DNA from: Herpetosiphon giganteus
GTDB lineage: Bacteria > Chloroflexota > Chloroflexia > Chloroflexales > Herpetosiphonaceae
Direction of reading: 5' to 3'
Assembly (NCBI RefSeq): GCF_016907925.1
Contig: NZ_JAFBCZ010000013.1
Location: 1 to 64,000, forward strand
Length of the DNA stretch: 64,000 nucleotides
Position 1 is the stretch's first letter, and every line of letters begins with the position of its first letter. Positions 1-64,000 of the stretch are shown here, one piece after another. Under the pieces are notes generated by a model. That model made no database searches and had not been told where the DNA came from. It saw only the letters and a program-made list of their open reading frames with translations. The translations under genes were made by a program, and so were the position numbers.

Positions 1-120
1 CGGATAGGGTTTGCACCATCCAGTATACCACCCGAGGTCGTTCTGTATCCTCGGTTTAAGCGTCCCTGTCCGCCCTTAAACACCTAGCGGGCGAGAGGCT
101 TTAGGGTCTATAGTTTTGGA
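1..120. other. Unassigned window-edge segment with two strong hairpins
   Basis: No gene could be assigned here. On the plus strand a frame open from the left edge ends at a TAG at 85-87, so it could be the last 28 codons of a gene outside the window. The same stretch holds two adjacent perfect stems, CCGAGG (32-37) with CCTCGG (49-54) and GTTTAAG (54-60) with CTTAAAC (75-81), which would also fit the edge of a structured RNA. Neither reading can be decided from the window. Confidence 0.25.
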
Positions 121-144
121 GTGATTAATAGTCTATGCTACGTC

Positions 145-192
145 CTCCCCCTCGCCCGCGTCTAGTGGGAGAGGGGGCTGGGGGGTGAGGGG
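145..192. repeat. Palindromic G/C-rich repeat (family A), single arm
   Basis: This is one arm of the family A element found more completely near 21.9, 29.4, 54.2 and 58.4 kb. It carries the CCCCCTCGCCCGCG core, then GTGGGAGAGGGGGCTGGGGGG and a GTGAGGGG end. It lies just beyond the 3' end of ychF on the minus strand, where it might act as a transcription end or barrier. Confidence 0.8.
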
Positions 193-210
193 ACTGGGGG
201 CGAGGGATTG

Positions 211-1293
211 CTACACGTTGAACAAGAAGTGGGCAATATCGCCATCTTTGACAACGTAGGTTTTGCCTTCGAGCCGCACGGTACCAGCTTTTTTGGCGGT
301 CGCCATATCGCCAGCCTTCATCAAATCGTCGAAGGCCACGATTTCGGCGCGAATAAAGCCACGCTGTAAATCGGAGTGAATTGTGCCAGCGGCTTCGGCA
401 GCACCAATGCCTTGGCGAATCGTCCAAGCACGCACTTCGTCGTCGCCTGCGGTCAAGAAGCTAATCAAGCCCATCATTGTATACGAGGCTTTGATCACGC
501 GGTCGCGGGCTGGCTCGGTAATGCCTAAATCGTCCATAAACATTTGAGCATCTTCATCTTCGAGCTGAGCCAATTCGGCCTCAACTTTGCCTGCCAAGGT
601 CACAATTGCGGTTTTTGGCTTGTCGTATTCCAGTACTGGCGGCGTTGCAAGTTGCTTTTCGTCGATATTGACAACAACCAGCATTGGCTTGCCGCTGAGG
701 AATTGGAAGCCGCGCAGCACTTTGGCTTCTTCTTCGCTCAATTCTTGGGCGCGAATCGGCACATCTTGTTCGAGGCCGGTATACAAGCGCTCAAGTGCGC
801 TCAGTTCGACCATCCGCGTTTCGCGGTCTTTGCCAACCATTTTGGTCACTTCGCCACGCAAGCGGCTCAAACGACGCTCGATAATCGCCATGTCCGAGAA
901 CATCAATTCCATATCGACTGAGGCTAAGTCGCGGGCAGCATTCACCGTATCTTGGGCATGGGGCACGCCATCATCCTCAAAAGCGCGCACGACATGCAAC
1001 AACGCATCGACTTGGCTGATGTAATTGAGAAATTGTGGGTTCAAGCCGCCGCTTTCATGGGCGTTGCCGCTCATCCCAGCCACGTCGATATATTGCACGT
1101 CGGCTGGGGTGAGCTTTTTGGGCTTGTACATTTTGGCCAAGGCATCAAGCCGCTCGTCGGGCACTTTGACCATGGCGATATTTGGCTCGATCTGGCCTGA
1201 TGAATAGGCGTTTGTCTCAGCGGTATTGCGGGTTAGCGCATTAAATACCGTGGTTTTGCCGCTGTTGGGCAAACCAATAATCCCGATTTTCAT
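211..1293 (-). CDS. ychF: Ribosome-binding ATPase YchF (Obg family)
   Basis: This 360-residue protein is a full-length YchF/Ola1 member, a translation-associated P-loop NTPase that acts in the cytosol and usually prefers ATP. The P-loop GLPNSGKTT is at residues 7-15 and the switch motif DVAGMSG near 70. A TGS domain fills roughly the last 80 residues (from about VRAWTIRQG on). The ATG is preceded by AAAGGGG at a good distance. It is the last gene of a minus-strand run after surE and the PP2C-like gene, with only 13 bases between it and the latter. Confidence 0.97.
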   Translation of the reverse strand: MKIGIIGLPNSGKTTVFNALTRNTAETNAYSSGQIEPNIAMVKVPDERLDALAKMYKPKKLTPADVQYIDVAGMSGNAHESGGLNPQFLNYISQVDALLHVVRAFEDDGVPHAQDTVNAARDLASVDMELMFSDMAIIERRLSRLRGEVTKMVGKDRETRMVELSALERLYTGLEQDVPIRAQELSEEEAKVLRGFQFLSGKPMLVVVNIDEKQLATPPVLEYDKPKTAIVTLAGKVEAELAQLEDEDAQMFMDDLGITEPARDRVIKASYTMMGLISFLTAGDDEVRAWTIRQGIGAAEAAGTIHSDLQRGFIRAEIVAFDDLMKAGDMATAKKAGTVRLEGKTYVVKDGDIAHFLFNV

Positions 1294-1306
1294 GAAACCC
1301 CTTTAT

Positions 1307-3898
1307 TTATGGTGTTGGTGTAATTTGAACCGTTGGTGTTGTGGTTGTCCCGCCCAAGCTTGCGCGTGGTGGCGGTGGCGATGGCAAGACCATCGAATAA
1401 ATTCGGTTGCTATTGGCAAGATACAGCATTTTGCTGGAGCCGCTGCCAACTACTGCCACGTCGTTGAGCAATTCGAGTTTGATGGTGCTGGTGCTCGGCA
1501 CTTTCAGCTGTTGAATAATCTCGCCTTGGCGATTGACTTCGATCACTCGTTGATTGACTGCATCGACGATGAAAAAATGGCCTTGATTGTCGCGGAAGGT
1601 TTCGGCGCTAACTTCTTGCTCGACGAACAAGCGCCGCGCCCGCAATGGCGGATCAAGCGCTGGCACGCTCACAGTATCGATCAACGAGCCGCCCTCGAAA
1701 ATGCCAACCGTCCCATCAGGCTGAAGCATATAGATCCGCCCGTCAATCGCAATATCGACGACCGCTTTGGTGTTGAAATCGCCAGTTGACTCAGTGATCC
1801 AATTTTCGGGCAAGTTGGCAAACTCGCCTGAGCGATAGCGCAGAATTTCGCCAGCGGTTGCGCTATCGGTGCGCCCCAAATCGTAGACATACAAGCCGCC
1901 GCCGTAGGTCTCAATATCAGGGAATGGTTGGCGCGTCCAAAGTTCGCTGCCTTGGATGGTGCGCGAAACCCAGGTTTTGGTGTCACGCAAATAGAAATAG
2001 ATATTTGATTGGGCATTGAGATTGGGCGGTGCGTCGATGGCCGCTAGCTCGCCTTCGCGCAACATCACGCTGCGAATTGGCGCTGCTGGCAAGCCAGCAA
2101 TTTCGTCGCCATCTTTGAGCAGGCTAGTGGGCTGGCCGCTGCTGCCTTCGGTGTAGCTATAGAGCGCGCCATTCTCAGTGCCAATAAAATACAAGTCGTT
2201 TTTGCCAGTGTTTGGCGTGACAATCAGCTTGCCAATCGTATCGCTGGTTGGCATCGTCGTGACCAACTTGAGGTCGGTCAAAAACGAGGTGCGATCAATG
2301 CTAGCGCGTAGATTATCGGATTTTTTGCGCAACGCCAGATAATCGGCCTTGCGGGTTGGATTGCTCATATAGCCCTGATCGCTGGCCAAGGTTTCGAGAT
2401 GGGTGTCTAATTCGCCCAATTCTTCCAAGGCGGCGCGATCATCGGTGGCTTTGACTGCGGTTTCAAATTTGGCATTGGCCACATTCAAGCTATCTTGATA
2501 GGCGGCTTCGGTGTTTTGGGTGCGCCGATCTTGCACATAGAACCAACCACCGCCAACCAACACAATCAGCAAGGCGATTAATGTCCATGGAATATTGCGC
2601 CGTCGCGAACGCCGATACGATAAATCGCCACCGCGAGCTTGGGCAAAGCGCGGCAATGGTGGAGCCATCGGGCGGCTGTTGCGGCCAAAATTGGCAATAT
2701 AGGTCACGATTGCTGCCAGCAAATAGCGAAATGGGGCAGTGAATTTTTGCCAACCAGTCAATGGCACAACCGGATCGCGCTGCGGCACGGGCACGGCGGC
2801 AAAATCGACTGGTAACGGCTCCATGTCGGTCAAATCGATGCTTGGCGCGCTGCTGGCGGCCTGAATTGCCGCGACCATGCTGGTTTCGCCCAAATAGGCG
2901 CTGGGCAACCACTGCTCTGCATCGCGCAAGCTGCGCGGGCGATAGCGCGGGCGCTCGTTGAGCCAGCCCATATCGCGCGGGTCAACTTCTTCAAGCTCGG
3001 CGGGCATTGGGGGCAGTTCGTCGATGGCCGAGCTAGGATCGCCGTTTTCATCATCTTTTTCGCGGCGCACCATCAAGGCCGCATTGGCCGTGACATCGCT
3101 AATCCATTCGCCAACCACGCTAGCAGCGGCCTTGCCACGTTCAGCCAAGCCCTCAGCAGAGAGCAATTCGCTATTTGGGTCGACAAACGGCAGCATGTCA
3201 ATTAAGGCAACGTGGGCTTCATTCAAGCTATTGCGCCGCGCAATTGCATACAATTCTTCCAACGAAGCGCCAGCCTCGGAAAGGCAAAACATGCGCTCTG
3301 CATCAGCGCGGCCAAGCACACGCGCCAAGCGGCTTGAGCACAGCACCAACATATCGCCAGCTTCAACCACGTTGCGAAACATTTCTGGCTCGCTGAACAA
3401 GCTGGTGCCAAGCGCGTTGGGCGGCATAATCGTCGAGCTGCTGACGTTGCCTTGCCACGAAGGATTGGTTGGCAAGGCCCGAAGTTGACCGCGATGAGCA
3501 ACATAGGCTTGGGTTGGCTGTACTTGGGCAATATATAAATCGTTGTTGCGTAAGACGGCACATGTACAACCAACCGCAGTTTTTTGGTGGTGCGCAGCCT
3601 TAAAATTAAATTCGTAGAGCGCAGTATTGGCAGCTTTTAGGGCATTGCGCAAACCAGAGGTAATACTAAATGAAGTATCTGCATAAAATGTTTTGATCAC
3701 GGTTTGGGTAACAAGATCGCAAGCTTCTTTACCGCGCGCACCTTCATTAACTGCATCGGTTAATACAAACAAATGGCCTTTGCGAGCCTCAGGTGCGAAC
3801 AAATTATTTGGCATTGCACTATTAATGCGATCGCTCACATCTTGGCGCAAACCATTGACAATACCAAATTGATAGGTTTGTAATTTATAACGTGACAT
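1307..3898 (-). CDS. PP2C-like (probably inactive) membrane protein
   Basis: This 863-residue protein has a PP2C-like N-terminal domain (about 1-240), an acidic and proline-rich linker, one membrane segment near 436-455 (after RRSRRRN) and a roughly 400-residue C-terminal part with a coiled-coil start and propeller-like strands. The N-terminal domain keeps the PP2C order, but key metal-binding positions look altered. The usual DGMGG region reads TDAVNEGARG, the usual VGDSR reads VQPTQ, and the usual CSDGL reads CSSRL. The positive-inside rule puts the phosphatase-like part in the cytosol. Its ATG directly follows the surE stop codon (TAAATG), so the two are probably translationally coupled. 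I infer a sensor or scaffold role, not phosphatase activity. The distant family assignment is made by eye. Confidence 0.7.
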   Translation of the reverse strand: MSRYKLQTYQFGIVNGLRQDVSDRINSAMPNNLFAPEARKGHLFVLTDAVNEGARGKEACDLVTQTVIKTFYADTSFSITSGLRNALKAANTALYEFNFKAAHHQKTAVGCTCAVLRNNDLYIAQVQPTQAYVAHRGQLRALPTNPSWQGNVSSSTIMPPNALGTSLFSEPEMFRNVVEAGDMLVLCSSRLARVLGRADAERMFCLSEAGASLEELYAIARRNSLNEAHVALIDMLPFVDPNSELLSAEGLAERGKAAASVVGEWISDVTANAALMVRREKDDENGDPSSAIDELPPMPAELEEVDPRDMGWLNERPRYRPRSLRDAEQWLPSAYLGETSMVAAIQAASSAPSIDLTDMEPLPVDFAAVPVPQRDPVVPLTGWQKFTAPFRYLLAAIVTYIANFGRNSRPMAPPLPRFAQARGGDLSYRRSRRRNIPWTLIALLIVLVGGGWFYVQDRRTQNTEAAYQDSLNVANAKFETAVKATDDRAALEELGELDTHLETLASDQGYMSNPTRKADYLALRKKSDNLRASIDRTSFLTDLKLVTTMPTSDTIGKLIVTPNTGKNDLYFIGTENGALYSYTEGSSGQPTSLLKDGDEIAGLPAAPIRSVMLREGELAAIDAPPNLNAQSNIYFYLRDTKTWVSRTIQGSELWTRQPFPDIETYGGGLYVYDLGRTDSATAGEILRYRSGEFANLPENWITESTGDFNTKAVVDIAIDGRIYMLQPDGTVGIFEGGSLIDTVSVPALDPPLRARRLFVEQEVSAETFRDNQGHFFIVDAVNQRVIEVNRQGEIIQQLKVPSTSTIKLELLNDVAVVGSGSSKMLYLANSNRIYSMVLPSPPPPRASLGGTTTTPTVQITPTP

Positions 3899-4666
3899 TT
3901 AAGCGTTATTCCATATCGCAGTACTTAATCGTTGCACCCAATCAAGGTTGGTCATATCGAAATGCAGCGGCGTAATCGAGACATGGTTGTTGGCCACTGC
4001 GCCAAAATCGGTTCCATCGTCGGGTTTGCCTTCTGGCGCGGCCCCGCCAACCCAATAATAGGGCCGACCGCGCGGATCAAGCCGTTTGATCAGCTCGTCG
4101 CGATAAATCCGATGGCCCAAGCGGGTAACTTTGGCATCGTTAACCACATCTGCTGAGCCTTGCGGCACATTCACATTCAACAAAATATCGCTGGGCAATT
4201 GCAATTCCATGGCGCTCGCGACGATGCGACGGGCCCAAGTGGCAGCCACGCTAAAATCGCTGTCCGGCTTGTAGCCATCAACCAGCGAAATCGCAATGGA
4301 GCGAATGCCAACCACAAGGCCTTCCATGGCGGCGGCAACCGTGCCCGAGTAGAGCACATCGTGGCCGAGATTGGCCCCAAGGTTGATGCCCGAAACCACC
4401 AAATCAGGCCGATGATCGAGCACCCCAAGCAAGGCTAGGCCAACACAATCTGCTGGCGAACCATCGCAAGCGAGGGCTGGGCTGCCATCTGCAAGCTGCA
4501 CTTCGTTGATGCGTAGCGGGGCAAACAAGGTGCGACTATGACTGCCTGCGCTCCAATTGCGCTCAGGCGCAACAACAGTGACACGACCAAGCTGCTCAAG
4601 TTGGCCTTTCAACGCCAACAAGCCAGGGCTATGCACACCATCATCATTGGAAAGCAAAATGTTCAT
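3899..4666 (-). CDS. surE: 5'/3'-nucleotidase SurE
   Basis: SurE is a metal-dependent nucleoside monophosphate phosphatase of the cytosol. The 255-residue length is normal for the family. The N-terminal LLSNDDGVHSPG supplies the metal-binding Asp pair (residues 8-9). The conserved serine lies in RNWSAGSHS and the asparagine in SGINLGANLG. The ATG follows GAGGAGCGATC, a clear ribosome binding site. It is the first gene of the surE, PP2C-like, ychF run. Confidence 0.96.
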   Translation of the reverse strand: MNILLSNDDGVHSPGLLALKGQLEQLGRVTVVAPERNWSAGSHSRTLFAPLRINEVQLADGSPALACDGSPADCVGLALLGVLDHRPDLVVSGINLGANLGHDVLYSGTVAAAMEGLVVGIRSIAISLVDGYKPDSDFSVAATWARRIVASAMELQLPSDILLNVNVPQGSADVVNDAKVTRLGHRIYRDELIKRLDPRGRPYYWVGGAAPEGKPDDGTDFGAVANNHVSITPLHFDMTNLDWVQRLSTAIWNNA

Positions 4667-4780
4667 GATCGCTCCTCAGGCCACCAGAGCCTGCTCATTC
4701 GCGGGCATTATAGGGCATTATGCCACGACATGCCAAACGCCAAGCGCTTGTCGTTGCCAACAAGCGCTCGGTTGCTTCAT

Positions 4781-7700
4781 TTAGGGCGTTACCACCGGAG
4801 TTGGTTGTGGTTGTTCCGGTATCGGCGATGGCTCAACAACTGGCGGTGTGGTTGGTACTACAACTGGCGGCGCGGTTGGCTCTACAACTGGCGGCGCAGT
4901 TGGTTGCGCAGGCGGCGCGGTTGGCTGGCTGGTATCCGGCGAGCGAATCCCCAAAATAATTACGGTATTCAGATCCACCGCCGAGCCAACCCCGGGCAAA
5001 CTACTGACCACCGCATAGGCTGGATATTGATCAAAGACTGGGCCAAGCCGATCGCGGCCTTGATAATCGACCACAATCTTATCGGGCGCAAAGCCCAAGT
5101 TCATCAACATTTGGCGGGCTTGGTTTTCGCCATAGCCAACCAAATTTGGCATTTGCACTTGGCCCGGCCCCAAAATTGGCGCGGTCGGGGTCAGTGGGTC
5201 TGGGGTTGGTGTGCCTGGCGTTGGCGTTGGCGCAACTGCATCGCAGCTTGGCAGCTTATCGGGATCAACCGCCACTGGCGAGTCTTCGCCATTGTCGCCG
5301 CGATCGCTGGTATAGCCCTTCCATTTGCTCAGATCGATCCGTTCGTCGTCGTTGCTTTCGGGCAACTTCCAGACGTAAATCGATGAAATCGCACCTTCTG
5401 GATACTCAGCGCCAGCGACTGGGCGGCAATAGGTTGATGTTTCTTTGCCTTCAGCATCAGTGGTGGTGAGCCTGACCACCGAGATTTTTTCGTACAGATC
5501 GCAGCGCCCACCTGAATCCAAGCCATCGATAAACAGCTCGTCGGTGCGTCCGCCGAATGCGCCTGGGATTTCGCAAATTTCCTCGCGATACACTCCAGGA
5601 TACGATTTTGCAAAGCTTTGGGGCATACTATCGATGCCGCCATAGAAGCCAGCCAAGCGATTCATAATTGCGTCGTTGGCAAAAATTGCTTCCATCGTGC
5701 GCGCCCAAATCACGCCCCCGCCTTGGGTACTTTCAACTTGGGCGGTTTGTTCGTTATTGTTATTGCCCGTCCAGACCGTGACCGTGACAAATGGCGTAAA
5801 GCCTGAAGCCCATGCATCGCGGAAGTCGTTGGTCGTACCGGTTTTGACCGCTGCTGGCAACGAAAGTTTCAAGATGCTGTTGGTACCGAAAATTGGGCGG
5901 CGTGCTTCGTTGTCGCTAATCATGTTGGTGATGATATGGTTCAAGCGCCCATCAACACATTGGGTTCCATTGGGCAAACGTGTACCCAAACGATAATCTT
6001 CGCTATCAGGAATCACACATTTGCTGGTATCGCTGACTGGATCACTCTCTGGATTAGCCAGCGGGGTTGGCTTGAATTCTTCCAAGGTTTTGCCGCGTGC
6101 ATCGGTAATTTTGAGAATGGGGGTTGGCGCAAAATAACGGCCACCGCTAGCAACCGTATTATAGGCCGTCGCCAAATCCAATGGCGTAACTTCGCCACCA
6201 CCAAGGGTCAGCGCCAAACCATAATAGCCAGGATCGTTGGCCAACACGTTGGGCGAAATCCCTAAACGATGCAACAGATTCAAGGTTTCGGGAATGCCTG
6301 CCGCCTTCAGACCTTTGACCGCTGGAATATTGAGCGAGTTGGCAACTGCGGTGCGGGCGCGCAACGGGCCATGGAATTGATTATCAAAGTTTTGTGGCTC
6401 GTATTTGACCCCACGTGGATTGAAAATCGTTGGCACATCCCACAAGACGCTGGCAGGCGTGATGCCGCGCTGGCCCTTGGTTGCAACATATTGCTCCATA
6501 CCCGAAAGATAGGTAAATGGTTTCAAGGCCGAGCCTGGCTGGCGCAAAGCAGTGGTGACGTTCACCTTGCCATCAAGCACGTTACCCTCTTCGCCAGGCG
6601 TTGTCGTCGTCTCAGAAAGATCATAGCCAATTGAGCCAACCATGGCCAGAATTTGGCCCGTGTTGGGCTGCATGACCACCACTGCCGCATTGTGAATGTT
6701 GCGTTCAGCAGCGTTGAGTTCTTGAATCCGCGTGTAGGCGATGGTTTGAGCCAAATCTTGGGTTTGCAAATCGAGGGTTGTGGTGATGCTCAGACCACCA
6801 TTCGAAACCACCTCAGCGCCATAGCGTTGTTGCAAATAATCTTTGACATAGAAGACAAAGTGCGGTGCTAACAAACTGACTTCAGGCTTATCAAACTGTA
6901 AATCGGTAGCCACCGCCGCCCGCGCTTCGCGCTCAGTCACATAATTGTTGCGCACCATTTGGCGCAGCACTTCGATCTGGCGGCCTTTGGGTGGCACAAT
7001 CTCACCTTTAACATCATTGGCAAGATCATACATTGGGTCGAGCCAAACATCCTTGGGCAATTTGAGACCCTTGAGCACCAACTTATCATCGAGCCAAGGC
7101 ATTGGATCATAGGTCGTTGGCAACTGGGGAATCCCGCCAAGCAACGACGCTTGGGCTATATCGAGATCTTTGGCATCAATCCCAAAATAGTTTTGGGCCG
7201 CAGCCTGCACACCATACGACAAGTTACCATAGGGAATTTCGTTGAGGTAGAGTTCGAGAATTTCGTTTTTGCTATAAACCGTGTTCAGCTCTTGGGCCAA
7301 GATAATTTCTTTAACTTTACGGCTATAGACGTTGGGATCTTGGCGTTCCTCAGGCGTGAGCACAATCAAGCGCACAACCTGTTGGGTAATCGTTGAAGCA
7401 CCACCAGCACCCACGCTTTGTTGGGTGATGTTGGCGAAGGTTGCCCGCGCAATACTGAAATAGTTCACGCCCGAGTTTTCAAAGAACGAAGCATCTTCGG
7501 CAGCGACTGTTGCATTAATCAAATGCTTAGAAACTTCATCGAGATTAACCGGAGTTCGTCGACCTTCGCCGACAAATTCATAGAGCAATGTGCCATTGCG
7601 ATCATAAATTTTCGAGGCTTGAAAGGCGGTATAGGTATGAATTTGATCAAGCCGTGGCTTCAAGTTGGCGGCAATGCCATTGTAGGTAACGGCCATCGCC

Positions 7701-7921
7701 ACCCCAGCAACAGCCATAAAGACCAGCCCAACTGCCAGCAAGCTCATAAAAGCAATGCCGATGCGGCGGCCCATCGAGCGCTGCGGGCCCTTGTTGCCAA
7801 GCCGCGAGGGAATAAAACGTGTTGTGCGGCGTTGTCGCCGTGAGATTACATTGCGAGATGTTTGACGCATAGTAGACACATACCCCTTTGATTCGGTGTG
7901 TGGTCGCCGGATATATAACAA
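4781..7921 (-). CDS. Class A penicillin-binding protein with PASTA domain
   Basis: This is a bifunctional peptidoglycan glycosyltransferase/transpeptidase. Counting from the longest frame, a membrane anchor lies near 53-78, the GT51 signature EDASFF near 142, the transpeptidase SxxK (SALK) at 465-468, SLN at 530 and KTGTT at 694. One PASTA domain follows at about 905-985, and the protein ends in a Pro/Thr/Val-rich tail of repeated TAPPVV-like units. The frame is open from 7921, but the real start is probably the ATG at 7870 (MRQTSRN) or the GTG at 7879, which lie after AAAGGGG. A 7 bp perfect hairpin (7921-7938) sits in the leader. The PASTA domain and tail suggest a thick wall or extracytoplasmic muropeptide sensing. 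Confidence 0.95.
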   Translation of the reverse strand: MLYIRRPHTESKGYVSTMRQTSRNVISRRQRRTTRFIPSRLGNKGPQRSMGRRIGIAFMSLLAVGLVFMAVAGVAMAVTYNGIAANLKPRLDQIHTYTAFQASKIYDRNGTLLYEFVGEGRRTPVNLDEVSKHLINATVAAEDASFFENSGVNYFSIARATFANITQQSVGAGGASTITQQVVRLIVLTPEERQDPNVYSRKVKEIILAQELNTVYSKNEILELYLNEIPYGNLSYGVQAAAQNYFGIDAKDLDIAQASLLGGIPQLPTTYDPMPWLDDKLVLKGLKLPKDVWLDPMYDLANDVKGEIVPPKGRQIEVLRQMVRNNYVTEREARAAVATDLQFDKPEVSLLAPHFVFYVKDYLQQRYGAEVVSNGGLSITTTLDLQTQDLAQTIAYTRIQELNAAERNIHNAAVVVMQPNTGQILAMVGSIGYDLSETTTTPGEEGNVLDGKVNVTTALRQPGSALKPFTYLSGMEQYVATKGQRGITPASVLWDVPTIFNPRGVKYEPQNFDNQFHGPLRARTAVANSLNIPAVKGLKAAGIPETLNLLHRLGISPNVLANDPGYYGLALTLGGGEVTPLDLATAYNTVASGGRYFAPTPILKITDARGKTLEEFKPTPLANPESDPVSDTSKCVIPDSEDYRLGTRLPNGTQCVDGRLNHIITNMISDNEARRPIFGTNSILKLSLPAAVKTGTTNDFRDAWASGFTPFVTVTVWTGNNNNEQTAQVESTQGGGVIWARTMEAIFANDAIMNRLAGFYGGIDSMPQSFAKSYPGVYREEICEIPGAFGGRTDELFIDGLDSGGRCDLYEKISVVRLTTTDAEGKETSTYCRPVAGAEYPEGAISSIYVWKLPESNDDERIDLSKWKGYTSDRGDNGEDSPVAVDPDKLPSCDAVAPTPTPGTPTPDPLTPTAPILGPGQVQMPNLVGYGENQARQMLMNLGFAPDKIVVDYQGRDRLGPVFDQYPAYAVVSSLPGVGSAVDLNTVIILGIRSPDTSQPTAPPAQPTAPPVVEPTAPPVVVPTTPPVVEPSPIPEQPQPTPVVTP

Positions 7922-8010
7922 GGCGGCTCGCGCCGCCTCGGATATTCTACCACGCTCAAGTTAGGAAGTTGCAAAAATTGAGGTTTTTTCAGCTTTCCAT
8001 CAGTTGACCA

Positions 8011-8520
8011 TCAGGCAAGCGTCGGGGCTAAACGAGCCATGGTATAGGCATCGACCAGCTTGCCGCCGCGATAGGCGTAGTTGCGCAAAGTGCCTTCGAC
8101 CGCAAAATCAAAGCGCTTATAGAGCGTAATTGCTGGCGTATTGTCGGTAAAGACCACAATTTCGAGCCGACTTAAACCAAGCCAATTTTCGGCCAAATCG
8201 ATAATTGCAGCCATCAAGGCTGCGCCAATCCCGCGGCCTTGGTAATCGTCGCGCACCGCCAGCTCCAAATCGCCTGCATGGCGGCGGCGACCCTCGCCAA
8301 TTTCAAGGCTAATCACGCCCACAACCATTGCATCGATGGTAGCAACCAAGCGTGGCGTTTCGGTATCGGGATTTTCAACCCGCCGCCGCCAAACATCCTG
8401 CGCTGGAAATGGCACATGCAATGATCCATCAAGCACGTTTGGCCCGCTAAATATGGTCGCAAGGTCAAGGTAATCATCTGGCTCCAAGGCCCGAATGATA
8501 ATATCCAAGCTTTTACTCAT
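8011..8520 (-). CDS. GNAT family N-acetyltransferase
   Basis: This 169-residue single-domain GNAT protein transfers acetyl from acetyl-CoA to an amine of an unknown substrate. The acetyl-CoA loop is visible as DDYQGRGIGAALM (about residues 93-105). The later segment with N, LY and F (TPAITLYKRFDF) is typical of RimI/ElaA-like enzymes. It starts 21 bases after the end of the isomerase gene and appears to be the last gene of a NYN, IPP isomerase, GNAT run. The substrate cannot be read from the sequence. Confidence 0.88.
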   Translation of the reverse strand: MSKSLDIIIRALEPDDYLDLATIFSGPNVLDGSLHVPFPAQDVWRRRVENPDTETPRLVATIDAMVVGVISLEIGEGRRRHAGDLELAVRDDYQGRGIGAALMAAIIDLAENWLGLSRLEIVVFTDNTPAITLYKRFDFAVEGTLRNYAYRGGKLVDAYTMARLAPTLA

Positions 8521-8541
8521 GAAACTACTTTCTCGAAAAAC

Positions 8542-9576
8542 TTAGCTAACACGATATAAGGGTGTTTGGCGCAAGGCGGCCAAATCTGCTGCCCCAGTAC
8601 AAAACATACTGATGCGCAATTGATCAATAATTGCCGAAATTGCGGCATGGACTGCATTGCTGCCACCCTTGTTTTGGGCCAATAAATTTGGTGCAGCCGA
8701 TGCCCCCAAATCAGCGCCAAGCGCAATTGCTTTGGCAATATCCAGCCCGCTGCGCACGCCACCAGAGCCAATAATACCAATTGTTGGCAAGGCTGCGCGC
8801 ACCTGTTTAATCGCCTCGGTGGTCGGAATGCCCCAACCAGCAAACGTGCCAGCGGTATCTTGACCAGTTTTGCTCGGCTGGCGAAAGCGTTCGACTTCGC
8901 TCCAACTGGTGCCGCCAGCGCCAGCAACATCGATCGCCTGCACGCCAGCCTCGACCAAGCGCTTGGCTGCTTTGCCTCCAATGCCATTGCCAACTTCTTT
9001 GGCAATTACTGGCACTGGCAAAGCCCGACAAAGCGCCTCGATTTTCGCCAATAAGCCTGCAAAATTGGTATCACCTTCTGGCTGCACTGCCTCTTGCAAG
9101 GCATTAAAATGCAAAATCAGCGCATCGGCCTCAATCATATCAACTGCGCGCTGACATTGCTCGATGCCATAGCCATAGTTGAGTTGCACCGCACCCAAAT
9201 TGGCGAATAAGGCAATATCGGGCGCGACCCGTCGCACTTGATACGAGGAAGCCACGTTTGGGTCGAAGATGGCCGCGCGTTGCGAGCCAACGCCCATTGC
9301 CACACCCAAAGCTTGGGCGGCTTCGGCCAATTGTAAATTAATTTCCTCAGTTGGTGCAGCGCCACCGGTCATCGAGCTAATCAGAAATGGTGCATTGAGC
9401 TGCTTGCCCAAAAATGTGGTGCTCAAATCAATGCTGTGCATATCCAATTCTGGCAGGGCATCATGCTCGAAATGATAGCTGCCAAAGCCAGTTGTGATGC
9501 CTTTGGCATTAACATCTTCGTTAATCACAATTTTCACATGATCGATTTTGCGGCCTTCGGTTGCAGTTTCTGTCAT
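8542..9576 (-). CDS. fni: Isopentenyl-diphosphate delta-isomerase, type 2
   Basis: This 344-residue FMN- and NADPH-dependent type 2 isomerase interconverts IPP and DMAPP for isoprenoid synthesis in the cytosol. The N-terminal RKIDHV motif, the ISSMTGG segment near 68-74, the GVGSQR motif near 97, and the glycine-rich flavin and phosphate-binding loops GAGGTSW and GSGGVRSGLDIAKA are all present. Type 2 enzymes are common in bacteria that use the mevalonate route. It is 12 bases downstream of the NYN gene, in the same direction. Confidence 0.96.
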   Translation of the reverse strand: MTETATEGRKIDHVKIVINEDVNAKGITTGFGSYHFEHDALPELDMHSIDLSTTFLGKQLNAPFLISSMTGGAAPTEEINLQLAEAAQALGVAMGVGSQRAAIFDPNVASSYQVRRVAPDIALFANLGAVQLNYGYGIEQCQRAVDMIEADALILHFNALQEAVQPEGDTNFAGLLAKIEALCRALPVPVIAKEVGNGIGGKAAKRLVEAGVQAIDVAGAGGTSWSEVERFRQPSKTGQDTAGTFAGWGIPTTEAIKQVRAALPTIGIIGSGGVRSGLDIAKAIALGADLGASAAPNLLAQNKGGSNAVHAAISAIIDQLRISMFCTGAADLAALRQTPLYRVS

Positions 9577-9588
9577 GATCCAGCCTCG

Positions 9589-10386
9589 TTATTCGTCATC
9601 AGCCCCAAAAAATTCAAGCCATTCGTCGATCTCATCGGGATGCACTGGCGGCGGTGGTTTGTGCAGCCGTTCGCCGGTGCTTGCCTGCGGGTTTTTGCCG
9701 CCCCGCGAGAGCCGTGGCCGCCCATCAGCATCGCGCGGAATTGGGTCGGGCTGGTCTTTGCGGCGCGGCGGCAGTTGCCAACGCTCAGGTGGTTGTGGCA
9801 CAACAATTGGTTTAGCAGCCTGGGGCGAACGCCGTTTGGCTTGGGTTCCTGTGCGCTGCTGGCTTGGGTGGTTTGGCTTGGGCTTGCGCGTCAGGTCAAC
9901 CTTGCTCTCAGCACTCTCTTTATCAAAGCCAAAAAAATCGAGCCATTCTGGCAACTGATCTTGGCGCACATGGGCATGCATCTCTTGGTGCGTCGGTGCA
10001 TTCGGATCAGCCGCGCCCATCGATTCGAGCAGGGCGGCAAAATCGCGGGCGTTGATCACCCGTGCGCCAACTGCATCGGCCACATAGGTAATCGCGCGGT
10101 CTGATGAAACCAGTACCCATTCGCTAGCGCGCGATAAACGCACAAGTTGCGATTTGATCATCTCGTCGGCATCGCTTGGCGAGCGGGCAAAGCGCACGGT
10201 TACGCCACCGCCGCCAAGCGTGCGCTGGGTGTATTGGCCACGGTCAAAGACCACCGAAACGCTGACTTTGCGCGTAATTGCAAAGCGTTGCAACAATTGT
10301 ACTAATTTTGCTTCGTCATCAGGGTCATTTAGGCGAATTGTCGCCAGTTGGCCAATTAAATTATGGCCATCAATTAAATAGGGCAT
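9589..10386 (-). CDS. NYN domain (YacP-like) RNA-binding/nuclease protein
   Basis: Residues 1-125 form a NYN/YacP-type PIN-like domain: MPYLIDGHNLI carries the first acidic residue, PSDADEMI the central pair and VSSDRAI the later Asp. This fold usually makes a metal-dependent ribonuclease such as Rae1. The remaining 140 residues are a basic Pro/Arg/Gln-rich linker. It is bracketed by two copies of a short motif, EWLDFFGFDKE near 132 and EWLEFFGADDE at the very C terminus. That duplication is not part of the NYN family. The ATG is at the head of a probable three-gene operon with fni and the GNAT gene. Confidence 0.82.
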   Translation of the reverse strand: MPYLIDGHNLIGQLATIRLNDPDDEAKLVQLLQRFAITRKVSVSVVFDRGQYTQRTLGGGGVTVRFARSPSDADEMIKSQLVRLSRASEWVLVSSDRAITYVADAVGARVINARDFAALLESMGAADPNAPTHQEMHAHVRQDQLPEWLDFFGFDKESAESKVDLTRKPKPNHPSQQRTGTQAKRRSPQAAKPIVVPQPPERWQLPPRRKDQPDPIPRDADGRPRLSRGGKNPQASTGERLHKPPPPVHPDEIDEWLEFFGADDE

Positions 10387-10615
10387 ACACAGCCTCAGTT
10401 TGGTTGTTTGTATGATCCCCGTAGCCTACGGGCGATCAGCGTTTTTAGTTTTCACTGCTGCGCTCGGAGAACGCGGAGAAAGCATTTTCACGCTAGAAAC
10501 GCCATGTGCCAGCGCTTGTCACAATGCTATAGGATATACATCATAACAAATAATTGGCTTGCTGGGCGGTCTTAATTTGGTTGTTTGCGGTTAATTGTAC
10601 GTCAAGGAGCAGGAT

Positions 10616-11683
10616 ATGCAGCATCAATCTGTGCGGCAATTGTTTGAAGCAGCCGAAATGGGAAGTTTATCGCCATTGGCGGCCTATAGCGCGAACGCCA
10701 AACGCGATCAGCCTGAGCCAGCCTCGCCAGTGCGCACTGAATTTCAGCGCGATCGCGACCGAATTTTGCATTCTAAGGCGTTTCGGCGGCTCAAGCATAA
10801 AACCCAAGTTTTTATTGCGCCAATTGGCGACCACTATCGCACTCGTTTGACCCACACGCTCGAAGTAACTCAAATTGCGCGCACGATTGGCCGCGCTTTG
10901 TTGCTCAACGAAGATTTAATTGAGGCGATTGGCTTAGGCCACGATTTGGGCCACACGCCGTTTGGTCATGCAGGTGAGGCCGCCTTGGCCAAAGCAATTG
11001 GCCGCCGATTTCGCCATAACGAGCAAAGCGTGCGCGTGGTTGAGCTGCTGGAGAAACATGGCGAGGGGCTGAATTTAACCCAGCAAGTGCGCGAGGGCAT
11101 TTATTCACACTCCAAATCGCGCAAAGATATTACCACTGCAACGTGGGGCACGGCATCAACCCTCGAAGGCCAAATTATTAAATTGGCTGATAGTGTGGCC
11201 TACATTAACCATGATATTGATGATGCAATGCGCGCTGGCATTTTGCAACTGAGTGATTTGCCCAGCGCCTATGTTGCCGTGCTTGGCACAACCCACGCCG
11301 AGCGCATCAATACCATGGTCTGCGATATGATCGACCATAATTGGTGGGCACGTGGCGAGCAACCAGCACCCAGCGATTTAACCATCAGCATGAGCCCGCA
11401 AATTTTGGAGGCCACCAACGGTGTGCGCGAATATATGTATGCCAATGTCTATCTGCGCGGCCCGGCCAAAACCGAAGATGGCAAAGTCGATTATGTAATC
11501 AACACCTTGTATCAATATTATTGCAAGCATCCAGAATCGCTGCCCAGCGATCTGCTGGCAATTTGCCAACAACGCGGCGAGCCAGTCGAACGCGCTGTCA
11601 TCGATTATATTGCTGGCATGACCGACCGCTATGCGCTGAAAAAATTCAACGATCTGTTTATTCCCAAAACGTGGGATATGTAG
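10616..11683 (+). CDS. HD-domain deoxyguanosinetriphosphate triphosphohydrolase-like protein
   Basis: This protein of about 355 residues belongs to the dGTPase family, which hydrolyses dNTPs to deoxynucleosides and tripolyphosphate. The family signature FRRLKHKTQVF lies near residue 55. The HD metal site is visible as HTLEVTQIA and then GLGHDLGHTPFGH. The frame is open from a TTG at 10595, but AAGGAG at 10604-10609 points to the ATG at 10616. It stands alone on the plus strand. Repeat-rich spacers lie on both sides. Confidence 0.93.
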   Translation: MQHQSVRQLFEAAEMGSLSPLAAYSANAKRDQPEPASPVRTEFQRDRDRILHSKAFRRLKHKTQVFIAPIGDHYRTRLTHTLEVTQIARTIGRALLLNEDLIEAIGLGHDLGHTPFGHAGEAALAKAIGRRFRHNEQSVRVVELLEKHGEGLNLTQQVREGIYSHSKSRKDITTATWGTASTLEGQIIKLADSVAYINHDIDDAMRAGILQLSDLPSAYVAVLGTTHAERINTMVCDMIDHNWWARGEQPAPSDLTISMSPQILEATNGVREYMYANVYLRGPAKTEDGKVDYVINTLYQYYCKHPESLPSDLLAICQQRGEPVERAVIDYIAGMTDRYALKKFNDLFIPKTWDM

Positions 11684-12035
11684 AACGAGGGGCTAGGGGC
11701 CAGAAGTTAGGCTATAGGCTTTCGGCGATGAGGTAGAAGGTACGATCAACGCAGAGGCGCAGAGAGGATGAGGCTCATGGCTTTTGGCTATTGGCTTTCG
11801 GAAGAATGGTTGGAGTTTCCAACGAATCCCCGATAGCCAACAGCCTATAGCCTCGGCCTTCGTGTAATTCGTGCAATTCGTGGCTAACTATCGCCTCGTC
11901 CTTCGTGCGCTTCGTGTTCTTCGTGGTTAAATAAAGCCTGATCCCCAATCCCCGATCCCCCGTTCTATATTCTTGGTTTATAATAGCGATCTATTGATAC
12001 TTGACTAGACACAGCCAACTGTGGAGGTTTACCAG
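11684..12035. repeat. Intergenic short-word repeat mosaic
   Basis: No gene is supported in this gap. It is built from short words that recur in other gaps of this window: GCAGAGGCGCAGAG near 11750, 'atagcc/ggctat' runs, CTTCGTG-type words around 11863-11935, and CCCCAATCCCCGATCCCC near 11943. A TATAAT at 11979-11984 may be the -10 of secG, but no good -35 is seen. Confidence 0.7.
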
Positions 12036-12263
12036 GTGCAAACGTATTTGTTTTCGGCAGAAGTTGTTTTGGGCATTGCCTTGATTACTTTGGTGCTTTT
12101 ACAAGCCAAAGGCAATAGCGCCAGTGTGTTGGGTGGCCGCAACACCTCAGCCGCATATCGAACCCGTCGCGGCGTTGAAAAAACCCTGTTTAGCGTAACG
12201 ATTGTGATCGCCAGCGTATTGATTCTCTTGGCGCTGTTGCATCCCTTCTTATTAACAGTCTAA
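12036..12263 (+). CDS. secG: Preprotein translocase subunit SecG
   Basis: SecG is the small accessory subunit of the SecYEG channel in the cytoplasmic membrane. Two hydrophobic segments (about 8-25 and 52-72) flank a polar loop containing LGGRNTSAAYRTRRG, the typical SecG arrangement. The frame opens at a GTG at 12021. GGAGGT at 12023-12028 instead favours the GTG at 12036, giving 75 residues. A solute-binding protein gene follows five bases after the stop codon. Confidence 0.9.
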   Translation: MQTYLFSAEVVLGIALITLVLLQAKGNSASVLGGRNTSAAYRTRRGVEKTLFSVTIVIASVLILLALLHPFLLTV

Positions 12264-12267
12264 GCGT

Positions 12268-13962
12268 ATGGTTCGACGTATTCGCTGGCAAATTGGAGCC
12301 ACCTTGGTTTGTGCTAGTCTGATTTTGTTGTTGTTGGCGCACTTAGCGCTAGCAACAACAGCAGGCGGCGAGGCAGGCGTTGGCGGGGTCTATCGCGAGG
12401 CATTGGTTGGCGAGATCAACGATCTCAACCCATTGCGCGGCAGCGCTCAAACCCGCGCCGAGGCCGACCTGAGTGGCTTGTTGTTCGAGGGCTTGACCCG
12501 CGTTGAGGCCACCGGCGTGGTTGTGCCTGATCTTGCAGAAAATTGGCAGGTCAGCAGCAACAACTTGGTCTATACCATGACCTTGCGCAATGATGTTCGT
12601 TGGCACGATGCCACGCCTTTTTCGGCCAATGATGTGATCTGGACAATCGACTGGATCAAAAGCCCGCAATTTAATGGCGACCCAAGCCTCAAGTTGGCCT
12701 GGCAAAATATTGCGGTTACGGCGCTCAATCCGCAAACTGTGCGCTTTAATTTGCCCGTAGCCTTCGCGCCATTCCTCAATCAACTCACTGTGCCGATGTT
12801 GCCGTCGCATCTGTTGCGCAACGCCACGACCGAACAATGGCAAGCGTGGAACCAGCAACCAATTGGCACTGGCAGTTTTCGCTTTGGCCAACGCGATGGC
12901 AATTTAATCGAATTGGTGGCAAATGCCGATTATCGCCCCAATATTCCCAATAGTCGCCCCAATTTGGAGCGGCTGGAGTTTCGGCTGTACCCAACCATGG
13001 AAGCAGCCCACGAAGCGTTGCGCCGCGATGCGGTCGATGCCTTCGCCTACGATGTGACTGAGCAAGGCGAATTGCCGCTCCCTGTCGGCTATCGGCGGGT
13101 TCGCGCACCGTTGGCCGATTATGTGGTGCTGACGATTAATTTGCGTCGTCCGCCGCTTGATGATTTGCGCGTGCGCCAAGCCATCGACTATGCAGTTGAC
13201 CCCAATAGCTTGATTGCCGACGTGTTGCAAAATCGGGCCTTGCCGTTGACCTCGCCAATTTTGCCCTCTTCATGGGCTGTGGCCGATGAGCTGACAGGCT
13301 ATATCGACGATGCAGAGCAAAGCCGCGCCAATGGTTTGCTGGATCAAGCAGGCTGGCAACGCGATGAGCAAGGCTGGCGGCGCAAAGCTGGTCAATTGTT
13401 GCGCTTTGAATTGGTCAGCGCCAATAGCCCAGAACGCAGCGCCATTGCCGAGCGAATTCAGGCTCAATTGGCAACGGTTGGGGTTTCAACCAGCCTACAA
13501 TTGGTGCCAAGCAGCAATCTGCAAGATACGCTCAGCCAACATACCTTCGATTTGGCAATTCATGGTTGGTCAAATTTGGGCAGCGACCCCGATGTCTATG
13601 AATTATGGCATTCGTCGCAGGTCAATGCCGCCAACTTTGCTGGGCTTGAAGACCCAGCAATTGACGATTTATTGGTGCGGGCGCGCCAAACCACCAACCA
13701 AGAGACGCGCCGCGAATTATACGCCGAGTTTCAGGCCAAATGGCTAGCCCTTGCACCCTCGGTGATGCTCTATCAGCCATTGTTGGAGCAGCAAGTCGCA
13801 CCATCGATCGAGGTGCTGGGCCTTGCGCCAGTCAATCAGCAGGCCGAAGTGCTCTATCGCTACAGCGACCGCTTCCGCCGGATTGCCAATTGGTATCAAG
13901 TAACTACCCGTCAAGTGTTGCCCAACTTCCGCAATGAACCACAAAACGAACGCCCACGCTAA
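12268..13962 (+). CDS. ABC transporter substrate-binding protein, family 5
   Basis: This 564-residue exported protein belongs to the peptide/nickel/oligosaccharide-binding SBP family 5. An N-terminal hydrophobic segment (about 9-28) serves as signal peptide or anchor; there is no lipobox cysteine. Family features include YREALVGEINDLNPL near the start of the mature part, LAENWQVS, and FSANDVIWTIDWI. No permease or ATPase gene is adjacent, so partner and ligand are unknown. It follows secG by five bases and probably shares its transcript. A strong terminator overlaps its stop codon. Confidence 0.9.
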   Translation: MVRRIRWQIGATLVCASLILLLLAHLALATTAGGEAGVGGVYREALVGEINDLNPLRGSAQTRAEADLSGLLFEGLTRVEATGVVVPDLAENWQVSSNNLVYTMTLRNDVRWHDATPFSANDVIWTIDWIKSPQFNGDPSLKLAWQNIAVTALNPQTVRFNLPVAFAPFLNQLTVPMLPSHLLRNATTEQWQAWNQQPIGTGSFRFGQRDGNLIELVANADYRPNIPNSRPNLERLEFRLYPTMEAAHEALRRDAVDAFAYDVTEQGELPLPVGYRRVRAPLADYVVLTINLRRPPLDDLRVRQAIDYAVDPNSLIADVLQNRALPLTSPILPSSWAVADELTGYIDDAEQSRANGLLDQAGWQRDEQGWRRKAGQLLRFELVSANSPERSAIAERIQAQLATVGVSTSLQLVPSSNLQDTLSQHTFDLAIHGWSNLGSDPDVYELWHSSQVNAANFAGLEDPAIDDLLVRARQTTNQETRRELYAEFQAKWLALAPSVMLYQPLLEQQVAPSIEVLGLAPVNQQAEVLYRYSDRFRRIANWYQVTTRQVLPNFRNEPQNERPR

Positions 13963-13987
13963 CCAGCTGGGCGTTGCGGCTTTTTTT
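13949..13987 (+). terminator. Rho-independent terminator
   Basis: AACGCCCA (13949-13956) pairs with TGGGCGTT (13968-13975), followed after GCGGC by seven T residues at 13981-13987. It overlaps the stop codon of the SBP gene and precedes pepF. Confidence 0.8.
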
Positions 13988-14016
13988 AGGGTTGTTGATG
14001 AGAAAGGATCTATCAC

Positions 14017-15840
14017 ATGACCACCCAAACATTACCGCACTGGGATCTTTCAGTTGTCTACCCCAGCCTCGAATCGCCTGAATTTGCCGAGGGCTTTGAA
14101 AAACTCAAGCACCAAGTTGCTGAACTCAAAAGCTTGTTTGATCAAAATGCGATTCAGCGTAGCGAAAACCAAGTGCTTGATTCAACGACCATCGCGACCT
14201 TTGCAACCGTAACCAATGCGCTCAACCAAGCGCATGAGGCGGTAGCAACGACATTTAGCTACATCATGGGCTTTGTGGCCACCGACACCCGCAATACAGT
14301 TGCTCAAGCACGGTTTAGCGAAATGCAGCAATTGGGCATGCAACTCCAACAATTGGGGATTCGCTGGGTGGCTTGGATTGGGGGCTTGGATGTTGAGCAA
14401 TTAATTGCCCAATCGCCGCTGGCCGCCGACCATGCCTACGCCTTGCAAAAAGCCAAGCAAGAAGCAACCCACTTGATGTCGCCAGCAGCAGAAGTGTTGG
14501 CCGCAGAACTCAATTTAAGTGGCGCAAACGCCTGGAGCAAATTGCACACAGTCGTTAGTTCGCAGCTCAACGTGGCAGTCGAAATCGATGGCGAAACCAA
14601 GCACATGCCCATGAGCATGGTGCGCAACTTGGCGTTTGATCCCAAGCGCGAAGTGCGCAAAAGCGCCTATGAAGCCGAATTAGCTGGCTGGCAGCAGGTC
14701 GAAACGCCGTTGGCCGCCGCAATCAACAGTATCAAAGGCCAAGTCAACACCTTGGCGAGCCATCGTGGTTGGGCCACAGCCTTGGATGAGGCGCTGGCTG
14801 ATAACAATATTGATCGCCAGACCCTTGATGCGATGCTAACCGCCGCCCGCGAAACCTTCCCAGATTTTCGGCGCTACTTGCAGGCCAAAGCGCGCTTGCT
14901 CGGTAGCGGCGAACGCTTGCCCTGGTTCGATCTGTTTGCGCCAATTGGCAACGATGTGAGCACCTGGGAATACGCCGAATCCGAAGCCTTTATTTTGGAG
15001 CATTTCGGCAGCTATTCGCAACGCTTACGCGATTACGCCGCCCGCGCCTTTGATGAAAACTGGATCGATGCTGAGCCACGGGCTGGCAAACGTGACGGGG
15101 CATTTTGTATGCGCTTGGTTGGCGATCAATCACGCATCCTGAGCAACTATAAGCCATCGTTTGCCGGAATGCGCACCCTTGCACATGAGTTGGGTCACGG
15201 CTATCATAATCTTAACTTAGCCGCAGCCACACCCTTGCAACGCCAAATTCCCATGACACTGGCCGAAACCGCCAGCATTTTTTGCGAAACGATCGTGCGC
15301 AACGCAGCCTTGGCCAAAGCCGACCCAGCCACCCAGTTGGCAATCATCGAATCGTCGCTGCAAAATAGCTGTCAGTTGGTGGTCGATATTAGCAGCCGCT
15401 TTATCTTTGAGCAAAGCCTGTTCGAAGCCCGCCAAGCCCGCGAGCTAAGCGTGCAAGAAATTAACGATCTGATGCTCAAGGCCCAAGCTGAAACCTATGG
15501 CGATGGCCTCGACGAACAGTATTATCATCAGTATATGTGGGCGGTCAAAGGCCATTATTACAGCGCTGAACGCTCGTTTTACAACTATCCCTATATGTTT
15601 GGCTTGTTGTTTGGCTTGGGCTTGTACGCCCAATATGTAGCAACGCCCGACGAGTTTCGTGCCAAATACGATGATTTATTGGCTGCTTCGGGCAAGGCCG
15701 ACGCTGCAACTTTGGCCGAACGCTTTGGAATTGACATTCGGACACCAGATTTTTGGCGGGCAAGCTTGGCTACGGTCAAGGCCGACATCGACCGCTTCGT
15801 TGAGCTAAGCGAGCAATTATTGGATGCTCCCGCCAACTAA
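14017..15840 (+). CDS. pepF: Oligoendopeptidase F (M3 family)
   Basis: This 607-residue zinc metallopeptidase of family M3 degrades oligopeptides in the cytosol. The zinc motif HELGH is at residues 390-394, and the third ligand lies in the downstream AETASIFCE. The substrate-clamping YYHQYMW and Y-rich region is also present. Length and domain order fit the PepF group. AGAAAGGATC precedes the ATG. It sits between two orphan solute-binding protein genes, a context that could suit peptide use, though no link is shown by the sequence. Confidence 0.94.
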   Translation: MTTQTLPHWDLSVVYPSLESPEFAEGFEKLKHQVAELKSLFDQNAIQRSENQVLDSTTIATFATVTNALNQAHEAVATTFSYIMGFVATDTRNTVAQARFSEMQQLGMQLQQLGIRWVAWIGGLDVEQLIAQSPLAADHAYALQKAKQEATHLMSPAAEVLAAELNLSGANAWSKLHTVVSSQLNVAVEIDGETKHMPMSMVRNLAFDPKREVRKSAYEAELAGWQQVETPLAAAINSIKGQVNTLASHRGWATALDEALADNNIDRQTLDAMLTAARETFPDFRRYLQAKARLLGSGERLPWFDLFAPIGNDVSTWEYAESEAFILEHFGSYSQRLRDYAARAFDENWIDAEPRAGKRDGAFCMRLVGDQSRILSNYKPSFAGMRTLAHELGHGYHNLNLAAATPLQRQIPMTLAETASIFCETIVRNAALAKADPATQLAIIESSLQNSCQLVVDISSRFIFEQSLFEARQARELSVQEINDLMLKAQAETYGDGLDEQYYHQYMWAVKGHYYSAERSFYNYPYMFGLLFGLGLYAQYVATPDEFRAKYDDLLAASGKADAATLAERFGIDIRTPDFWRASLATVKADIDRFVELSEQLLDAPAN

Positions 15841-15877
15841 CGAAGCCACGTCCGCCAATGCACAAGGAGTTTTAGCT

Positions 15878-16954
15878 ATGCGACGCAGGTTTGTGCTATT
15901 GGTGCTCATGGTCGTGCTGGTTGGATGTGGTGGTGCGCAAGCACCCAAGGCCAAAATTATTGCGCTGTTGTTGCCGGAGCACACCACCAAGCGCTACGAA
16001 ACCGTGGATCGACCATGGTTCGAGCGCGAGATGAAGTTGCTGTGTGATGATTGTCAGGTGTTGTACTACAACGCCCAAAATGATCCGATGCTGCAACAAC
16101 AGCAAGCTGAACAGGCAATTAATGCTGGGGCACGGGTTTTGGTGCTCGATCCGGTCGATTCGGTCGATTCGCGCACGATTGCCGATCATGCAGCCGAGCA
16201 ATCGATTCCGGTTGTGGCCTATGATCGGCTGATTTTGAATTCGCCTGGCGTGACGGCCTACATTTCGTTTGATAACCAAAAAATCGGCGAATTGCAGGCC
16301 GAAAGCTTGGTTGCTGGCTTGACCAGCCGTGGCATTACGAATCCCAAAATTCTGCTTTTGCATGGCGCGCTCAACGATAACAATGCCAGCGAATATAAGC
16401 TGGGAGCCAAAAAAGTCTTTGATCCGTTGGTGGTAGCAGGCAAATTGACGATTGTTGGCGAGTTTGATACGCCCAATTGGCAGCCAGCAGAAGCCCAGCA
16501 ATATGTCGAACGCATGTTGGCCGCTGGCGATCAGATTGATGGGATTTATGCTGCCAACGATGGTACGGCAGGCGGCGCTTTAGCCGCTGTGCAAGCTGCC
16601 AAACTTGAGCCAATGCCATTAATCACTGGCCAAGATGCAGAATTAACCGCTGTGCAACGCATCATCACTGGCGAGCAGCACATGACAATTTATAAGGCAA
16701 TTCGGCCTCAAGCAGAGGCTGCCGCCAAAATTGCCCATGCGTTGTTGGTTGGCCAGCCGATTCCAACCAACTTGGTCAACAATCGCACAGTTGCCAATGG
16801 CATTCTTGATGTTCCGGCAATTTTGCTCAACCCAGTCGTTGTGACCAAAGCCACCATCAACGATACGATTATCAGCGATAATTTTTGGTCACCGCAACAA
16901 CTGTGCCCAGTCAAATTAGTGCCCGCTTGTGAAGCAGCAGGCATCAAGCCATAA
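15878..16954 (+). CDS. Sugar ABC transporter substrate-binding lipoprotein (XylF-like)
   Basis: This lipoprotein of about 358 residues has a signal peptide and a lipobox ending in VLVGC, with Cys17 as the lipidated residue. The mature part is a periplasmic-binding-protein type I fold related to D-xylose-binding XylF. Visible features include ALLLPEHTTKRYE, the ligand loop DPVDSVDS, VVAYDRLI and AANDGTAGGA. AAGGAG lies upstream of the ATG at 15878; the longer frame from 15824 overlaps pepF and is unlikely. No permease or ATPase is encoded nearby. Confidence 0.9.
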   Translation: MRRRFVLLVLMVVLVGCGGAQAPKAKIIALLLPEHTTKRYETVDRPWFEREMKLLCDDCQVLYYNAQNDPMLQQQQAEQAINAGARVLVLDPVDSVDSRTIADHAAEQSIPVVAYDRLILNSPGVTAYISFDNQKIGELQAESLVAGLTSRGITNPKILLLHGALNDNNASEYKLGAKKVFDPLVVAGKLTIVGEFDTPNWQPAEAQQYVERMLAAGDQIDGIYAANDGTAGGALAAVQAAKLEPMPLITGQDAELTAVQRIITGEQHMTIYKAIRPQAEAAAKIAHALLVGQPIPTNLVNNRTVANGILDVPAILLNPVVVTKATINDTIISDNFWSPQQLCPVKLVPACEAAGIKP

Positions 16955-16976
16955 ACAACAAGCAACATCACACCAC

Positions 16977-17010
16977 AACACCCGATCTGCCTGTGCGGTC
17001 GGGTGTTTTT
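16977..17010 (+). terminator. Rho-independent terminator
   Basis: AACACCCGA (16977-16985) pairs perfectly with TCGGGTGTT (16999-17007), and the T run extends to 17010. It ends the sugar-binding protein transcript. The ribonuclease gene begins 15 bases later, so that gene needs its own promoter or read-through. Confidence 0.85.
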
Positions 17011-17024
17011 GCGAGGAAATAGCT

Positions 17025-17615
17025 ATGTCAACCAAGTTACGTCGCAGTTTGGAGTTTGGCCTTGGGCTAGTTATCTTAATTGGCTTGATTTGGTTCAATA
17101 ATCAGCCTAGCTCAAATCAACCAACCGCCAGCCCAACCAACGCCGCAACCCTCGAAAGCAGTTCGCGCGGCTTGCCATCGAGCACGCCGCAGCGCCAACA
17201 AGCGACAGCGCGGCCCCGCCCAACTGCCACACCAACAATTAAGCCAACCACGCGGCCTCGTCAAACCGCTGTGCCCAGCAAGCCCACGCCACGGCCAACC
17301 GCCCAAGCAACCCGCATGCCCGAGCGCGATTCGGCGGGCTTGCGCTATGTGGCGTTTGGCGATTTGCCAATTCAAGCCCAAGAAACAATTGAATTAATCG
17401 AGCAAGACGGGCCGTTTCCCTATAGCAAAGATGGCGCAATTTTCAGTAATCGCGAGCAAATTTTGCCCAGCAAGCCGCGTGGCTACTATCGCGAATACAC
17501 CGTCGAAACGCCTGGCTCAGCCGATCGCGGGGCACGCCGAATTGTGGCGGGCGATAATGGCGAGCTGTATTACACCGATGATCATTATGCAAGTTTTCGG
17601 AGGGTGCGCCAATGA
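17025..17615 (+). CDS. Membrane-anchored RNase Sa-type ribonuclease
   Basis: This 196-residue protein has an N-terminal membrane segment (11-24), a Pro/Thr/Arg-rich linker (about 30-100) and a C-terminal guanyl-specific ribonuclease domain (about 107-196). The domain matches the RNase Sa group closely by eye: DGPFPYSKDG, FSNRE, GYYREYTV, RGARRIVAG and YYTDDHYASF. The expected catalytic Glu (157), Arg (171/172) and His (187) are all kept. The start at 17025 follows GCGAGGAAAT; the longer frame from 16929 crosses the terminator. The linker should hold the nuclease outside the cell or in the wall. Its stop codon overlaps the barstar gene start. Confidence 0.88.
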   Translation: MSTKLRRSLEFGLGLVILIGLIWFNNQPSSNQPTASPTNAATLESSSRGLPSSTPQRQQATARPRPTATPTIKPTTRPRQTAVPSKPTPRPTAQATRMPERDSAGLRYVAFGDLPIQAQETIELIEQDGPFPYSKDGAIFSNREQILPSKPRGYYREYTVETPGSADRGARRIVAGDNGELYYTDDHYASFRRVRQ

Positions 17616-18076
17616 AATTACTGAATTTGGCCCGCGATCCAGCCCAATCTGGTTTGTATCGAGTGCAAGCAGCGCATATCGCCCGCTTATTGATGGGCGT
17701 GCAACAGCTGAATCTGCAACTTATCGAGCTTGATGGCCGCGAAATTAGCAGCAAGCCCGATTTGCTCAATGCCTGCGCCCAAGCCTTGCAATTTCCGAGC
17801 TATGTTGGCCACAATTGGGATGCGCTCGAAGAAGCGTTAAATGATTTAAGTTGGTTCGATGCGCCGGGCATGATTATTATTTTTTATGAGGCCGATCAAT
17901 TGCGCCGTCACGACCATGGCGCGTGGCAAATTTTCTGCGAGATTGCCCAAAGCTGTGTTGAGCAATGGCGCAGCCAAGGCCAAGTTTGGAGCATCTGGTT
18001 TAGCGGCTTGGAGTATAGCCAGCCTGAGCTAATCGACTTGGCTGGGGTTTTGAATGAGCCAAATCTGAGCGAATAA
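17612..18076 (+). CDS. Barstar-like ribonuclease inhibitor
   Basis: This 154-residue cytosolic protein belongs to the barstar family. The signature YVGHNWDALEEAL and the following DLSWF are visible near residues 64-82. Its ATG overlaps the stop of the ribonuclease gene (ATGA), which implies coupled synthesis. Barstar proteins block the active site of barnase-class ribonucleases, so its natural target is very likely the upstream enzyme. The N-terminal about 30 residues and the C-terminal tail extend beyond the roughly 90-residue core of classical barstar. Confidence 0.9.
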   Translation: MKLLNLARDPAQSGLYRVQAAHIARLLMGVQQLNLQLIELDGREISSKPDLLNACAQALQFPSYVGHNWDALEEALNDLSWFDAPGMIIIFYEADQLRRHDHGAWQIFCEIAQSCVEQWRSQGQVWSIWFSGLEYSQPELIDLAGVLNEPNLSE

Positions 18077-18080
18077 GCAA

Positions 18081-18109
18081 CGAGCGTTGGGCGAATATCC
18101 CAACGCTCG
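18081..18109. terminator. Hairpin between convergent genes
   Basis: CGAGCGTTGGG (18081-18091) pairs perfectly with CCCAACGCTCG (18099-18109). There is no clear T run on either strand. It lies between the barstar gene and the minus-strand secreted-protein gene and probably ends transcription or stabilises both 3' ends. Confidence 0.55.
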
Positions 18110-18120
18110 CAACCTTCAGC

Positions 18121-19137
18121 TTACTTAATCACAAAGCTGGTCGTCGCAGTTTGGCCGCTGCTGAAGCTAGCGCGCACATTATTGCGTCGCCCACTGGATT
18201 GATTGCCAACCTTGAACTGAATCGTAGCCACGCCCGAGCTATCGGTTAATGCGATCAGCGATTGAGTTCCGCTGGCCAAATCAATTTCGACCGTGGCGGT
18301 TGTGCCGCTCTTGGGCTTACCAGCGATTGTCAAGCGCACGCAGACCGTTTGGGTTTCGTTGCTAGCAATCTCAGGATAAACCACCCAAACCTGTGCACCT
18401 TCGGCGACTGCTGGTACATTCATGGTGCAATTGGCGGTGGTTGGTGGCTGGGTGGTTGGTGGCGCGGTTGGTGGGGCAGTGGCCCGCACTTCTTTGCCCA
18501 ACAAGCCTAACAACACCTTAAAATTATTCGGATTATTGGGATGCCACTCGAAGCGTGCGCGTTCAAACCATTGAGTTTCGACCAAATCGCCGCTACTATT
18601 GCGCTCCATTTTTGGCTCGGTCAAGGGCAAACCAAACAATTGCAACGAACGGGCATAGGCATCTAAGCCATCAATTTTCAAGCCATTTGCTTGCCAATAA
18701 CTCTTGAAGCCAATTCCACTGCCTTGATCACAGACATTATGCCCAGTTTCTTTGAACCACAAACAACCTGTTTTTGGCCCAGCTTCAGCGGGGTCGGGCT
18801 GGCGGCCAAGTTGGCTCAAACGATCTTTGCCCAAGAGGCCAAGCAGCACTTCGTAGGGCGTGCCCGTATTTTCTGGATGCAACTCAAAGCGATTGCGTTC
18901 CATCCATTGGGTGCGATAGACCTTGCCAGTCTCGCGGTTTTGTTCGCGGTTGACCGTGGTGATTGGATAGCCAAAGACCGGCAGGCCGCCGTTTGCTTCC
19001 CAATAATCACTAAATGGGTCGCTCAGACAATAGGGGCTTTGATCTTCAGGGAAGCAGACCTCGTGAGCTGATGTGGCTTTGGGCCAAAGGGTTAACCCCA
19101 TCAGCAACCCCACAATTAACAAGACACGCTTTGGCAT
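18121..19137 (-). CDS. Secreted two-repeat protein with C-terminal Ig-like domain
   Basis: This exported protein of 338 residues has a signal peptide ending near the ATSA-H junction. Two homologous repeats of about 110 residues follow, each with a Y-W-N-G stretch, FG(Y/L)P(I/L)T, a QW-ER-RFE-HP line and LLGLLGK at its end. A Thr/Pro linker leads to a C-terminal Ig-like domain that ends in SFVIK. The function is not known, and such repeats are often seen beside wall or surface proteins. The start at 19137 follows AGGAAGG; the frame continues upstream but without a start signal. Four cysteines occur in the repeats. Confidence 0.75.
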   Translation of the reverse strand: MPKRVLLIVGLLMGLTLWPKATSAHEVCFPEDQSPYCLSDPFSDYWEANGGLPVFGYPITTVNREQNRETGKVYRTQWMERNRFELHPENTGTPYEVLLGLLGKDRLSQLGRQPDPAEAGPKTGCLWFKETGHNVCDQGSGIGFKSYWQANGLKIDGLDAYARSLQLFGLPLTEPKMERNSSGDLVETQWFERARFEWHPNNPNNFKVLLGLLGKEVRATAPPTAPPTTQPPTTANCTMNVPAVAEGAQVWVVYPEIASNETQTVCVRLTIAGKPKSGTTATVEIDLASGTQSLIALTDSSGVATIQFKVGNQSSGRRNNVRASFSSGQTATTSFVIK

Positions 19138-19299
19138 ATCAATCACCTTCCTATCGTACAAATATAGGCTTATTATTTTGATGTGATATAGATTAAGCAG
19201 GTTAAGCTGGCCACCGTAACAGCAGCCAGCCAAACTGGAAACCAAACTTACGGCAGATCAAAAGCATTTAGCTACTTGACCACGGGCAACTGTTACAGC

Positions 19300-20019
19300 T
19301 TAGAAGACTTGCGTGAATGGAGGAACTTTGAGTGCCATGTCTTTGCCCAATAAGGCGCGAACGGCATCAGCACCAGGGTAATCGACTGGGCCGATAAAGC
19401 CTGTGCCGCCTTGCAAGAATGGCCCAAGCACCGGAACCGCGTCGGAGACGTTGTAGAAGATTGGAGCGGGCAGCGTGTTTGGATTTGGCAAATAGCCACC
19501 AATTTCGCGGGTCAAAGCCAAGTGTTCGGCTTCGGTCGCAGCGTGTTGGGCAGTGGTAGCGGCAATCCGTGGCTCGCCAAGCTCGGCAAAGCGACGGGTA
19601 GCTGCCAAATATGCGCCAGTAAAGGCGGTTTCTGCTGCCATAAAGGTGTTGGTGTTGACCCCAAAATCGCTCAAGAACTTGGCTGGAACATAGAACTTAT
19701 CTGCAAGCGCCTTGCCACCGAAACTTTCCACCACTTCAAGGTGATGCAATTCTGCGCTCAGCGCATACTTCAGATACAACAATTCTTCGTCGGCCAACCC
19801 AAATGGATTGCCCTTGATCGTGTTGTAATACGAGGTGATGGCCAAGCGTTCGGCGGTAGCGGCCAACGAAACGATTGTGAGTGGGGTATCTTTGGCATCA
19901 TGGTTTTGAGCGTTGTAATCGGCTGCTGAAACATCGTGCAAACCGAACATCGAGGCAAAACTTGCGACCGCAACTCCACCGCCTACACCTTTTAAGAATC
20001 CGCGACGTGAGATACTCAT
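19300..20019 (-). CDS. Tat-exported ferritin-like domain protein
   Basis: This 239-residue protein starts with a twin-arginine signal, SRRGFLKG, followed by a hydrophobic stretch to about residue 32. The mature part is all-helical and resembles a ferritin-like four-helix bundle: E-rich helices include EELLYLKYALSAELHHLEVVE and, later, HAATEAEHLALTREIGGYLPN. Tat export suggests the protein folds, perhaps with a metal, before crossing the membrane. The partner is unknown, and no oxidase or transporter is adjacent. Confidence 0.8.
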   Translation of the reverse strand: MSISRRGFLKGVGGGVAVASFASMFGLHDVSAADYNAQNHDAKDTPLTIVSLAATAERLAITSYYNTIKGNPFGLADEELLYLKYALSAELHHLEVVESFGGKALADKFYVPAKFLSDFGVNTNTFMAAETAFTGAYLAATRRFAELGEPRIAATTAQHAATEAEHLALTREIGGYLPNPNTLPAPIFYNVSDAVPVLGPFLQGGTGFIGPVDYPGADAVRALLGKDMALKVPPFTQVF

Positions 20020-20210
20020 AGGTTGCCCTTCCTAACAAAAAATATGCTCAAACACCATTCTGTTGTGTGATGTTCTTATGGAGATATTCGCCGCCAATCC
20101 CATTATGGATGTATCGATTATCTCACCCCTTGGGGGGATATTTTGACCTATGCTCAAGCCAAGCGCCATGCTATACTGACCAATGGATGATGTTGTCACG
20201 GAGATGATCA

Positions 20211-21776
20211 ATGGAACAAGAAGCCAAATACCGCGCAACGCAGCCGATCCGTCCGAAGCAACTTGAGGCTGTGAATATTGCGCCTTTTAGCCTCAGCGAG
20301 CGGGTTACCGCCGAAATCCGCGATAGTATTTTGGATACCGCGAACCGCCAATTAAACCAGCAGCGCTATACCTTGCGCATTCGCCGCATCGATCAGCAAT
20401 TGTGGCTAACCCTCAAATTGCCGGGCAAAGTTGAGGGTGCAGTTCATCAACGCCAAGAATTCGAGCACGAAATTACGCCGAATGTGCGTGATCATCCTGA
20501 ATTGTGGCCAAGCGAGATTCGCGAACCACTGCAAGCATTAATTGGCGATGAGCCATTGGTGCCAATGCTGACGGTGCGCAATCGACGACGGCTCTGGCGG
20601 ATCGAGCGCGATGGCGAAGAAATTGCCGAATTGGCCCTTGATCGCGGCTCGTTGATCAGCGGCGAGCGCTCGTTGCCGTTCCATGAGATCGAAATTGAAC
20701 TCAAAGGCGTTGGCACTGCTGCCGATCTCGCAGTGCTGGCCTCGATCTACACCACCGCATTACCACTGGAGCCAGAAACCCGCTCCAAGAGCCAGCGCGG
20801 CATGTTATTGCTCAACCATGCCGAAGATCAAGATCAGCTCAAACAAGCAGTTGAGCGCACGCCAATGGAAGCAGGCAGCAATTTGGCCGAAGCAGGTCGC
20901 TCGATTTTGGCCAAACATGTGCTGAAATTGCATAAAGCTTGGCCGATAGCGGTCATTGGCGATGATTCCGAGGGCGTGCATCAGATGCGGGTGGCAACTC
21001 GCCGCTTGCGCACAATTTTGGCAATTTTGGGCGAAACGCTCTACGAGCCAGAAATCGTGGCCAAATTGCGCCGCGGCCTGCGCCAATGGGCCAGGATGTT
21101 GGGCGCTGTGCGCGATGCAGATGTGTTTTTGGGCAAGCTTGAGGAGCATCGGGCAACGCTCGAAAAAGCAGACCAAGCAGGCTACGAACCCTTGATCGAA
21201 TCGATTAGCCAGCAGCGTGATGCGGCGCGGGTTGAATTATTGGGCTTTTTGGAAAGCCGCAAAGCCAGCAAATTTGCCCAACGCTTGACCGATTTTGTGC
21301 TGACCGCAGGCGCTGGCGTGCGCGAAGCCGAAACTGCTGAAGGCCACGTTGAGCGTAGTTTGGTGCGGCATTGGGTTGGCAGCACAGTTTGGAGCCACTA
21401 CGAGCGCATTCGAGCCTATGATGTGATGTTGAATGATGCGCCAGTTGAGAGCTTGCACCGCTTGCGCATCGAAATTAAACATCTACGCTATACGCTGGAG
21501 CTATTTAGCGATGCCTTGGCTGATGAACACGAATCGCTGCTTGAGCAATTAGTCACCGCCCAAGATTACCTTGGCGATTTGCAAGATGCTGAGGTGGCGT
21601 TGGGATTGGTTGGCGAGGCCTTAGCCGATAATCCCGATAACAGCTCCTTGCTGGCGTACCAAGCAGCAAAGCAGCAGGAGCATGATCAGCTTCAGCTGAA
21701 TGCGCCAAAAGCGCTGCGCCCGTTGTTTGATCTGCCATTCCGCCGCCGCTTGGCCTCGATTCTCTCGAAAGTGTAA
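20211..21776 (+). CDS. CYTH and CHAD domain protein
   Basis: This 521-residue cytosolic protein has an N-terminal CYTH (triphosphate tunnel) domain (about 1-205) that opens with MEQEAKYRA, and a C-terminal CHAD helical domain (about 225-515). The CHAD histidine- and arginine-rich helices are visible as VHQMRVATRRLRTI and LHRLRIEIKHLRYTLEL. CYTH domains bind or hydrolyse triphosphates, and CHAD domains bind inorganic polyphosphate. A role in polyphosphate-related metabolism is therefore inferred. It stands alone on the plus strand, with family A repeats downstream. Confidence 0.92.
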   Translation: MEQEAKYRATQPIRPKQLEAVNIAPFSLSERVTAEIRDSILDTANRQLNQQRYTLRIRRIDQQLWLTLKLPGKVEGAVHQRQEFEHEITPNVRDHPELWPSEIREPLQALIGDEPLVPMLTVRNRRRLWRIERDGEEIAELALDRGSLISGERSLPFHEIEIELKGVGTAADLAVLASIYTTALPLEPETRSKSQRGMLLLNHAEDQDQLKQAVERTPMEAGSNLAEAGRSILAKHVLKLHKAWPIAVIGDDSEGVHQMRVATRRLRTILAILGETLYEPEIVAKLRRGLRQWARMLGAVRDADVFLGKLEEHRATLEKADQAGYEPLIESISQQRDAARVELLGFLESRKASKFAQRLTDFVLTAGAGVREAETAEGHVERSLVRHWVGSTVWSHYERIRAYDVMLNDAPVESLHRLRIEIKHLRYTLELFSDALADEHESLLEQLVTAQDYLGDLQDAEVALGLVGEALADNPDNSSLLAYQAAKQQEHDQLQLNAPKALRPLFDLPFRRRLASILSKV

Positions 21777-22163
21777 ATTTTGGGGTTGGCAGAACATAGA
21801 ACATAGAGCATAGAACATAAAAATCGCTATCGGCTGTTGGAGCCACAAGCACGAGCATGCCCTCACCCCCCAACCCCCTCTCCCACTGAACGCGGGCGAG
21901 GGGGAGCATCCGTGGTTCACCAAGGAATTGCGCAAGAACCACGCAGTTAAAGCCCCTCGCCCGCGCCACGGGAGAGGGGGTTGGGTGAGGGGATCTTAAA
22001 ACCTACTCTTGGAAGCCGACCCCCTCGCCCACTGCACCCGTTTTTCACCGACGTATTGCGCAAGAACCACGCAGTTAAAGCCCCTCGCCCGCTCCGTGGG
22101 AGAGGGGTTGGGGTGAGGGGATCACGTGATGTTCCGATAGCCTATAGCCTATAGCCTGCATTC
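21777..22163. repeat. Family A palindromic elements plus short-word repeats
   Basis: No gene is supported. A complete family A element spans 21860-21993: left arm CCCTCACCCCCCAACCCC, core CGCGGGCGAGGGG, spacer ATTGCGCAAGAACCACGC, and a mirrored right arm ending GGTGAGGGG or GGGTGAGGGG. A second copy that lacks the outer left arm covers about 22020-22120. The flanks hold a run of ACATAGA-type words near 21790 and an 'atagcctatagcc' run near 22140. Confidence 0.85.
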
Positions 22164-22871
22164 CTATTTCACGCCACCAAAAGCGGCAAAACAGCTATTT
22201 TTGTGCAAAATATCGAGCTTTTGAAAACCGACGCTGCGTAAAACATCAATTTGCCATAGCAATGGGCGCGGCGAATCTTCGATCTCAATATACTTAAAAA
22301 CCTCATCACGATAGGCTTCATTGCGAAAATCGCTCAGATATTGGCCATAGCGCTGCCACATCAAGGCATGCACCGCCTCGCTGGAATGCTCAACCAAATC
22401 GAAAATCCACAACGAGCCGCCTGGGCGCAAAGCGGCATAGCATTGAGCAAATACGGCTTGCCATTCGGCATCGTCACGCAAGTGGTGAAACACCGCTGCG
22501 GCCACAATAATATCAACCTGTTCGTTACCTAGTTCAAGCTGACGCACATCGCCTTGCAAGGCCGTAACCGAGCCAGTTGTGGCAGCGCTCACCCGTCGCT
22601 GTGCTCGCTCAAGCATTGGCAAACTTAAATCGATCAAGGTTACATCGCGATTGGGCAATTCTTGCAGCAAGCGCAAGCTATAGTTGCCAGCACCGCAGCC
22701 AATATCCAAAATATGTTGCGCATTGGGCGTGGTGGCAGCGGCGGCTTGGGCAACGAGGGTCAGGCCTAAGGGAGCATCGACGGTTGCCGATTGACCGGTT
22801 TCCAAATTCGAGAAGCGCTCAACATCGGCATCGAAGCGGGCGCGAATAGCCTCAACTGTTGATTTGGCCAT
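22164..22871 (-). CDS. Class I SAM-dependent methyltransferase
   Basis: This protein of about 235 residues is a Rossmann-fold methyltransferase. Motif I is visible as ILDIGCGAGNYSLRLL near residue 56, an acidic motif II as VTLIDLSLPML, and VDIIVAAAVFHHL for the post-I region. The closest kind is the UbiE/tRNA-cmo5U-like group, but the substrate cannot be named. The start at 22871 follows GAGGAT; the longer frame from 22904 lacks a better site. Long repeat-filled spacers flank it. Confidence 0.85.
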   Translation of the reverse strand: MAKSTVEAIRARFDADVERFSNLETGQSATVDAPLGLTLVAQAAAATTPNAQHILDIGCGAGNYSLRLLQELPNRDVTLIDLSLPMLERAQRRVSAATTGSVTALQGDVRQLELGNEQVDIIVAAAVFHHLRDDAEWQAVFAQCYAALRPGGSLWIFDLVEHSSEAVHALMWQRYGQYLSDFRNEAYRDEVFKYIEIEDSPRPLLWQIDVLRSVGFQKLDILHKNSCFAAFGGVK

Positions 22872-23473
22872 GGAACATATCCTCAAAAGACAAAGAAGCT
22901 TCAATTAGGCTATTTTAGCAGGCTTCAGAAATTATGAAGGATGAAGGATGAATTATGAGAGAGGAATGCCGAAAGTCAAAAATCAGAAGTCAAAAATCAA
23001 AATGAGAACAGACCATGTGGGGATCAGGGGTCAGGGGCTGGGGATCAGATTATGGGCTAGAGGAATACAATCCCTATAATCTGTGTCAATCTGTGGCTAA
23101 AAATCGTTCTTCGTGCTCTTCGTGGTTCAAGCTTTAACGCAGCGGTGCAGAGAAGAAAGGGCTATGGGCTTGAGGCGATAGGCTATCGGACATGTATTGG
23201 TAATGTCAAAAGCCAATAGCCAAAAGCCAATAGCCACAGCTCCCTTCATGCTTTTCGTTAGTCACGGTTTAACGCAGAGGCGCAGAGCCACCGAAGGACG
23301 AAGGATGAAGGATGAGGGATGAAGAGCATAGAACAGAGAGCAGAGAACATAATTCCAACAATCTCTGGGAATCTGTGGCGAAAATACTTTTTCGTGCAAT
23401 TCGTGGAATTCGTGGCTAAAAATTTACCCTTCGTGCGCTTCGCGCTCTTCGTGGTTTCGTCGCCCAACCCCAC
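22872..23473. repeat. Intergenic short-word repeat mosaic
   Basis: About 600 bases without a supported gene. Recurrent words are packed here: ATGAAGGATGAAGGATGAAT near 22935, AAGTCAAAAATCAGAAGTCA near 22973, GGGGATCAGGGGTCAGGGG near 23020, TTCGTGCTCTTCGTGG near 23108, CAGAGGCGCAGAG near 23276 and TTCGTGCAATTCGTGG near 23391. The same words fill gaps at 11.7, 51.9 and 61.4 kb. Confidence 0.75.
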
Positions 23474-24313
23474 TCACTCGATCGTTGTCAGTTTGATTGG
23501 CAATTCAGGGGCGGGCTGGCCGCGTAAACGGCGCAAACCTTCTTTGAGCGCGCCAAGCAGCAAGCGTGGCGGCGAAAGCAGATTGATGCTGAGGCCATTG
23601 CGGCCATCGGTTGCTTTCGATGCCAACCAAACTGCTTTTTGGGCGGGCACGCTGGGCGGGTTGCCCCACATGCGCAGAATCGTGTTGAGCGCTTTGAGTT
23701 TGGCCTCGTAGCCAGCCATCACCTCAACATTGGTCAGCATATCGGTCGTCATCAAACCTGGGTTAAAGCCCAAAATTTCAATCCCTTGTTGCTGATGTTC
23801 TTTGGCGAGGGCAAGCGTGAAATTGCGCACCCAACTTTTGCTCGCACCATAGGCGGTTTGAAAGGGTGCTGGCCCAGTATCGCCGCGCCCAAATAAATTG
23901 ATTAATTTGCCATGGCCTTGGCTTTGAAAATGTTTCAAGGCGCTAATTGAGCCATGATAAGTACCAAGAATGTTGGTATCGATCACCCGTCGATAATCAC
24001 GCGGACGAATTGCCACGGTTGCGCCGTAGGGGCCAGCAACGCCAGCATTGTTGATCCAAACATCGAGCTTGCCAAAATGAGCAAGGGCTTGATCGCGCAG
24101 GGCTTCGACCGCTGCCAAATCGCCAACATCGCAACTGACAGCCAAAACGTTGCTGCCATGGCGTTTGAGTTCAGCAAGCGCTTGTTCAAGGCTAGCCTGA
24201 TCGCGGCCAGCAATCACAACTTTGGCTCCTTGGCGCAGCATTGCCTCGGCCATGGCCAAACCCAGCCCACGGCTGCCACCAGTAATCACAATCACTTTAT
24301 CGATGAGTTTCAT
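23474..24313 (-). CDS. Short-chain dehydrogenase/reductase
   Basis: This 279-residue classical SDR uses NAD(P)(H) to oxidise or reduce an unknown substrate. The cofactor motif TGGSRGLG is at about residues 11-18, NNAG near 87, and the catalytic YGASK near 155-160. The start at 24313 follows AGGAGTTGGCG. It overlaps the 3' end of the HAD phosphatase gene by about 17 bases, so the two are co-transcribed. The C-terminal 60 residues, rich in Leu/Pro/Arg, are longer than in most SDRs. Confidence 0.9.
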   Translation of the reverse strand: MKLIDKVIVITGGSRGLGLAMAEAMLRQGAKVVIAGRDQASLEQALAELKRHGSNVLAVSCDVGDLAAVEALRDQALAHFGKLDVWINNAGVAGPYGATVAIRPRDYRRVIDTNILGTYHGSISALKHFQSQGHGKLINLFGRGDTGPAPFQTAYGASKSWVRNFTLALAKEHQQQGIEILGFNPGLMTTDMLTNVEVMAGYEAKLKALNTILRMWGNPPSVPAQKAVWLASKATDGRNGLSINLLSPPRLLLGALKEGLRRLRGQPAPELPIKLTTIE

Positions 24314-24989
24314 CGCCAACTCCTAAAAATGCTTGCAACTGTGCAAGTTCACGCAGATCGCCTAGCAGCAAATCGGGCTGGTGCTCGGCAAGTTGCTCAA
24401 GGCTAAATTGACCGCTGGCCACAGCAACTGAGCGTGCTCCGGCAATTTTGGCGCAACCAATATCAAACGGCGTATCGCCAATCACCACCACATCGGCAAG
24501 CGTGCCTTGCCAACCAGCTGCTTGTGCTCGTTGAAAAGCTACGGGCACTAACTCATTGCGGATGTGATTATCCGAGCCAAACGCGCCCCAATCCCAGCGA
24601 AAATAAGCGCTAAGGCCCACCGCATCAAGCTTAATTCTGGCGGTGCGCAGCATATTGCCAGTCAAAAGTGAGTGAATCGTATGGGTTTGGAGTTGGCTCA
24701 GCGCAGCCTTCACGCCAGGCAAAATGGTGGTTTCGCGTTGCAAATGCGCAAAGCGCGCTTGTAATTCGACTTCGTAGACTGCATAAAATTGTTCAAGCCG
24801 CTCAAGAATCGCCGCTTCTTCCCACAGATGCAGCAACTCGCGAACGATCAAGCCATCGGTTTTGCCAGCGGTCGAACCGAGCGGCAAATCCAATTCGTAA
24901 ACACGCTGAAACGCGGCCTTGAAAGCTTCAAGACCGCGCCCATGACCCCGAATCAGGGTTCCATCAATATCCCAGAGCAACAGTTTCAT
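24297..24989 (-). CDS. HAD superfamily hydrolase
   Basis: This 230-residue haloacid dehalogenase-type phosphatase has motif I LWDIDGTLI at the N terminus (Asp7 and Asp9), motif II LLTGN near 116, and motif IV IGDTPFDIGCA near 168. A helical cap (residues about 20-90) makes it a C1-type enzyme like phosphoglycolate phosphatase. The substrate is unknown. It starts inside the stop of the upstream membrane protein gene (4-base overlap) and its end overlaps the SDR gene. Confidence 0.92.
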   Translation of the reverse strand: MKLLLWDIDGTLIRGHGRGLEAFKAAFQRVYELDLPLGSTAGKTDGLIVRELLHLWEEAAILERLEQFYAVYEVELQARFAHLQRETTILPGVKAALSQLQTHTIHSLLTGNMLRTARIKLDAVGLSAYFRWDWGAFGSDNHIRNELVPVAFQRAQAAGWQGTLADVVVIGDTPFDIGCAKIAGARSVAVASGQFSLEQLAEHQPDLLLGDLRELAQLQAFLGVGDETHR

Positions 24990-25576
24990 TCTTCGGTTGG
25001 TTTCCCATTTACAAGGTCGGCCAGCGGCTGCACCAACTCGCCCAAGCTGCGGAATTGCGGCCCTAGCTCAGTTTCGCTCAGTGGAATATTGACTGGCACA
25101 GTTAAGCTGACAGGCACTGACGATTCAAGTGGAATTGTCATGCTCAAATAGACTGGCAATTCCAAGCCCTCGGGCAAATTCAAGGCCACGCTCGCTTTGA
25201 GGTAGCCCACGCCGGGTAGCGTAATATCAGCAGGCACTGATAAAGGCACCGCTTGAGTCACGCGCACATTCGTATTTTGGCTAACTGGCACTTGCAAGCT
25301 AATTGGCAAGCGCTCATTCAAGGGCACGCTAGCTCTAATCGTGGCATTGTTGAGGCCATCAATCGTATCGGTCAATTTGGCGATAGTTGGTTTAAGCGGC
25401 GCTAAACCCGTTTTATAGCCAAACAGCGCGACCGCTAAAATGATCAAGCCAATAATGAGCACAATGTTGAGGATAAAGGAGGTCATGATCATAAACTTGT
25501 AGGAGCGATCAATGTCGACTCGTTCGACAGCGTTGGTATTGGTCGAATCGGTGGATTTGCGGTTGCGACTGGCCAC
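24986..25576 (-). CDS. Single-pass membrane protein of unknown function
   Basis: This protein of about 196 residues has a polar N terminus rich in Ser/Thr/Asn/Arg, one membrane segment near 28-52 and an external domain of about 140 residues. The domain is built of evenly spaced LPxxLxVPVxxN-type strands, which suggests a beta-rich or amphipathic repeat. I do not recognise the family. The GTG at 25576 follows AAGGAGG and is a better start than the ATG at 25648. It is the first gene of an overlapping run with the HAD and SDR genes. Confidence 0.7.
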   Translation of the reverse strand: MASRNRKSTDSTNTNAVERVDIDRSYKFMIMTSFILNIVLIIGLIILAVALFGYKTGLAPLKPTIAKLTDTIDGLNNATIRASVPLNERLPISLQVPVSQNTNVRVTQAVPLSVPADITLPGVGYLKASVALNLPEGLELPVYLSMTIPLESSVPVSLTVPVNIPLSETELGPQFRSLGELVQPLADLVNGKPTEE

Positions 25577-25862
25577 GTCAACCTCCTTGCAGTGCCTCGA
25601 AGGGGAATATTTAGCAGCAGTATACCACAGCCGATCGTTGCTTGTCATAGCTATTCTAGAATTAGATTTTGATCAACACCACTGCACCTTGCCGCAAAAT
25701 GGGCAACACAAGGGATTTTCAGCATCTCTCGCCCTTCGGGTGCTTCGCGGTTCTGGGTGCGCATTCGCTGTTTGGCAGATTGCCCAATCTTGTATACTTT
25801 CCACAATAATTTGGCCATCAGCTTATGGCAATCTGACCATAGTTCATGGTTTTAAACCAGCC

Positions 25863-25868
25863 TATAAT
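25863..25868 (+). promoter_or_regulatory. Candidate -10 element for the RNA leader
   Basis: A consensus TATAAT lies ten bases before the first hairpin of the structured leader. No convincing -35 hexamer was seen at the usual spacing. Confidence 0.4.
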
Positions 25869-25877
25869 CAATGTTAT

Positions 25878-25966
25878 AGACCAGAAGTGGTCTGGTGTGT
25901 CCGTGACTGGCGTGCGGCGGTGGGAGTCCCGGCCCTCCGCCCAGCCGAAAGCAGACACCACGAGGT
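25878..25966 (+). ncRNA. Candidate structured leader RNA / cis-regulator
   Basis: The leader of the 64-residue membrane protein folds well by eye. AGACCA (25878-25883) pairs with TGGTCT (25888-25893) across a GAAG tetraloop. GCGGTGGG (25917-25924) pairs with CCCTCCGC (25933-25940), with one mismatch. CTGG (25907-25910) pairs with CCAG (25941-25944). TGGTGT (25893-25898) can pair with ACACCA (25955-25960), which ends beside the GAGG ribosome binding site (25962-25965). The first stem and the closing stem share base 25893, so they may be alternatives. The class is not assigned. Confidence 0.5.
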
Positions 25967-25977
25967 AGCCAATTCGT

Positions 25978-26172
25978 ATGCAACAAGCACCAGAACCCGC
26001 AAAGCTCTTCGATTTACCGCCGCATGATGTTGGTTGGGAAGGAATTCTCTTTTTCAGTGCAGGCTATGTCTTGGCAGCCTTGGTGCTGTTTATGATTTTG
26101 GGGGTTACGCTAGCGAGCATTCTGCTGGTTGGCTGCCTATTGGCCTTCTTGGGAATTAATTTCTGGCACTAA
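25978..26172 (+). CDS. Small hydrophobic membrane protein (64 residues)
   Basis: After a polar N terminus of about 20 residues (with PPHDVGWEG), residues 21-62 are almost wholly hydrophobic and can form two membrane helices: FFSAGYVLAALVLFMILG and SILLVGCLLAFLGINF. The function is unknown. The start is ATG with GAGG 12 bases upstream, at the end of a strongly structured leader. A perfect terminator hairpin follows it at 26185, so it is probably a one-gene transcript whose expression is controlled through the leader. Confidence 0.75.
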   Translation: MQQAPEPAKLFDLPPHDVGWEGILFFSAGYVLAALVLFMILGVTLASILLVGCLLAFLGINFWH

Positions 26173-26184
26173 GTTTCAATAATT

Positions 26185-26218
26185 AAGCCGCTGGATCACA
26201 ATGATCCAGCGGCTTTTT
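26185..26218 (+). terminator. Rho-independent terminator
   Basis: AAGCCGCTGGATCA (26185-26198) pairs perfectly with TGATCCAGCGGCTT (26202-26215), followed by a T run to 26218. It separates the small membrane protein gene from the convergent CHRD protein gene. Confidence 0.9.
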
Positions 26219-26221
26219 GGC

Positions 26222-28456
26222 TTATTTCGTGACTAATGGCAAATAGACGGTAAAGCTTGGAGCAACCGTCGTTGGTGTAATGCTGGCGGTTGCAGTGTTG
26301 GTTGGGGTGACGCTCACCGTTGCGGTGGCAGTATTAGTTGGGCTGGTGGTGGCGGTATTGGTTGCAGTCACACTGATGGTTGGTGTGGGTGTTGCGCACA
26401 AGGATTGTGCTCCATCAAGCTGGCCGCGAACCTCGCCGCCAGGGAAATTTTCAGTGTGAATGTTGATGTAGGTTTGGCCCGCCAAAATATTGGCTTCTTG
26501 ATTTTCGGCGTAGTTGATTGTGCCAACTTTGCTTGCCCCAAGCGGCAGATTAAACAAAACGCCTGCGTTTGTGCCGCGTGGCGCAAAGCCGTGAATATGG
26601 GCCGCAGTTTCAGCGCTGCTCAAATCGTGATAGGTAATGTTGTAGCTGAGCGTGTTGGCAGCAGTATTAATCTGAATCGTGCCCATCGCCATGCCGTTGC
26701 TGCCCGTTGGTGGCACTTCTTGCGAGCCATCAGCCATTACTGACATCGTGATACAGCTTGGTGGCGGCGTGATGATTGGGGTTAGGCTAGGCGTTGCTGT
26801 CCCAGTTTCGGTGGCGGTTGGCGTAATGCTGGGAGTGGCGGTTTCGGTTGGCGTGGCGGTTGGCGGCGGACAAGGCGTAGCGCCATCAAGCTGGCCGCGA
26901 ATTTCGCCCCCAGGGAAATCGCTAGTATGAATGTTGATGTACGTTTGGCCCGCTAAAATGCCAGCTTCTTGATTTTCAGCGTAGTTGATTGTGCCAACTT
27001 TGGGCGAGCCAGTCGGCAGCGTGAATAATACGCCTGCATTGCCCCCACGTGGCGCAAAGCCGTGAATGTGAGCAGCACCTTCGGCGCTGCTTAAACCTTG
27101 GTAGCTCATGTTGTAGCTCAGCGTGTTGTTGACGGTATCAACATCAACTGTGCCGCTGCCAGTACCCGCGCTGCCAGACGGTGGCACTTCTTGCAACCCA
27201 TCCAAGCTCAGGTTAAAACGCAAACAGCTTGGAATTGGCGTTGCTGATGGCGTGGCCGTCTCGCTTGGCGTGGCTGTCTCGGTTGCAGTCTCGGTTGGCG
27301 TGGCCGTGTCGGTTGGCGTGTTGGTGATGGTTGGCGTAGCCGTATCGCTTGGGGTTGCCGTGGCTTGGCTTGCAGCCGGAAGCACAATAATGCCCCGCAA
27401 GGCAGTATTGGTTGCAGCAGTGGCAATTGGTTGCAACGACGCTGCATTAATTGGCTGATTGTAGGCAGCAGTATCGGTTAATTTGCTGATTGTGTTGCCA
27501 CCGCGCGATAGATACAAATCAACTCCACTAGCGCCATTATCCTGGGCCGTAACGTGAAATGCAGTGCTCGGAGTAGCCCAAACGCCCTGTAATACCCAAC
27601 TTGTGCCATCGAACGAAAATTTGCGCAGATTGGTGGCATCGTCGGCGACATACAGCGTGTCAACCCCAGCCACGCTTGGCTCGCGATCCAAAAACACAAA
27701 GCCATAAGCCGAGGTAGCGCTGGCAATTTGAGTAATGCTTTGACCGCCAGTCGTTGGCAAGCCTGTGCCAATTTGATAAACGCCGCGTGATGTTGCTGCT
27801 GATGATGAAAAATAGAGATTGCCACCAAAGGTATGCACCACTCGGGTATTGGTTGGGGTGATTAATGTCGTGGTTGTGCCAAGGCCATTAAGGTAGCGCA
27901 CCCCGGCTGGGCTACCAGTTCCGCTCGACCAAATATTCGTGCCATTGCTGGTTGCACCGCGAATATTATTGGCACTATAGGCATCGTTAATCGTATTTGA
28001 TAGGTCAATAATGCCGCCTAACGTAACGCGGCCCACCACTCGATTGACGGTTGTACTGGCGGTAGTAGCAACGCTGGCCGTGCCTGCATCAGCATCGTAG
28101 CCTGCGAGCACCAGCGATTGCCCATCGCCTGCAAGGCTAAGCGCGCCTTCTGAGGTTGCAGTACCAGCCATTGTAAGCCGCCGAGGATTGCCCCCCAGGC
28201 TACTTGGCAAACCAAGCGATTGAACCAACAAGCCGCTGGGCGTATATTCGTCGAGAAAAACTGCTGCCGCAGCGTTTGAAAGCGTACTCGCCCCCGCACC
28301 TACGCGCACGACGACGATATTGCCTGGAGTAAAGCCGCCACCGCCTTGAGCAGTGCGTGGCGCAGCTTGGGCTAAATTCAGGCCAACAACCAAGCTAAAC
28401 AGCGAAAGCAAGGTTATCAACGAGAACTTGCGAGGTGTTCGAACATGATTCAGCAC
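26222..28456 (-). CDS. Exported protein with two CHRD domains
   Basis: This 744-residue protein has a signal peptide (about 1-32), a propeller-like region (about 40-370) and a long Thr/Pro/Ala-rich linker. Two CHRD domains of about 115 residues follow, separated by a second such linker. Each CHRD repeat contains LDGLQEVPP or ADGSQEVPP, AAHIHGFAPRG, KVGTINYAENQ and GQTYINIHT-PGGE-RGQLDG. The two repeats are alike at the DNA level too, which points to a recent duplication. The last residues are FTVYLPLVTK, a C-terminal tail often seen on exported Chloroflexota proteins. CHRD function in bacteria is not established. Confidence 0.85.
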   Translation of the reverse strand: MLNHVRTPRKFSLITLLSLFSLVVGLNLAQAAPRTAQGGGGFTPGNIVVVRVGAGASTLSNAAAAVFLDEYTPSGLLVQSLGLPSSLGGNPRRLTMAGTATSEGALSLAGDGQSLVLAGYDADAGTASVATTASTTVNRVVGRVTLGGIIDLSNTINDAYSANNIRGATSNGTNIWSSGTGSPAGVRYLNGLGTTTTLITPTNTRVVHTFGGNLYFSSSAATSRGVYQIGTGLPTTGGQSITQIASATSAYGFVFLDREPSVAGVDTLYVADDATNLRKFSFDGTSWVLQGVWATPSTAFHVTAQDNGASGVDLYLSRGGNTISKLTDTAAYNQPINAASLQPIATAATNTALRGIIVLPAASQATATPSDTATPTITNTPTDTATPTETATETATPSETATPSATPIPSCLRFNLSLDGLQEVPPSGSAGTGSGTVDVDTVNNTLSYNMSYQGLSSAEGAAHIHGFAPRGGNAGVLFTLPTGSPKVGTINYAENQEAGILAGQTYINIHTSDFPGGEIRGQLDGATPCPPPTATPTETATPSITPTATETGTATPSLTPIITPPPSCITMSVMADGSQEVPPTGSNGMAMGTIQINTAANTLSYNITYHDLSSAETAAHIHGFAPRGTNAGVLFNLPLGASKVGTINYAENQEANILAGQTYINIHTENFPGGEVRGQLDGAQSLCATPTPTISVTATNTATTSPTNTATATVSVTPTNTATASITPTTVAPSFTVYLPLVTK

Positions 28457-28600
28457 ACTGACCCTCCTTAATCAAAGGAATCTCATACGTGATCGCTGTG
28501 ACAACCATTGACACAGCATTGAGCGATGCTTAAGTTATATGATATGAGCATGTTATGAAGATGCAAGAGCCAAGCTTGTGTGAATATGAGGAATGAATCA

Positions 28601-29278
28601 ATGCCATTAACGATTCCAGCTTTGTGGCAACCACTGCTTGCCGAGGAAACGACCAAGCCCTATTGGAGCCAGCTTGAAGCATTTGTTACTGCCGAACGCG
28701 CTGAACATCAGGTTTTTCCGCCAGAAGATCAGGTGTTTTCGGCCTTGGAATTAACGTCGCCTGAGCAAACCAAGGTCTTGTTGTTGGGCCAAGATCCTTA
28801 TCACGGCCCCAATCAAGCCCATGGCCTCTGTTTCTCGGTGTTGCCTGGCATCAAAGCGCCGCCGTCGCTCAAAAATATGTTCAAGGAACTCAAAACCGAT
28901 CTTGGTTGTGATGTGCCAAATAACGGCTATTTGCTGCCCTGGGCCAAACAAGGCATGTTGATGATTAACGCGGTGATGACGGTTCGGGCACACACTGCCA
29001 ACTCGCATAAAAATCGGGGCTGGGAGAAATTTACCGATGCTGTGATTCGCCAAGTTAATGCCAAAACCGAGCATGTGGTATTTGTGCTGTGGGGTGCGTA
29101 TGCTCAAAAGAAGGCCAGCTTAATCGATAGCAATCGGCATACGATCATTCAATCGGCGCATCCTTCGCCACTCTCCGCTGATAATGGTTTCTTTGGCAGC
29201 CGCCCATTTTCAAAAATTAATGCAGCGCTCGAAGCCCATGGCCAAAGCCCTATCGATTGGCAAATTCCGAATTTATAG
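28601..29278 (+). CDS. ung: Uracil-DNA glycosylase, family 1
   Basis: Ung removes uracil from DNA as the first step of base excision repair. The catalytic GQDPYH is at residues 63-68, and the second active-site motif HPSPLSA near 190. The length of about 225 residues is normal. GAGGAAT at 28588-28594 points to the ATG at 28601; the frame also has a GTG at 28580. It is a single-gene unit, with family A repeats downstream. Confidence 0.97.
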   Translation: MPLTIPALWQPLLAEETTKPYWSQLEAFVTAERAEHQVFPPEDQVFSALELTSPEQTKVLLLGQDPYHGPNQAHGLCFSVLPGIKAPPSLKNMFKELKTDLGCDVPNNGYLLPWAKQGMLMINAVMTVRAHTANSHKNRGWEKFTDAVIRQVNAKTEHVVFVLWGAYAQKKASLIDSNRHTIIQSAHPSPLSADNGFFGSRPFSKINAALEAHGQSPIDWQIPNL

Positions 29279-29602
29279 CGCTAGTTCCCTCACCCCCAAC
29301 TCCCTCGCTTACAAGGGTCGGTTTTGAGCGATTGGTCTGCTGCAGCACATTCCCTCACCCCCCAACCCCCTCTCCCACGAAAACGCGGGCGAGGGGGAGC
29401 TAGTGTTTTTACCGACGCATTGCGCAAGAACCACGGCATGAAAGCCCATCGGATAGGAGCGGGGTTGGGGTGAGGGAATCTTAATACCGACCCTTGTAAG
29501 CAGCCTCCTCGTCCACTGCACGCGGGCGAACCACCACACAAAAAAGCCCCTCGCCCACGCCACGGGAGAGGGGTTGGGGGTGAGGGAATGCACTGGCTTG
29601 GG
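29279..29602. repeat. Family A palindromic elements
   Basis: No gene is supported. A near-complete family A element spans about 29352-29480, with outer arms CCCTCACCCCCCAACCCC and GGGGTTGGGGTGAGGGA and the inner ATTGCGCAAGAACCACGG spacer. It is flanked by partial units at 29287-29330 and 29500-29588. The outer units carry a paired ACAAGGGTCGG and CCGACCCTTGT, so the whole composite is itself an inverted structure. Confidence 0.85.
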
Positions 29603-29809
29603 CTAACGATTCATGCGGTTGTGTAAAAAGAGCAAAATAATCATAAACAACATTAACCCAGTTAATCCAGCAAACATGGGAAACGCCAGCGCAAAATTGC
29701 CGCTATATAAACCGTTGAGCGCTATGGCAAAGAAAATGACCATCACAATACCGGTGATATACATAAAGCGCCGTGGCCAAGGTGATGGTTTTGGAGAACG
29801 CCGAGACAT
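29603..29809 (-). CDS. Small two-helix membrane protein (68 residues)
   Basis: A basic N terminus (SRRSPKPSPWPRR) is followed by two membrane helices, FMYITGIVMVIFFAIALNG and FAGLTGLMLFMIILLFL, ending in HNRMNR. The family is unknown. The ATG at 29809 follows AAAGGGGC. It lies 21 bases after the 3' end of the ung-side repeat block and on the same strand as the sensor kinase upstream of it, from which it is separated by only 36 bases, so co-transcription is possible. Confidence 0.65.
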   Translation of the reverse strand: MSRRSPKPSPWPRRFMYITGIVMVIFFAIALNGLYSGNFALAFPMFAGLTGLMLFMIILLFLHNRMNR

Positions 29810-29845
29810 ATTTGCCCCTTTCAAAAGTTGCCAAACGCGGCATGG

Positions 29846-32785
29846 CTAGAGCCGTAGTGCCGCGAGCTTATCGCGGATCTCCTCAATCATAAATGGTTTT
29901 GCCAGAAATTGGGTTGTACCAGTAGTCCCAAATTGTTGGCTCACATGGTGCTCATTATAGCCGCTCATAATTACCACCCGCACTTCAGGCTGAATTTGCT
30001 TGAGCACGGCAAGGGTGCTTTGGCCATCAAGGTCGGGCATGGTCAGGTCGAGAAACACCCCAGCAATGTCTTGATAATGCTCGCGGAACAAGCTAATGCC
30101 ACGATTGCCACCTTCGGCAAGCAAGGTTTCGTAGCCCAAGCGGCGTAAAATGCGATCAATCACCATCCGCACATCTGGCTCGTCGTCGATAACCAGAATT
30201 TTGCCTGGGGCTGAAGCTGTCAGATTTGGCTGCTGAGCAATGACTTCGCTTTGGATGTTTGCTGGCATAATTGGCAAATACATTCCTATGGTTGTGCCTT
30301 GTTGTGGGCGACTTTTGACCGCAATGCTGCCCCGATGGCCACGTACAACGCCCAGCGTAACCGCTAAACCAAGCCCGCGCCCAGTAAACTTGGTGGTGAA
30401 AAACGGGTCAAACATGCGCGAGATGGTCGCGTGATCCATGCCCAGCCCCTGATCGCTAATTTCAATCACGATATAGTTGGCAGCCACAAAGCTGCCGGTC
30501 GTATAGGTATGGCCTTCGGGCGCACCTTGTAGCTCGCGCACGCTGGTTTTGACGCTAATTGGGCCGCTGCTTGAGGCTTCGAGTGCGTTAATTAAAACAT
30601 TGCTGATTGCTTGGCGCAAGTGCTGTTGATCGCCCTCGATTGGCGGAATGTCGGGCGCTAGCTCGCTTTGAATTTGGCGTTGCTGGCTCAAGGCTGAGGG
30701 CAAAAGCCGAATTGAGGTTTGCACCACTTCGTTAATCAGCAGGCTGCGTCGCACATCAAGATTTTGGCCAGTATAGGCGACCATTTGCTTGGTAATTTGG
30801 GCTGCACGGTTGGCCGATAGCTCAATTTCGGTTAATAATTGGCGCACATTGGCTTGTTCTGGCAATTCGAGCAAGGCCAAATGGGTATTGCCAAGAATCG
30901 ACATAAACACATTGTTGAAATCGTGGGCGATGCCGCCTGCAAACACGCCCAAGCTCTCAATTTTTTGGGTTTCGGAGAAGTGCTGTTCAATTTCCAAGCG
31001 TTTTTGTTCGGCCTGTTTGCGCTCGCTAATATCGCGAATAATGACTTGAACTGAATTGCGATGATCAAACACCATGGCCGAGGTGGAGCATTCACCATAC
31101 ATCAGCGTGCCGTCGCGGCGCAAAAAGATCGTTTCAATAAAATTGGTGGGCACAGTGCTGGCATGGCGAATGAGCACATTAAAATCAGCCAGATCGTGCG
31201 GGCGCAAGCCCTGTTGCACCGATTGGCCCAATAACTCGCTGCTGGTGGTTTGGGTCAGATTCAAACCAGCCTGATTGGCATAGACGATCCGATCATCCTG
31301 CACCACAAAGAGCGGCAAGGGCAACATCTCAACAATATGCCGATATTCTTCCGAAATATCGATCAGCGTGCCGACCATGCGCAAGGGCTGGCCGCTAGCA
31401 TCGCGCAGCACATGGCCACGGTCGCGCACAAAACGATACTGCTGATTGTGATCGAGAAAGCGATATTCTGCCGAAAAAACGTCGCTGCTGCCAGCAAATA
31501 AATTAGCAGTGCGTTGCATAAACAACTCACGATCATCAGGGTGAATATGCTCGTCCCACCAGGTTGGGCTGCTGGCCACCTCGGCGCTGCTATAGCCAAA
31601 CACCGTGGTAAAACTGCGATTGACCAGCGTGGTCTGCTGAATCATATCCCAATCGTAGATACCGCCGTTGAGCACCGTTTGCGCCAACTCAAAGCGCTCG
31701 TTGAGCGAACGCAACTGCTGTTCGACCCGCCGACGTTCGGCCAATTCGGTTTGGGCTGCGGTGTTGAGCATATGCTTCTCCAGTGCAAGCGAGGCAAAGC
31801 GGGCAAATTGTTGCACCATTTCAAGCATGGTAATGCTAATTTGAATTTGGCTGGGATCGTAGATAATCGCCAATGCGCCAGCGACAGTTTGTTCACGCAG
31901 CAATGGTAAGACCAACAAGCCATTGCCAAAACCGTCTTGCGGGGTAAAGAGGCGCTCTGGCCAAGCAGCATAATCATCAATAATTAATGGCTGTCCAGTT
32001 AAGCCAACCGTGCCAACCGCGCCTTGGCCCAATTCGATGCGGGGAATCACATCCATGCCGCCGCGCCCAACCACCGATTGCATGGCTTGGTCATCGTCGT
32101 TGCGAATATAGAGCACGCCATATTCGCTGCCAACCAAATCGGTAGCCTTCCAAACAATAATTTCGAGCAAATCGTTGAGCGAAACTTGTTCGATGAGCGC
32201 TAAAGTAACGTCGTGCAGCGAGCCAAGGTAGCCATTTTGGCGTTGCATTTGGCGAATCGTTTGCTTGTGGGCGGTTACATCGTGAATCAAACAACACAGC
32301 ACAGGCTGTTGCTGATAGTCGAAGGCAGTGATATAAACTTCGACATCGCAGACCATTCCAGAGCGTAAGCGATGGCGAAAATCGTAGCGATTGCTGCCAC
32401 CAAGCTCGGCGTTGCGAATTGCCGAGCGTTGTTCTTGGGCAGGTTGGGCATTTAAATCGCTGAGCCTAAAAGTACAAAACTCCGCTTGACTATAGCCATA
32501 AAAACGGCAAGCGGCTGGATTGGCAGCTAAAATCTGCCACGTATGCGGCTCAATAATTAACTCGATGACTGGAGTTTGGGTAAAAAACTCCATTTTGCGC
32601 GTTTCGCTGGCAAGCAAGGCTTGTTGGGCGCTCGCAAGCTCGGCTTCTAAACGGGCGATAGTTTGGTTTAGGTGGGTGAGCGTTGGTTGCTCGATGGCTG
32701 GTTGCCGGGACGTATTACTAAAACTATTCATAAACTCGGCCAGTGTGGAAAAAAGCCATAATAGGTTCATTATACCGTGAAGCAA
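29846..32785 (-). CDS. Hybrid sensor histidine kinase (PAS-GAF-PAS-PAS-HK-REC)
   Basis: This soluble hybrid kinase of up to 979 residues has, in order, a PAS domain (about 55-170), a GAF domain (about 200-340), two further PAS domains (about 365-590), HisKA with GGIAHDFNN (about 610-680), HATPase with GLGMDHA and GRGLGLAV (about 720-840), and a C-terminal receiver domain with VIDDEPDV and FLDLTMPD (about 857-975). No membrane segment is evident, so it probably senses cytosolic signals. The start is uncertain: the frame opens at 32785, and the ATG at 32731 is a reasonable alternative. No partner regulator is adjacent. Confidence 0.93.
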   Translation of the reverse strand: MLHGIMNLLWLFSTLAEFMNSFSNTSRQPAIEQPTLTHLNQTIARLEAELASAQQALLASETRKMEFFTQTPVIELIIEPHTWQILAANPAACRFYGYSQAEFCTFRLSDLNAQPAQEQRSAIRNAELGGSNRYDFRHRLRSGMVCDVEVYITAFDYQQQPVLCCLIHDVTAHKQTIRQMQRQNGYLGSLHDVTLALIEQVSLNDLLEIIVWKATDLVGSEYGVLYIRNDDDQAMQSVVGRGGMDVIPRIELGQGAVGTVGLTGQPLIIDDYAAWPERLFTPQDGFGNGLLVLPLLREQTVAGALAIIYDPSQIQISITMLEMVQQFARFASLALEKHMLNTAAQTELAERRRVEQQLRSLNERFELAQTVLNGGIYDWDMIQQTTLVNRSFTTVFGYSSAEVASSPTWWDEHIHPDDRELFMQRTANLFAGSSDVFSAEYRFLDHNQQYRFVRDRGHVLRDASGQPLRMVGTLIDISEEYRHIVEMLPLPLFVVQDDRIVYANQAGLNLTQTTSSELLGQSVQQGLRPHDLADFNVLIRHASTVPTNFIETIFLRRDGTLMYGECSTSAMVFDHRNSVQVIIRDISERKQAEQKRLEIEQHFSETQKIESLGVFAGGIAHDFNNVFMSILGNTHLALLELPEQANVRQLLTEIELSANRAAQITKQMVAYTGQNLDVRRSLLINEVVQTSIRLLPSALSQQRQIQSELAPDIPPIEGDQQHLRQAISNVLINALEASSSGPISVKTSVRELQGAPEGHTYTTGSFVAANYIVIEISDQGLGMDHATISRMFDPFFTTKFTGRGLGLAVTLGVVRGHRGSIAVKSRPQQGTTIGMYLPIMPANIQSEVIAQQPNLTASAPGKILVIDDEPDVRMVIDRILRRLGYETLLAEGGNRGISLFREHYQDIAGVFLDLTMPDLDGQSTLAVLKQIQPEVRVVIMSGYNEHHVSQQFGTTGTTQFLAKPFMIEEIRDKLAALRL

Positions 32786-32821
32786 CTTGCTTTTGAAACT
32801 GCCCGCAATTCCTATTTGCTT

Positions 32822-32848
32822 TTGCTACCAATCGGACTGATGTATAAT
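32822..32848 (+). promoter_or_regulatory. Candidate promoter of dprA
   Basis: TTGCTA (32822-32827) and a consensus TATAAT (32843-32848) lie 15 bases apart, slightly short of the usual 17. The dprA start codon is about 30 bases downstream. Confidence 0.5.
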
Positions 32849-32878
32849 TAAAGCGTTACACCTGCGTGGGAGTTTGCA

Positions 32879-33988
32879 ATGGATGAACGTCATGCCTACA
32901 TTGCCTTTAATCTCACTCCTGGTATAGGACCACAGCGGCTTCAAGCGTTGATCAAACACTGTGGCTCTGCTGCAGCAGCGTGGTCGGCCAGCCTTGACGA
33001 TTGGCGTGCCGCCGGCTTGGATCGGCGCACAATTCAAGCCTTACAGCATGCACAGCAGCATTTAGACCTTGAAACTGAACTTCGCACCATCGCCGAGCAA
33101 GGCATCACGGTTGTGATGCAGAGCGATCCTGAATTTCCCACCATGTTGCAAACGATCGATCCGGTGCCACCCTTGCTGTATATGCGCGGCTCGTTGATTG
33201 AAACTGATCGCTGGGCGGTGGCGATTGTTGGCACCCGCAACCCCACCCCATATGGGCGTGAGGTCACCTATAAGTTTGCTGGCGAGTTAGCCCGTGCTGG
33301 CCTAACCGTCGTTTCAGGTTTGGCGCTTGGCATCGATGCAATGGCACATCGCACAGCCTTGGAGAATAATGGCCGCACATTGGCGGTGCTTGGCAGCGGC
33401 TTGCAGCAGATTTACCCCGCCCAACATCGCCAATTGGCCAACGATGTCAGCCAGCAGGGAGCCTTGCTTTCGGAATATGCGCCCACGACTGAGCCGCTGA
33501 GTGGCAACTTTCCGGCGCGCAATCGCTTGATTAGTGGGCTAAGCTTGGCAACGATTGTGGTTGAGGCTGGCGAACGCAGCGGCGCATTAATTACTGCCCG
33601 ATTTGCGCTCGACCAAGGCCGTGACGTGTTTGCAGTGCCAGGCTCGATTTTGAGCCATAGCAGCGATGGCCCGAATCAATTAATTGTTGATGGCGCAACA
33701 CCCTTGCGCAGCATCGACCAAGTGCTTGAGCAACTCAATCTGCATCAAGCCCAAGCCCAACAAACGGTCAGCAGCATTGTGCCAGAAACACCAGCCGAGG
33801 CCTTGCTCTTGCCCTATTTGAGTGGTCAGCCAACCCACATCGACGATTTAGGGCGGGCCTGTGGTTTGGCCGCCCATGATCTTTCGGCGACGTTGGGCCT
33901 GATGGAACTCAAAGGTATGGTTCGCCATGTTGGTGGAATGCACTATGTGCTGGCGCGGGAAAAGCCCGCATCCTATGATCTTTCTTAA
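32879..33988 (+). CDS. dprA: DNA-processing protein DprA
   Basis: DprA loads RecA on incoming single-stranded DNA in natural transformation. The 369-residue protein has the Rossmann-like DprA core (about 75-290) with GTRNPTPYGRE, SGLALGIDAMAH, LGSGLQQIYPAQH, SGNFPARNRLISGLS and EAGERSGALITA. A C-terminal winged-helix part (about 300-365) follows. The start codon follows GTGGGAGTTTGCA. A Fur-family gene starts 20 bases downstream. Confidence 0.96.
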   Translation: MDERHAYIAFNLTPGIGPQRLQALIKHCGSAAAAWSASLDDWRAAGLDRRTIQALQHAQQHLDLETELRTIAEQGITVVMQSDPEFPTMLQTIDPVPPLLYMRGSLIETDRWAVAIVGTRNPTPYGREVTYKFAGELARAGLTVVSGLALGIDAMAHRTALENNGRTLAVLGSGLQQIYPAQHRQLANDVSQQGALLSEYAPTTEPLSGNFPARNRLISGLSLATIVVEAGERSGALITARFALDQGRDVFAVPGSILSHSSDGPNQLIVDGATPLRSIDQVLEQLNLHQAQAQQTVSSIVPETPAEALLLPYLSGQPTHIDDLGRACGLAAHDLSATLGLMELKGMVRHVGGMHYVLAREKPASYDLS

Positions 33989-34008
33989 CCTAGCAAGGAA
34001 TTTAATTT

Positions 34009-34452
34009 ATGGCTTGGGAACATGACGTATTACGCTCGCTGAATGAGCAAGGCTGCCGTATGACTGGCCCACGGCGTTTGATTGTGCGCACGATTGCCAG
34101 TCGGCGCGAGCCGTTTACCGCCGAGCAATTGGTAGCTGAATTGCCCGATGTTGGGCGAGCCACGATTTATCGCACCTTGGATATGTTGGCGGCCAGCCAT
34201 TGGTTGGCGCGCATTCACCACGATGAGGGCGACCACGCCTATTTGCCAGCCCATCCGCATCAACACCAATTAGTTTGTACTCGCTGTGGCACGGCGGTTG
34301 CCTTCAACACCTGCGACCTCGATGGCATTTTGAGCCAACTTGGCAAATCGACAGGCTTTGTGATTCATGGCCATGCACTCGAAGCATTTGGCTTGTGTGG
34401 CCAATGTCAACATAATCGCCCAGAGCTGCGCCTAACTCCCCGTTTGGGCTAG
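34009..34452 (+). CDS. Fur family transcriptional regulator
   Basis: This 147-residue winged-helix metalloregulator of the Fur family has an N-terminal DNA-binding part with TGPRRLIV and ELPDVGRATIYRTLDML. The metal region contains HPHQHQLVCTRCG and a C-terminal CGQC pair for structural zinc. Whether it senses iron, zinc, manganese or peroxide cannot be told. It lies between dprA and the AI-2E permease gene, with 30 bases before the latter, and no metal transporter is adjacent. Confidence 0.93.
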   Translation: MAWEHDVLRSLNEQGCRMTGPRRLIVRTIASRREPFTAEQLVAELPDVGRATIYRTLDMLAASHWLARIHHDEGDHAYLPAHPHQHQLVCTRCGTAVAFNTCDLDGILSQLGKSTGFVIHGHALEAFGLCGQCQHNRPELRLTPRLG

Positions 34453-34482
34453 CTTCTTGGAGCGCTGGAAGGTAAGCGGCTT

Positions 34483-35628
34483 ATGCCCAAAGAACTAACA
34501 GTGCGCGTCAGCGCCCGCACGGTCGGCTGGACTCTGCTGATTTTTTCAGGGGTCTGGATTACGATTCTGCTGAATCATGTGCTGGTGTTGTTTTTCGTAG
34601 CAATCTTGCTCGCAGTGGCAATCTCTGGGGTTGTGCAGCGCTTTGAACAATTGCGAATTGCGCGCCCAATCACAATTTTGGTGATTTACACGATCATTAT
34701 TGCGATGTTTGTGAGCTTGGGCTTTGTGCTGGTGCCGATGGTCAATCAACAGGTGCGCATTCTGGCACAACAATTCCCCGATTTGGTGCGCCAACCAACC
34801 CAACAAGCCAGCGCCTGGATTGCCGAGCAGTTTCCGACTTTGCGCGAGAGCTTGCCAACCGGCGATTTGGCGGGCCAAGCAGCCCATTATGCTGGCACGA
34901 TGGTTGGCGGGTTTAGTGGTGCTGCCTTGACCTTTGGACGCACCTTGATGGGCGTAATTATCAATTTTATTGTGGTCTTGGTGTTGGCGTTTTTCTTGGT
35001 CAGCCGCGCCAATGTTGCCAGCAATTTCATCAAATTGATGATTCCTAATCGTTTTCAAGAGCGCTTGATTAATGTTACGAATGTGATTGGCCGCCGCTTA
35101 GGGCGCTGGGTTTGGGCACAACTGACGGTCGCAACCTTCTATGCCGTTTGTTTTGGCATGGGCTTGTGGCTTTTGGGCGTGCCGTATCCGGTGGCGCTGG
35201 GCGTTATCGGCGGTTTGCTAGAGCTGATTCCCTATGTTGGCGGCTTTGTGGCCACCCTAATTACCATGCTGGTTGCATTTACGGTGCAGCCAATTCTGGC
35301 GGTTTGGGTATTGGTTCTGCACCTGATTGTTGGTAATGTTGAAGTTCACATCATTGCGCCCAAGGTGATGGGTCGGGCGGTCGAAACCCATCCGGTCGTG
35401 ACGATTTTAGCCTTGTTTAGTGGCATTGAGTTACTTGGCATTATCGGCGGCGTGATTGCGATTCCGTTGGCGGTGGTTGGTCAAGCCTTAGTCGAAGAAT
35501 TTTGGATTAAGCGGATTCGCGAAGCTAATGCGGTTCCAACCCCGCTGCCAGTGCGGACTGCCCCAGCCCTCATTCGTCGCAGCCAGTTACGTCGCCGCCC
35601 AAATCTGCGCAAACGCCAAGGAGTCTAG
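34483..35628 (+). CDS. AI-2E family transporter
   Basis: This 381-residue polytopic membrane protein of the AI-2E/UPF0118 family has about seven to eight hydrophobic segments spread from residue 12 to about 345. The family GGLLELIPYVGGF motif lies near 244 and the conserved EVHIIAPKVMGRAVE segment near 285. Members act as exporters or ion-coupled permeases, so an autoinducer role is not implied. The C terminus is strongly basic (RRSQLRRRPNLRKR). Confidence 0.9.
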   Translation: MPKELTVRVSARTVGWTLLIFSGVWITILLNHVLVLFFVAILLAVAISGVVQRFEQLRIARPITILVIYTIIIAMFVSLGFVLVPMVNQQVRILAQQFPDLVRQPTQQASAWIAEQFPTLRESLPTGDLAGQAAHYAGTMVGGFSGAALTFGRTLMGVIINFIVVLVLAFFLVSRANVASNFIKLMIPNRFQERLINVTNVIGRRLGRWVWAQLTVATFYAVCFGMGLWLLGVPYPVALGVIGGLLELIPYVGGFVATLITMLVAFTVQPILAVWVLVLHLIVGNVEVHIIAPKVMGRAVETHPVVTILALFSGIELLGIIGGVIAIPLAVVGQALVEEFWIKRIREANAVPTPLPVRTAPALIRRSQLRRRPNLRKRQGV

Positions 35629-35756
35629 GCAGCAATTTTTAAAGAGATCGCTAAATAGCTATTGATCAAGGGAACAAATTAATCATTGCTGGCGTTGATG
35701 CTATAGAAATGTCGCGACAAACCAAAATTTGACCCATTCCGCGAAAGGAAATAGTT

Positions 35757-36851
35757 ATGTTAGCTCAAATTCGTTCACGCAAACGTGTATTGGCGATTGG
35801 CGCTGCTGTTTTGGTTGTCTTTTTGATTGGTACTCAATTATTTAACGGTTCGAGTAATTCTGAATCGCAAAAACTTGGAACGGTTGCACATTCGATGGAC
35901 TCAGCTCCAATGCCTACGTATCAAGCAAGCCGTCAAGATGCTGCCAATTCAGATTTGTTATTGTCGCAAGAAAGTGAAAGCACTGGTTCGACGGCACTTG
36001 GCGGGGCTGCTGCACCAACTGATAAGTTTGCAGAGCCAGAACAGCCTAATGCAGCACCCAGCCAAGCAACCGAGCGCTTGGTGATTAAAAATGCCAATGT
36101 TGAAGCCTTGATCGATTACAAACAAATGCGCTTGGCCAGCACCCAAATTGAAAATATGGTGCTGCGTTTGGGTGGCTTTATCGTTTCGACTGATGATGCC
36201 AGCAGCAATGACGAAGCCCAAGCCTATATCTCGCTGGCCTTTCGAGTTCCCGCCGATCAATTTGAAAAAGCTCTGAATGCCTTTGAAGAAAATAAGCTCG
36301 AAGTTGTGCGCCGCGAAGTCTCGGGCCAAGATGTCACCGAAGAATTTGTTGATAATCAATCACGCTTAGCCAATTTGGAAGCAACCGCTGCCCGCATTCG
36401 CGAATTGCTGGCCAAAGCTGAAACCATCGCCGACACGATTAAAATCAACGAAACTTTAGCTCAATACGAAAGCCAAATCGAAGTTATCAAGGGCCGTCAG
36501 AAATTTTTGAGCGATAGCGCTTCGATGAGCTTGGTTACCTTGATGATTCGGCCAAAAGCCACCGAATATAGCATTCTTACCACGCTTGATATTGGCCAAA
36601 ATGTGCGCAACGCGCTTGCCCGCGCCGAAAAACCAGCTTGGACTCCACTTGCTGCTGCGACTGGCGCTTGGGACGATGTTTTGGCAATCGGCAAAGATTT
36701 GGCCGAAACCTTGGTTGTTTGGGCAGTCTGGATTCCAATTTGGTTGCCATTGCTGTTGGTTGCTTGGTTTGGCTGGCGCAAATGGCGCAAATATAGCCAA
36801 AGCCAAAATACCTCAATCAATACGCCAAATCCGACCGTCAACCAACCCTAA
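35757..36851 (+). CDS. DUF4349 domain membrane protein
   Basis: This 364-residue protein has an N-terminal membrane anchor or signal segment (about 10-24), a Ser/Ala/Gln-rich spacer (to about 105), a DUF4349 domain (about 108-345) and a C-terminal membrane helix (VVWAVWIPIWLPLLLVAWFG). Typical DUF4349 features are IKNANVEALI, GGFIVSTDDASS, FRVPADQFEKAL, VTEEFVDNQSRLANLEA and a central coiled coil. The function of the family is unknown. AAAGGAAA precedes the ATG. Confidence 0.88.
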   Translation: MLAQIRSRKRVLAIGAAVLVVFLIGTQLFNGSSNSESQKLGTVAHSMDSAPMPTYQASRQDAANSDLLLSQESESTGSTALGGAAAPTDKFAEPEQPNAAPSQATERLVIKNANVEALIDYKQMRLASTQIENMVLRLGGFIVSTDDASSNDEAQAYISLAFRVPADQFEKALNAFEENKLEVVRREVSGQDVTEEFVDNQSRLANLEATAARIRELLAKAETIADTIKINETLAQYESQIEVIKGRQKFLSDSASMSLVTLMIRPKATEYSILTTLDIGQNVRNALARAEKPAWTPLAAATGAWDDVLAIGKDLAETLVVWAVWIPIWLPLLLVAWFGWRKWRKYSQSQNTSINTPNPTVNQP

Positions 36852-36927
36852 ATTGTGGTACCATTTTGGCAACGCCATCGCAGGGCTAAGAGCTAGTGCT
36901 CTTGGCCCTTTGTGTTGGGAGGGTTAA

Positions 36928-37767
36928 ATGTTGCTCGATTTGCATTGTCATACAATCGCCACGCCCCATCATTCACATTGGACACCAAGCACACTAATCG
37001 CGGCGGCCCAAGCTGCTGGCATCAACGTGATTGGGATTGCCGACCACAATACGACCAGCCAAATAACCGCATTTGCCGAGGCTGCGCAGGCTGCTGGCCT
37101 GCATTTCATCGGCGGCGTTGAGTTCGATAGCGCCTTCAATGGCAAGCTTTGGCATACCTTGGTCTATGGCGCAAACCCCAACGATGCTGGGATTTTGGGC
37201 TTGTGCGAGGCAGTTGTGAGCCGCAACCATGCCGATGCCCAACGCTTGCTTGCCCAAACGCAGGCTGCTGGCCACGAGCTGCCAAGCCTTGGCCAAATTG
37301 CCGTCGATCGCCCAGCCAACTTGGCCGATGTGACCCATGCTTTGGTACGCGATGGCATCTGGCCCAGCCAAACTGGCGTTGATCCTGAATCAGCGGGCAT
37401 GGCCTATTTGTTGACCAACCAACCTGAAGCCTACAATCCGTTGAGTGTGGCCGAAATTGTGCAGGTAGCGCAGGCTGCTGGTGGCGTGGCGATTTTGGCT
37501 CATCCTGGCCGCGAAAAAAGCGTCTACGCCATCCCAGCCACTGCCGACGATTTGGCAGCGCTGGCGGCGGTTGGGCTTGATGGGATTGAGGTCTATTATC
37601 CAATGCATAGCGCTGAGCAAGTGGCGTTTTTCAAGCAGCAAGCGGCCTTGCATGGCTTTCTGATCAGCGCTGGCGGCGATTCGCATGGCCCGCGTGATCC
37701 GTTCAGCCCACAGCCTGTCGAGCGTTGCAGTGCGTTGTTGGCTCGCTTCGGGATTGATGTCCGATGA
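36928..37767 (+). CDS. PHP domain phosphoesterase
   Basis: This 279-residue protein of the PHP superfamily is a likely metal-dependent phosphatase acting on a nucleotide or small phosphate ester. Metal-binding motifs include DLHCHTIATPHHS (residues 3-15), IGIADHNT near 40, a later ILAHPGR near 190 and GGDSHGP near 250. This order fits the RNase AM/3',5'-nucleoside bisphosphate phosphatase group. GGGAGGG precedes the ATG. The stop codon overlaps the next gene (ATGA). Confidence 0.9.
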   Translation: MLLDLHCHTIATPHHSHWTPSTLIAAAQAAGINVIGIADHNTTSQITAFAEAAQAAGLHFIGGVEFDSAFNGKLWHTLVYGANPNDAGILGLCEAVVSRNHADAQRLLAQTQAAGHELPSLGQIAVDRPANLADVTHALVRDGIWPSQTGVDPESAGMAYLLTNQPEAYNPLSVAEIVQVAQAAGGVAILAHPGREKSVYAIPATADDLAALAAVGLDGIEVYYPMHSAEQVAFFKQQAALHGFLISAGGDSHGPRDPFSPQPVERCSALLARFGIDVR

Positions 37768-38663
37768 GTGTGATTGTCTGTTTTATTGATGGCGTTGGCT
37801 TGTTGCCAACCCCAGCGCCGCCTTGGACAACTGCCCATTTGCCAAGCCTCACCAGCTTGTTGGGTGCTGTGCCACACAGCAATTTACTGATCGATCAGCC
37901 AAATCTTTATTTTCGGGCGATTGATGCGACGTTGGGCGTTGAAGGCTTGCCGCAAAGTGGTACCGGCCACACCAGTTTATGGACGGGCGTAAACGCTTCG
38001 GCCCTGTTGGGCAGGCATTATCCGGCCTATCCCGCGCCATCGCAGCGCCCGATGATTGCTGAACAAAGCCTGTTTGCCAAAGTGCAACAGCTTGGCCGCA
38101 CCAGCCTCATCGCCACCGTACATCGCGATAACTATTGGGATTTGGTCGCCAAGCGCGAGCAACGGGCAACCGCCGCCGCCTTTGCTGCCCAAGTTGTCGA
38201 TTTGGCGCTGCCTGCTACACCAGAGTGGCGCAACGGCCAAGCAGTGACATGGGATATAACTGGCGCTTATTTGCAACAATGGGGCGCGTTGGCTGGCTTG
38301 CCCACGATTTCGGCCCACGAAGCGGGCTTGCGGCTTGGGCGAGCGCTGCGTTTGGCCGATTTTGTGCATTACGAGTGCTATCTGCCCGATTTTGTGGGCC
38401 ATCGGCGAATTGCCGAAACGCCAGAACGCACGCTGGAACTGATCGATAGCATGCTTGGCGCGTTGATCAGCCAAATGCAAACTAACGATAGCTTGATTGT
38501 GGTCAGCGATCATGGCAACTTAGAGATGATCGAACACACCAGCCACAGCCGCAACCCTGTGCCATTGTTGGTGGTTGGGGCCAACGCCCAACGCGCCGCC
38601 AAGGTCGAAGATATTAGCCAGATCACGCCCTTGATTCTCGATCTGCTGAGCATTGAGATATAG
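37764..38663 (+). CDS. Alkaline phosphatase superfamily metalloenzyme
   Basis: This 299-residue protein resembles the phosphoglycerate mutase/phosphopentomutase-type metalloenzyme fold. Asp in FIDGVGLL (residues 8-11), the nucleophile region SGTGHTSLWTG near 72, the LPDFVGH helix near 210 and VVSDHGNLEM near 248 give a full set of metal positions. It is far shorter than iPGM and lacks its transferase insert. A phosphatase or phosphodiesterase role is likely. Coupling to the PHP gene by a 4-base overlap suggests the two act on one pathway. Confidence 0.85.
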   Translation: MSVIVCFIDGVGLLPTPAPPWTTAHLPSLTSLLGAVPHSNLLIDQPNLYFRAIDATLGVEGLPQSGTGHTSLWTGVNASALLGRHYPAYPAPSQRPMIAEQSLFAKVQQLGRTSLIATVHRDNYWDLVAKREQRATAAAFAAQVVDLALPATPEWRNGQAVTWDITGAYLQQWGALAGLPTISAHEAGLRLGRALRLADFVHYECYLPDFVGHRRIAETPERTLELIDSMLGALISQMQTNDSLIVVSDHGNLEMIEHTSHSRNPVPLLVVGANAQRAAKVEDISQITPLILDLLSIEI

Positions 38664-38719
38664 CGCTATAATAGGCCAACATGCTCAGATCTTGCTTAGT
38701 TTTCGAAGGAGCAAACGCG

Positions 38720-39268
38720 ATGCAATGGTTAAACGAACCGCAACAATGGGCATCCAACGACAACGTGCTAACCATAACCCCTGAAACCAAAAGCGATTTT
38801 TGGCGCACGACCCACTATGGGTTTATTTTTGATTCTGGTCATTTTTACTATCAAGTGGCCGAAAATAACTTTAGCTGTAGCGTGCGGGTGCGCGCCAACT
38901 ACCAGAACCAGTACGATCAAGCTGGCTTGATGGTGCGGCTTGATGAATATAATTGGCTCAAATGTGGCATCGAATATGTCGATGGCGTGTATCATGTGAG
39001 CGCTGTGTTGACCCTTGAACACTCCGATTGGTCGGTGGTGAAATTGGCTGAAGCGCCAGAAGAACTGTGGTTGACGGTCACGCGCAACGGCGACACGCTG
39101 CAAGTGCTGTATGCCACCGAGGCCGCAGCCACGCCAACCATGGTGCGCTTGGGCTACTTCCCGCCCGCCTTGCCTGTGCAAGTTGGCATGATGGCTGCCG
39201 CGCCAATTCAAACTGGCTTTAGCGCCGAATTCCGCGATTTTCAGCTCGAAGCACTGCCCCAAGAGTAG
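38720..39268 (+). CDS. DUF1349 domain protein
   Basis: This soluble protein of about 182 residues has a concanavalin-like beta sandwich of the DUF1349 type. Recognisable parts are TPETKSDFWRTTHYGFI, YDQAGLMVRLDEYNWLKCGIEY, SVVLTLEHSDWS-like strands and a C-terminal AAPIQTGFSAEFRDF. The family is linked to sugar-related regulation or binding but has no proven enzyme activity. AAGGAG marks the ATG at 38720. It precedes the AT-rich methylase island. Confidence 0.88.
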   Translation: MQWLNEPQQWASNDNVLTITPETKSDFWRTTHYGFIFDSGHFYYQVAENNFSCSVRVRANYQNQYDQAGLMVRLDEYNWLKCGIEYVDGVYHVSAVLTLEHSDWSVVKLAEAPEELWLTVTRNGDTLQVLYATEAAATPTMVRLGYFPPALPVQVGMMAAAPIQTGFSAEFRDFQLEALPQE

Positions 39269-39333
39269 CATGTTTGTGTTATTCTAATAAAATACCAAAA
39301 ATACCCAACCATAATGCTTACAAGGGATTAGCC

Positions 39334-40131
39334 ATGACAATAACAAATCTTTTGCCTTATGTATTACCACCCTTAAAATGGGCTGGTGGTAAGCGTTGGT
39401 TGGTTTCTACATTATATGAATTATGGAAACCATTTGCTAATCGACAATTGGTTGAGCCATTTGCTGGTGGTCTGGCTGTATCCCTTGGATTACAGCCAGA
39501 CCTAGCATTGATTAATGATATAAATCCTCATTTAATGAACTTTTATCAACAAATTAGCAAAGGTTTAGTTATTAATATTCGTCTGGAAAATTCTGAAGAT
39601 TTATATTATCAACATCGTGATCGATTTAATCAACTAATCAGAGAAGATAATTATAAAACAGCAGAAGCTGCATCAATATTTTATTACTTAAACAAAACAG
39701 GATATAATGGATTATGTAGATTTAATAAGAAAGGTTTTTATAATGTTCCTTTCGGTCGATATAAAAAGATAAATTATATAGATGACTTTCAAGATTATCG
39801 ACAAGTTTTAGAAAATTGGAATTTATCAAATAGTCATTTTTCAAACCTCGATATAGCAGAGAATGCATTTATTTATGCTGATCCACCATACGATGTCGAA
39901 TTTACTAACTATAGCAGTGGTGGATTTAGCTGGGATGACCAAGAACATTTGGCTGAATGGTTATCAAAGCATCAAGGGCCAGTTATTGCCTCAAATCAAG
40001 CAACTGAACGCATTCAGAAACTTTATAAAAATCTGGATTTCAAGTTAGTTCTTGTTGATGCACCTCGTCGAATATCTTGTAATGGTGATCGTTCTTCTGC
40101 AAAAGAAATATTAGCTACTAGAGGAATATAA
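39334..40131 (+). CDS. Dam-type DNA adenine methyltransferase (D12 class)
   Basis: This 265-residue protein is an N6-adenine methylase of the Dam/D12 class. The SAM-binding motif KWAGGKRW is at residues 15-22, EPFAGGLAVSL near 41, NKTGYNGLCRFN near 120 and the catalytic DPPY at 183-186. Dam relatives recognise GATC or a similar site; the exact site is not visible. The gene is far richer in A+T than its neighbours, a sign of horizontal transfer. The partner gene starts two bases downstream. The ATG at 39334 follows AAGGGAT. Confidence 0.94.
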   Translation: MTITNLLPYVLPPLKWAGGKRWLVSTLYELWKPFANRQLVEPFAGGLAVSLGLQPDLALINDINPHLMNFYQQISKGLVINIRLENSEDLYYQHRDRFNQLIREDNYKTAEAASIFYYLNKTGYNGLCRFNKKGFYNVPFGRYKKINYIDDFQDYRQVLENWNLSNSHFSNLDIAENAFIYADPPYDVEFTNYSSGGFSWDDQEHLAEWLSKHQGPVIASNQATERIQKLYKNLDFKLVLVDAPRRISCNGDRSSAKEILATRGI

Positions 40132-40133
40132 AC

Positions 40134-40565
40134 ATGAGTCGGAATACTGCAAGTGGTCAAATTCTAGAAAGCCTCGTAGAGCCTGTGCTTGCAAAGAATG
40201 GATATAGTTTTTCTGCACAACCTATTGTAGGTCAAAGTATTAGCGGTGGTAAACATAAATTAGATGTTTTGATTACATCTATCGCCTATCCAGATATGTT
40301 TATCCCCTTATCGCTAAAATGGCAAGAAGTTTCAGGAAGTGCTCAGGAAAAAGTACCCTTTGAAGTTATCAAACTGATTCATCTTGTGCACAATAATCCT
40401 CATTTATATCCTTATGCATTAATTGTACTTGGTGGTGAAGGTTGGAGTTCAATCAAAAATTTTTATCTCACAAATGGTTTGAATAATTATATTGTCGATA
40501 GTCATTTAGTAAAAATTATTAGCTTAGATGCATTTATTACTTTAGCAAATCGTAAACAAATTTAG
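40134..40565 (+). CDS. PD-(D/E)XK-like nuclease, probable restriction enzyme
   Basis: This 143-residue protein sits directly behind the methylase gene and shares its A+T-rich base composition. It looks like a small PD-(D/E)XK nuclease: Glu12/Glu16 in the first helix, Asp44 in HKLDVLI, and a SLKWQ strand (60-64) that offers Lys62. The following EKVPFEVIKL is seen in cytosine- or GATC-type restriction nucleases. Ser60 stands where the family usually has Asp or Glu, so the acidic ligand may come from another position. I infer a type II restriction enzyme that cuts the site the methylase protects. Confidence 0.7.
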   Translation: MSRNTASGQILESLVEPVLAKNGYSFSAQPIVGQSISGGKHKLDVLITSIAYPDMFIPLSLKWQEVSGSAQEKVPFEVIKLIHLVHNNPHLYPYALIVLGGEGWSSIKNFYLTNGLNNYIVDSHLVKIISLDAFITLANRKQI

Positions 40566-40575
40566 GAGCCTAATC

Positions 40576-41043
40576 ATGGCGATTGTGCTTAAGCCGCCAA
40601 GTGCCTTGCCCACCAGCAAAACTGTGCCCGCAATTTTTTTGGCTGGCTCGATCGAGATGGGCAGCGCGATTGATTGGCAAGCAGAAATCGCGCAAGAATT
40701 GGCTGCTGATGATTTGTTGTTGCTCAACCCACGGCGCGATGCTTGGGATAGCTCGTGGGCGCAAACAATCAACAATCCACTGTTTCGCGGCCAAGTTGAA
40801 TGGGAATTAGATGGCTTGGCGTTGGCCGATTTGATCATCATCTACTTTGCGCCACAAACCCAATCGCCGATTAGCTTGCTCGAATTGGGCTTATTTGCCA
40901 GTAGTGGTAAGCTGTTGGTTTGCTGCCCTGAAGGCTTTTGGCGCAAAGGCAATGTCGATATTGTCTGTGCACGCTACCAGATTCCCCAAGCCGCCAGCCT
41001 TGAAGCACTAATTGCGGCCTGCAAACGCTTAGCCAAAGATTAG
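40576..41043 (+). CDS. Nucleoside 2-deoxyribosyltransferase-like protein
   Basis: This 155-residue protein belongs to the nucleoside 2-deoxyribosyltransferase-like superfamily. IFLAGSIEM (residues 20-28), LLLNPRRDAWDSSW (about 47-60), EWELDGLALADLII and the catalytic-type SPISLLELG segment (with the expected nucleophile Glu) are present. Such enzymes swap bases between deoxynucleosides or act on modified nucleotides. It follows the restriction-like gene by 10 bases, but its base composition is that of the host. It could be a resident gene or a functional partner. Confidence 0.82.
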   Translation: MAIVLKPPSALPTSKTVPAIFLAGSIEMGSAIDWQAEIAQELAADDLLLLNPRRDAWDSSWAQTINNPLFRGQVEWELDGLALADLIIIYFAPQTQSPISLLELGLFASSGKLLVCCPEGFWRKGNVDIVCARYQIPQAASLEALIAACKRLAKD

Positions 41044-41375
41044 CGCAACGGAACCACGAAGAACGCGAAGATCGCGAAGGCTGAGCAACCCTCCAATCGA
41101 TAGGTTCATCAAGCAACGGCTGCTTACCAGCAATTGTCCTTGAGGGGGTGCAGGGGGATGAAAACACCCTGCGTTTCCCGCCTTGAAGCGGGACGGAAGG
41201 GTGGTGATCAACGCTCTATGCCAATAATCAAAGATTTCGTTACAAACCTCGTTCAGAATGAACTAAAAATATTCATGATTCATCAGAAATAGCCTTTTCG
41301 TTAATCGAAGATGATTCCTAAAATCAGCCTAAATACCCCTCGCTCAATCGGCTAGGATCATGTTAAAATAGAGCT
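41044..41375. repeat. Spacer with family B two-hairpin repeat
   Basis: No gene is supported. Short words GAACCACGAAGAACGCGAAG lie at 41050-41069. A family B element covers 41143-41204: GGGGGTGCAGGGGG, a loop, CACCCTGCG, then TCCCGC/GCGGGA and GGACGGAAGGGTGG. The preceding 41101-41140, with TAGGTTCATCAAG, is also shared with the copy at 57.2 kb. The rest up to the helicase-like gene shows nothing recognisable. Confidence 0.8.
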
Positions 41376-44300
41376 ATGAGTATATCGTCTGCCTCAACGC
41401 CAATCGGCGACGTCTTGCAGCAAATTGCCCAACGTTTCGCCCAAAGCAGCCGCTCGCCCTTGTTGCGCAGCGGTGAATTAGCCTTGCCCGATGCAAGCAC
41501 CCAGCCGTTGCCCTTAGCTCCTGAATTAGCGGTGGCATGGCGCGCTTTGCTGGGCGAGACTGGCTGGCCGTGGCAAGCTGAGGCGTTGGCAACTGTGCGG
41601 CGTGGTTTGGGCTTGGCCTTGGTTGCACCTGCGCCACTTGGCCCAGCTTGTTTGTTGCTCTTGGCAGCCGAGCATATTAGCGCCAATCAAGGTAGTTTGT
41701 TGTTACTCGCGCCCGATGCTGCGAGCTTGCACGATTTGGCGCAAACTGCCAATAATATCGATGCTCTGCTGGGCGGTGGCTTTCCGCACCTTGTGGTTGA
41801 GCAAACCACCCGCCCGCCGCATAGCCCACCACGCCTGATTTTGACCACACCCACCACATTGCATCAACGCATGTTGCGCACCCACCATCGCGGTTGGTCG
41901 AATATGTGGCCGCAGTTGAGTGGGATTGTGCTGCCAGCCTTTGATCAAGCCAATAGCACCAGCTTTGGCCATTGTCGTTGGTTGTTGCGACGGGTCGAAC
42001 GCTTGCGCCCGCGTGCGCGGCCATTGACGCTCTACGCCAGTTTAGCGCCAGTCGCCGAGATCGACGAGTTATTGGCGCGAGTGTTTGATCATCTGCCGCC
42101 GCTGGTTTATGCCAATACCGCTCGCATTCCCTTGACTTGGGCATTGTGGAATGGTGGAACGCAGCCGGTTGATGCAGCGCTGAAATTAGCCCTCGCCTTG
42201 CGCCAAGCAGGCTTAAGCGTTCAGCTTGATGCGCCCGATAGCCTAGAACGGGCAATTTTGGCCCAACGCGGCGCAGCCCAAGGATTAAGTATTGTGCCAC
42301 GCGCGGCAGCTCCTGCTCATGTGTTGGTGATGGTGGGCGGCGTGAATGCAACCAGCCTGCCAAGTTTGTTGGCGAGTGGCCATCGCGCCGTGGTGTTGGT
42401 AACCGATCAATCGATTGCGGCGCAAACTGCCTTGGCTCAACCTGCCTTGCTCACGCCCAATTTGCCGCCAGCCTTGCCAGTTGCTACCCAAAATAACTAC
42501 ATTAGCAGCGGCCATTTGCGCTGTGCCGCCGAAGAGCGACCGCTCCAGCAGAGCGAAATTAGCGCCTGGGAAGTGAGCGATTTAGTTGAGCGCCTGACTC
42601 AGCGTAACCAATTGGCGCAATTGCCCGATAGCCCAACCTGGCAACCAGTCGCCAATTTGCAGCAGCGCAGCGATATTTACGCAACACTGCATCCGACCAC
42701 GATTAGCGATGTGCCAGTGCAAATCGTCGACCACGAAGGCACATTTTTGGCCGAACTCGATTCGGTGACGGTTGAGCGGCGTTTGTTTAGCGGCGCGAGC
42801 GTGCTTGGCGGGCGGGTGGTTGGCTGGAATGATGATGGTTCGTTGGGTATGCGCTTGCAGGATGCAGCGCCAACTTTGGCCGAACATCGCTGTAGCGTCT
42901 CGGTGCGCGAACAATTTGGCCAACGTCCGTTGGATGGCGCACGCGCCGAAATCGAACTAACGATTGGTCGCGTGGTGGTAACTGAGGAAATTGTGGCGCG
43001 GCGCAGTCTTGCAGATGATGGGAGTATGCGGCGCGTGCCGTTCGAGCCACCAATTCAATTGCAGTGGAATGCGCCGGCCTTGTGGCTTGGCGCTCCCGAA
43101 GCAGGGGCTGGCTTGGGCGAAATTCTGCTTGGCGTGCTGCCATTGTTGCTGCGTTGCCAACCAGATGCGATGGTCGCTTGCCTGAGCGAACAACAGCTGT
43201 ATTTGGTCGAAGCGCAGCCTGGCGGGCGCGGTATCGTCGAGCAGTTGTATAGCCAATTTGAGGCCTGGCTGCATTTGGCTGGCTTGGCGGCACGCACCTT
43301 GAGCAAAGACCCAATCTATGCCAATTATGCTCAAGCAGAATTACGCTGGCTGGAAAATATTTTGGTGCCGCTAGCTGCGCCATTACGGGCTGATATGCCA
43401 CCAGAACCAGCTCAAATTGCGCCGCCGCGCGTCGAACGCGCCAGCCGCCAATCGATGGTGATTAGCACAAACGAGTTGAATGCCCGCCGACGTGGGCGCG
43501 GCAATGTTTTTGCGCTACCCCGTTCGTTGCCCAAACAGGGCGAGGCGGTCAAACGCCAAACAACTCCGTTGCCGAGCCAACCAGCCTTGCCAGCGCAACC
43601 AATGCGCTTGGCGGCGCAGCAACCGCCAGCAAGCAAACCAATTACCAACCAACGCCCAGCGGTGCGCAAGGAAGCGCCACCAGCACCGCCAGCGCCCGAA
43701 AAGGCCAAGCCAAATGTGACCCGTCCGCCGCGCCGCAAGGCCAGCGTTGGGCGTAATGAAGCCCAGCGTTCGACCCAGCCGTTGGTGCAGCCCAAAGCTG
43801 CTGCGCCAAGCAATCAGTTGCCGCCAGAACGTGGTTCGGTGGTGATTCCAGCGCCCAACCAGCCGCCAGCCTACGAGCGGCCTCCGTTTCAGCAACGCAA
43901 TGCTCAGGAAAAACCTGCGCCCCAACGCCCAATCTCACGCCCAGTTCAGCGCGAAACCCAGCCCAACCAGCGGCCTGTGCAGCGTGAGCAACAGCCAGCC
44001 CGACCGTATCAGCGCAACGATCAGCCGACCAAGCCGATGCCCCGTGAAACGCAGCCCAATCAACGGCCAGCCCAGCGTGAGCAACAGCCAGCCCGACCGT
44101 ATCAGCGCAATGATCAGCCAACCAAGCCAATGCCCCGCGAAACGCAGCCCAGTCAACGGCCAGCTCAACGCGAGCAGCGGCCTATTCAGCCAAACTTGAC
44201 CGAGCAGCCAGCACGGCCTTATCAGCGCAATGAGCAACCAGCCAAGCCCGTAGAAGCCAACGCCGATCCACAGGCCATGCTCGAAAAAGCTCGCCGTTTG

Positions 44301-44576
44301 CGGGAGCAGCGCGAAGCAGAGGCGCGGGTTGCGCAACCAATTACGCGGCCAAATAGCACGAATTACGCTGCTGAGCCAACTGAATCGCGCTTCAAGCAAG
44401 GCGATCGGGTGCATTGCGTGCCCTATGGCGAGGGCGTGGTGCAAAAAACGCGCATTCGCGATGGCCGCGAACTATTGCTGGTACAATTTCCAGAGCTTGG
44501 TGATCTCCGTGTTGATCCAGCGGTCAATGCTGTGCGCATCGTGCGCCCTGAGATTCAAGCCGACGACGACGAATAA
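41376..44576 (+). CDS. Degenerate YprA-type helicase fused to low-complexity and Tudor-like tail
   Basis: This 1066-residue protein has the layout of a YprA/Hrq1-type SF2 helicase but without working motifs. GWPWQAEALATVRRG recalls the Q-motif region. The Walker A site reads APAPLGPA where a TGSGKS is expected. Motif Ia reads LLLLAPDAASLHDL. The DEAH position reads IVLPAFDQA, and the RLILTTPTTLHQRML segment before it matches helicase strands. The later AEERPLQQSE, LDSVTVERRLFSGAS and GEILLGVLPLLLRCQPDAM resemble the C-terminal DUF1998-like region. After about 700 comes a Pro/Gln/Arg-rich tail with a 31-residue tandem repeat. A UvrD/PcrA-like domain ends it (GDRVHCVPYGEGVVQ). I infer a non-hydrolysing DNA-binding protein. 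Confidence 0.7.
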   Translation: MSISSASTPIGDVLQQIAQRFAQSSRSPLLRSGELALPDASTQPLPLAPELAVAWRALLGETGWPWQAEALATVRRGLGLALVAPAPLGPACLLLLAAEHISANQGSLLLLAPDAASLHDLAQTANNIDALLGGGFPHLVVEQTTRPPHSPPRLILTTPTTLHQRMLRTHHRGWSNMWPQLSGIVLPAFDQANSTSFGHCRWLLRRVERLRPRARPLTLYASLAPVAEIDELLARVFDHLPPLVYANTARIPLTWALWNGGTQPVDAALKLALALRQAGLSVQLDAPDSLERAILAQRGAAQGLSIVPRAAAPAHVLVMVGGVNATSLPSLLASGHRAVVLVTDQSIAAQTALAQPALLTPNLPPALPVATQNNYISSGHLRCAAEERPLQQSEISAWEVSDLVERLTQRNQLAQLPDSPTWQPVANLQQRSDIYATLHPTTISDVPVQIVDHEGTFLAELDSVTVERRLFSGASVLGGRVVGWNDDGSLGMRLQDAAPTLAEHRCSVSVREQFGQRPLDGARAEIELTIGRVVVTEEIVARRSLADDGSMRRVPFEPPIQLQWNAPALWLGAPEAGAGLGEILLGVLPLLLRCQPDAMVACLSEQQLYLVEAQPGGRGIVEQLYSQFEAWLHLAGLAARTLSKDPIYANYAQAELRWLENILVPLAAPLRADMPPEPAQIAPPRVERASRQSMVISTNELNARRRGRGNVFALPRSLPKQGEAVKRQTTPLPSQPALPAQPMRLAAQQPPASKPITNQRPAVRKEAPPAPPAPEKAKPNVTRPPRRKASVGRNEAQRSTQPLVQPKAAAPSNQLPPERGSVVIPAPNQPPAYERPPFQQRNAQEKPAPQRPISRPVQRETQPNQRPVQREQQPARPYQRNDQPTKPMPRETQPNQRPAQREQQPARPYQRNDQPTKPMPRETQPSQRPAQREQRPIQPNLTEQPARPYQRNEQPAKPVEANADPQAMLEKARRLREQREAEARVAQPITRPNSTNYAAEPTESRFKQGDRVHCVPYGEGVVQKTRIRDGRELLLVQFPELGDLRVDPAVNAVRIVRPEIQADDDE

Positions 44577-44589
44577 TTAAAGCTGTGAC

Positions 44590-44639
44590 AACGAAGCCAC
44601 TACCGTGACCAGCATTGTGCTGATCGCGGTAGCTTTGTT
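44590..44639 (+). terminator. Imperfect hairpin, weak terminator
   Basis: AACGAAGC-CTACCG (from 44590) pairs with CGGTAG-CTTTGTT (to 44639) with a two-base bulge and an inner CAGC/GCTG stem. The T-rich tail is poor. It lies 14 bases after the helicase-like gene. Confidence 0.4.
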
Positions 44640-44662
44640 GGTCGCAAATAAAGGATAGAACA

Positions 44663-45454
44663 ATGCAATCACACGACGAAGCCCAATTGATGGAAACATG
44701 GGCACGCCAAGCAGGTGCCTATGCGCTTGAGATTTTTCAAGATTATGCTGCCGCCGCGCCCCGCCGCAAAGCAGATAACTCGTGGGTCACCGAGGTCGAT
44801 GAAAATATCGAGCAGATGCTGCGCCAACAAATTGCCCAAGCTTTTCCTGATGACCTCGTTATGGGCGAAGAGGGCGGCGGCCATGCCAGCAGCAATGGCC
44901 GGATTTGGGTGCTCGACCCAATCGATGGCACTGGCTCGTTTGTAAAGCGACTGCCAGTGTGGTGTGTCTCGATTGGCTTGCTGGTCGATGGCTACCCTGC
45001 TGCTGGCTGCGTCTATTTGCCGGTGCTCGACGAATGTTATTTGGCGGGCTTAACTGGGCCAGCAACCTTAAATGGTCAAGAAATTCATGCCGAAAACCCC
45101 GATTTTCTGGATAGCCAGTCGTGGATGGCAGTGCCATCGAATGCTCATTGGCGCTATAAAATCAGCTATCCAGGCAAAACTCGTTCGTTGGGCAGCACCG
45201 CCGCTAATGTCTGCTATGTGGCCAGCAGCCGTGCTTGCGCCGCAATTTTGGGCAATGCCAGCTTGTGGGATATTGCCGGAGCATGGCCAATTTTGGAGCG
45301 CGCTGGCGGCAAATTATCAACATTCTCTGGCGGGCCATTCGATTGGCAGCGTTTCTACGAAGGATCATCGGCCAACGAGCCATTATTTGCCGCCAGCAAC
45401 GATAATTATGCAACGATGCGCGGCATGATCGACCTTGCCAAGGGCGCAATTTAA
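44663..45454 (+). CDS. Inositol monophosphatase family phosphatase (possible HisN)
   Basis: This 263-residue Mg-dependent phosphatase of the IMPase family has metal motifs GEEGG (about 71-75), LDPIDGTGSF (about 89-98) and a C-terminal WDIAGAWPILERAGG (about 213-227). The broad family acts on inositol phosphate, histidinol phosphate, or 3'-phosphoadenosine 5'-phosphate. The hisC gene begins 74 bases downstream, which makes histidinol-phosphate phosphatase a plausible role. That link is from context only. Confidence 0.9.
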   Translation: MQSHDEAQLMETWARQAGAYALEIFQDYAAAAPRRKADNSWVTEVDENIEQMLRQQIAQAFPDDLVMGEEGGGHASSNGRIWVLDPIDGTGSFVKRLPVWCVSIGLLVDGYPAAGCVYLPVLDECYLAGLTGPATLNGQEIHAENPDFLDSQSWMAVPSNAHWRYKISYPGKTRSLGSTAANVCYVASSRACAAILGNASLWDIAGAWPILERAGGKLSTFSGGPFDWQRFYEGSSANEPLFAASNDNYATMRGMIDLAKGAI

Positions 45455-45528
45455 ACAGCAAGCAGCAGCGTTGATCGGGGCATGGTATCATAGGCCAGAT
45501 TAAGCCACCGCAGCGAAGGAACCAACTG

Positions 45529-46623
45529 ATGGCTGATGTAACCAAGTTTGTGCGGCCTGATATTGCAGCGCTGGAAGCCTACACGCCAATTCAACCATTC
45601 GATGTGCTCAGCGAACAATTGGGCATTCCGATTGAGCAAATTATTAAACTTGATGCCAATGAAAATCCCTACGGGCCTGCGCCCAGCGTTGCCGAAGCGC
45701 TGCGCGATTTCCCGTTTTATGCAATTTATCCCGACCCAGATCAGACCCGTTTGCGGCGGGCAATTAGCCCATTTATTGGCCAGCCAATTGAACGAATTTT
45801 GTGTGGCAATGGCTCGGATGAAATTATCGATTTGTTGATGCGAGTGCTGGTGCAGCCCAACGATGTGGTAATTGCCTGCCCGCCAACTTTCGGCATGTAT
45901 AGCTTCAACACTGGCGTTGTTGGCGGGCGTTTTGTGGCCGTACCGCGCGATGCCAACTTCGATGTTGATATTGAAGCAGTTGCCGACGCAGTGCTTGAGC
46001 ATCAAGCCAAAATGGTCTTTTTGCCCTCGCCCAACAACCCGACGGGCAACCTTTTGCCACGAGAGCACGTCCTACGGCTATTGGAATTACCAACAATGCT
46101 CGTGTTGGACGAAGCCTACGCCGAGTTTAGTTCGGGGAGTGTTGCCGATTTGGTTGGCCACTATCCCAATCTGGTAGTTTTACGCACCTTTTCCAAATGG
46201 GCTGGTTTAGCTGGTTTGCGCTTGGGCTATGGCCTGATTCCAGAGTGGTTGATTACCCACTTGTGGAAAATCAAGCAACCCTACAATACCAATGTGGCGG
46301 CAGAAGTGGCGGTTTTGCAATCGTTGGCCGAAACCGAGGCGCTGAATGCGCGCGCCAAGGTGATGGTGGCTGAACGCGAGCGTTTATTCGCTGCGCTGCA
46401 AGCAATCGATGGCCTCACGCCGTTTCCTTCGCAGGCAAATTTTATCTTGTGCCGAGTTGAGCGTGGCGATGCTGCCCAACTTAAAGCCGAGCTTGCCAAG
46501 CGCGGAATCTTGCTGCGCTACTATCGCAACCCAGAGCTAGCCAATTGTATTCGCGTGAGTATTGGCCTGCCAGAACATCATGATGCCTTGCTTGCAGCGT
46601 TAGCCGATTTGGGTTATCGCTAA
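45529..46623 (+). CDS. hisC: Histidinol-phosphate aminotransferase
   Basis: This 364-residue PLP-dependent class I/II aminotransferase carries the HisC features: [10 protein letters not shown] near the N terminus, [41 protein letters not shown], and the PLP-lysine segment [16 protein letters not shown]. It makes histidinol phosphate from imidazole-acetol phosphate and glutamate. Other his genes are absent from the window. A TATCAT-like -10 in the 74-base gap may give it a promoter of its own. Confidence 0.94.
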
Positions 46624-46695
46624 ATTGCATTGACATCAAGGAACGCGGCGTGCTATCGTTGCCACAGAGTTTCATGATTGTGGAGTGATCGTTGT

Positions 46696-47583
46696 ATGAT
46701 TGCTTGTCCTGTCTGTAATGCGACCAACCAAACAGGGGCCTTATTTTGCGAAATGTGTGGCCATCGTTTGCCAACCGTGGCGGCGGCTGTCACCCCACCC
46801 AAAGCCGTTGCTGGCGGCATTCAATGCCCAACCTGTAAACATATTGCCACTGCTGGCGAGGCATTTTGCGATGAATGTGGTACGCCGCTGAATGTTGCGG
46901 CAACTGCTGCCGTGCCTGTCACTCCCGCGCCTGTTGCACCAAGTGTGCAGCCAGCGCCCCAGCCAACCTATCCTGCACCACAGCCGATTGCCAACGCAGC
47001 TAGCCCAACCTGCCCAAGCTGTCGCGCAGCGGTTATTCCTGGCGAGGCCTTTTGCGATAATTGTGGAGCTTCGTTGTTGGCTGGCGCTGTTGCTGCTCCC
47101 GCCGCCCGACCAGTTGCTCCCGCGCCGCAGCCAAGCTATACGCCGCCAGTGCAGGCTGCGCCGGTTGTGCCAGTTGCGCCAGTTTATACGTCTCCACCAG
47201 CAGCCCCAGCCAAGCCGCCAGTTGCAGCTCCAGTTGCTGCCGCTCCGGCTGGCATTCAATCGTTGGCGGGGTTTGTGCTGGTAACAGCGGCTGGCACACG
47301 GATTAATCTTCCTGCCAAAGCCGATATTGTGGTTGGCCGTGAAGATGCAGTTTCGAATAACTATCCCGATGTCGATTTGAATCCGCATAATGGCTTGGCT
47401 GATGGCGTTGGCCGCCGCCATGCCCGAATTTTTGTGCGGGCAGGCGTGGTACAGCTTGAAGATCTCGATAGCACCAACGGGACAACCGTCAATAAACAAC
47501 GTTTGCAAGCTCGCCAAATTGTTAATCTTAATGTTGGCGATGAAATTCGTTTTGGCCGATGTGTGTTGCAATGGCAACGCTAG
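46696..47583 (+). CDS. Zinc-ribbon and FHA domain protein
   Basis: This 296-residue protein has three CxxC...CxxC zinc ribbons (C4/C7 and C18/C21, then two alike), an Ala/Pro-rich linker (to about 190) and a C-terminal FHA domain. The FHA strand motifs VVGREDAV, GRRHARIF and DSTNGT are visible. The usual SxxH has become GxxH (VGRRH), which removes a Ser that contacts phosphothreonine. GGAG lies ten bases before the ATG at 46696. It heads the kinase cluster, with the pseudokinase gene 15 bases after it, and FHA domains bind phosphothreonine, so partner binding to the nearby kinases is plausible. Confidence 0.88.
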   Translation: MIACPVCNATNQTGALFCEMCGHRLPTVAAAVTPPKAVAGGIQCPTCKHIATAGEAFCDECGTPLNVAATAAVPVTPAPVAPSVQPAPQPTYPAPQPIANAASPTCPSCRAAVIPGEAFCDNCGASLLAGAVAAPAARPVAPAPQPSYTPPVQAAPVVPVAPVYTSPPAAPAKPPVAAPVAAAPAGIQSLAGFVLVTAAGTRINLPAKADIVVGREDAVSNNYPDVDLNPHNGLADGVGRRHARIFVRAGVVQLEDLDSTNGTTVNKQRLQARQIVNLNVGDEIRFGRCVLQWQR

Positions 47584-47598
47584 CGTGATGTAGCAGCT

Positions 47599-49731
47599 AT
47601 GAGTGGACAGGCCATGTTTCAACAAGGACGCTACCAAGTACGCAACGAGCTGTTTCGCGATGAATGCGGCGTGATGTACTTGGCGGTCGATGGCAAGATG
47701 GCAGGGCGCGAAGTTGCCTTACGCCAACTCAATGATGGTGTTTTAGATCCAGCTTCGTTGCAGCGTTTGGCGCAGTTAAACCAAGCTGCGCTGCCTTCGG
47801 TCTATGATCTGTTTGAGGAGCATGGCCAGCGCTATTTGGTGCTTGAGTATCCACGTGGCCAGACCTTGGCCGATGTGGCGCTGGGGCCGCGCTTGCGCGA
47901 AGGCGTGGTGCTGGCTTGGGCCAAGCAAATTGCCGAAGGCCTGCGCTATTTGCATAGCCAAGGCTTTGTCCATGGCGATATTCAGCCGCAAAATATCGTG
48001 CTACAAGATGGCCGCCGCATTAAGCTGCTTGGTGGTTTTCCAGCAGGCTGCCCCAAAAATGCAGGCTCGCGCTATTCAGCACCAGAAATTTGGAGCGGCG
48101 CAAATGCTACTCCAGCTTCGGATATTTATGCCTTGGGCGCGACGCTGCACCATTTGTTGACCGGAACTGACCCTAACACCCAACCCTTGATGGCCTTTGC
48201 TCCGCCCGATGTGCGGCGGCCTGATCTTTCGCCTGCGGTTTCTAACGCAATTGTCAAAGCGCTCAGCCAACAGCCACAACAACGCTTTGCCAATATTGAG
48301 CAATTTGTGGTGGCCTTGAGCCAAACCAGCAGCACCCAAGAATCGTCGGGCGCTTTGCCAGTGATTGGCTTTACGCCCTCGATTTTACCCAGCACGCCCG
48401 CCGATGGCCCAACCCAACGCTATGTGCCCTCGGAAAGCTCGCCAATTCCGGTGCCACCAGGCCGCGGCACAACCTCGCAATATGATCAGGCGATGCTTGA
48501 GCAATTGCTCTTGCCCGACCGCGATCTGGGGCCAGCGCCCTCGGCTTTGCCACAACGCCCAGTCGAAAGCAACAACCGCACAGGCTTGATTGTGCTGGGG
48601 GTGTTTATTGGCTTAGCCTTGTTGGCTGGAGCGTGGTTTATTTTTAAGCCCAAGAGCAATGCATTTGTTAACGCTACCCAAATTGCCAACAATGGCTTGC
48701 CAACCGTTACCCGCGATGAAGGGATTTTGCTCGATGATAATGCCAAAACTGCTACTGCTTTGGCGGCAATTCCGCCTGCAACCCAGATTCCAACGCTTGA
48801 TGTGCCGCGAGCTACTGCCGATGCAATTCAGACCTTTACTGCTGCAACCGAAGCTGCGTTTAACGTCGATTTAGAGGCGCGCTATCTGCGCGGCACGGCC
48901 TACGAAGAAACCGGCCAATATGGCTTGGCCTTGAGCGAATACGACGAAATTTTGCGCCAAGACCCATTTTATAAAGATACCCAATCACGACGCGACCGAA
49001 TTAAGATTTTTCTTGATGCGACCGTTACCGCCGATGTGCAACAAACCACGGTTGCGGTGGCAACTGCGACCGCCGTTGCCCAACCAACTGCAACCGCGCT
49101 GCCACCAACGCCCACCGCCACGCCAGTTGGCCAGATTGTTGGCGATACCTTCAATGGCAGCACGCTTGACCCACGCTTGTGGGCTGGCGAAACCCGTGAT
49201 GGTAGCATTCAGCTGAATAATGGTGAATTGCAACTGGCTGCGACCAGTGCCAATTGCTATCCAGTCGTGCGCACGATTACCGATACGCTCTTTCCGGCCA
49301 ACAACTTTACGCTCAACATCACCTTCCGCTATTCCGATGTGACGGCCTTGGGCACGGGCTTTATGCTGGCCGATGCGATGGCCACGCCGTGTGGTGAAAC
49401 CGATCGGGCTGGCACCAGTTGGAGCGGCATTTGGCAGGATGAAAATCAAGGCCTAATTGTTGAATTCCATCGTGACCAAACAGCAGATGCTGAGCTGAAA
49501 GATATTCGTTTGCCTTATACCAACGGCGAAATTGATACAACCGAACACAACTTGACGATTCAACAGCGCAATGGCGAGCAAACCTTCATTCTTGATGGCA
49601 ATACGCTATTTACCGAAAAGATCGGAGCGCAACCCAAAGTGCTGTGGTTTGGCAACCCAAGCCGCACATCCATCGGCGCGCCGTGGACGGTGCTGAATAT
49701 TCTGAGCGTTGATTTGCGCGAAGAACCATAA
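47599..49731 (+). CDS. Membrane pseudokinase with beta-sandwich ectodomain
   Basis: Residues 11-255 of this 710-residue protein have the shape of a Ser/Thr kinase, but key sites are changed. The VAIK lysine is Arg42 (VALRQL). The glycine loop is lost. HRDxKxxN reads HGDIQPQN (125-132). DFG reads GGF near 145. APE and the SDIYALG helix are kept, so the fold is probably intact. A membrane helix (GLIVLGVFIGLALLAGAW) follows near 332, then a TPR-like or coiled part and a C-terminal concanavalin-like domain opening with DTFNGSTLDPRLWAG. The kinase half would be cytosolic and the sandwich outside. It probably shares a transcript with the FHA gene. Confidence 0.85.
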   Translation: MSGQAMFQQGRYQVRNELFRDECGVMYLAVDGKMAGREVALRQLNDGVLDPASLQRLAQLNQAALPSVYDLFEEHGQRYLVLEYPRGQTLADVALGPRLREGVVLAWAKQIAEGLRYLHSQGFVHGDIQPQNIVLQDGRRIKLLGGFPAGCPKNAGSRYSAPEIWSGANATPASDIYALGATLHHLLTGTDPNTQPLMAFAPPDVRRPDLSPAVSNAIVKALSQQPQQRFANIEQFVVALSQTSSTQESSGALPVIGFTPSILPSTPADGPTQRYVPSESSPIPVPPGRGTTSQYDQAMLEQLLLPDRDLGPAPSALPQRPVESNNRTGLIVLGVFIGLALLAGAWFIFKPKSNAFVNATQIANNGLPTVTRDEGILLDDNAKTATALAAIPPATQIPTLDVPRATADAIQTFTAATEAAFNVDLEARYLRGTAYEETGQYGLALSEYDEILRQDPFYKDTQSRRDRIKIFLDATVTADVQQTTVAVATATAVAQPTATALPPTPTATPVGQIVGDTFNGSTLDPRLWAGETRDGSIQLNNGELQLAATSANCYPVVRTITDTLFPANNFTLNITFRYSDVTALGTGFMLADAMATPCGETDRAGTSWSGIWQDENQGLIVEFHRDQTADAELKDIRLPYTNGEIDTTEHNLTIQQRNGEQTFILDGNTLFTEKIGAQPKVLWFGNPSRTSIGAPWTVLNILSVDLREEP

Positions 49732-49748
49732 GCAATCACGCTTGATCG

Positions 49749-49779
49749 GCCTCTCGTTACCGAGCGAGAGGCTTTTTTT
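49749..49779 (+). terminator. Rho-independent terminator
   Basis: GCCTCTCG (49749-49756) pairs perfectly with CGAGAGGC (49765-49772), followed by a run of seven T. It ends the FHA-pseudokinase transcript, so the next kinase gene needs its own promoter; a TATAAT at 49886-49891 is a candidate. Confidence 0.9.
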
Positions 49780-49932
49780 ATTTAAGCAGTTATGTGACCC
49801 ATGGCAACCAAAAGCCTGCGCTCACTGCTCAACGAATTTGGGCTGTGCCTCAGCACATAAGCTATATTTTGCCCAATGAATCGACTATAATAGCAATGTT
49901 ATGGTTAAGTGGATTGTGGTGAGGCAATTGGC

Positions 49933-51858
49933 ATGTTGAAAAGTGGCACAATTATTCAAGATCGTTATACGATTGTGCGGCCCTTGGGCAGTGGTGGCTT
50001 TGGGGCGGTCTTTTTGGCCACCGATGGTCGCTTGGGGCAGCGCAATGTGGCGATCAAATATTTTGCTACGGCTCATATGCGCCCAGAAGAACGCGATTCG
50101 CTGGCTCATTTGTTTCAGCAAGAAGCGCATACCTTGGCCAGTTTGAGCCACCCCAACCTCGCGCCAGTGCTCGATTATTTTGCTGTCGACGATGGTTGGA
50201 TGTTGGTGATGGGCTATGTGCCAGGCGAATCGTTGGCGGCCTTGCAAAAACGGCTCAATGGCCCGTTCGGCGAGCAACAAGTGGTCGATTGGGCGATTGA
50301 GTTATGTAATGTGCTGGAATATTTGCACAATCAACGTCCGCCGCTGATTTTTCGCGATCTTAAGCCAGCCAATATTATGCGCACGCCAGAAGGCAAAGTT
50401 CTTTTGATCGATTTTGGAATTGTGCGGCGCTTCAAAGAGGGCCAGCATCAAGATACGATTCAAATTGGCACGCCTGGCTATGCCCCGCCTGAGCAATATG
50501 GTGGTCAAACCGAGCCACGCTCCGATTTATATAGCCTTGGCTCAACCATGTATGTGCTCTTAACCAACGAGCGCGTAACCAGTGGCTTGCGCTTGCCGCC
50601 AGTCAGTCAAAGTGTCGATTGGGTTTCGCCTGCCCTCGATGGCTTAATTACCCAATTAACCTCGCTGCACATCGATGAACGGCCTGCTTCGGCAGCGGTT
50701 GTGCGCGCCGAACTAGAGCGCATTCGCGATTTGCCAATGGTGCCAATCGCTGATCCATTTGCAATTTTGCCCCAAGCCGCGCCCTATCGTGGAGCCGAAG
50801 CGCCAACACGAGTCAATCCACAGCTGCAAACCCAACCACGCTATAGCCAGGATGTTGCAACGCCCCAGCCGATCCAAGCAACGCCAATGCCAACTGTGCC
50901 TGCTGCTCGCAAGGCCCTCGTTTGGCCATGGGTGCTGCTGCTGGTGCTGGTGGTTGGCGGCGGCGCAGGCTGGTGGTATCTGAATCGCTCGAATCAGCTG
51001 CAAACGCCGCTTGTGCCAACCCAACTCAGTGACCTACCCGATAGTGCTGCTGGCGATTTGATTATTTCTTCGCGCGAAGGCAACAGTGGCGCATACAATG
51101 TGCTGAGTTTGGATATTCCGTCGGGCAATGTGAGCGCGGTTGTGCCGCATCACGATGATAATGCAATTGCCTCGCGTCGCCGCAGCGATGGTCGGGTGGC
51201 CTATTCGCATGGCGTTGATGGGCTTGAACAGATTTTTACGATTAATGGCGATGGCACTGATGAACAGCAATTGACATCGGCTCCAGGCGAAAGCCGCGCT
51301 CCACGTTGGTCGCCTGATGGCCGCAAAATCGCCTTTGAGAGCGACCGCGACCGCAGCAATAACAATAGCTTCGATATTTATATTATGGATGCAGATGGCT
51401 CGAATGTGCAGCGCGTGACCGCTGAAGGTGGCTGGCAAGGCGGCCCAGCATGGTCGCCTGATGGCAACAAACTCGCTTTTCATAGCCAAACTAGCGATTT
51501 ATACGAAATTGTGGTGCTTGATTTGGCCAGCAACAAGCAATATTTGTTGGCCAGCGTCGATGATAGCGCCTTTTGGGCCGATTGGTCGCCTGATGGCCAA
51601 ACGATAGCCTTTATGACTGGCGATAACGATAGCCGCACCAAAATTTATACTGTGCCAACCAGCGGCGGCGAGCCACGCGAATTGACCACGCTTGGCAACG
51701 GCAAAAACCGCTGGCCGCGCTGGTCGCCCGATGGCCGTTATTTGGCTTTTGAGAGCTATCGCAACGAGCATTGGGGCATTTATTTGCAAAATCTGGCAAC
51801 TGGCAAAGTCGAAGCACTCTCCGATGGCACACGCCACGATCGCTGGCCTTCATGGTAA
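49933..51858 (+). CDS. Ser/Thr protein kinase with PD40 propeller
   Basis: This 641-residue membrane kinase has a full catalytic domain (1-270): GSGGFG loop at 19-24, VAIK lysine at 42, catalytic FRDLKPAN (Asp142, Lys144, Asn147) and DFG at 160-162. The histidine of HRD is Phe. A membrane helix lies near 327-345 (WPWVLLLVLVVGGGAGWW). The outer part is a TolB/PD40-type propeller of about six repeats carrying PxWSPDGxxIAFxS motifs. The ATG at 49933 is preferred over 49909. Confidence 0.95.
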   Translation: MLKSGTIIQDRYTIVRPLGSGGFGAVFLATDGRLGQRNVAIKYFATAHMRPEERDSLAHLFQQEAHTLASLSHPNLAPVLDYFAVDDGWMLVMGYVPGESLAALQKRLNGPFGEQQVVDWAIELCNVLEYLHNQRPPLIFRDLKPANIMRTPEGKVLLIDFGIVRRFKEGQHQDTIQIGTPGYAPPEQYGGQTEPRSDLYSLGSTMYVLLTNERVTSGLRLPPVSQSVDWVSPALDGLITQLTSLHIDERPASAAVVRAELERIRDLPMVPIADPFAILPQAAPYRGAEAPTRVNPQLQTQPRYSQDVATPQPIQATPMPTVPAARKALVWPWVLLLVLVVGGGAGWWYLNRSNQLQTPLVPTQLSDLPDSAAGDLIISSREGNSGAYNVLSLDIPSGNVSAVVPHHDDNAIASRRRSDGRVAYSHGVDGLEQIFTINGDGTDEQQLTSAPGESRAPRWSPDGRKIAFESDRDRSNNNSFDIYIMDADGSNVQRVTAEGGWQGGPAWSPDGNKLAFHSQTSDLYEIVVLDLASNKQYLLASVDDSAFWADWSPDGQTIAFMTGDNDSRTKIYTVPTSGGEPRELTTLGNGKNRWPRWSPDGRYLAFESYRNEHWGIYLQNLATGKVEALSDGTRHDRWPSW

Positions 51859-52084
51859 TGCGAGTATAATGGGGCTAGGAAAAGGATGAAGGATGAGGGA
51901 TGAAGCAGAGGCGCAGAGCTGTAAGGCTATTGGCTATCGAGGAATGGTCGTTAAGGCGCGGTTAACGGAAACAAGTAACATCGATCCAGCACGTAGATTA
52001 AATCATAATTGGTATGTTCTATGTTCTATGCTCTATGTTCTTGCCTGACCCCCAGCCCCCAATAACCGACCCCCAACTAAAACT
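51859..52084. repeat. Short-word repeat spacer between kinase genes
   Basis: A TATAAT is at 51866-51871. Words GGATGAAGGATGAGGGATGA (51884-51903), GCAGAGGCGCAGAG, a run of TATGTTCTATG-type words (from 52012) and CCTGACCCCCAGCCCCC (from 52045) repeat those of other spacers. Nothing coding was seen. Confidence 0.65.
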
Positions 52085-54025
52085 ATGCGTGAACGCTATC
52101 GCTTTGTAGAACAACTTGGTAAAGGTGGTTTTGCTACCGTCTGGCTCGCCTACGATAAACAAATCGGTGGGCTTTGCGCTGTTAAACAAAGTATTGCCGC
52201 CGAAGCAGAAGTTACTGAGATGTTGGAAGCAGAGGCCACGATTTTGGCTGGGCTGGCGCATCCATCGTTGCCCCGAATTCGCGATCATTTTGTGCACGAA
52301 GGCCATGCCTGTGTCGTGATGGATTACATCGAAGGCGTTGATCTGAATGTGTTGTTGGCAACCGAGCACGATGGCATCGCCCCCAAACGGGTTGTCGAAT
52401 GGGCGCAACAATTGTGCACCGCCGTCCAATATATTCACACCCTGCCGCAACCAGTGCTCCACCGCGATATTAAGCCTTCGAACGTTAAGCTCACGCCTGA
52501 TGGGCGTTTAGTGCTGATTGATTTTGGGATTGCGCGTGATCTCAAGGTTTCGAGCTTGGGCTTGCGGCGCGCGGTAACTGCTGGCTATTCGCCGCCAGAG
52601 CAATATCGCGGCCAAACTGATGCGCGCTCGGATATTTATGCGCTGGCAGCAACAATTTATGCCTTGTTGACTGGGCGCGCTCCTTTGGCAGCTCCAGCCC
52701 GCTTAATTGGCGAAGCCTTACCAGCGCCTTCTGCCCTGCGGCCCAGCCTGCCAAACGCCTTGGATCAGCCGTTATTACGCGGTTTGGCCTTGGAGCCGGA
52801 GGATCGGCAGCAGTCGGCTGGTCAGTTGGCCTTAGAATTGATGACCGCGTGGCGTTCGATTCAGCCAGCTAGCCCCAAATTGCCACTCATTCGCACCCAA
52901 CCCTTGATTCAGCCACGCACCTGGCGACATTGGCTGGGGCTTGGCTTGGTTGGCAGCCTGAGTTTGGGCGGGTTTAGCGCCACAATTTGGAGCCTCGTGC
53001 GGCAACAAAATGCTGCTGAAGCTTCGCCCAATTCGCAAACCTATTTTCCTGCCTTGTTGAATAATAGTGCCACTTCGGCCCCGTTGCTCACGCCAACGCC
53101 CGCGCCAACCAGCACACCAGCCCCAACCAGCACACCAGCCCCAACCTCGACAGTTCAGCCTTTGGTTGCTGGCCTAACTGGCTATTTCTTTGTTGGCATG
53201 CGGGCCAAAGACGGCGAATATCAAATCTATCGGATTCCGGCGATGGGCGGCGAGCCGCAGCAATTGACCACGCTTGGCGCAAATTACGGTGGCGTGGTTT
53301 CGCCTGATGGCAAACAAATCGCCTTTACTTCCGAGCGCGATGGCCGCGAGCAAGTGTATGTGATGAATGTTGATGGCAGCAATCAGCAACGCATTACCAA
53401 TGATGTTGGACGTTGCGAATACCCTAGCTGGTCGCCAGATGGCCAAAGTGTGGTTTATGCTCACCGCCGCTTGGACGATTTGAAGGAAAATAGCTCAACA
53501 ATCTACATCCAACGGCTTGACCAAGCTGAAGGCCAGCAAGTAAGCAAAATGTGGGGCACAATGCCAACCTGGGGCGAGCAAGGCATCGTGTTCACCAGCC
53601 GCGATATTGTCGAGAATATCGAGCAATTGGGCTTGGCGATTATTCAGCCCGACGGCAGCGAGCTAAAAATTATCAACCCAACCCGCGATCGCGATGAACA
53701 TTATGCTGAATGGTCGCCTGATGGCAAGCAAATAGCCTATGTTGCTGGCGATAGTCAGCGCACAATTACCCGCCAAATTTGGGTGATGAACGCCGATGGC
53801 TCAAATCCGCACCCGCTGACCAAAAGCATTGGCGGCGTAACCCAGCCGCGCTGGTCGCCCGATGGCAAATGGATTGTCTTTTTGGCCAAATGGGGAATGC
53901 CCGATGACCTGCAAAATAATCGTCCGCGCTTCAATTTGTGGGTTGTTTCGACCGAGGGCGGGCCTGCGCAGCCGTTTACGATTTCTGATGCGAATAAATT
54001 TGGGCTTGGTTGGGGGCCGCGCTAA
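52085..54025 (+). CDS. Ser/Thr protein kinase with PD40 propeller
   Basis: This 646-residue membrane kinase is a near relative of the previous gene product. GKGGFA loop at 12-17, catalytic lysine 34 (CAVKQS), HRDIKPSN and DFG (IDFGIARD) are intact, so it should be active. A membrane helix near 281-303 (LGLGLVGSLSLGGFSATIW) leads to a Thr/Pro-rich linker with repeated TPAPTS units. An external PD40 propeller follows, with WSPDG repeats from about 385 on. The sister arrangement implies duplication of a kinase-propeller gene. Its 3' end runs directly into family A repeats. Confidence 0.95.
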   Translation: MRERYRFVEQLGKGGFATVWLAYDKQIGGLCAVKQSIAAEAEVTEMLEAEATILAGLAHPSLPRIRDHFVHEGHACVVMDYIEGVDLNVLLATEHDGIAPKRVVEWAQQLCTAVQYIHTLPQPVLHRDIKPSNVKLTPDGRLVLIDFGIARDLKVSSLGLRRAVTAGYSPPEQYRGQTDARSDIYALAATIYALLTGRAPLAAPARLIGEALPAPSALRPSLPNALDQPLLRGLALEPEDRQQSAGQLALELMTAWRSIQPASPKLPLIRTQPLIQPRTWRHWLGLGLVGSLSLGGFSATIWSLVRQQNAAEASPNSQTYFPALLNNSATSAPLLTPTPAPTSTPAPTSTPAPTSTVQPLVAGLTGYFFVGMRAKDGEYQIYRIPAMGGEPQQLTTLGANYGGVVSPDGKQIAFTSERDGREQVYVMNVDGSNQQRITNDVGRCEYPSWSPDGQSVVYAHRRLDDLKENSSTIYIQRLDQAEGQQVSKMWGTMPTWGEQGIVFTSRDIVENIEQLGLAIIQPDGSELKIINPTRDRDEHYAEWSPDGKQIAYVAGDSQRTITRQIWVMNADGSNPHPLTKSIGGVTQPRWSPDGKWIVFLAKWGMPDDLQNNRPRFNLWVVSTEGGPAQPFTISDANKFGLGWGPR

Positions 54026-54440
54026 GGTTAAGATCCCCTCACCCCAACCCCTCTCCTTTCAAGGGTAGGTTTTTAACAAATGTAAAAGTATGTGGCATGT
54101 TTCATTCCCTCACCCCCCAGCCCCCTCTCCCACTGAACGCGGGCGAGGGGGAGCCGACCAGTGGTACCAAGAACTGCGTCAGAACCACCCGTTTAAAGCC
54201 CCTCGCCCGCGCCACGGGAGAGGGGTTGGGGTGAGGGGATCTTAACTTGTAAGAACTCCCTCTCCCACGAAAACGCGGGTGAGGGGGAGCTCGATGGGAG
54301 AACCGCAAATCATCGATCAACCACCATTCATGCCAAATCCATCCAACCAAAAGCCCCTCGCCCGCGCCACGGGAGAGGGGTTGGGGTGAGGGGATCTTAG
54401 CAACCTACCCTTGTAAGGAGGGGGCTGGGGGGTGAGGGAA
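54026..54440. repeat. Composite family A palindromic repeat block
   Basis: About 400 bases without a gene hold three family A units: 54035-54075 (partial), about 54106-54240 (complete) and about 54256-54395 (lacking its outer left arm), then a terminal arm to 54440. The outer ends mirror each other: CCTCTCCTTTCAAGGGTAGG near 54050 and CCTACCCTTGTAAGGAGG near 54404. The block separates convergent kinase genes. Confidence 0.85.
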
Positions 54441-55913
54441 CTAAACAACTTCACCGCCGCTGGCGGGATTCTGGGGCAAGGGTTCGCAGACCAAGGCCAG
54501 CGGAAAGGCCACATAAAAAGTTGTGCCTGCTTCCTCGATGCTCTCGAAATAAATCGAGCCATGATTCATCTCGACCAAGGCTTTGGCGATTGATAAGCCT
54601 AAACCTGTGCCGCCTGCCGCCCGCGACAATGGGTTGTCGTTGCGAAAGAAGCGCCCGAAAATTCGCGGTTGCTCACGTAGCGAAATGCCAATGCCTGTGT
54701 CGCGCACCACCACCAGCACATCATCGATTCGCTGTTGAACTTCAATTTGAATCTGGCCATGCTCAGGCGTGTATTTGATTGCATTGCTAATCAGGTGGTG
54801 GCTAATTTGGCGCAAATGCAATGGATCAAGGCTCAATAACGGCAATTCGGCGGGCAATACACATTCTAATTGCAGTTTTTTGCGCTCAGCTCGTGGCCGA
54901 AATTCATTCAATACAGCGCTCAACACGCTGCGCAAATCAACTGGTTGCGGGGTATGTTCGTTGCGCTGAATTTCCAGCCGTGCCAAATCAACAACTTCGT
55001 TCATCAGCTCAGTTAGGCGTTGAATGTTGCGGCCAATGCCCTCGATATAGCTAATTTCTTCGGGGCTAAAATGCTCAGGGTTGCTCCACAGCAGCATATC
55101 GGCAAAACCACGAATGCTGGTCAACGGCGAACGCAATTCATGGGCTGCCAAAGCCATAAAATCGCTGCGCAGCCGTTCGCTCTCAACCCGCGCACTCATA
55201 TCTTGTAAAATGGCCACCGCGCCCATGCGTTGGTCGTCGACCCAAATTGGGTTGGCGCTCAGGCGATAGGTGCGCCCAGCAAAACAGACCCGTTCGGCAG
55301 GCTTGATGTGGGGCCGCCCCAAGGCTTGATCCAAGGCTGGTTGCACGGCCTCAAGCGCCGCATAAAAGCGCACGCTCAAATTCGGCTGTTCGTGGGTGGT
55401 TTGCAGGCGTTCGGCTTCGGCCATGGCAATAATGTTGTAGGCGGCAGTGTTGAGCAATACAATCTGACCAAGCTGATCGCAGACGATTACGCCATCGTCG
55501 ATCGCGGCCAAAATTGCCCGTTCGCGCTGGGTTTCGCGCCGCTGGTTGGCTAGCAAGCTGGTGAAATGCTCAGCCGCCAGATTGATCGATTGGGCCAATT
55601 CGCCCAGTTCGTCAGTGCCCAAATTTGGTGCGCGCACGCTCAAATCGGCGGTTGCCAAGACCTCAACCACGGCGGTTAATTGCTCAATTACTCGCCGTTT
55701 GCGTTGCAAAATCACAATTAGGCCAATTTGCAGCAGCAGCCACAAACCGCCAAGGCTAATCAACAGCCAATGCCACCAATCGAAGTTTGCCAGCCAAAGC
55801 CCATAGCCAATCAGGCCCAGCCCGAAGCCGCCAACGACAATCGCCATCAGATACGCCAACCGAATCAGCTGATTAAGCGCCAAACTACTGTGTGCCTGCA
55901 ACTGCATAGCCAT
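54441..55913 (-). CDS. Membrane sensor histidine kinase
   Basis: This 490-residue kinase has two closely spaced membrane helices (about 15-38 and 46-70) with a very short external loop, so it probably senses within the membrane or inside the cell. A HAMP domain (about 72-125), a PAS domain (about 135-245), HisKA with HELRSPLTSIRGFADML (about 255-320) and HATPase with DTGIGIS and GTGLGLSIAKALVEMN (about 365-475) follow. The layout resembles PhoR/ResE-type kinases. No response regulator gene is adjacent. Confidence 0.94.
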   Translation of the reverse strand: MAMQLQAHSSLALNQLIRLAYLMAIVVGGFGLGLIGYGLWLANFDWWHWLLISLGGLWLLLQIGLIVILQRKRRVIEQLTAVVEVLATADLSVRAPNLGTDELGELAQSINLAAEHFTSLLANQRRETQRERAILAAIDDGVIVCDQLGQIVLLNTAAYNIIAMAEAERLQTTHEQPNLSVRFYAALEAVQPALDQALGRPHIKPAERVCFAGRTYRLSANPIWVDDQRMGAVAILQDMSARVESERLRSDFMALAAHELRSPLTSIRGFADMLLWSNPEHFSPEEISYIEGIGRNIQRLTELMNEVVDLARLEIQRNEHTPQPVDLRSVLSAVLNEFRPRAERKKLQLECVLPAELPLLSLDPLHLRQISHHLISNAIKYTPEHGQIQIEVQQRIDDVLVVVRDTGIGISLREQPRIFGRFFRNDNPLSRAAGGTGLGLSIAKALVEMNHGSIYFESIEEAGTTFYVAFPLALVCEPLPQNPASGGEVV

Positions 55914-56189
55914 TCTCGTTACTCAAATTGGCCTATGCTAGCAGCCCAAAGTTAAGCCTTGATTATGGTCATGTTTAAGCTATATTTTACCTATTGGCGC
56001 AGCTTAACCGAACAGCAAGATCAAGCTTAGCTGGGCAAATGAGGCTTGAGTATTTACCAAGACACAACAGCATGAGCAAGCCAATTGCAAGCACGGCGAT
56101 AATTCCCATGGCATATTGAGTATTAGCTAGATTCGAGTATTATTAAGCCAAATGCGACCATCTGCGGATGGCATGGAGAGCCACATCAA
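55914..56189. other. Divergent spacer without recognised features
   Basis: This 276-base gap lies between the minus-strand histidine kinase and the plus-strand coiled-coil gene. It should contain the divergent promoters, but no confident -35/-10 pair or repeat element was seen. TATTATTAAG near 56138 is the only weak AT-rich candidate. Confidence 0.4.
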
Positions 56190-56762
56190 ATGAGCGAACA
56201 AACCGATGCCCCGAAACCGATTGTGATTAAACAAAAACGTGGATGTTTGGCGACCCTTGTGGGTTCTGCTTTGACGATTATTGTCAGTGCTGGGCTGGGG
56301 GCGGCGCTCGCGCTCTTGGTGATGTGGTATGGGCCACGCAATTTTGGGGTGAGCTTTCCCGATAGCACTGGGCGGATTGCCGCGCTGGAGCAAGCCCAAC
56401 AAACCGCGATCATCGTCCAAACCGATCAAGCTGCAACCTTGCGCGGCTTGACTGATCTGCGTGGCTCGGTCGATGGCTTGCGCGAACGAGTGCAAACGCT
56501 TGAGAGCAGCCTCAATACCCGTGAAACCAACCTCGATAGCCTCCAAAAACAAATCGATTCGAATCTTAATTCGTTGTTGAGCATTCAATCGCGGCTTGAT
56601 GAGCTTGAATCGATTCCCGCCAATGCAGCCTTGACCAACCGCCTTGATAGCGTCGAACAAGATTTAGCCAGCATTGGCAGTACCTTGGAGCGCCTCCGAA
56701 TCGCTTTAGGGGCAGCTGCACCAACCGCTAGCCCACCGCCAACCGCCACGCCCACTCGTTAG
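56190..56762 (+). CDS. Membrane-anchored coiled-coil protein
   Basis: This 190-residue protein has a short basic N terminus, a membrane helix (LVGSALTIIVSAGLGAALAL, about 24-45) and a long heptad-rich region (about 62-170) with no prolines, typical of a coiled coil. A Thr/Pro tail ends it. Specific function is unknown. The next gene begins 14 bases downstream and may share its transcript. Confidence 0.72.
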   Translation: MSEQTDAPKPIVIKQKRGCLATLVGSALTIIVSAGLGAALALLVMWYGPRNFGVSFPDSTGRIAALEQAQQTAIIVQTDQAATLRGLTDLRGSVDGLRERVQTLESSLNTRETNLDSLQKQIDSNLNSLLSIQSRLDELESIPANAALTNRLDSVEQDLASIGSTLERLRIALGAAAPTASPPPTATPTR

Positions 56763-56776
56763 CCAAGGAGCGAATT

Positions 56777-57154
56777 ATGCCCCAACAACAATCAATTGTG
56801 CGTTCAGTTCGCAGTAATCGCCATACCACCACCATCGATATTGGGGTGATTGGCCAAATCGTGCAGTCGGTTAGCGGCACGATTGAAGGCATTTACGAAA
56901 CCCAACTCGAAAGCGCCGAATTGCTTGCTGAAGGCCGTGCCGAGAACGATCAAAAAAAAGACGAGGAGCCGCAAACCCGTTTTGATGAACGCGCCAGTGT
57001 TGTGCTGCACCTCAAATTAATTCCATTTATCCACGAGCAATTGCCACCAATCGTCAATGCGCTGCGCAAACGGGTGATCGAAAGCATTCAACAATATACC
57101 GAGCTGAATGTTCACGCTGTGCATATTCATATCGCTGGTTTGTGGTATCGCTAG
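56777..57154 (+). CDS. Asp23/Gls24-like small protein
   Basis: This 125-residue protein ends in a segment resembling Asp23/Gls24 proteins: VVLHLKLIPFIHEQ, ALRKRVIESIQQYT and NVHAVHIHIAGLW. The N-terminal strand (TTTIDIGVIGQIVQSV) also fits, with an added acidic-basic stretch (about 45-65). Such proteins attach to the membrane envelope in Gram-positive bacteria. Pairing with the coiled-coil membrane protein gene just upstream is consistent with a membrane-bound complex. The similarity is by eye. Confidence 0.65.
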   Translation: MPQQQSIVRSVRSNRHTTTIDIGVIGQIVQSVSGTIEGIYETQLESAELLAEGRAENDQKKDEEPQTRFDERASVVLHLKLIPFIHEQLPPIVNALRKRVIESIQQYTELNVHAVHIHIAGLWYR

Positions 57155-57560
57155 CCAGTTGCTGTATTGGTTCATGACGTTAATCACCATTGCACGTTTC
57201 CACCCTTCCGTCCCGCCAGCGGGAAACGCAGGGGGCTTTAATCCCCCTGCACCCCCTCAAGGACAATCTGCGTCCAAACGGCATCCCTTGATGAACCTGT
57301 GGATGCGTGGTACGCAGCCGAAACCAATTCTTGGATGGGGTTGGATTGCGAGAACATGCTGGTTGCTAACCCTATGAACCAATATAAGCTGCTGCTAAGG
57401 GTCAGTCGTCGGCACACCAAAGCTCAATGTTAATGTTAAAGCTGACCCCTTGCATACGCCGTCGATACCTGGTATCCCTCATACTCCATTCTTCAACCGA
57501 TGCCTACCCCTCAGATTCAATGATTATGGTAGGATGAACGCTCTTGTGTGAGGAATTAGT
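57155..57560. repeat. Spacer with family B two-hairpin repeat (reverse copy)
   Basis: No gene is supported. A family B element on the minus strand covers 57200-57260, with CCACCCTTCCGTCCCGCCAG, GCGGGA, CGCAGGGGG and CCCCCTGCACCCCC; the conserved flank CTTGATGAACCT lies at 57287-57298. Nothing else was recognised. GTGAGGAATT is the likely ribosome binding site of the next gene. Confidence 0.8.
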
Positions 57561-58379
57561 ATGCACTTTTTATTCAGATTGAGCCTCATTATGCTCCTTA
57601 CTTGGGGTTTAATCAGTTGTTCGCGATCGGATATGCAAGAGGTGCTCAAACCAAGCGGCACCAGCACCCCAATTATTTCGCCCGACAGCGCCGAACCAAC
57701 CACGGTCGATAACCAATGGCAACGCTTAGAACCAGGCCTTGAGTTTCGCGAAATTGGCTACGATGTGACCAATGTTCAAGTCTTGCGCATCGATCCTGCC
57801 TATTTTCGATTGCGGATTGGCTACGATGTGGCCAGCCCCGGTCGAGTGAGCGAATGGGCCGCGGCGCTCAATCCGGTTGCCGTGATCAACGGCGGCTATT
57901 TTGATCCCCAAGGGCGGGCAACAGCACTCACAATTTTCGATGGCGTAGTCAATGGCACATCCTACGATGGTTTTGGCGGCATGCTGGCAGTTGATAGTGC
58001 TGATGCATGGTCGTTGCGTTCGTTGCGCGAACAACCCTACGATAGCAGCGAAGTGCTGAATCAGGCGCTGCAATCGGCACCGATGTTGGTGGTGCATGGC
58101 ACGGCGATTGAGCAGCCCAACGACGATGGCGATAAAGCCCGCCGCAGCGTGATTGCGCTCGATCAGTCAGGGCATTTGTTGATTATTGTCTGTAGCTGGC
58201 CGAGCTTTACCCTGACCGAGCTAAGCCAGTGGTTGGTGCAGCAAAATCTTGCAATCGACGCGGCCTTGAATCTCGATGGTGGCTCGTCGACAGGCTTGGT
58301 GGTCAGTAGCGAAAGCCGCGCGTTTAAGCTTGATTCGCTAGTGCGCGTGCCCCAAGTGCTGTTGGTTGAGCGCAAGTAA
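57561..58379 (+). CDS. Phosphodiester glycosidase family lipoprotein (NAGPA-like)
   Basis: This 272-residue exported protein starts with a signal peptide and a lipobox (LISC, Cys20). The mature part has the DUF2233/NAGPA fold, related to N-acetylglucosamine-1-phosphodiester alpha-N-acetylglucosaminidase. Signature parts include VAVINGGYFDPQGRATAL, GGMLAVDSADAWSL and ALNLDGGSSTGLVV. A wall or exopolysaccharide substrate is likely, since it is anchored outside. GTGAGGAATT precedes the ATG. Confidence 0.9.
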   Translation: MHFLFRLSLIMLLTWGLISCSRSDMQEVLKPSGTSTPIISPDSAEPTTVDNQWQRLEPGLEFREIGYDVTNVQVLRIDPAYFRLRIGYDVASPGRVSEWAAALNPVAVINGGYFDPQGRATALTIFDGVVNGTSYDGFGGMLAVDSADAWSLRSLREQPYDSSEVLNQALQSAPMLVVHGTAIEQPNDDGDKARRSVIALDQSGHLLIIVCSWPSFTLTELSQWLVQQNLAIDAALNLDGGSSTGLVVSSESRAFKLDSLVRVPQVLLVERK

Positions 58380-58385
58380 TGTGTT

Positions 58386-58517
58386 CCCTCACCCCAACCC
58401 CTCTCCCGTGGCACGGGCGAGGGGCTTTAATGCCGTGGTTTTTGCATGATTGGTGGTAAAAACGGGTGCTCCCCCTCGCCCGCGTTCAGTGGGAGAGGGG
58501 GCCGGGGGGTGAGGGAA
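58386..58517. repeat. Family A palindromic element between convergent genes
   Basis: A complete family A unit in reverse spacer orientation: CCCTCACCCCAACCCC and CTCCCGTGGCACGGGCGAGG on the left, GCCGTGGTTTTTGCATGATT in the middle, and CCCCCTCGCCCGCG, GGGAGAGGGGG and GGTGAGGG on the right. It fills the gap between the lipoprotein and meaB 3' ends and could terminate both. Confidence 0.88.
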
Positions 58518-58520
58518 CAG

Positions 58521-59474
58521 CTAGCTCAATTCCAAAACCGTTTCAATCGCCTGCTTGGCGGCAGCATAGGGGTCAAGCTGGCGCTCGGCCATTTGATTGA
58601 GTAATTGTTCGTATTGCTGTGGCTCAAGCCGTTGCAACAATTGGCGCAAGAGGCTTTCGCGCATAATCATTTTCCATTCACGCTCAATACGTTCGCGTTC
58701 GCGCAATTCAAGCAAATTATTGTTTTTCAGATGCTCAAAATGGCGTTCAACCGCCGCCGCTGCTTCGGCGATATTCTTGCCAGTGTTGGAAACCGTCTGC
58801 ACAATCGGCGGCTCCCAGCCATCGCGATGCTCGCCGCTGCCAAGGTGTAACATCATCTGCAATTGGCGCACGGTGCGCTCAACGCCCTCGCGATCAGCTT
58901 TATTGACCACAAACACATCGGCAATTTCCAAAATGCCTGCTTTGATCGCTTGAATATCATCGCCCATGCCTGGCACTTCGACGACCACCACGCTATGCGC
59001 TTCGCGAGCAATTTCGACCTCTGCTTGCCCAGCGCCAACCGTTTCGACAATCACAATATCGAAACCGGCTGCATCGAGCACTTTCACCGCATCGCCAGTG
59101 GCCCGCGATAAGCCGCCAAGGCTACCACGGCTGGCCATCGAACGAATATAACAGCCGCTATCGCCGCCCAACGATTGCATACGAATCCGATCGCCGAGGA
59201 TTGCGCCGCCGCTAAATGGCGAGGTTGGATCGACGGCCAACACCGCGACCGTGCGCCCAAGGCTGCGCCAATGCAAGGCCAATTGGGTCACCAAGGTCGA
59301 TTTGCCAGTGCCAGGCGCGCCAGTTACCCCGACGATATGGGCATGGCCAGTGTAGGGATACAGCGCAGCCAAGGCAGTTTGGGCTTGGGCATCGCCAGCT
59401 TCAACCAGGGTTATCAAGCGGGCCAGTGCCCGACGATTGCCAGCACGAGCCTTTGCAACAAGTTCCACGCCCAA
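58521..59474 (-). CDS. meaB: Methylmalonyl-CoA mutase-associated GTPase MeaB
   Basis: MeaB is the G3E-family GTPase that protects and reactivates cobalamin-dependent methylmalonyl-CoA mutase. The 317-residue length is typical. The P-loop GAPGTGKST lies near 52, LAVDPTSPFSGGA near 80, VETVGAGQAEVEIA near 140 and VNKADREG near 190. The first codon at 59474 is TTG, with a GTG at 59468 as alternative. It lies one base after the stop of the cobalamin-binding subunit gene, so translation is coupled. Confidence 0.96.
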   Translation of the reverse strand: MGVELVAKARAGNRRALARLITLVEAGDAQAQTALAALYPYTGHAHIVGVTGAPGTGKSTLVTQLALHWRSLGRTVAVLAVDPTSPFSGGAILGDRIRMQSLGGDSGCYIRSMASRGSLGGLSRATGDAVKVLDAAGFDIVIVETVGAGQAEVEIAREAHSVVVVEVPGMGDDIQAIKAGILEIADVFVVNKADREGVERTVRQLQMMLHLGSGEHRDGWEPPIVQTVSNTGKNIAEAAAAVERHFEHLKNNNLLELRERERIEREWKMIMRESLLRQLLQRLEPQQYEQLLNQMAERQLDPYAAAKQAIETVLELS

Positions 59475-59475
59475 C

Positions 59476-59889
59476 CTACCCTTCTACCGAGCTACGCTGA
59501 ACATGCTCACGAATAAAATCAATAATTGCATGAGTTGATGAGCCAGGCCCGAAGATGCCCGCAATCCCATGCTCGTTACGCAAGGTCAGTGCATCCTCAT
59601 CGGAGATAATGCCTCCAGCAACCACCAAAATATCCGCGCCATCGTTTTCGCGCAACATCGTGGTTATTTTGGGCAGCAAGGTCATATGCGCCCCAGAGAG
59701 AATCGACAAGCCGATGCAATCAACATCTTCTTGCAACGCGGCTTCGACAATCATTTGCGGGGTTTGTTGCAACCCAGTGTAAATAACTTCCATGCCTGCA
59801 TCACGCAAGGCGCGCGCGATTACTTTTGCGCCACGGTCGTGGCCATCAAGCCCAGGCTTGGCCACCAACACCCGAATTGGTCGTTCCAT
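59476..59889 (-). CDS. Cobalamin-binding subunit of methylmalonyl-CoA mutase
   Basis: This protein of about 137 residues is the separate B12-binding domain of methylmalonyl-CoA mutase, which joins with a catalytic subunit encoded elsewhere. The base-off histidine motif DGHDRG lies near residue 14, followed by [26 protein letters not shown] and [20 protein letters not shown] marks the ATG at 59889. Close coupling to meaB suggests joint expression. The large subunit gene is not in the window. Confidence 0.95.
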
Positions 59890-59976
59890 GAGGTCTTTCC
59901 TCCACATTGAGAAATGACGATACACCCCATTGTAGCGCAGTTTAGCGCAGTTGCGGATCGTCAGATCTGCCCATAT

Positions 59977-61296
59977 TTAGATTAATCCAGCAACTTCTTT
60001 GAGCCGCACCCGCTTGACCCATTGATAGCCGCGTTTGCCTTGCAAACATTGCTGGCGAGTGGTGGCGATATTGCCCAAGCCCCAACGCTGGCCATTGGCA
60101 AGGTCAAAATTCATGCTGGCCTCAATCACATCGAAATTGGCGCTCAAGGGATAATTGGTTCCCGAGCGATCGGTGCCTTGAAACGGGCCAACATATAAGC
60201 TAACATGGCCTGCTTGGGCCGCACCATTGTTGCCAAACACCAAAACATCACCTGGTTGCCAATCGTTGGCATCGCTAATTTCTTGCAACGTAGCTGGGCC
60301 GGGCGCATAATATTGGGCCATATGTGGGTTGGCATTGCTTTGCCAATTCACATTAATGCCTGCTGCTGCAAAACAAATGCTCACCAAATCGGCGCAAACA
60401 ATATCTTTGTAATATTGATGGTTAGGATTGCTGGCGAATTGCGCTCCATAGCACATTTGCTGCAAATTGGTGGGCAATGCATCGTAGACGGTTTTTTCAT
60501 CGCCAAGCATCAATAATGCTTGATCAATAATCGCCCGCACTTTGGGGTGTAAAGCATTATAACTGGGGTGTGCTGAACGCACGCCACTGCCACCGCCGCG
60601 CACATTAATTGGCTGATTGATGTTATTGTTGACAATCACTGGCACGCGAACTGGCGTATAGCCAGCTACATTCACTTCGAGCAAGCCAACCGCGCCAGCG
60701 CCAATCTTGTCGAAACGATAATTACCTTGAGCATCGGTTTTGACTTCGCAGGCAGCACGAGCAACTGGCGAAACTTCGGGAATGAGATAAGTTTTGCTGG
60801 TTTGAAACAAGCGGCCATCAGCAACCAATTGCGGATTATGAATTAAAGCATTATCGCGAAACGATTCCCAACTAATTGGCACGCGCTTATCGATATATTG
60901 CACCCAGCAATCCCAGCGCGAGCCAGCAAAGCCCGCGATTTTGCGCGTCCAACTGACCTCTTGGGCAGGCGAAACTTCGGGCATCAAATAGGTTTTTTCG
61001 CGATGAAACACCCGCCCATCATCATTCAAATGGGGGTTGTAGATCAACGCGCCATCGCGAAAATCGCCCCATGCAATTGGCACTTTGCCGTTGATCTGCT
61101 GTTCCCAGCATTCCCAGCGCGTGCCACTAAACCCAGTCAACGAGCGCGTCCAATCGACTTGGCCAGCTGGCAAGAGGCTGCGATTGGCAATATTGCTCAA
61201 ATAGCCCGCCTGCGAGATAAAGCGCACGCTCACATTGGCCAGCGGCGCAAGATCAATTGCCCGAATCACCCGCCCAGTGATGCTATAACTGGTCAT
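59977..61296 (-). CDS. NlpC/P60-like protein with duplicated N-terminal repeats
   Basis: This 439-residue protein has an N-terminal beta-rich start (SITGRVIRAIDLAPLANVSV), two copies of a roughly 65-residue W-rich repeat (about 45-110 and 111-175), a carboxypeptidase-regulatory-like fold (about 178-230) and a C-terminal NlpC/P60- or CHAP-like domain (about 245-425). Each repeat has WT-x-G(F)-GxRW-CW, a central FRD-ALI-NP and a K-TYL-PEVSP end. The peptidase-like part has Cys in IVCADLVSICF and His in AGHVSLYVG. No signal peptide is visible, so export is unclear. The start is ATG; the gene stands alone. Confidence 0.75.
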   Translation of the reverse strand: MTSYSITGRVIRAIDLAPLANVSVRFISQAGYLSNIANRSLLPAGQVDWTRSLTGFSGTRWECWEQQINGKVPIAWGDFRDGALIYNPHLNDDGRVFHREKTYLMPEVSPAQEVSWTRKIAGFAGSRWDCWVQYIDKRVPISWESFRDNALIHNPQLVADGRLFQTSKTYLIPEVSPVARAACEVKTDAQGNYRFDKIGAGAVGLLEVNVAGYTPVRVPVIVNNNINQPINVRGGGSGVRSAHPSYNALHPKVRAIIDQALLMLGDEKTVYDALPTNLQQMCYGAQFASNPNHQYYKDIVCADLVSICFAAAGINVNWQSNANPHMAQYYAPGPATLQEISDANDWQPGDVLVFGNNGAAQAGHVSLYVGPFQGTDRSGTNYPLSANFDVIEASMNFDLANGQRWGLGNIATTRQQCLQGKRGYQWVKRVRLKEVAGLI

Positions 61297-61685
61297 GGCT
61301 TTGGCTCCCTCCTAGATGCTTTCGTAGCTCAATGGTAGCGGCGGCGCTCAGAGATTGCAAGAGCCATTGGGGAAAGGATGAAGGATTAATTATGAGGGAT
61401 GAAGAGCAAAAGGCAAAAATCAAAAATCAAAAGTCAAAAAGAACAGAGAGCATAGAACAAGGATGAGGGATGAAATTAATGAGGAGTACGGACTAAGTAC
61501 TTTAACGCAGAGGCGCAGAGAATGAAGAGCTGTTAACTATTTATCTATCGATATTCCTTAATCGAGGTACTTTTTCATAATTCATCCTTCATAATTCAGA
61601 AGCTCTGCGCCTCTGCGTTAAAAAAATAGGCTATTGACGATCGATAGCATACCGATAGCCAATAGCCTAATGTCAATAGCCTTCG
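61297..61685. repeat. Repeat mosaic with a 20 bp perfect inverted repeat
   Basis: No gene is supported. TTTAACGCAGAGGCGCAGAG (61501-61520) is matched perfectly by its reverse complement at 61603-61622, with 82 bases between. The middle and flanks carry the usual words: GGATGAAGGATTAATTATGA near 61376, AATCAAAAATCAAAAGTC near 61417, TTCATCCTTCATAATTCA near 61581 and 'atagcc' runs near 61650. Confidence 0.75.
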
Positions 61686-63137
61686 TTACAAACTTGGATG
61701 TTGTTTATACCACGTATTATTTTGCTCGTAGGCGTGGCCGACGCGCAGCAAGGTTGCTTCATCAAACGGCTTGCCAATTAATTGTAGGCCAGTTGGCAAA
61801 TTGTCGCTGAAGCCACAGGGAACAACCAAACCAGGCACACCTGCCAAGTTAATCGGCAAAGTACAAACATCCGAAAGATACATCGCCACTGGATCATCGG
61901 TTTTTTCGCCAATTTTGAAGGCGACTGTGGGCGAGGTTGGCGCTGCCAGCAAATCGACCTTGCTCCAGACTTCTTGGAAGTCGCGACGAATCAGGGTACG
62001 CACTTGTTGGGCGCGGCGATAGTAGGCATCGTAATAGCCCGATGAGAGCGCATAGGTGCCCAGCATAATCCGGCGGCGCACTTCAGCGCCAAACAATTGG
62101 CCACGCGTTGATTCAATTTCATCAAACAGGCCTTTGCCTTCCAAGCGCACGCCATAGCGCACACCATCGAAGCGGGCCAAGTTGGTGCTACATTCTGCTG
62201 GCGCAATGATGTAGTACACGGGCAAGGCATATTTAGTATGGGGCAATGAAACTTCAACGATCTCAGCGCCCAAATCCTTAATCTGCTCAATCGCCGTGCG
62301 CACTGCTTTCTCGACCCCAGGCTCCATGCCTTCGACAAAATATTCGCTGGGCACGCCAACTTTGAGGCCGCGAATATCACCGGTTAGGCTGGCGCGATAG
62401 TCGGGCACTGGCAAGTTGGCGCTGGTCGAATCTTTGGGATCATGGCCAGCGATCGTTTCGAGCAGCAGCGCCACATCTTCAACCGTGCGCGCAAACGGCC
62501 CACATTGATCGAGCGATGAGGCAAAGGCCACCAAACCATAGCGCGAAACCCGCCCGTAGGTTGGCTTCAAGCCAACGATGCCACACAACGCGGCAGGCTG
62601 ACGAATCGAGCCACCAGTATCGGTGCCGAGTGTGCCGAAGGCTTGACCAGCAGCAACCGCCGCCGCCGAACCGCCCGACGAGCCACCAGGCACGCGTTCG
62701 GTATCCCATGGGTTGCGTGTACCGCCAAAAGCACTATTTTCGTTCGACGAACCCATTGCAAACTCATCCATATTGAGCTTGCCGAGAGTTACCGTGCCAG
62801 CCTCATTGAGCTTGCTCACAACCGTGGCATCGTAGGGCGGAACCCAGTTTTCAAGCACTTTCGAGCCGCAGGTGGTGCGCACATCTTTGGTGACAATCAC
62901 ATCTTTGATGCCCAACGGAATGCCAGTTAGGCTGCTTGCATTGCCAGCTTTGATGCGCTCGTCGGCGGCTTGGGCTTGTTGCAAGGCGAGTTCGGGCGTT
63001 TGAGTTAAATAGGAATGCAGGGTTGGCTCTAACGCGCTGATGCGTTCCAGCAGAGCCTCGGTCAGTTGCACCGAGGTAATCTCGCCGCGATCTAATTGAG
63101 CGCGGGCCTCGGCAATCGTCAATTCATGGAGGGCCAT
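61686..63137 (-). CDS. gatA: Aspartyl/glutamyl-tRNA amidotransferase subunit A
   Basis: GatA is the glutaminase subunit of GatCAB, which amidates misacylated Glu-tRNA(Gln) or Asp-tRNA(Asn). The amidase signature [13 protein letters not shown] and the catalytic Lys in GIKDVIVT, the cis-Ser and nucleophile Ser in [12 protein letters not shown], are all present. The length of about 483 residues is normal. GAGGATGTG points to the ATG at 63137; the frame from 63197 is longer but lacks a site. gatB and gatC are not adjacent. Confidence 0.97.
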
Positions 63138-63303
63138 AATCACATCCTCACGCATGGGCTTGTTTAGTTTACCAACGCGCATTGTAGCATAGCGCATCGC
63201 TTCACGATCAAAAGCGTTGCTTTAACCTGCCCTAGCGTTTAATTTGAATTGGTTCTTAGCTGACCGAAGCAGCAATCAAGCCTTGATCGAATAGCTGAAT
63301 TAA

Positions 63304-63834
63304 TTACCAGACCTCGCCCTCACGCCATTCGACTGAAATTGGCGCAGCCAAATCGAGCGGGCCGGTTTTGGGCAAGCGCAAAATCATCACTTCTTCGTCG
63401 GGCGTTGGCTCCACGCCTTGTTCTGTACGCATCGCCAACGGGCCACGCCACAGTTCCCAGCCAAGCCGCTGGTAAAACGCCGCATCTGAAGGGCTGAGCG
63501 CTGCTAGCGCAAAATCGTCAATTGCGGTGACCAAATGGCGCAAAACATGGCTGGCATAGCCGCGTTTTTGATAATCGGGATGGGTTGCCACAGCTTCGAT
63601 ATAGGCCGTGCGGCGCGGTGCTTCGTCGCCAATTTGCAGCCAGCGCTCCACCCACATCGCATGGCTCACCAACTCGCTACCAAGCCAACCCAACACATGC
63701 ACCGGATTGGCATAATTGAGATAGGGCGCAAAATCTTCATCATAGGCCAAGCTACACATTGCTAAAATGGCTTGGCCAACATCTGGCGTAAGATCGGCAC
63801 TTTTACAGATTTGCAAGCTCAATTCAGCAGCCAT
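63304..63834 (-). CDS. GNAT family N-acetyltransferase
   Basis: This protein of about 176 residues is an Eis-like or general GNAT acetyltransferase. The acetyl-CoA-binding segment is AVATHPDYQKRGYASHVLRHL (about 80-100), followed by AALSPSDAAFYQRLGWE (about 108-124), with the usual YQRLGWE end. The substrate is unknown. AAAGGAG precedes the ATG at 63834; a longer frame begins at 63849. It is a single gene downstream of gatA on the same strand, oriented away from the window end. Confidence 0.88.
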   Translation of the reverse strand: MAAELSLQICKSADLTPDVGQAILAMCSLAYDEDFAPYLNYANPVHVLGWLGSELVSHAMWVERWLQIGDEAPRRTAYIEAVATHPDYQKRGYASHVLRHLVTAIDDFALAALSPSDAAFYQRLGWELWRGPLAMRTEQGVEPTPDEEVMILRLPKTGPLDLAAPISVEWREGEVW

Positions 63835-63929
63835 TGGCACTCCTTTCAAAACACATGCAACTTAACCTTTAAGTGCGTTATCAGCCTAACGATTATTGTA
63901 GCTGTTTATGCAGTCCACAACGTTAATTT

Positions 63930-63991
63930 TAGGGGGTGCAGGGGGATGAAAACCCCCTGCGTTTCCCTCCGGCGGAGGGACGGAAGGGTGG
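63930..63991. repeat. Family B two-hairpin repeat
   Basis: GCAGGGGG (63938-63945) pairs perfectly with CCCCCTGC (63953-63960), and TCCCTCC (63964-63970) with GGAGGGA (63974-63980), then CGGAAGGGTGG. It is the third family B copy, in the same orientation as the one at 41.1 kb. Confidence 0.85.
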
Positions 63992-64000
63992 CGAAACCCA

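Follow-up and report, generated by a model that had tools for sequence, protein, structure and literature searches.

Layout of the locus

The leader described here lies in the window, by which we mean the whole stretch of 64,000 nucleotides that was analysed. The window belongs to contig 13 of a Herpetosiphon-like genome, and among the orthologous records are those of H. aurantiacus DSM 785, H. geysericola and H. llansteffanensis. The leader is part of a single small plus-strand transcription unit, flanked on the left by a minus-strand gene and on the right by a minus-strand gene encoding a CHRD-domain protein (Pfam PF07452), with the following features:

25772–25862, plus strand: dyad-containing upstream promoter/operator block; invariant at 88% of the columns of the six-genome alignment, with inverted repeats, unique to the locus
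25863–25868, plus strand: −10 box TATAAT, read from the sequence and invariant in the six-genome alignment
25876–25942, plus strand: leader core of 67 nt, identical in 6/6 genomes and the longest invariant run of the aligned synteny
25878–25893, plus strand: hairpin H1, AGACCA-GAAG-UGGUCU, predicted in 6/6 leader folds; sequence invariant
25894–25960, plus strand: predicted closing helix P1, GGUG(u)GUC... / ...GACCACC in four genomes and GUGUC/GACAC in the window and one relative
25908–25947, plus strand: central GC-rich stem UGGC..GGCGG.GGG-AGUCCCGG-CCC.CCGCC..GCCG, predicted in 6/6 folds; 13/13 pairs invariant
25962–25965, plus strand: Shine-Dalgarno GAGG, 12 nt 5' of the ATG, read from the sequence and kept in six genomes
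25978–26172, plus strand: ORF for a 64-aa protein, identified by dN/dS and codon-position conservation
26185–26215, plus strand: intrinsic terminator 3' of the ORF; stem kept in aligned genus members, loop length variable

The leader spans about 100 nt (25876–25977) 3' of the TATAAT box, ending at the GAGG site and followed by the ATG of the 64-codon ORF at 25978. Transcription is predicted to start near 25875–25876; we recognised no good −35 hexamer to go with the TATAAT box. We found no terminator inside the leader or between it and the ORF, and the sole fitting intrinsic terminator of the transcript is the one after the ORF. Synteny breaks sharply at about 25770: the left flank differs among genus members, with similarity absent left of 25770 in three of them, and to the right of the break the leader, the ORF and all aligned sequence are colinear.

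By its substitution pattern the ORF is a real gene, since pairwise dN/dS among six orthologues is 0.03–0.16 with dS up to 1.5 and the first, second and third codon positions are 78, 97 and 48% invariant. The 64-aa product has a conserved N-terminus ending in LFDLPPHDVGWEG, followed by about 40 hydrophobic residues, which therefore probably form two membrane helices. Comparison with Pfam, NCBIfam and PHROG assigned it to no family, there was no match in the PDB, and no convincing homologue was seen beyond Herpetosiphon in 60 relatives and 400 genomes of the phylum.

Conservation of the leader within Herpetosiphon

Leader and ORF form one single-copy unit in all six Herpetosiphon genomes searched, and the leader occurs at no other locus in them; an apparent second copy, signalled by the 16-mer CAGACACCACGAGGTA that the secA leader shares with the ribosome site of this gene, proved to be the ribosome-site context of secA. 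The preliminary description had proposed a structured leader placed after a −10 box and ending by the ribosome site of a 64-residue membrane protein, and the sequence, the predicted fold and the conservation all bear this out; absence of the leader upstream of orthologues would have told against it, and it is instead present and nearly identical in 6/6 genus members.

Against a background identity of 80–92%, positions 25876–25942 are invariant in every genome, even though synonymous sites of the ORF diverge by as much as dS 1.5. This core ranks first of 8,096 alignment windows, covering over 8 kb in six genomes, and no longer invariant run exists in either the 8.3 kb six-way or the 28.7 kb five-way alignment. 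Since invariance begins about 8 nt past the TATAAT box, approximately where transcription should start, and the bases in between (25869–25875) vary, we infer a constraint at the level of the RNA. Within the leader, clear variation is limited to the 3' strand of P1, where a 5-nt deletion in two of the six genomes (the window and one relative) leaves the helix shortened and re-paired as GUGUC/GACAC. An upstream ORF or leader peptide was rejected: no open frame in the leader is conserved, the frames shift or end at differing places between species, and their third positions are invariant, unlike those of coding sequence.

Strong conservation of this kind is not unique to this gene in the genus, because other noncoding runs reach 53–62 nt, and at secA the three genomes compared show no difference in promoter or leader. 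A run of 62 invariant nucleotides (46609–46670), nearly as conserved as the leader, takes in the end of a gene and the 54 intergenic nucleotides that precede 46678, and another of 53 nt (36843–36895), mostly intergenic, lies 5' of the gene at 36928. Other promoter and leader regions of the genus being nearly as invariant, constraint need not in itself mean a special RNA.

Predicted fold

All six leaders are predicted to fold into H1 (25878–25893) followed by a long, imperfect, GC-rich rod, with P1 as its closing helix and GGCGG.GGG-AGUCCCGG-CCC.CCGCC as its cap. The segment 25878–25980 has a minimum free energy of −43.5 kcal/mol (z −2.38), matched by 2 of 200 shuffled sequences, and the six orthologous leaders give z values of −2.6 to −3.05. 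Because equally extreme values occur in about 2.5–4% of the window's 91-nt segments, predicted folding by itself is only moderately unusual. The most extreme values in the window (z about −5) belong to 1051–1141, 39451–39541 and 44551–44641, which are strong on both strands and therefore probably inverted repeats.

The six leaders are near-identical and thus leave little room for covariation: of 31 pairs, 28 are constant in all of them, none shows covariation and no two-sided (compensatory) change is seen. P1 is retained in all six despite the 5-nt deletion in two, and one of its pairs changes from G-C to G-U in one species. The modelled structure is thus consistent with the sequences, without proof from covariation. 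ARAGORN found no tRNA-like fold in the leader.

Search for a second conformation

The leader had been described as having the layout of a cis-acting switch, in which a pairing of 25893–25898 with 25955–25960 would compete with the first hairpin. That pairing is predicted in the window, but the form it takes there stems from the 5-nt deletion found in two of the six genomes, and the supposed competition comes down to nucleotide 25893 alone, the two helices coexisting in predicted folds. In the window sequence H1 can be broken at a cost of about 2 kcal/mol, in other species at a higher one, and the alternative pairing to H1 uses ORF bases, which are not conserved. The predicted openness of GAGG varies between 0.04 and 0.71 among the species and does not differ consistently from that of synonymous-codon controls. 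Two further ways of occluding the ribosome site were rejected: sequestration of GAGG by codons 10–12 is predicted in some species only and not consistently beyond the synonymous controls, and an anti-Shine-Dalgarno pairing of the core CCUC with GAGG costs 12–16 kcal/mol. No conserved alternative pairing or second conformation was seen in the six genomes. Given the one-nucleotide overlap, the cost of disrupting H1, the inconsistent openness of GAGG and the lack of a terminator in the leader, the models provide no anatomical evidence for two leader states, and the switch layout is not upheld. None of these results points to a ligand-sensing role for the leader, which we consider unlikely.

Search for known RNA families

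Rfam reported nothing at gathering thresholds in the whole window and nothing relevant on the leader at E up to 10; this includes the ydaO-type riboswitches, to which a resemblance through GCCGAA had been suggested. The suggested likeness to the 5' half of ZTP riboswitches has a basis in sequence: the leader carries the ZTP 5' junction strand (G)UGACUGGCG, and its string CGTGACTGGCG also occurs in the lineage ZTP alignment. However, UGUCC before GUGACUGGCG is not complementary to the bases after GGGAG or GAGGUAGC, the P1 and P2 helices expected around GGGAG(Y) are missing, and the P3 element CGCCUGGGC, invariant or nearly so in ZTP sequences of the lineage, is absent in 6/6 leaders. A lineage-specific model, for which ten ZTP riboswitches from the order were used, finds GUGACUGGCG..GUGG[34]CCAC.AGG.AGC in order in the leader (6.8 bits, E 0.072 in a 451-nt search), and at least 12 unrelated places in the window outscore it. 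The RF01750 covariance model gives 55–56 bits to the genuine ZTP loci of these six genomes; the one in the window's own genome lies 5' of purH (L057, G000:C4:152125-152210, about 56 bits). ZTP membership therefore fails on the silence of Rfam, on a score below those of at least 12 window places and on the missing P1 and CGCCUGGGC, and the leader is, as far as its sequence can tell, not a ZTP riboswitch.

Range outside the genus

Pattern and covariance-model searches found no homologue of the leader outside Herpetosiphon. A spaced-pattern scan of 84,980 species genomes returned three Herpetosiphon records, nine Streptomyces coding sequences, which match in the same frame and look like methionyl-tRNA synthetase, and one Acetobacter match that also looks like coding sequence. 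Covariance-model searches of 158 genomes of the class and 301 of the phylum gave, outside the genus, only weak matches (best 26 bits) in the number and with the scores expected by chance; as the sequences behind the model are near-identical, distant relatives that have diverged in sequence may have escaped it. One 26-bit match, between rpsO and pnp in a genome of the same class (L077 1501–1598), has CGGGACTGGCGTTCGGCG and GCC stems and is probably due to chance. Literature searches found no description of the element.

Discussion

The leader is conserved, folded and held in a fixed place between the promoter and the start codon of orthologous genes, as a structured cis-acting 5' leader is. We consider it reasonably probable that it is a genus-restricted element of this kind acting on the translation or stability of its own mRNA. 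It would form the structured 5' untranslated region of a monocistronic mRNA confined to Herpetosiphon, in which the 5' hairpin, together with a rod that ends at the ribosome site, may act in cis. Hairpin and rod could themselves set the lifetime of the mRNA or its rate of translation, or they could serve as a landing site for a cellular factor, either a protein or a small molecule. Because the leader is without a terminator, any control would be exerted at translation or mRNA stability and not by attenuation. Several observations count against this account: no base change is compensatory, no relation between the leader fold and the openness of GAGG is conserved, and the folding z is matched by 2.5–4% of segments.

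A more specific proposal, that the leader represents a new Herpetosiphon-specific class of riboswitch or protein-responsive RNA controlling translation of the two-helix membrane protein, seems to us unlikely. Somewhat less likely still is an undescribed class of metabolite or ion riboswitch, with the invariant core as aptamer and ligand binding altering access to GAGG. Near-invariance that includes the loops is aptamer-like, the leader spans the distance from transcription start to ribosome site, and riboswitches often control small membrane proteins and transporters; the ZTP riboswitch of the genus likewise varies little, differing by eye at about 4 of 86 positions between two genus members. 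However, a riboswitch of this sort would lack any Rfam relative and be confined to one genus and one locus, its predicted fold would be an unbranched rod plus a hairpin, and neither a conserved alternative pairing nor a consistent change in Shine-Dalgarno openness accompanies it.

The constraint could also act on DNA, in a heavily regulated promoter whose transcription-factor sites extend into the leader. The largely invariant block at 25772–25862 is rich in dyads that look like transcription-factor sites, namely CAGATTGCC/GGCAATCTG (25776–25784/25827–25835), GCCAT/ATGGC (25814–25818/25825–25829) and TGGTTT-T-AAACCA (25847–25859). In two genomes, A-to-G and C-to-T changes retain the RNA-type pairing of GCCAT/ATGGC and break its DNA symmetry. 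Partial matches to the block elsewhere, examined as possible further copies, were chance similarities, mostly coding-like. We judge this explanation doubtful nonetheless, as the invariance breaks around the −10 flank and then, from the expected start, holds for 67 bases without a gap, beyond the usual length of an operator, and the sequence shows strong self-complementarity as RNA.

Processing of the leader into a stand-alone small RNA would account for the stable fold and high conservation, but we think it improbable, since no terminator separates leader and ORF and the leader is always tied to the ORF. Finally, descent from a degenerate or repurposed ZTP (pfl) riboswitch is very improbable: CGTGACTGGCG matches the 5' core of the ZTP junction exactly and the lineage model recovers the elements in order, but unrelated places score higher with the same model, P1 and the CGCCUGGGC motif of P3 are absent, the Rfam model is silent and the same genome has its genuine ZTP riboswitch before purH.

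If the genus-restricted leader is regulatory, it would offer a compact entry point to the study of RNA-level control in the Chloroflexota, with one hairpin, one rod and one 64-residue membrane protein; experimental work on RNA regulation in this phylum is, to our knowledge, scarce. It would also hint at what the orphan small protein responds to. If it merely stabilises the mRNA, the finding is an ordinary one.

Comparison with known systems

With ydaO/yuaA (c-di-AMP) riboswitches (RF00379) the leader shares only the short string GCCGAA, and its predicted structure, unlike theirs, is not multi-branched. The resemblance to ZTP (ZMP-ZTP, pfl) riboswitches (RF01750) extends to the leader position and to the conserved 5' junction strand CGTGACTGGCG (25902–25912), but the leader differs in having neither P1 around the junction nor CGCCUGGGC in a P3, and in preceding another kind of gene than purH. 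A further parallel may be found in those structured 5' leaders that determine the stability or translation of their mRNA, of which the ompA-type 5' stem-loops are an example: the Herpetosiphon leader likewise has a stable hairpin within a few bases of its predicted 5' end, and a stem that ends beside the ribosome site. It differs from these stabilisers in its near-total sequence invariance, which exceeds what a purely structural stabiliser would need.
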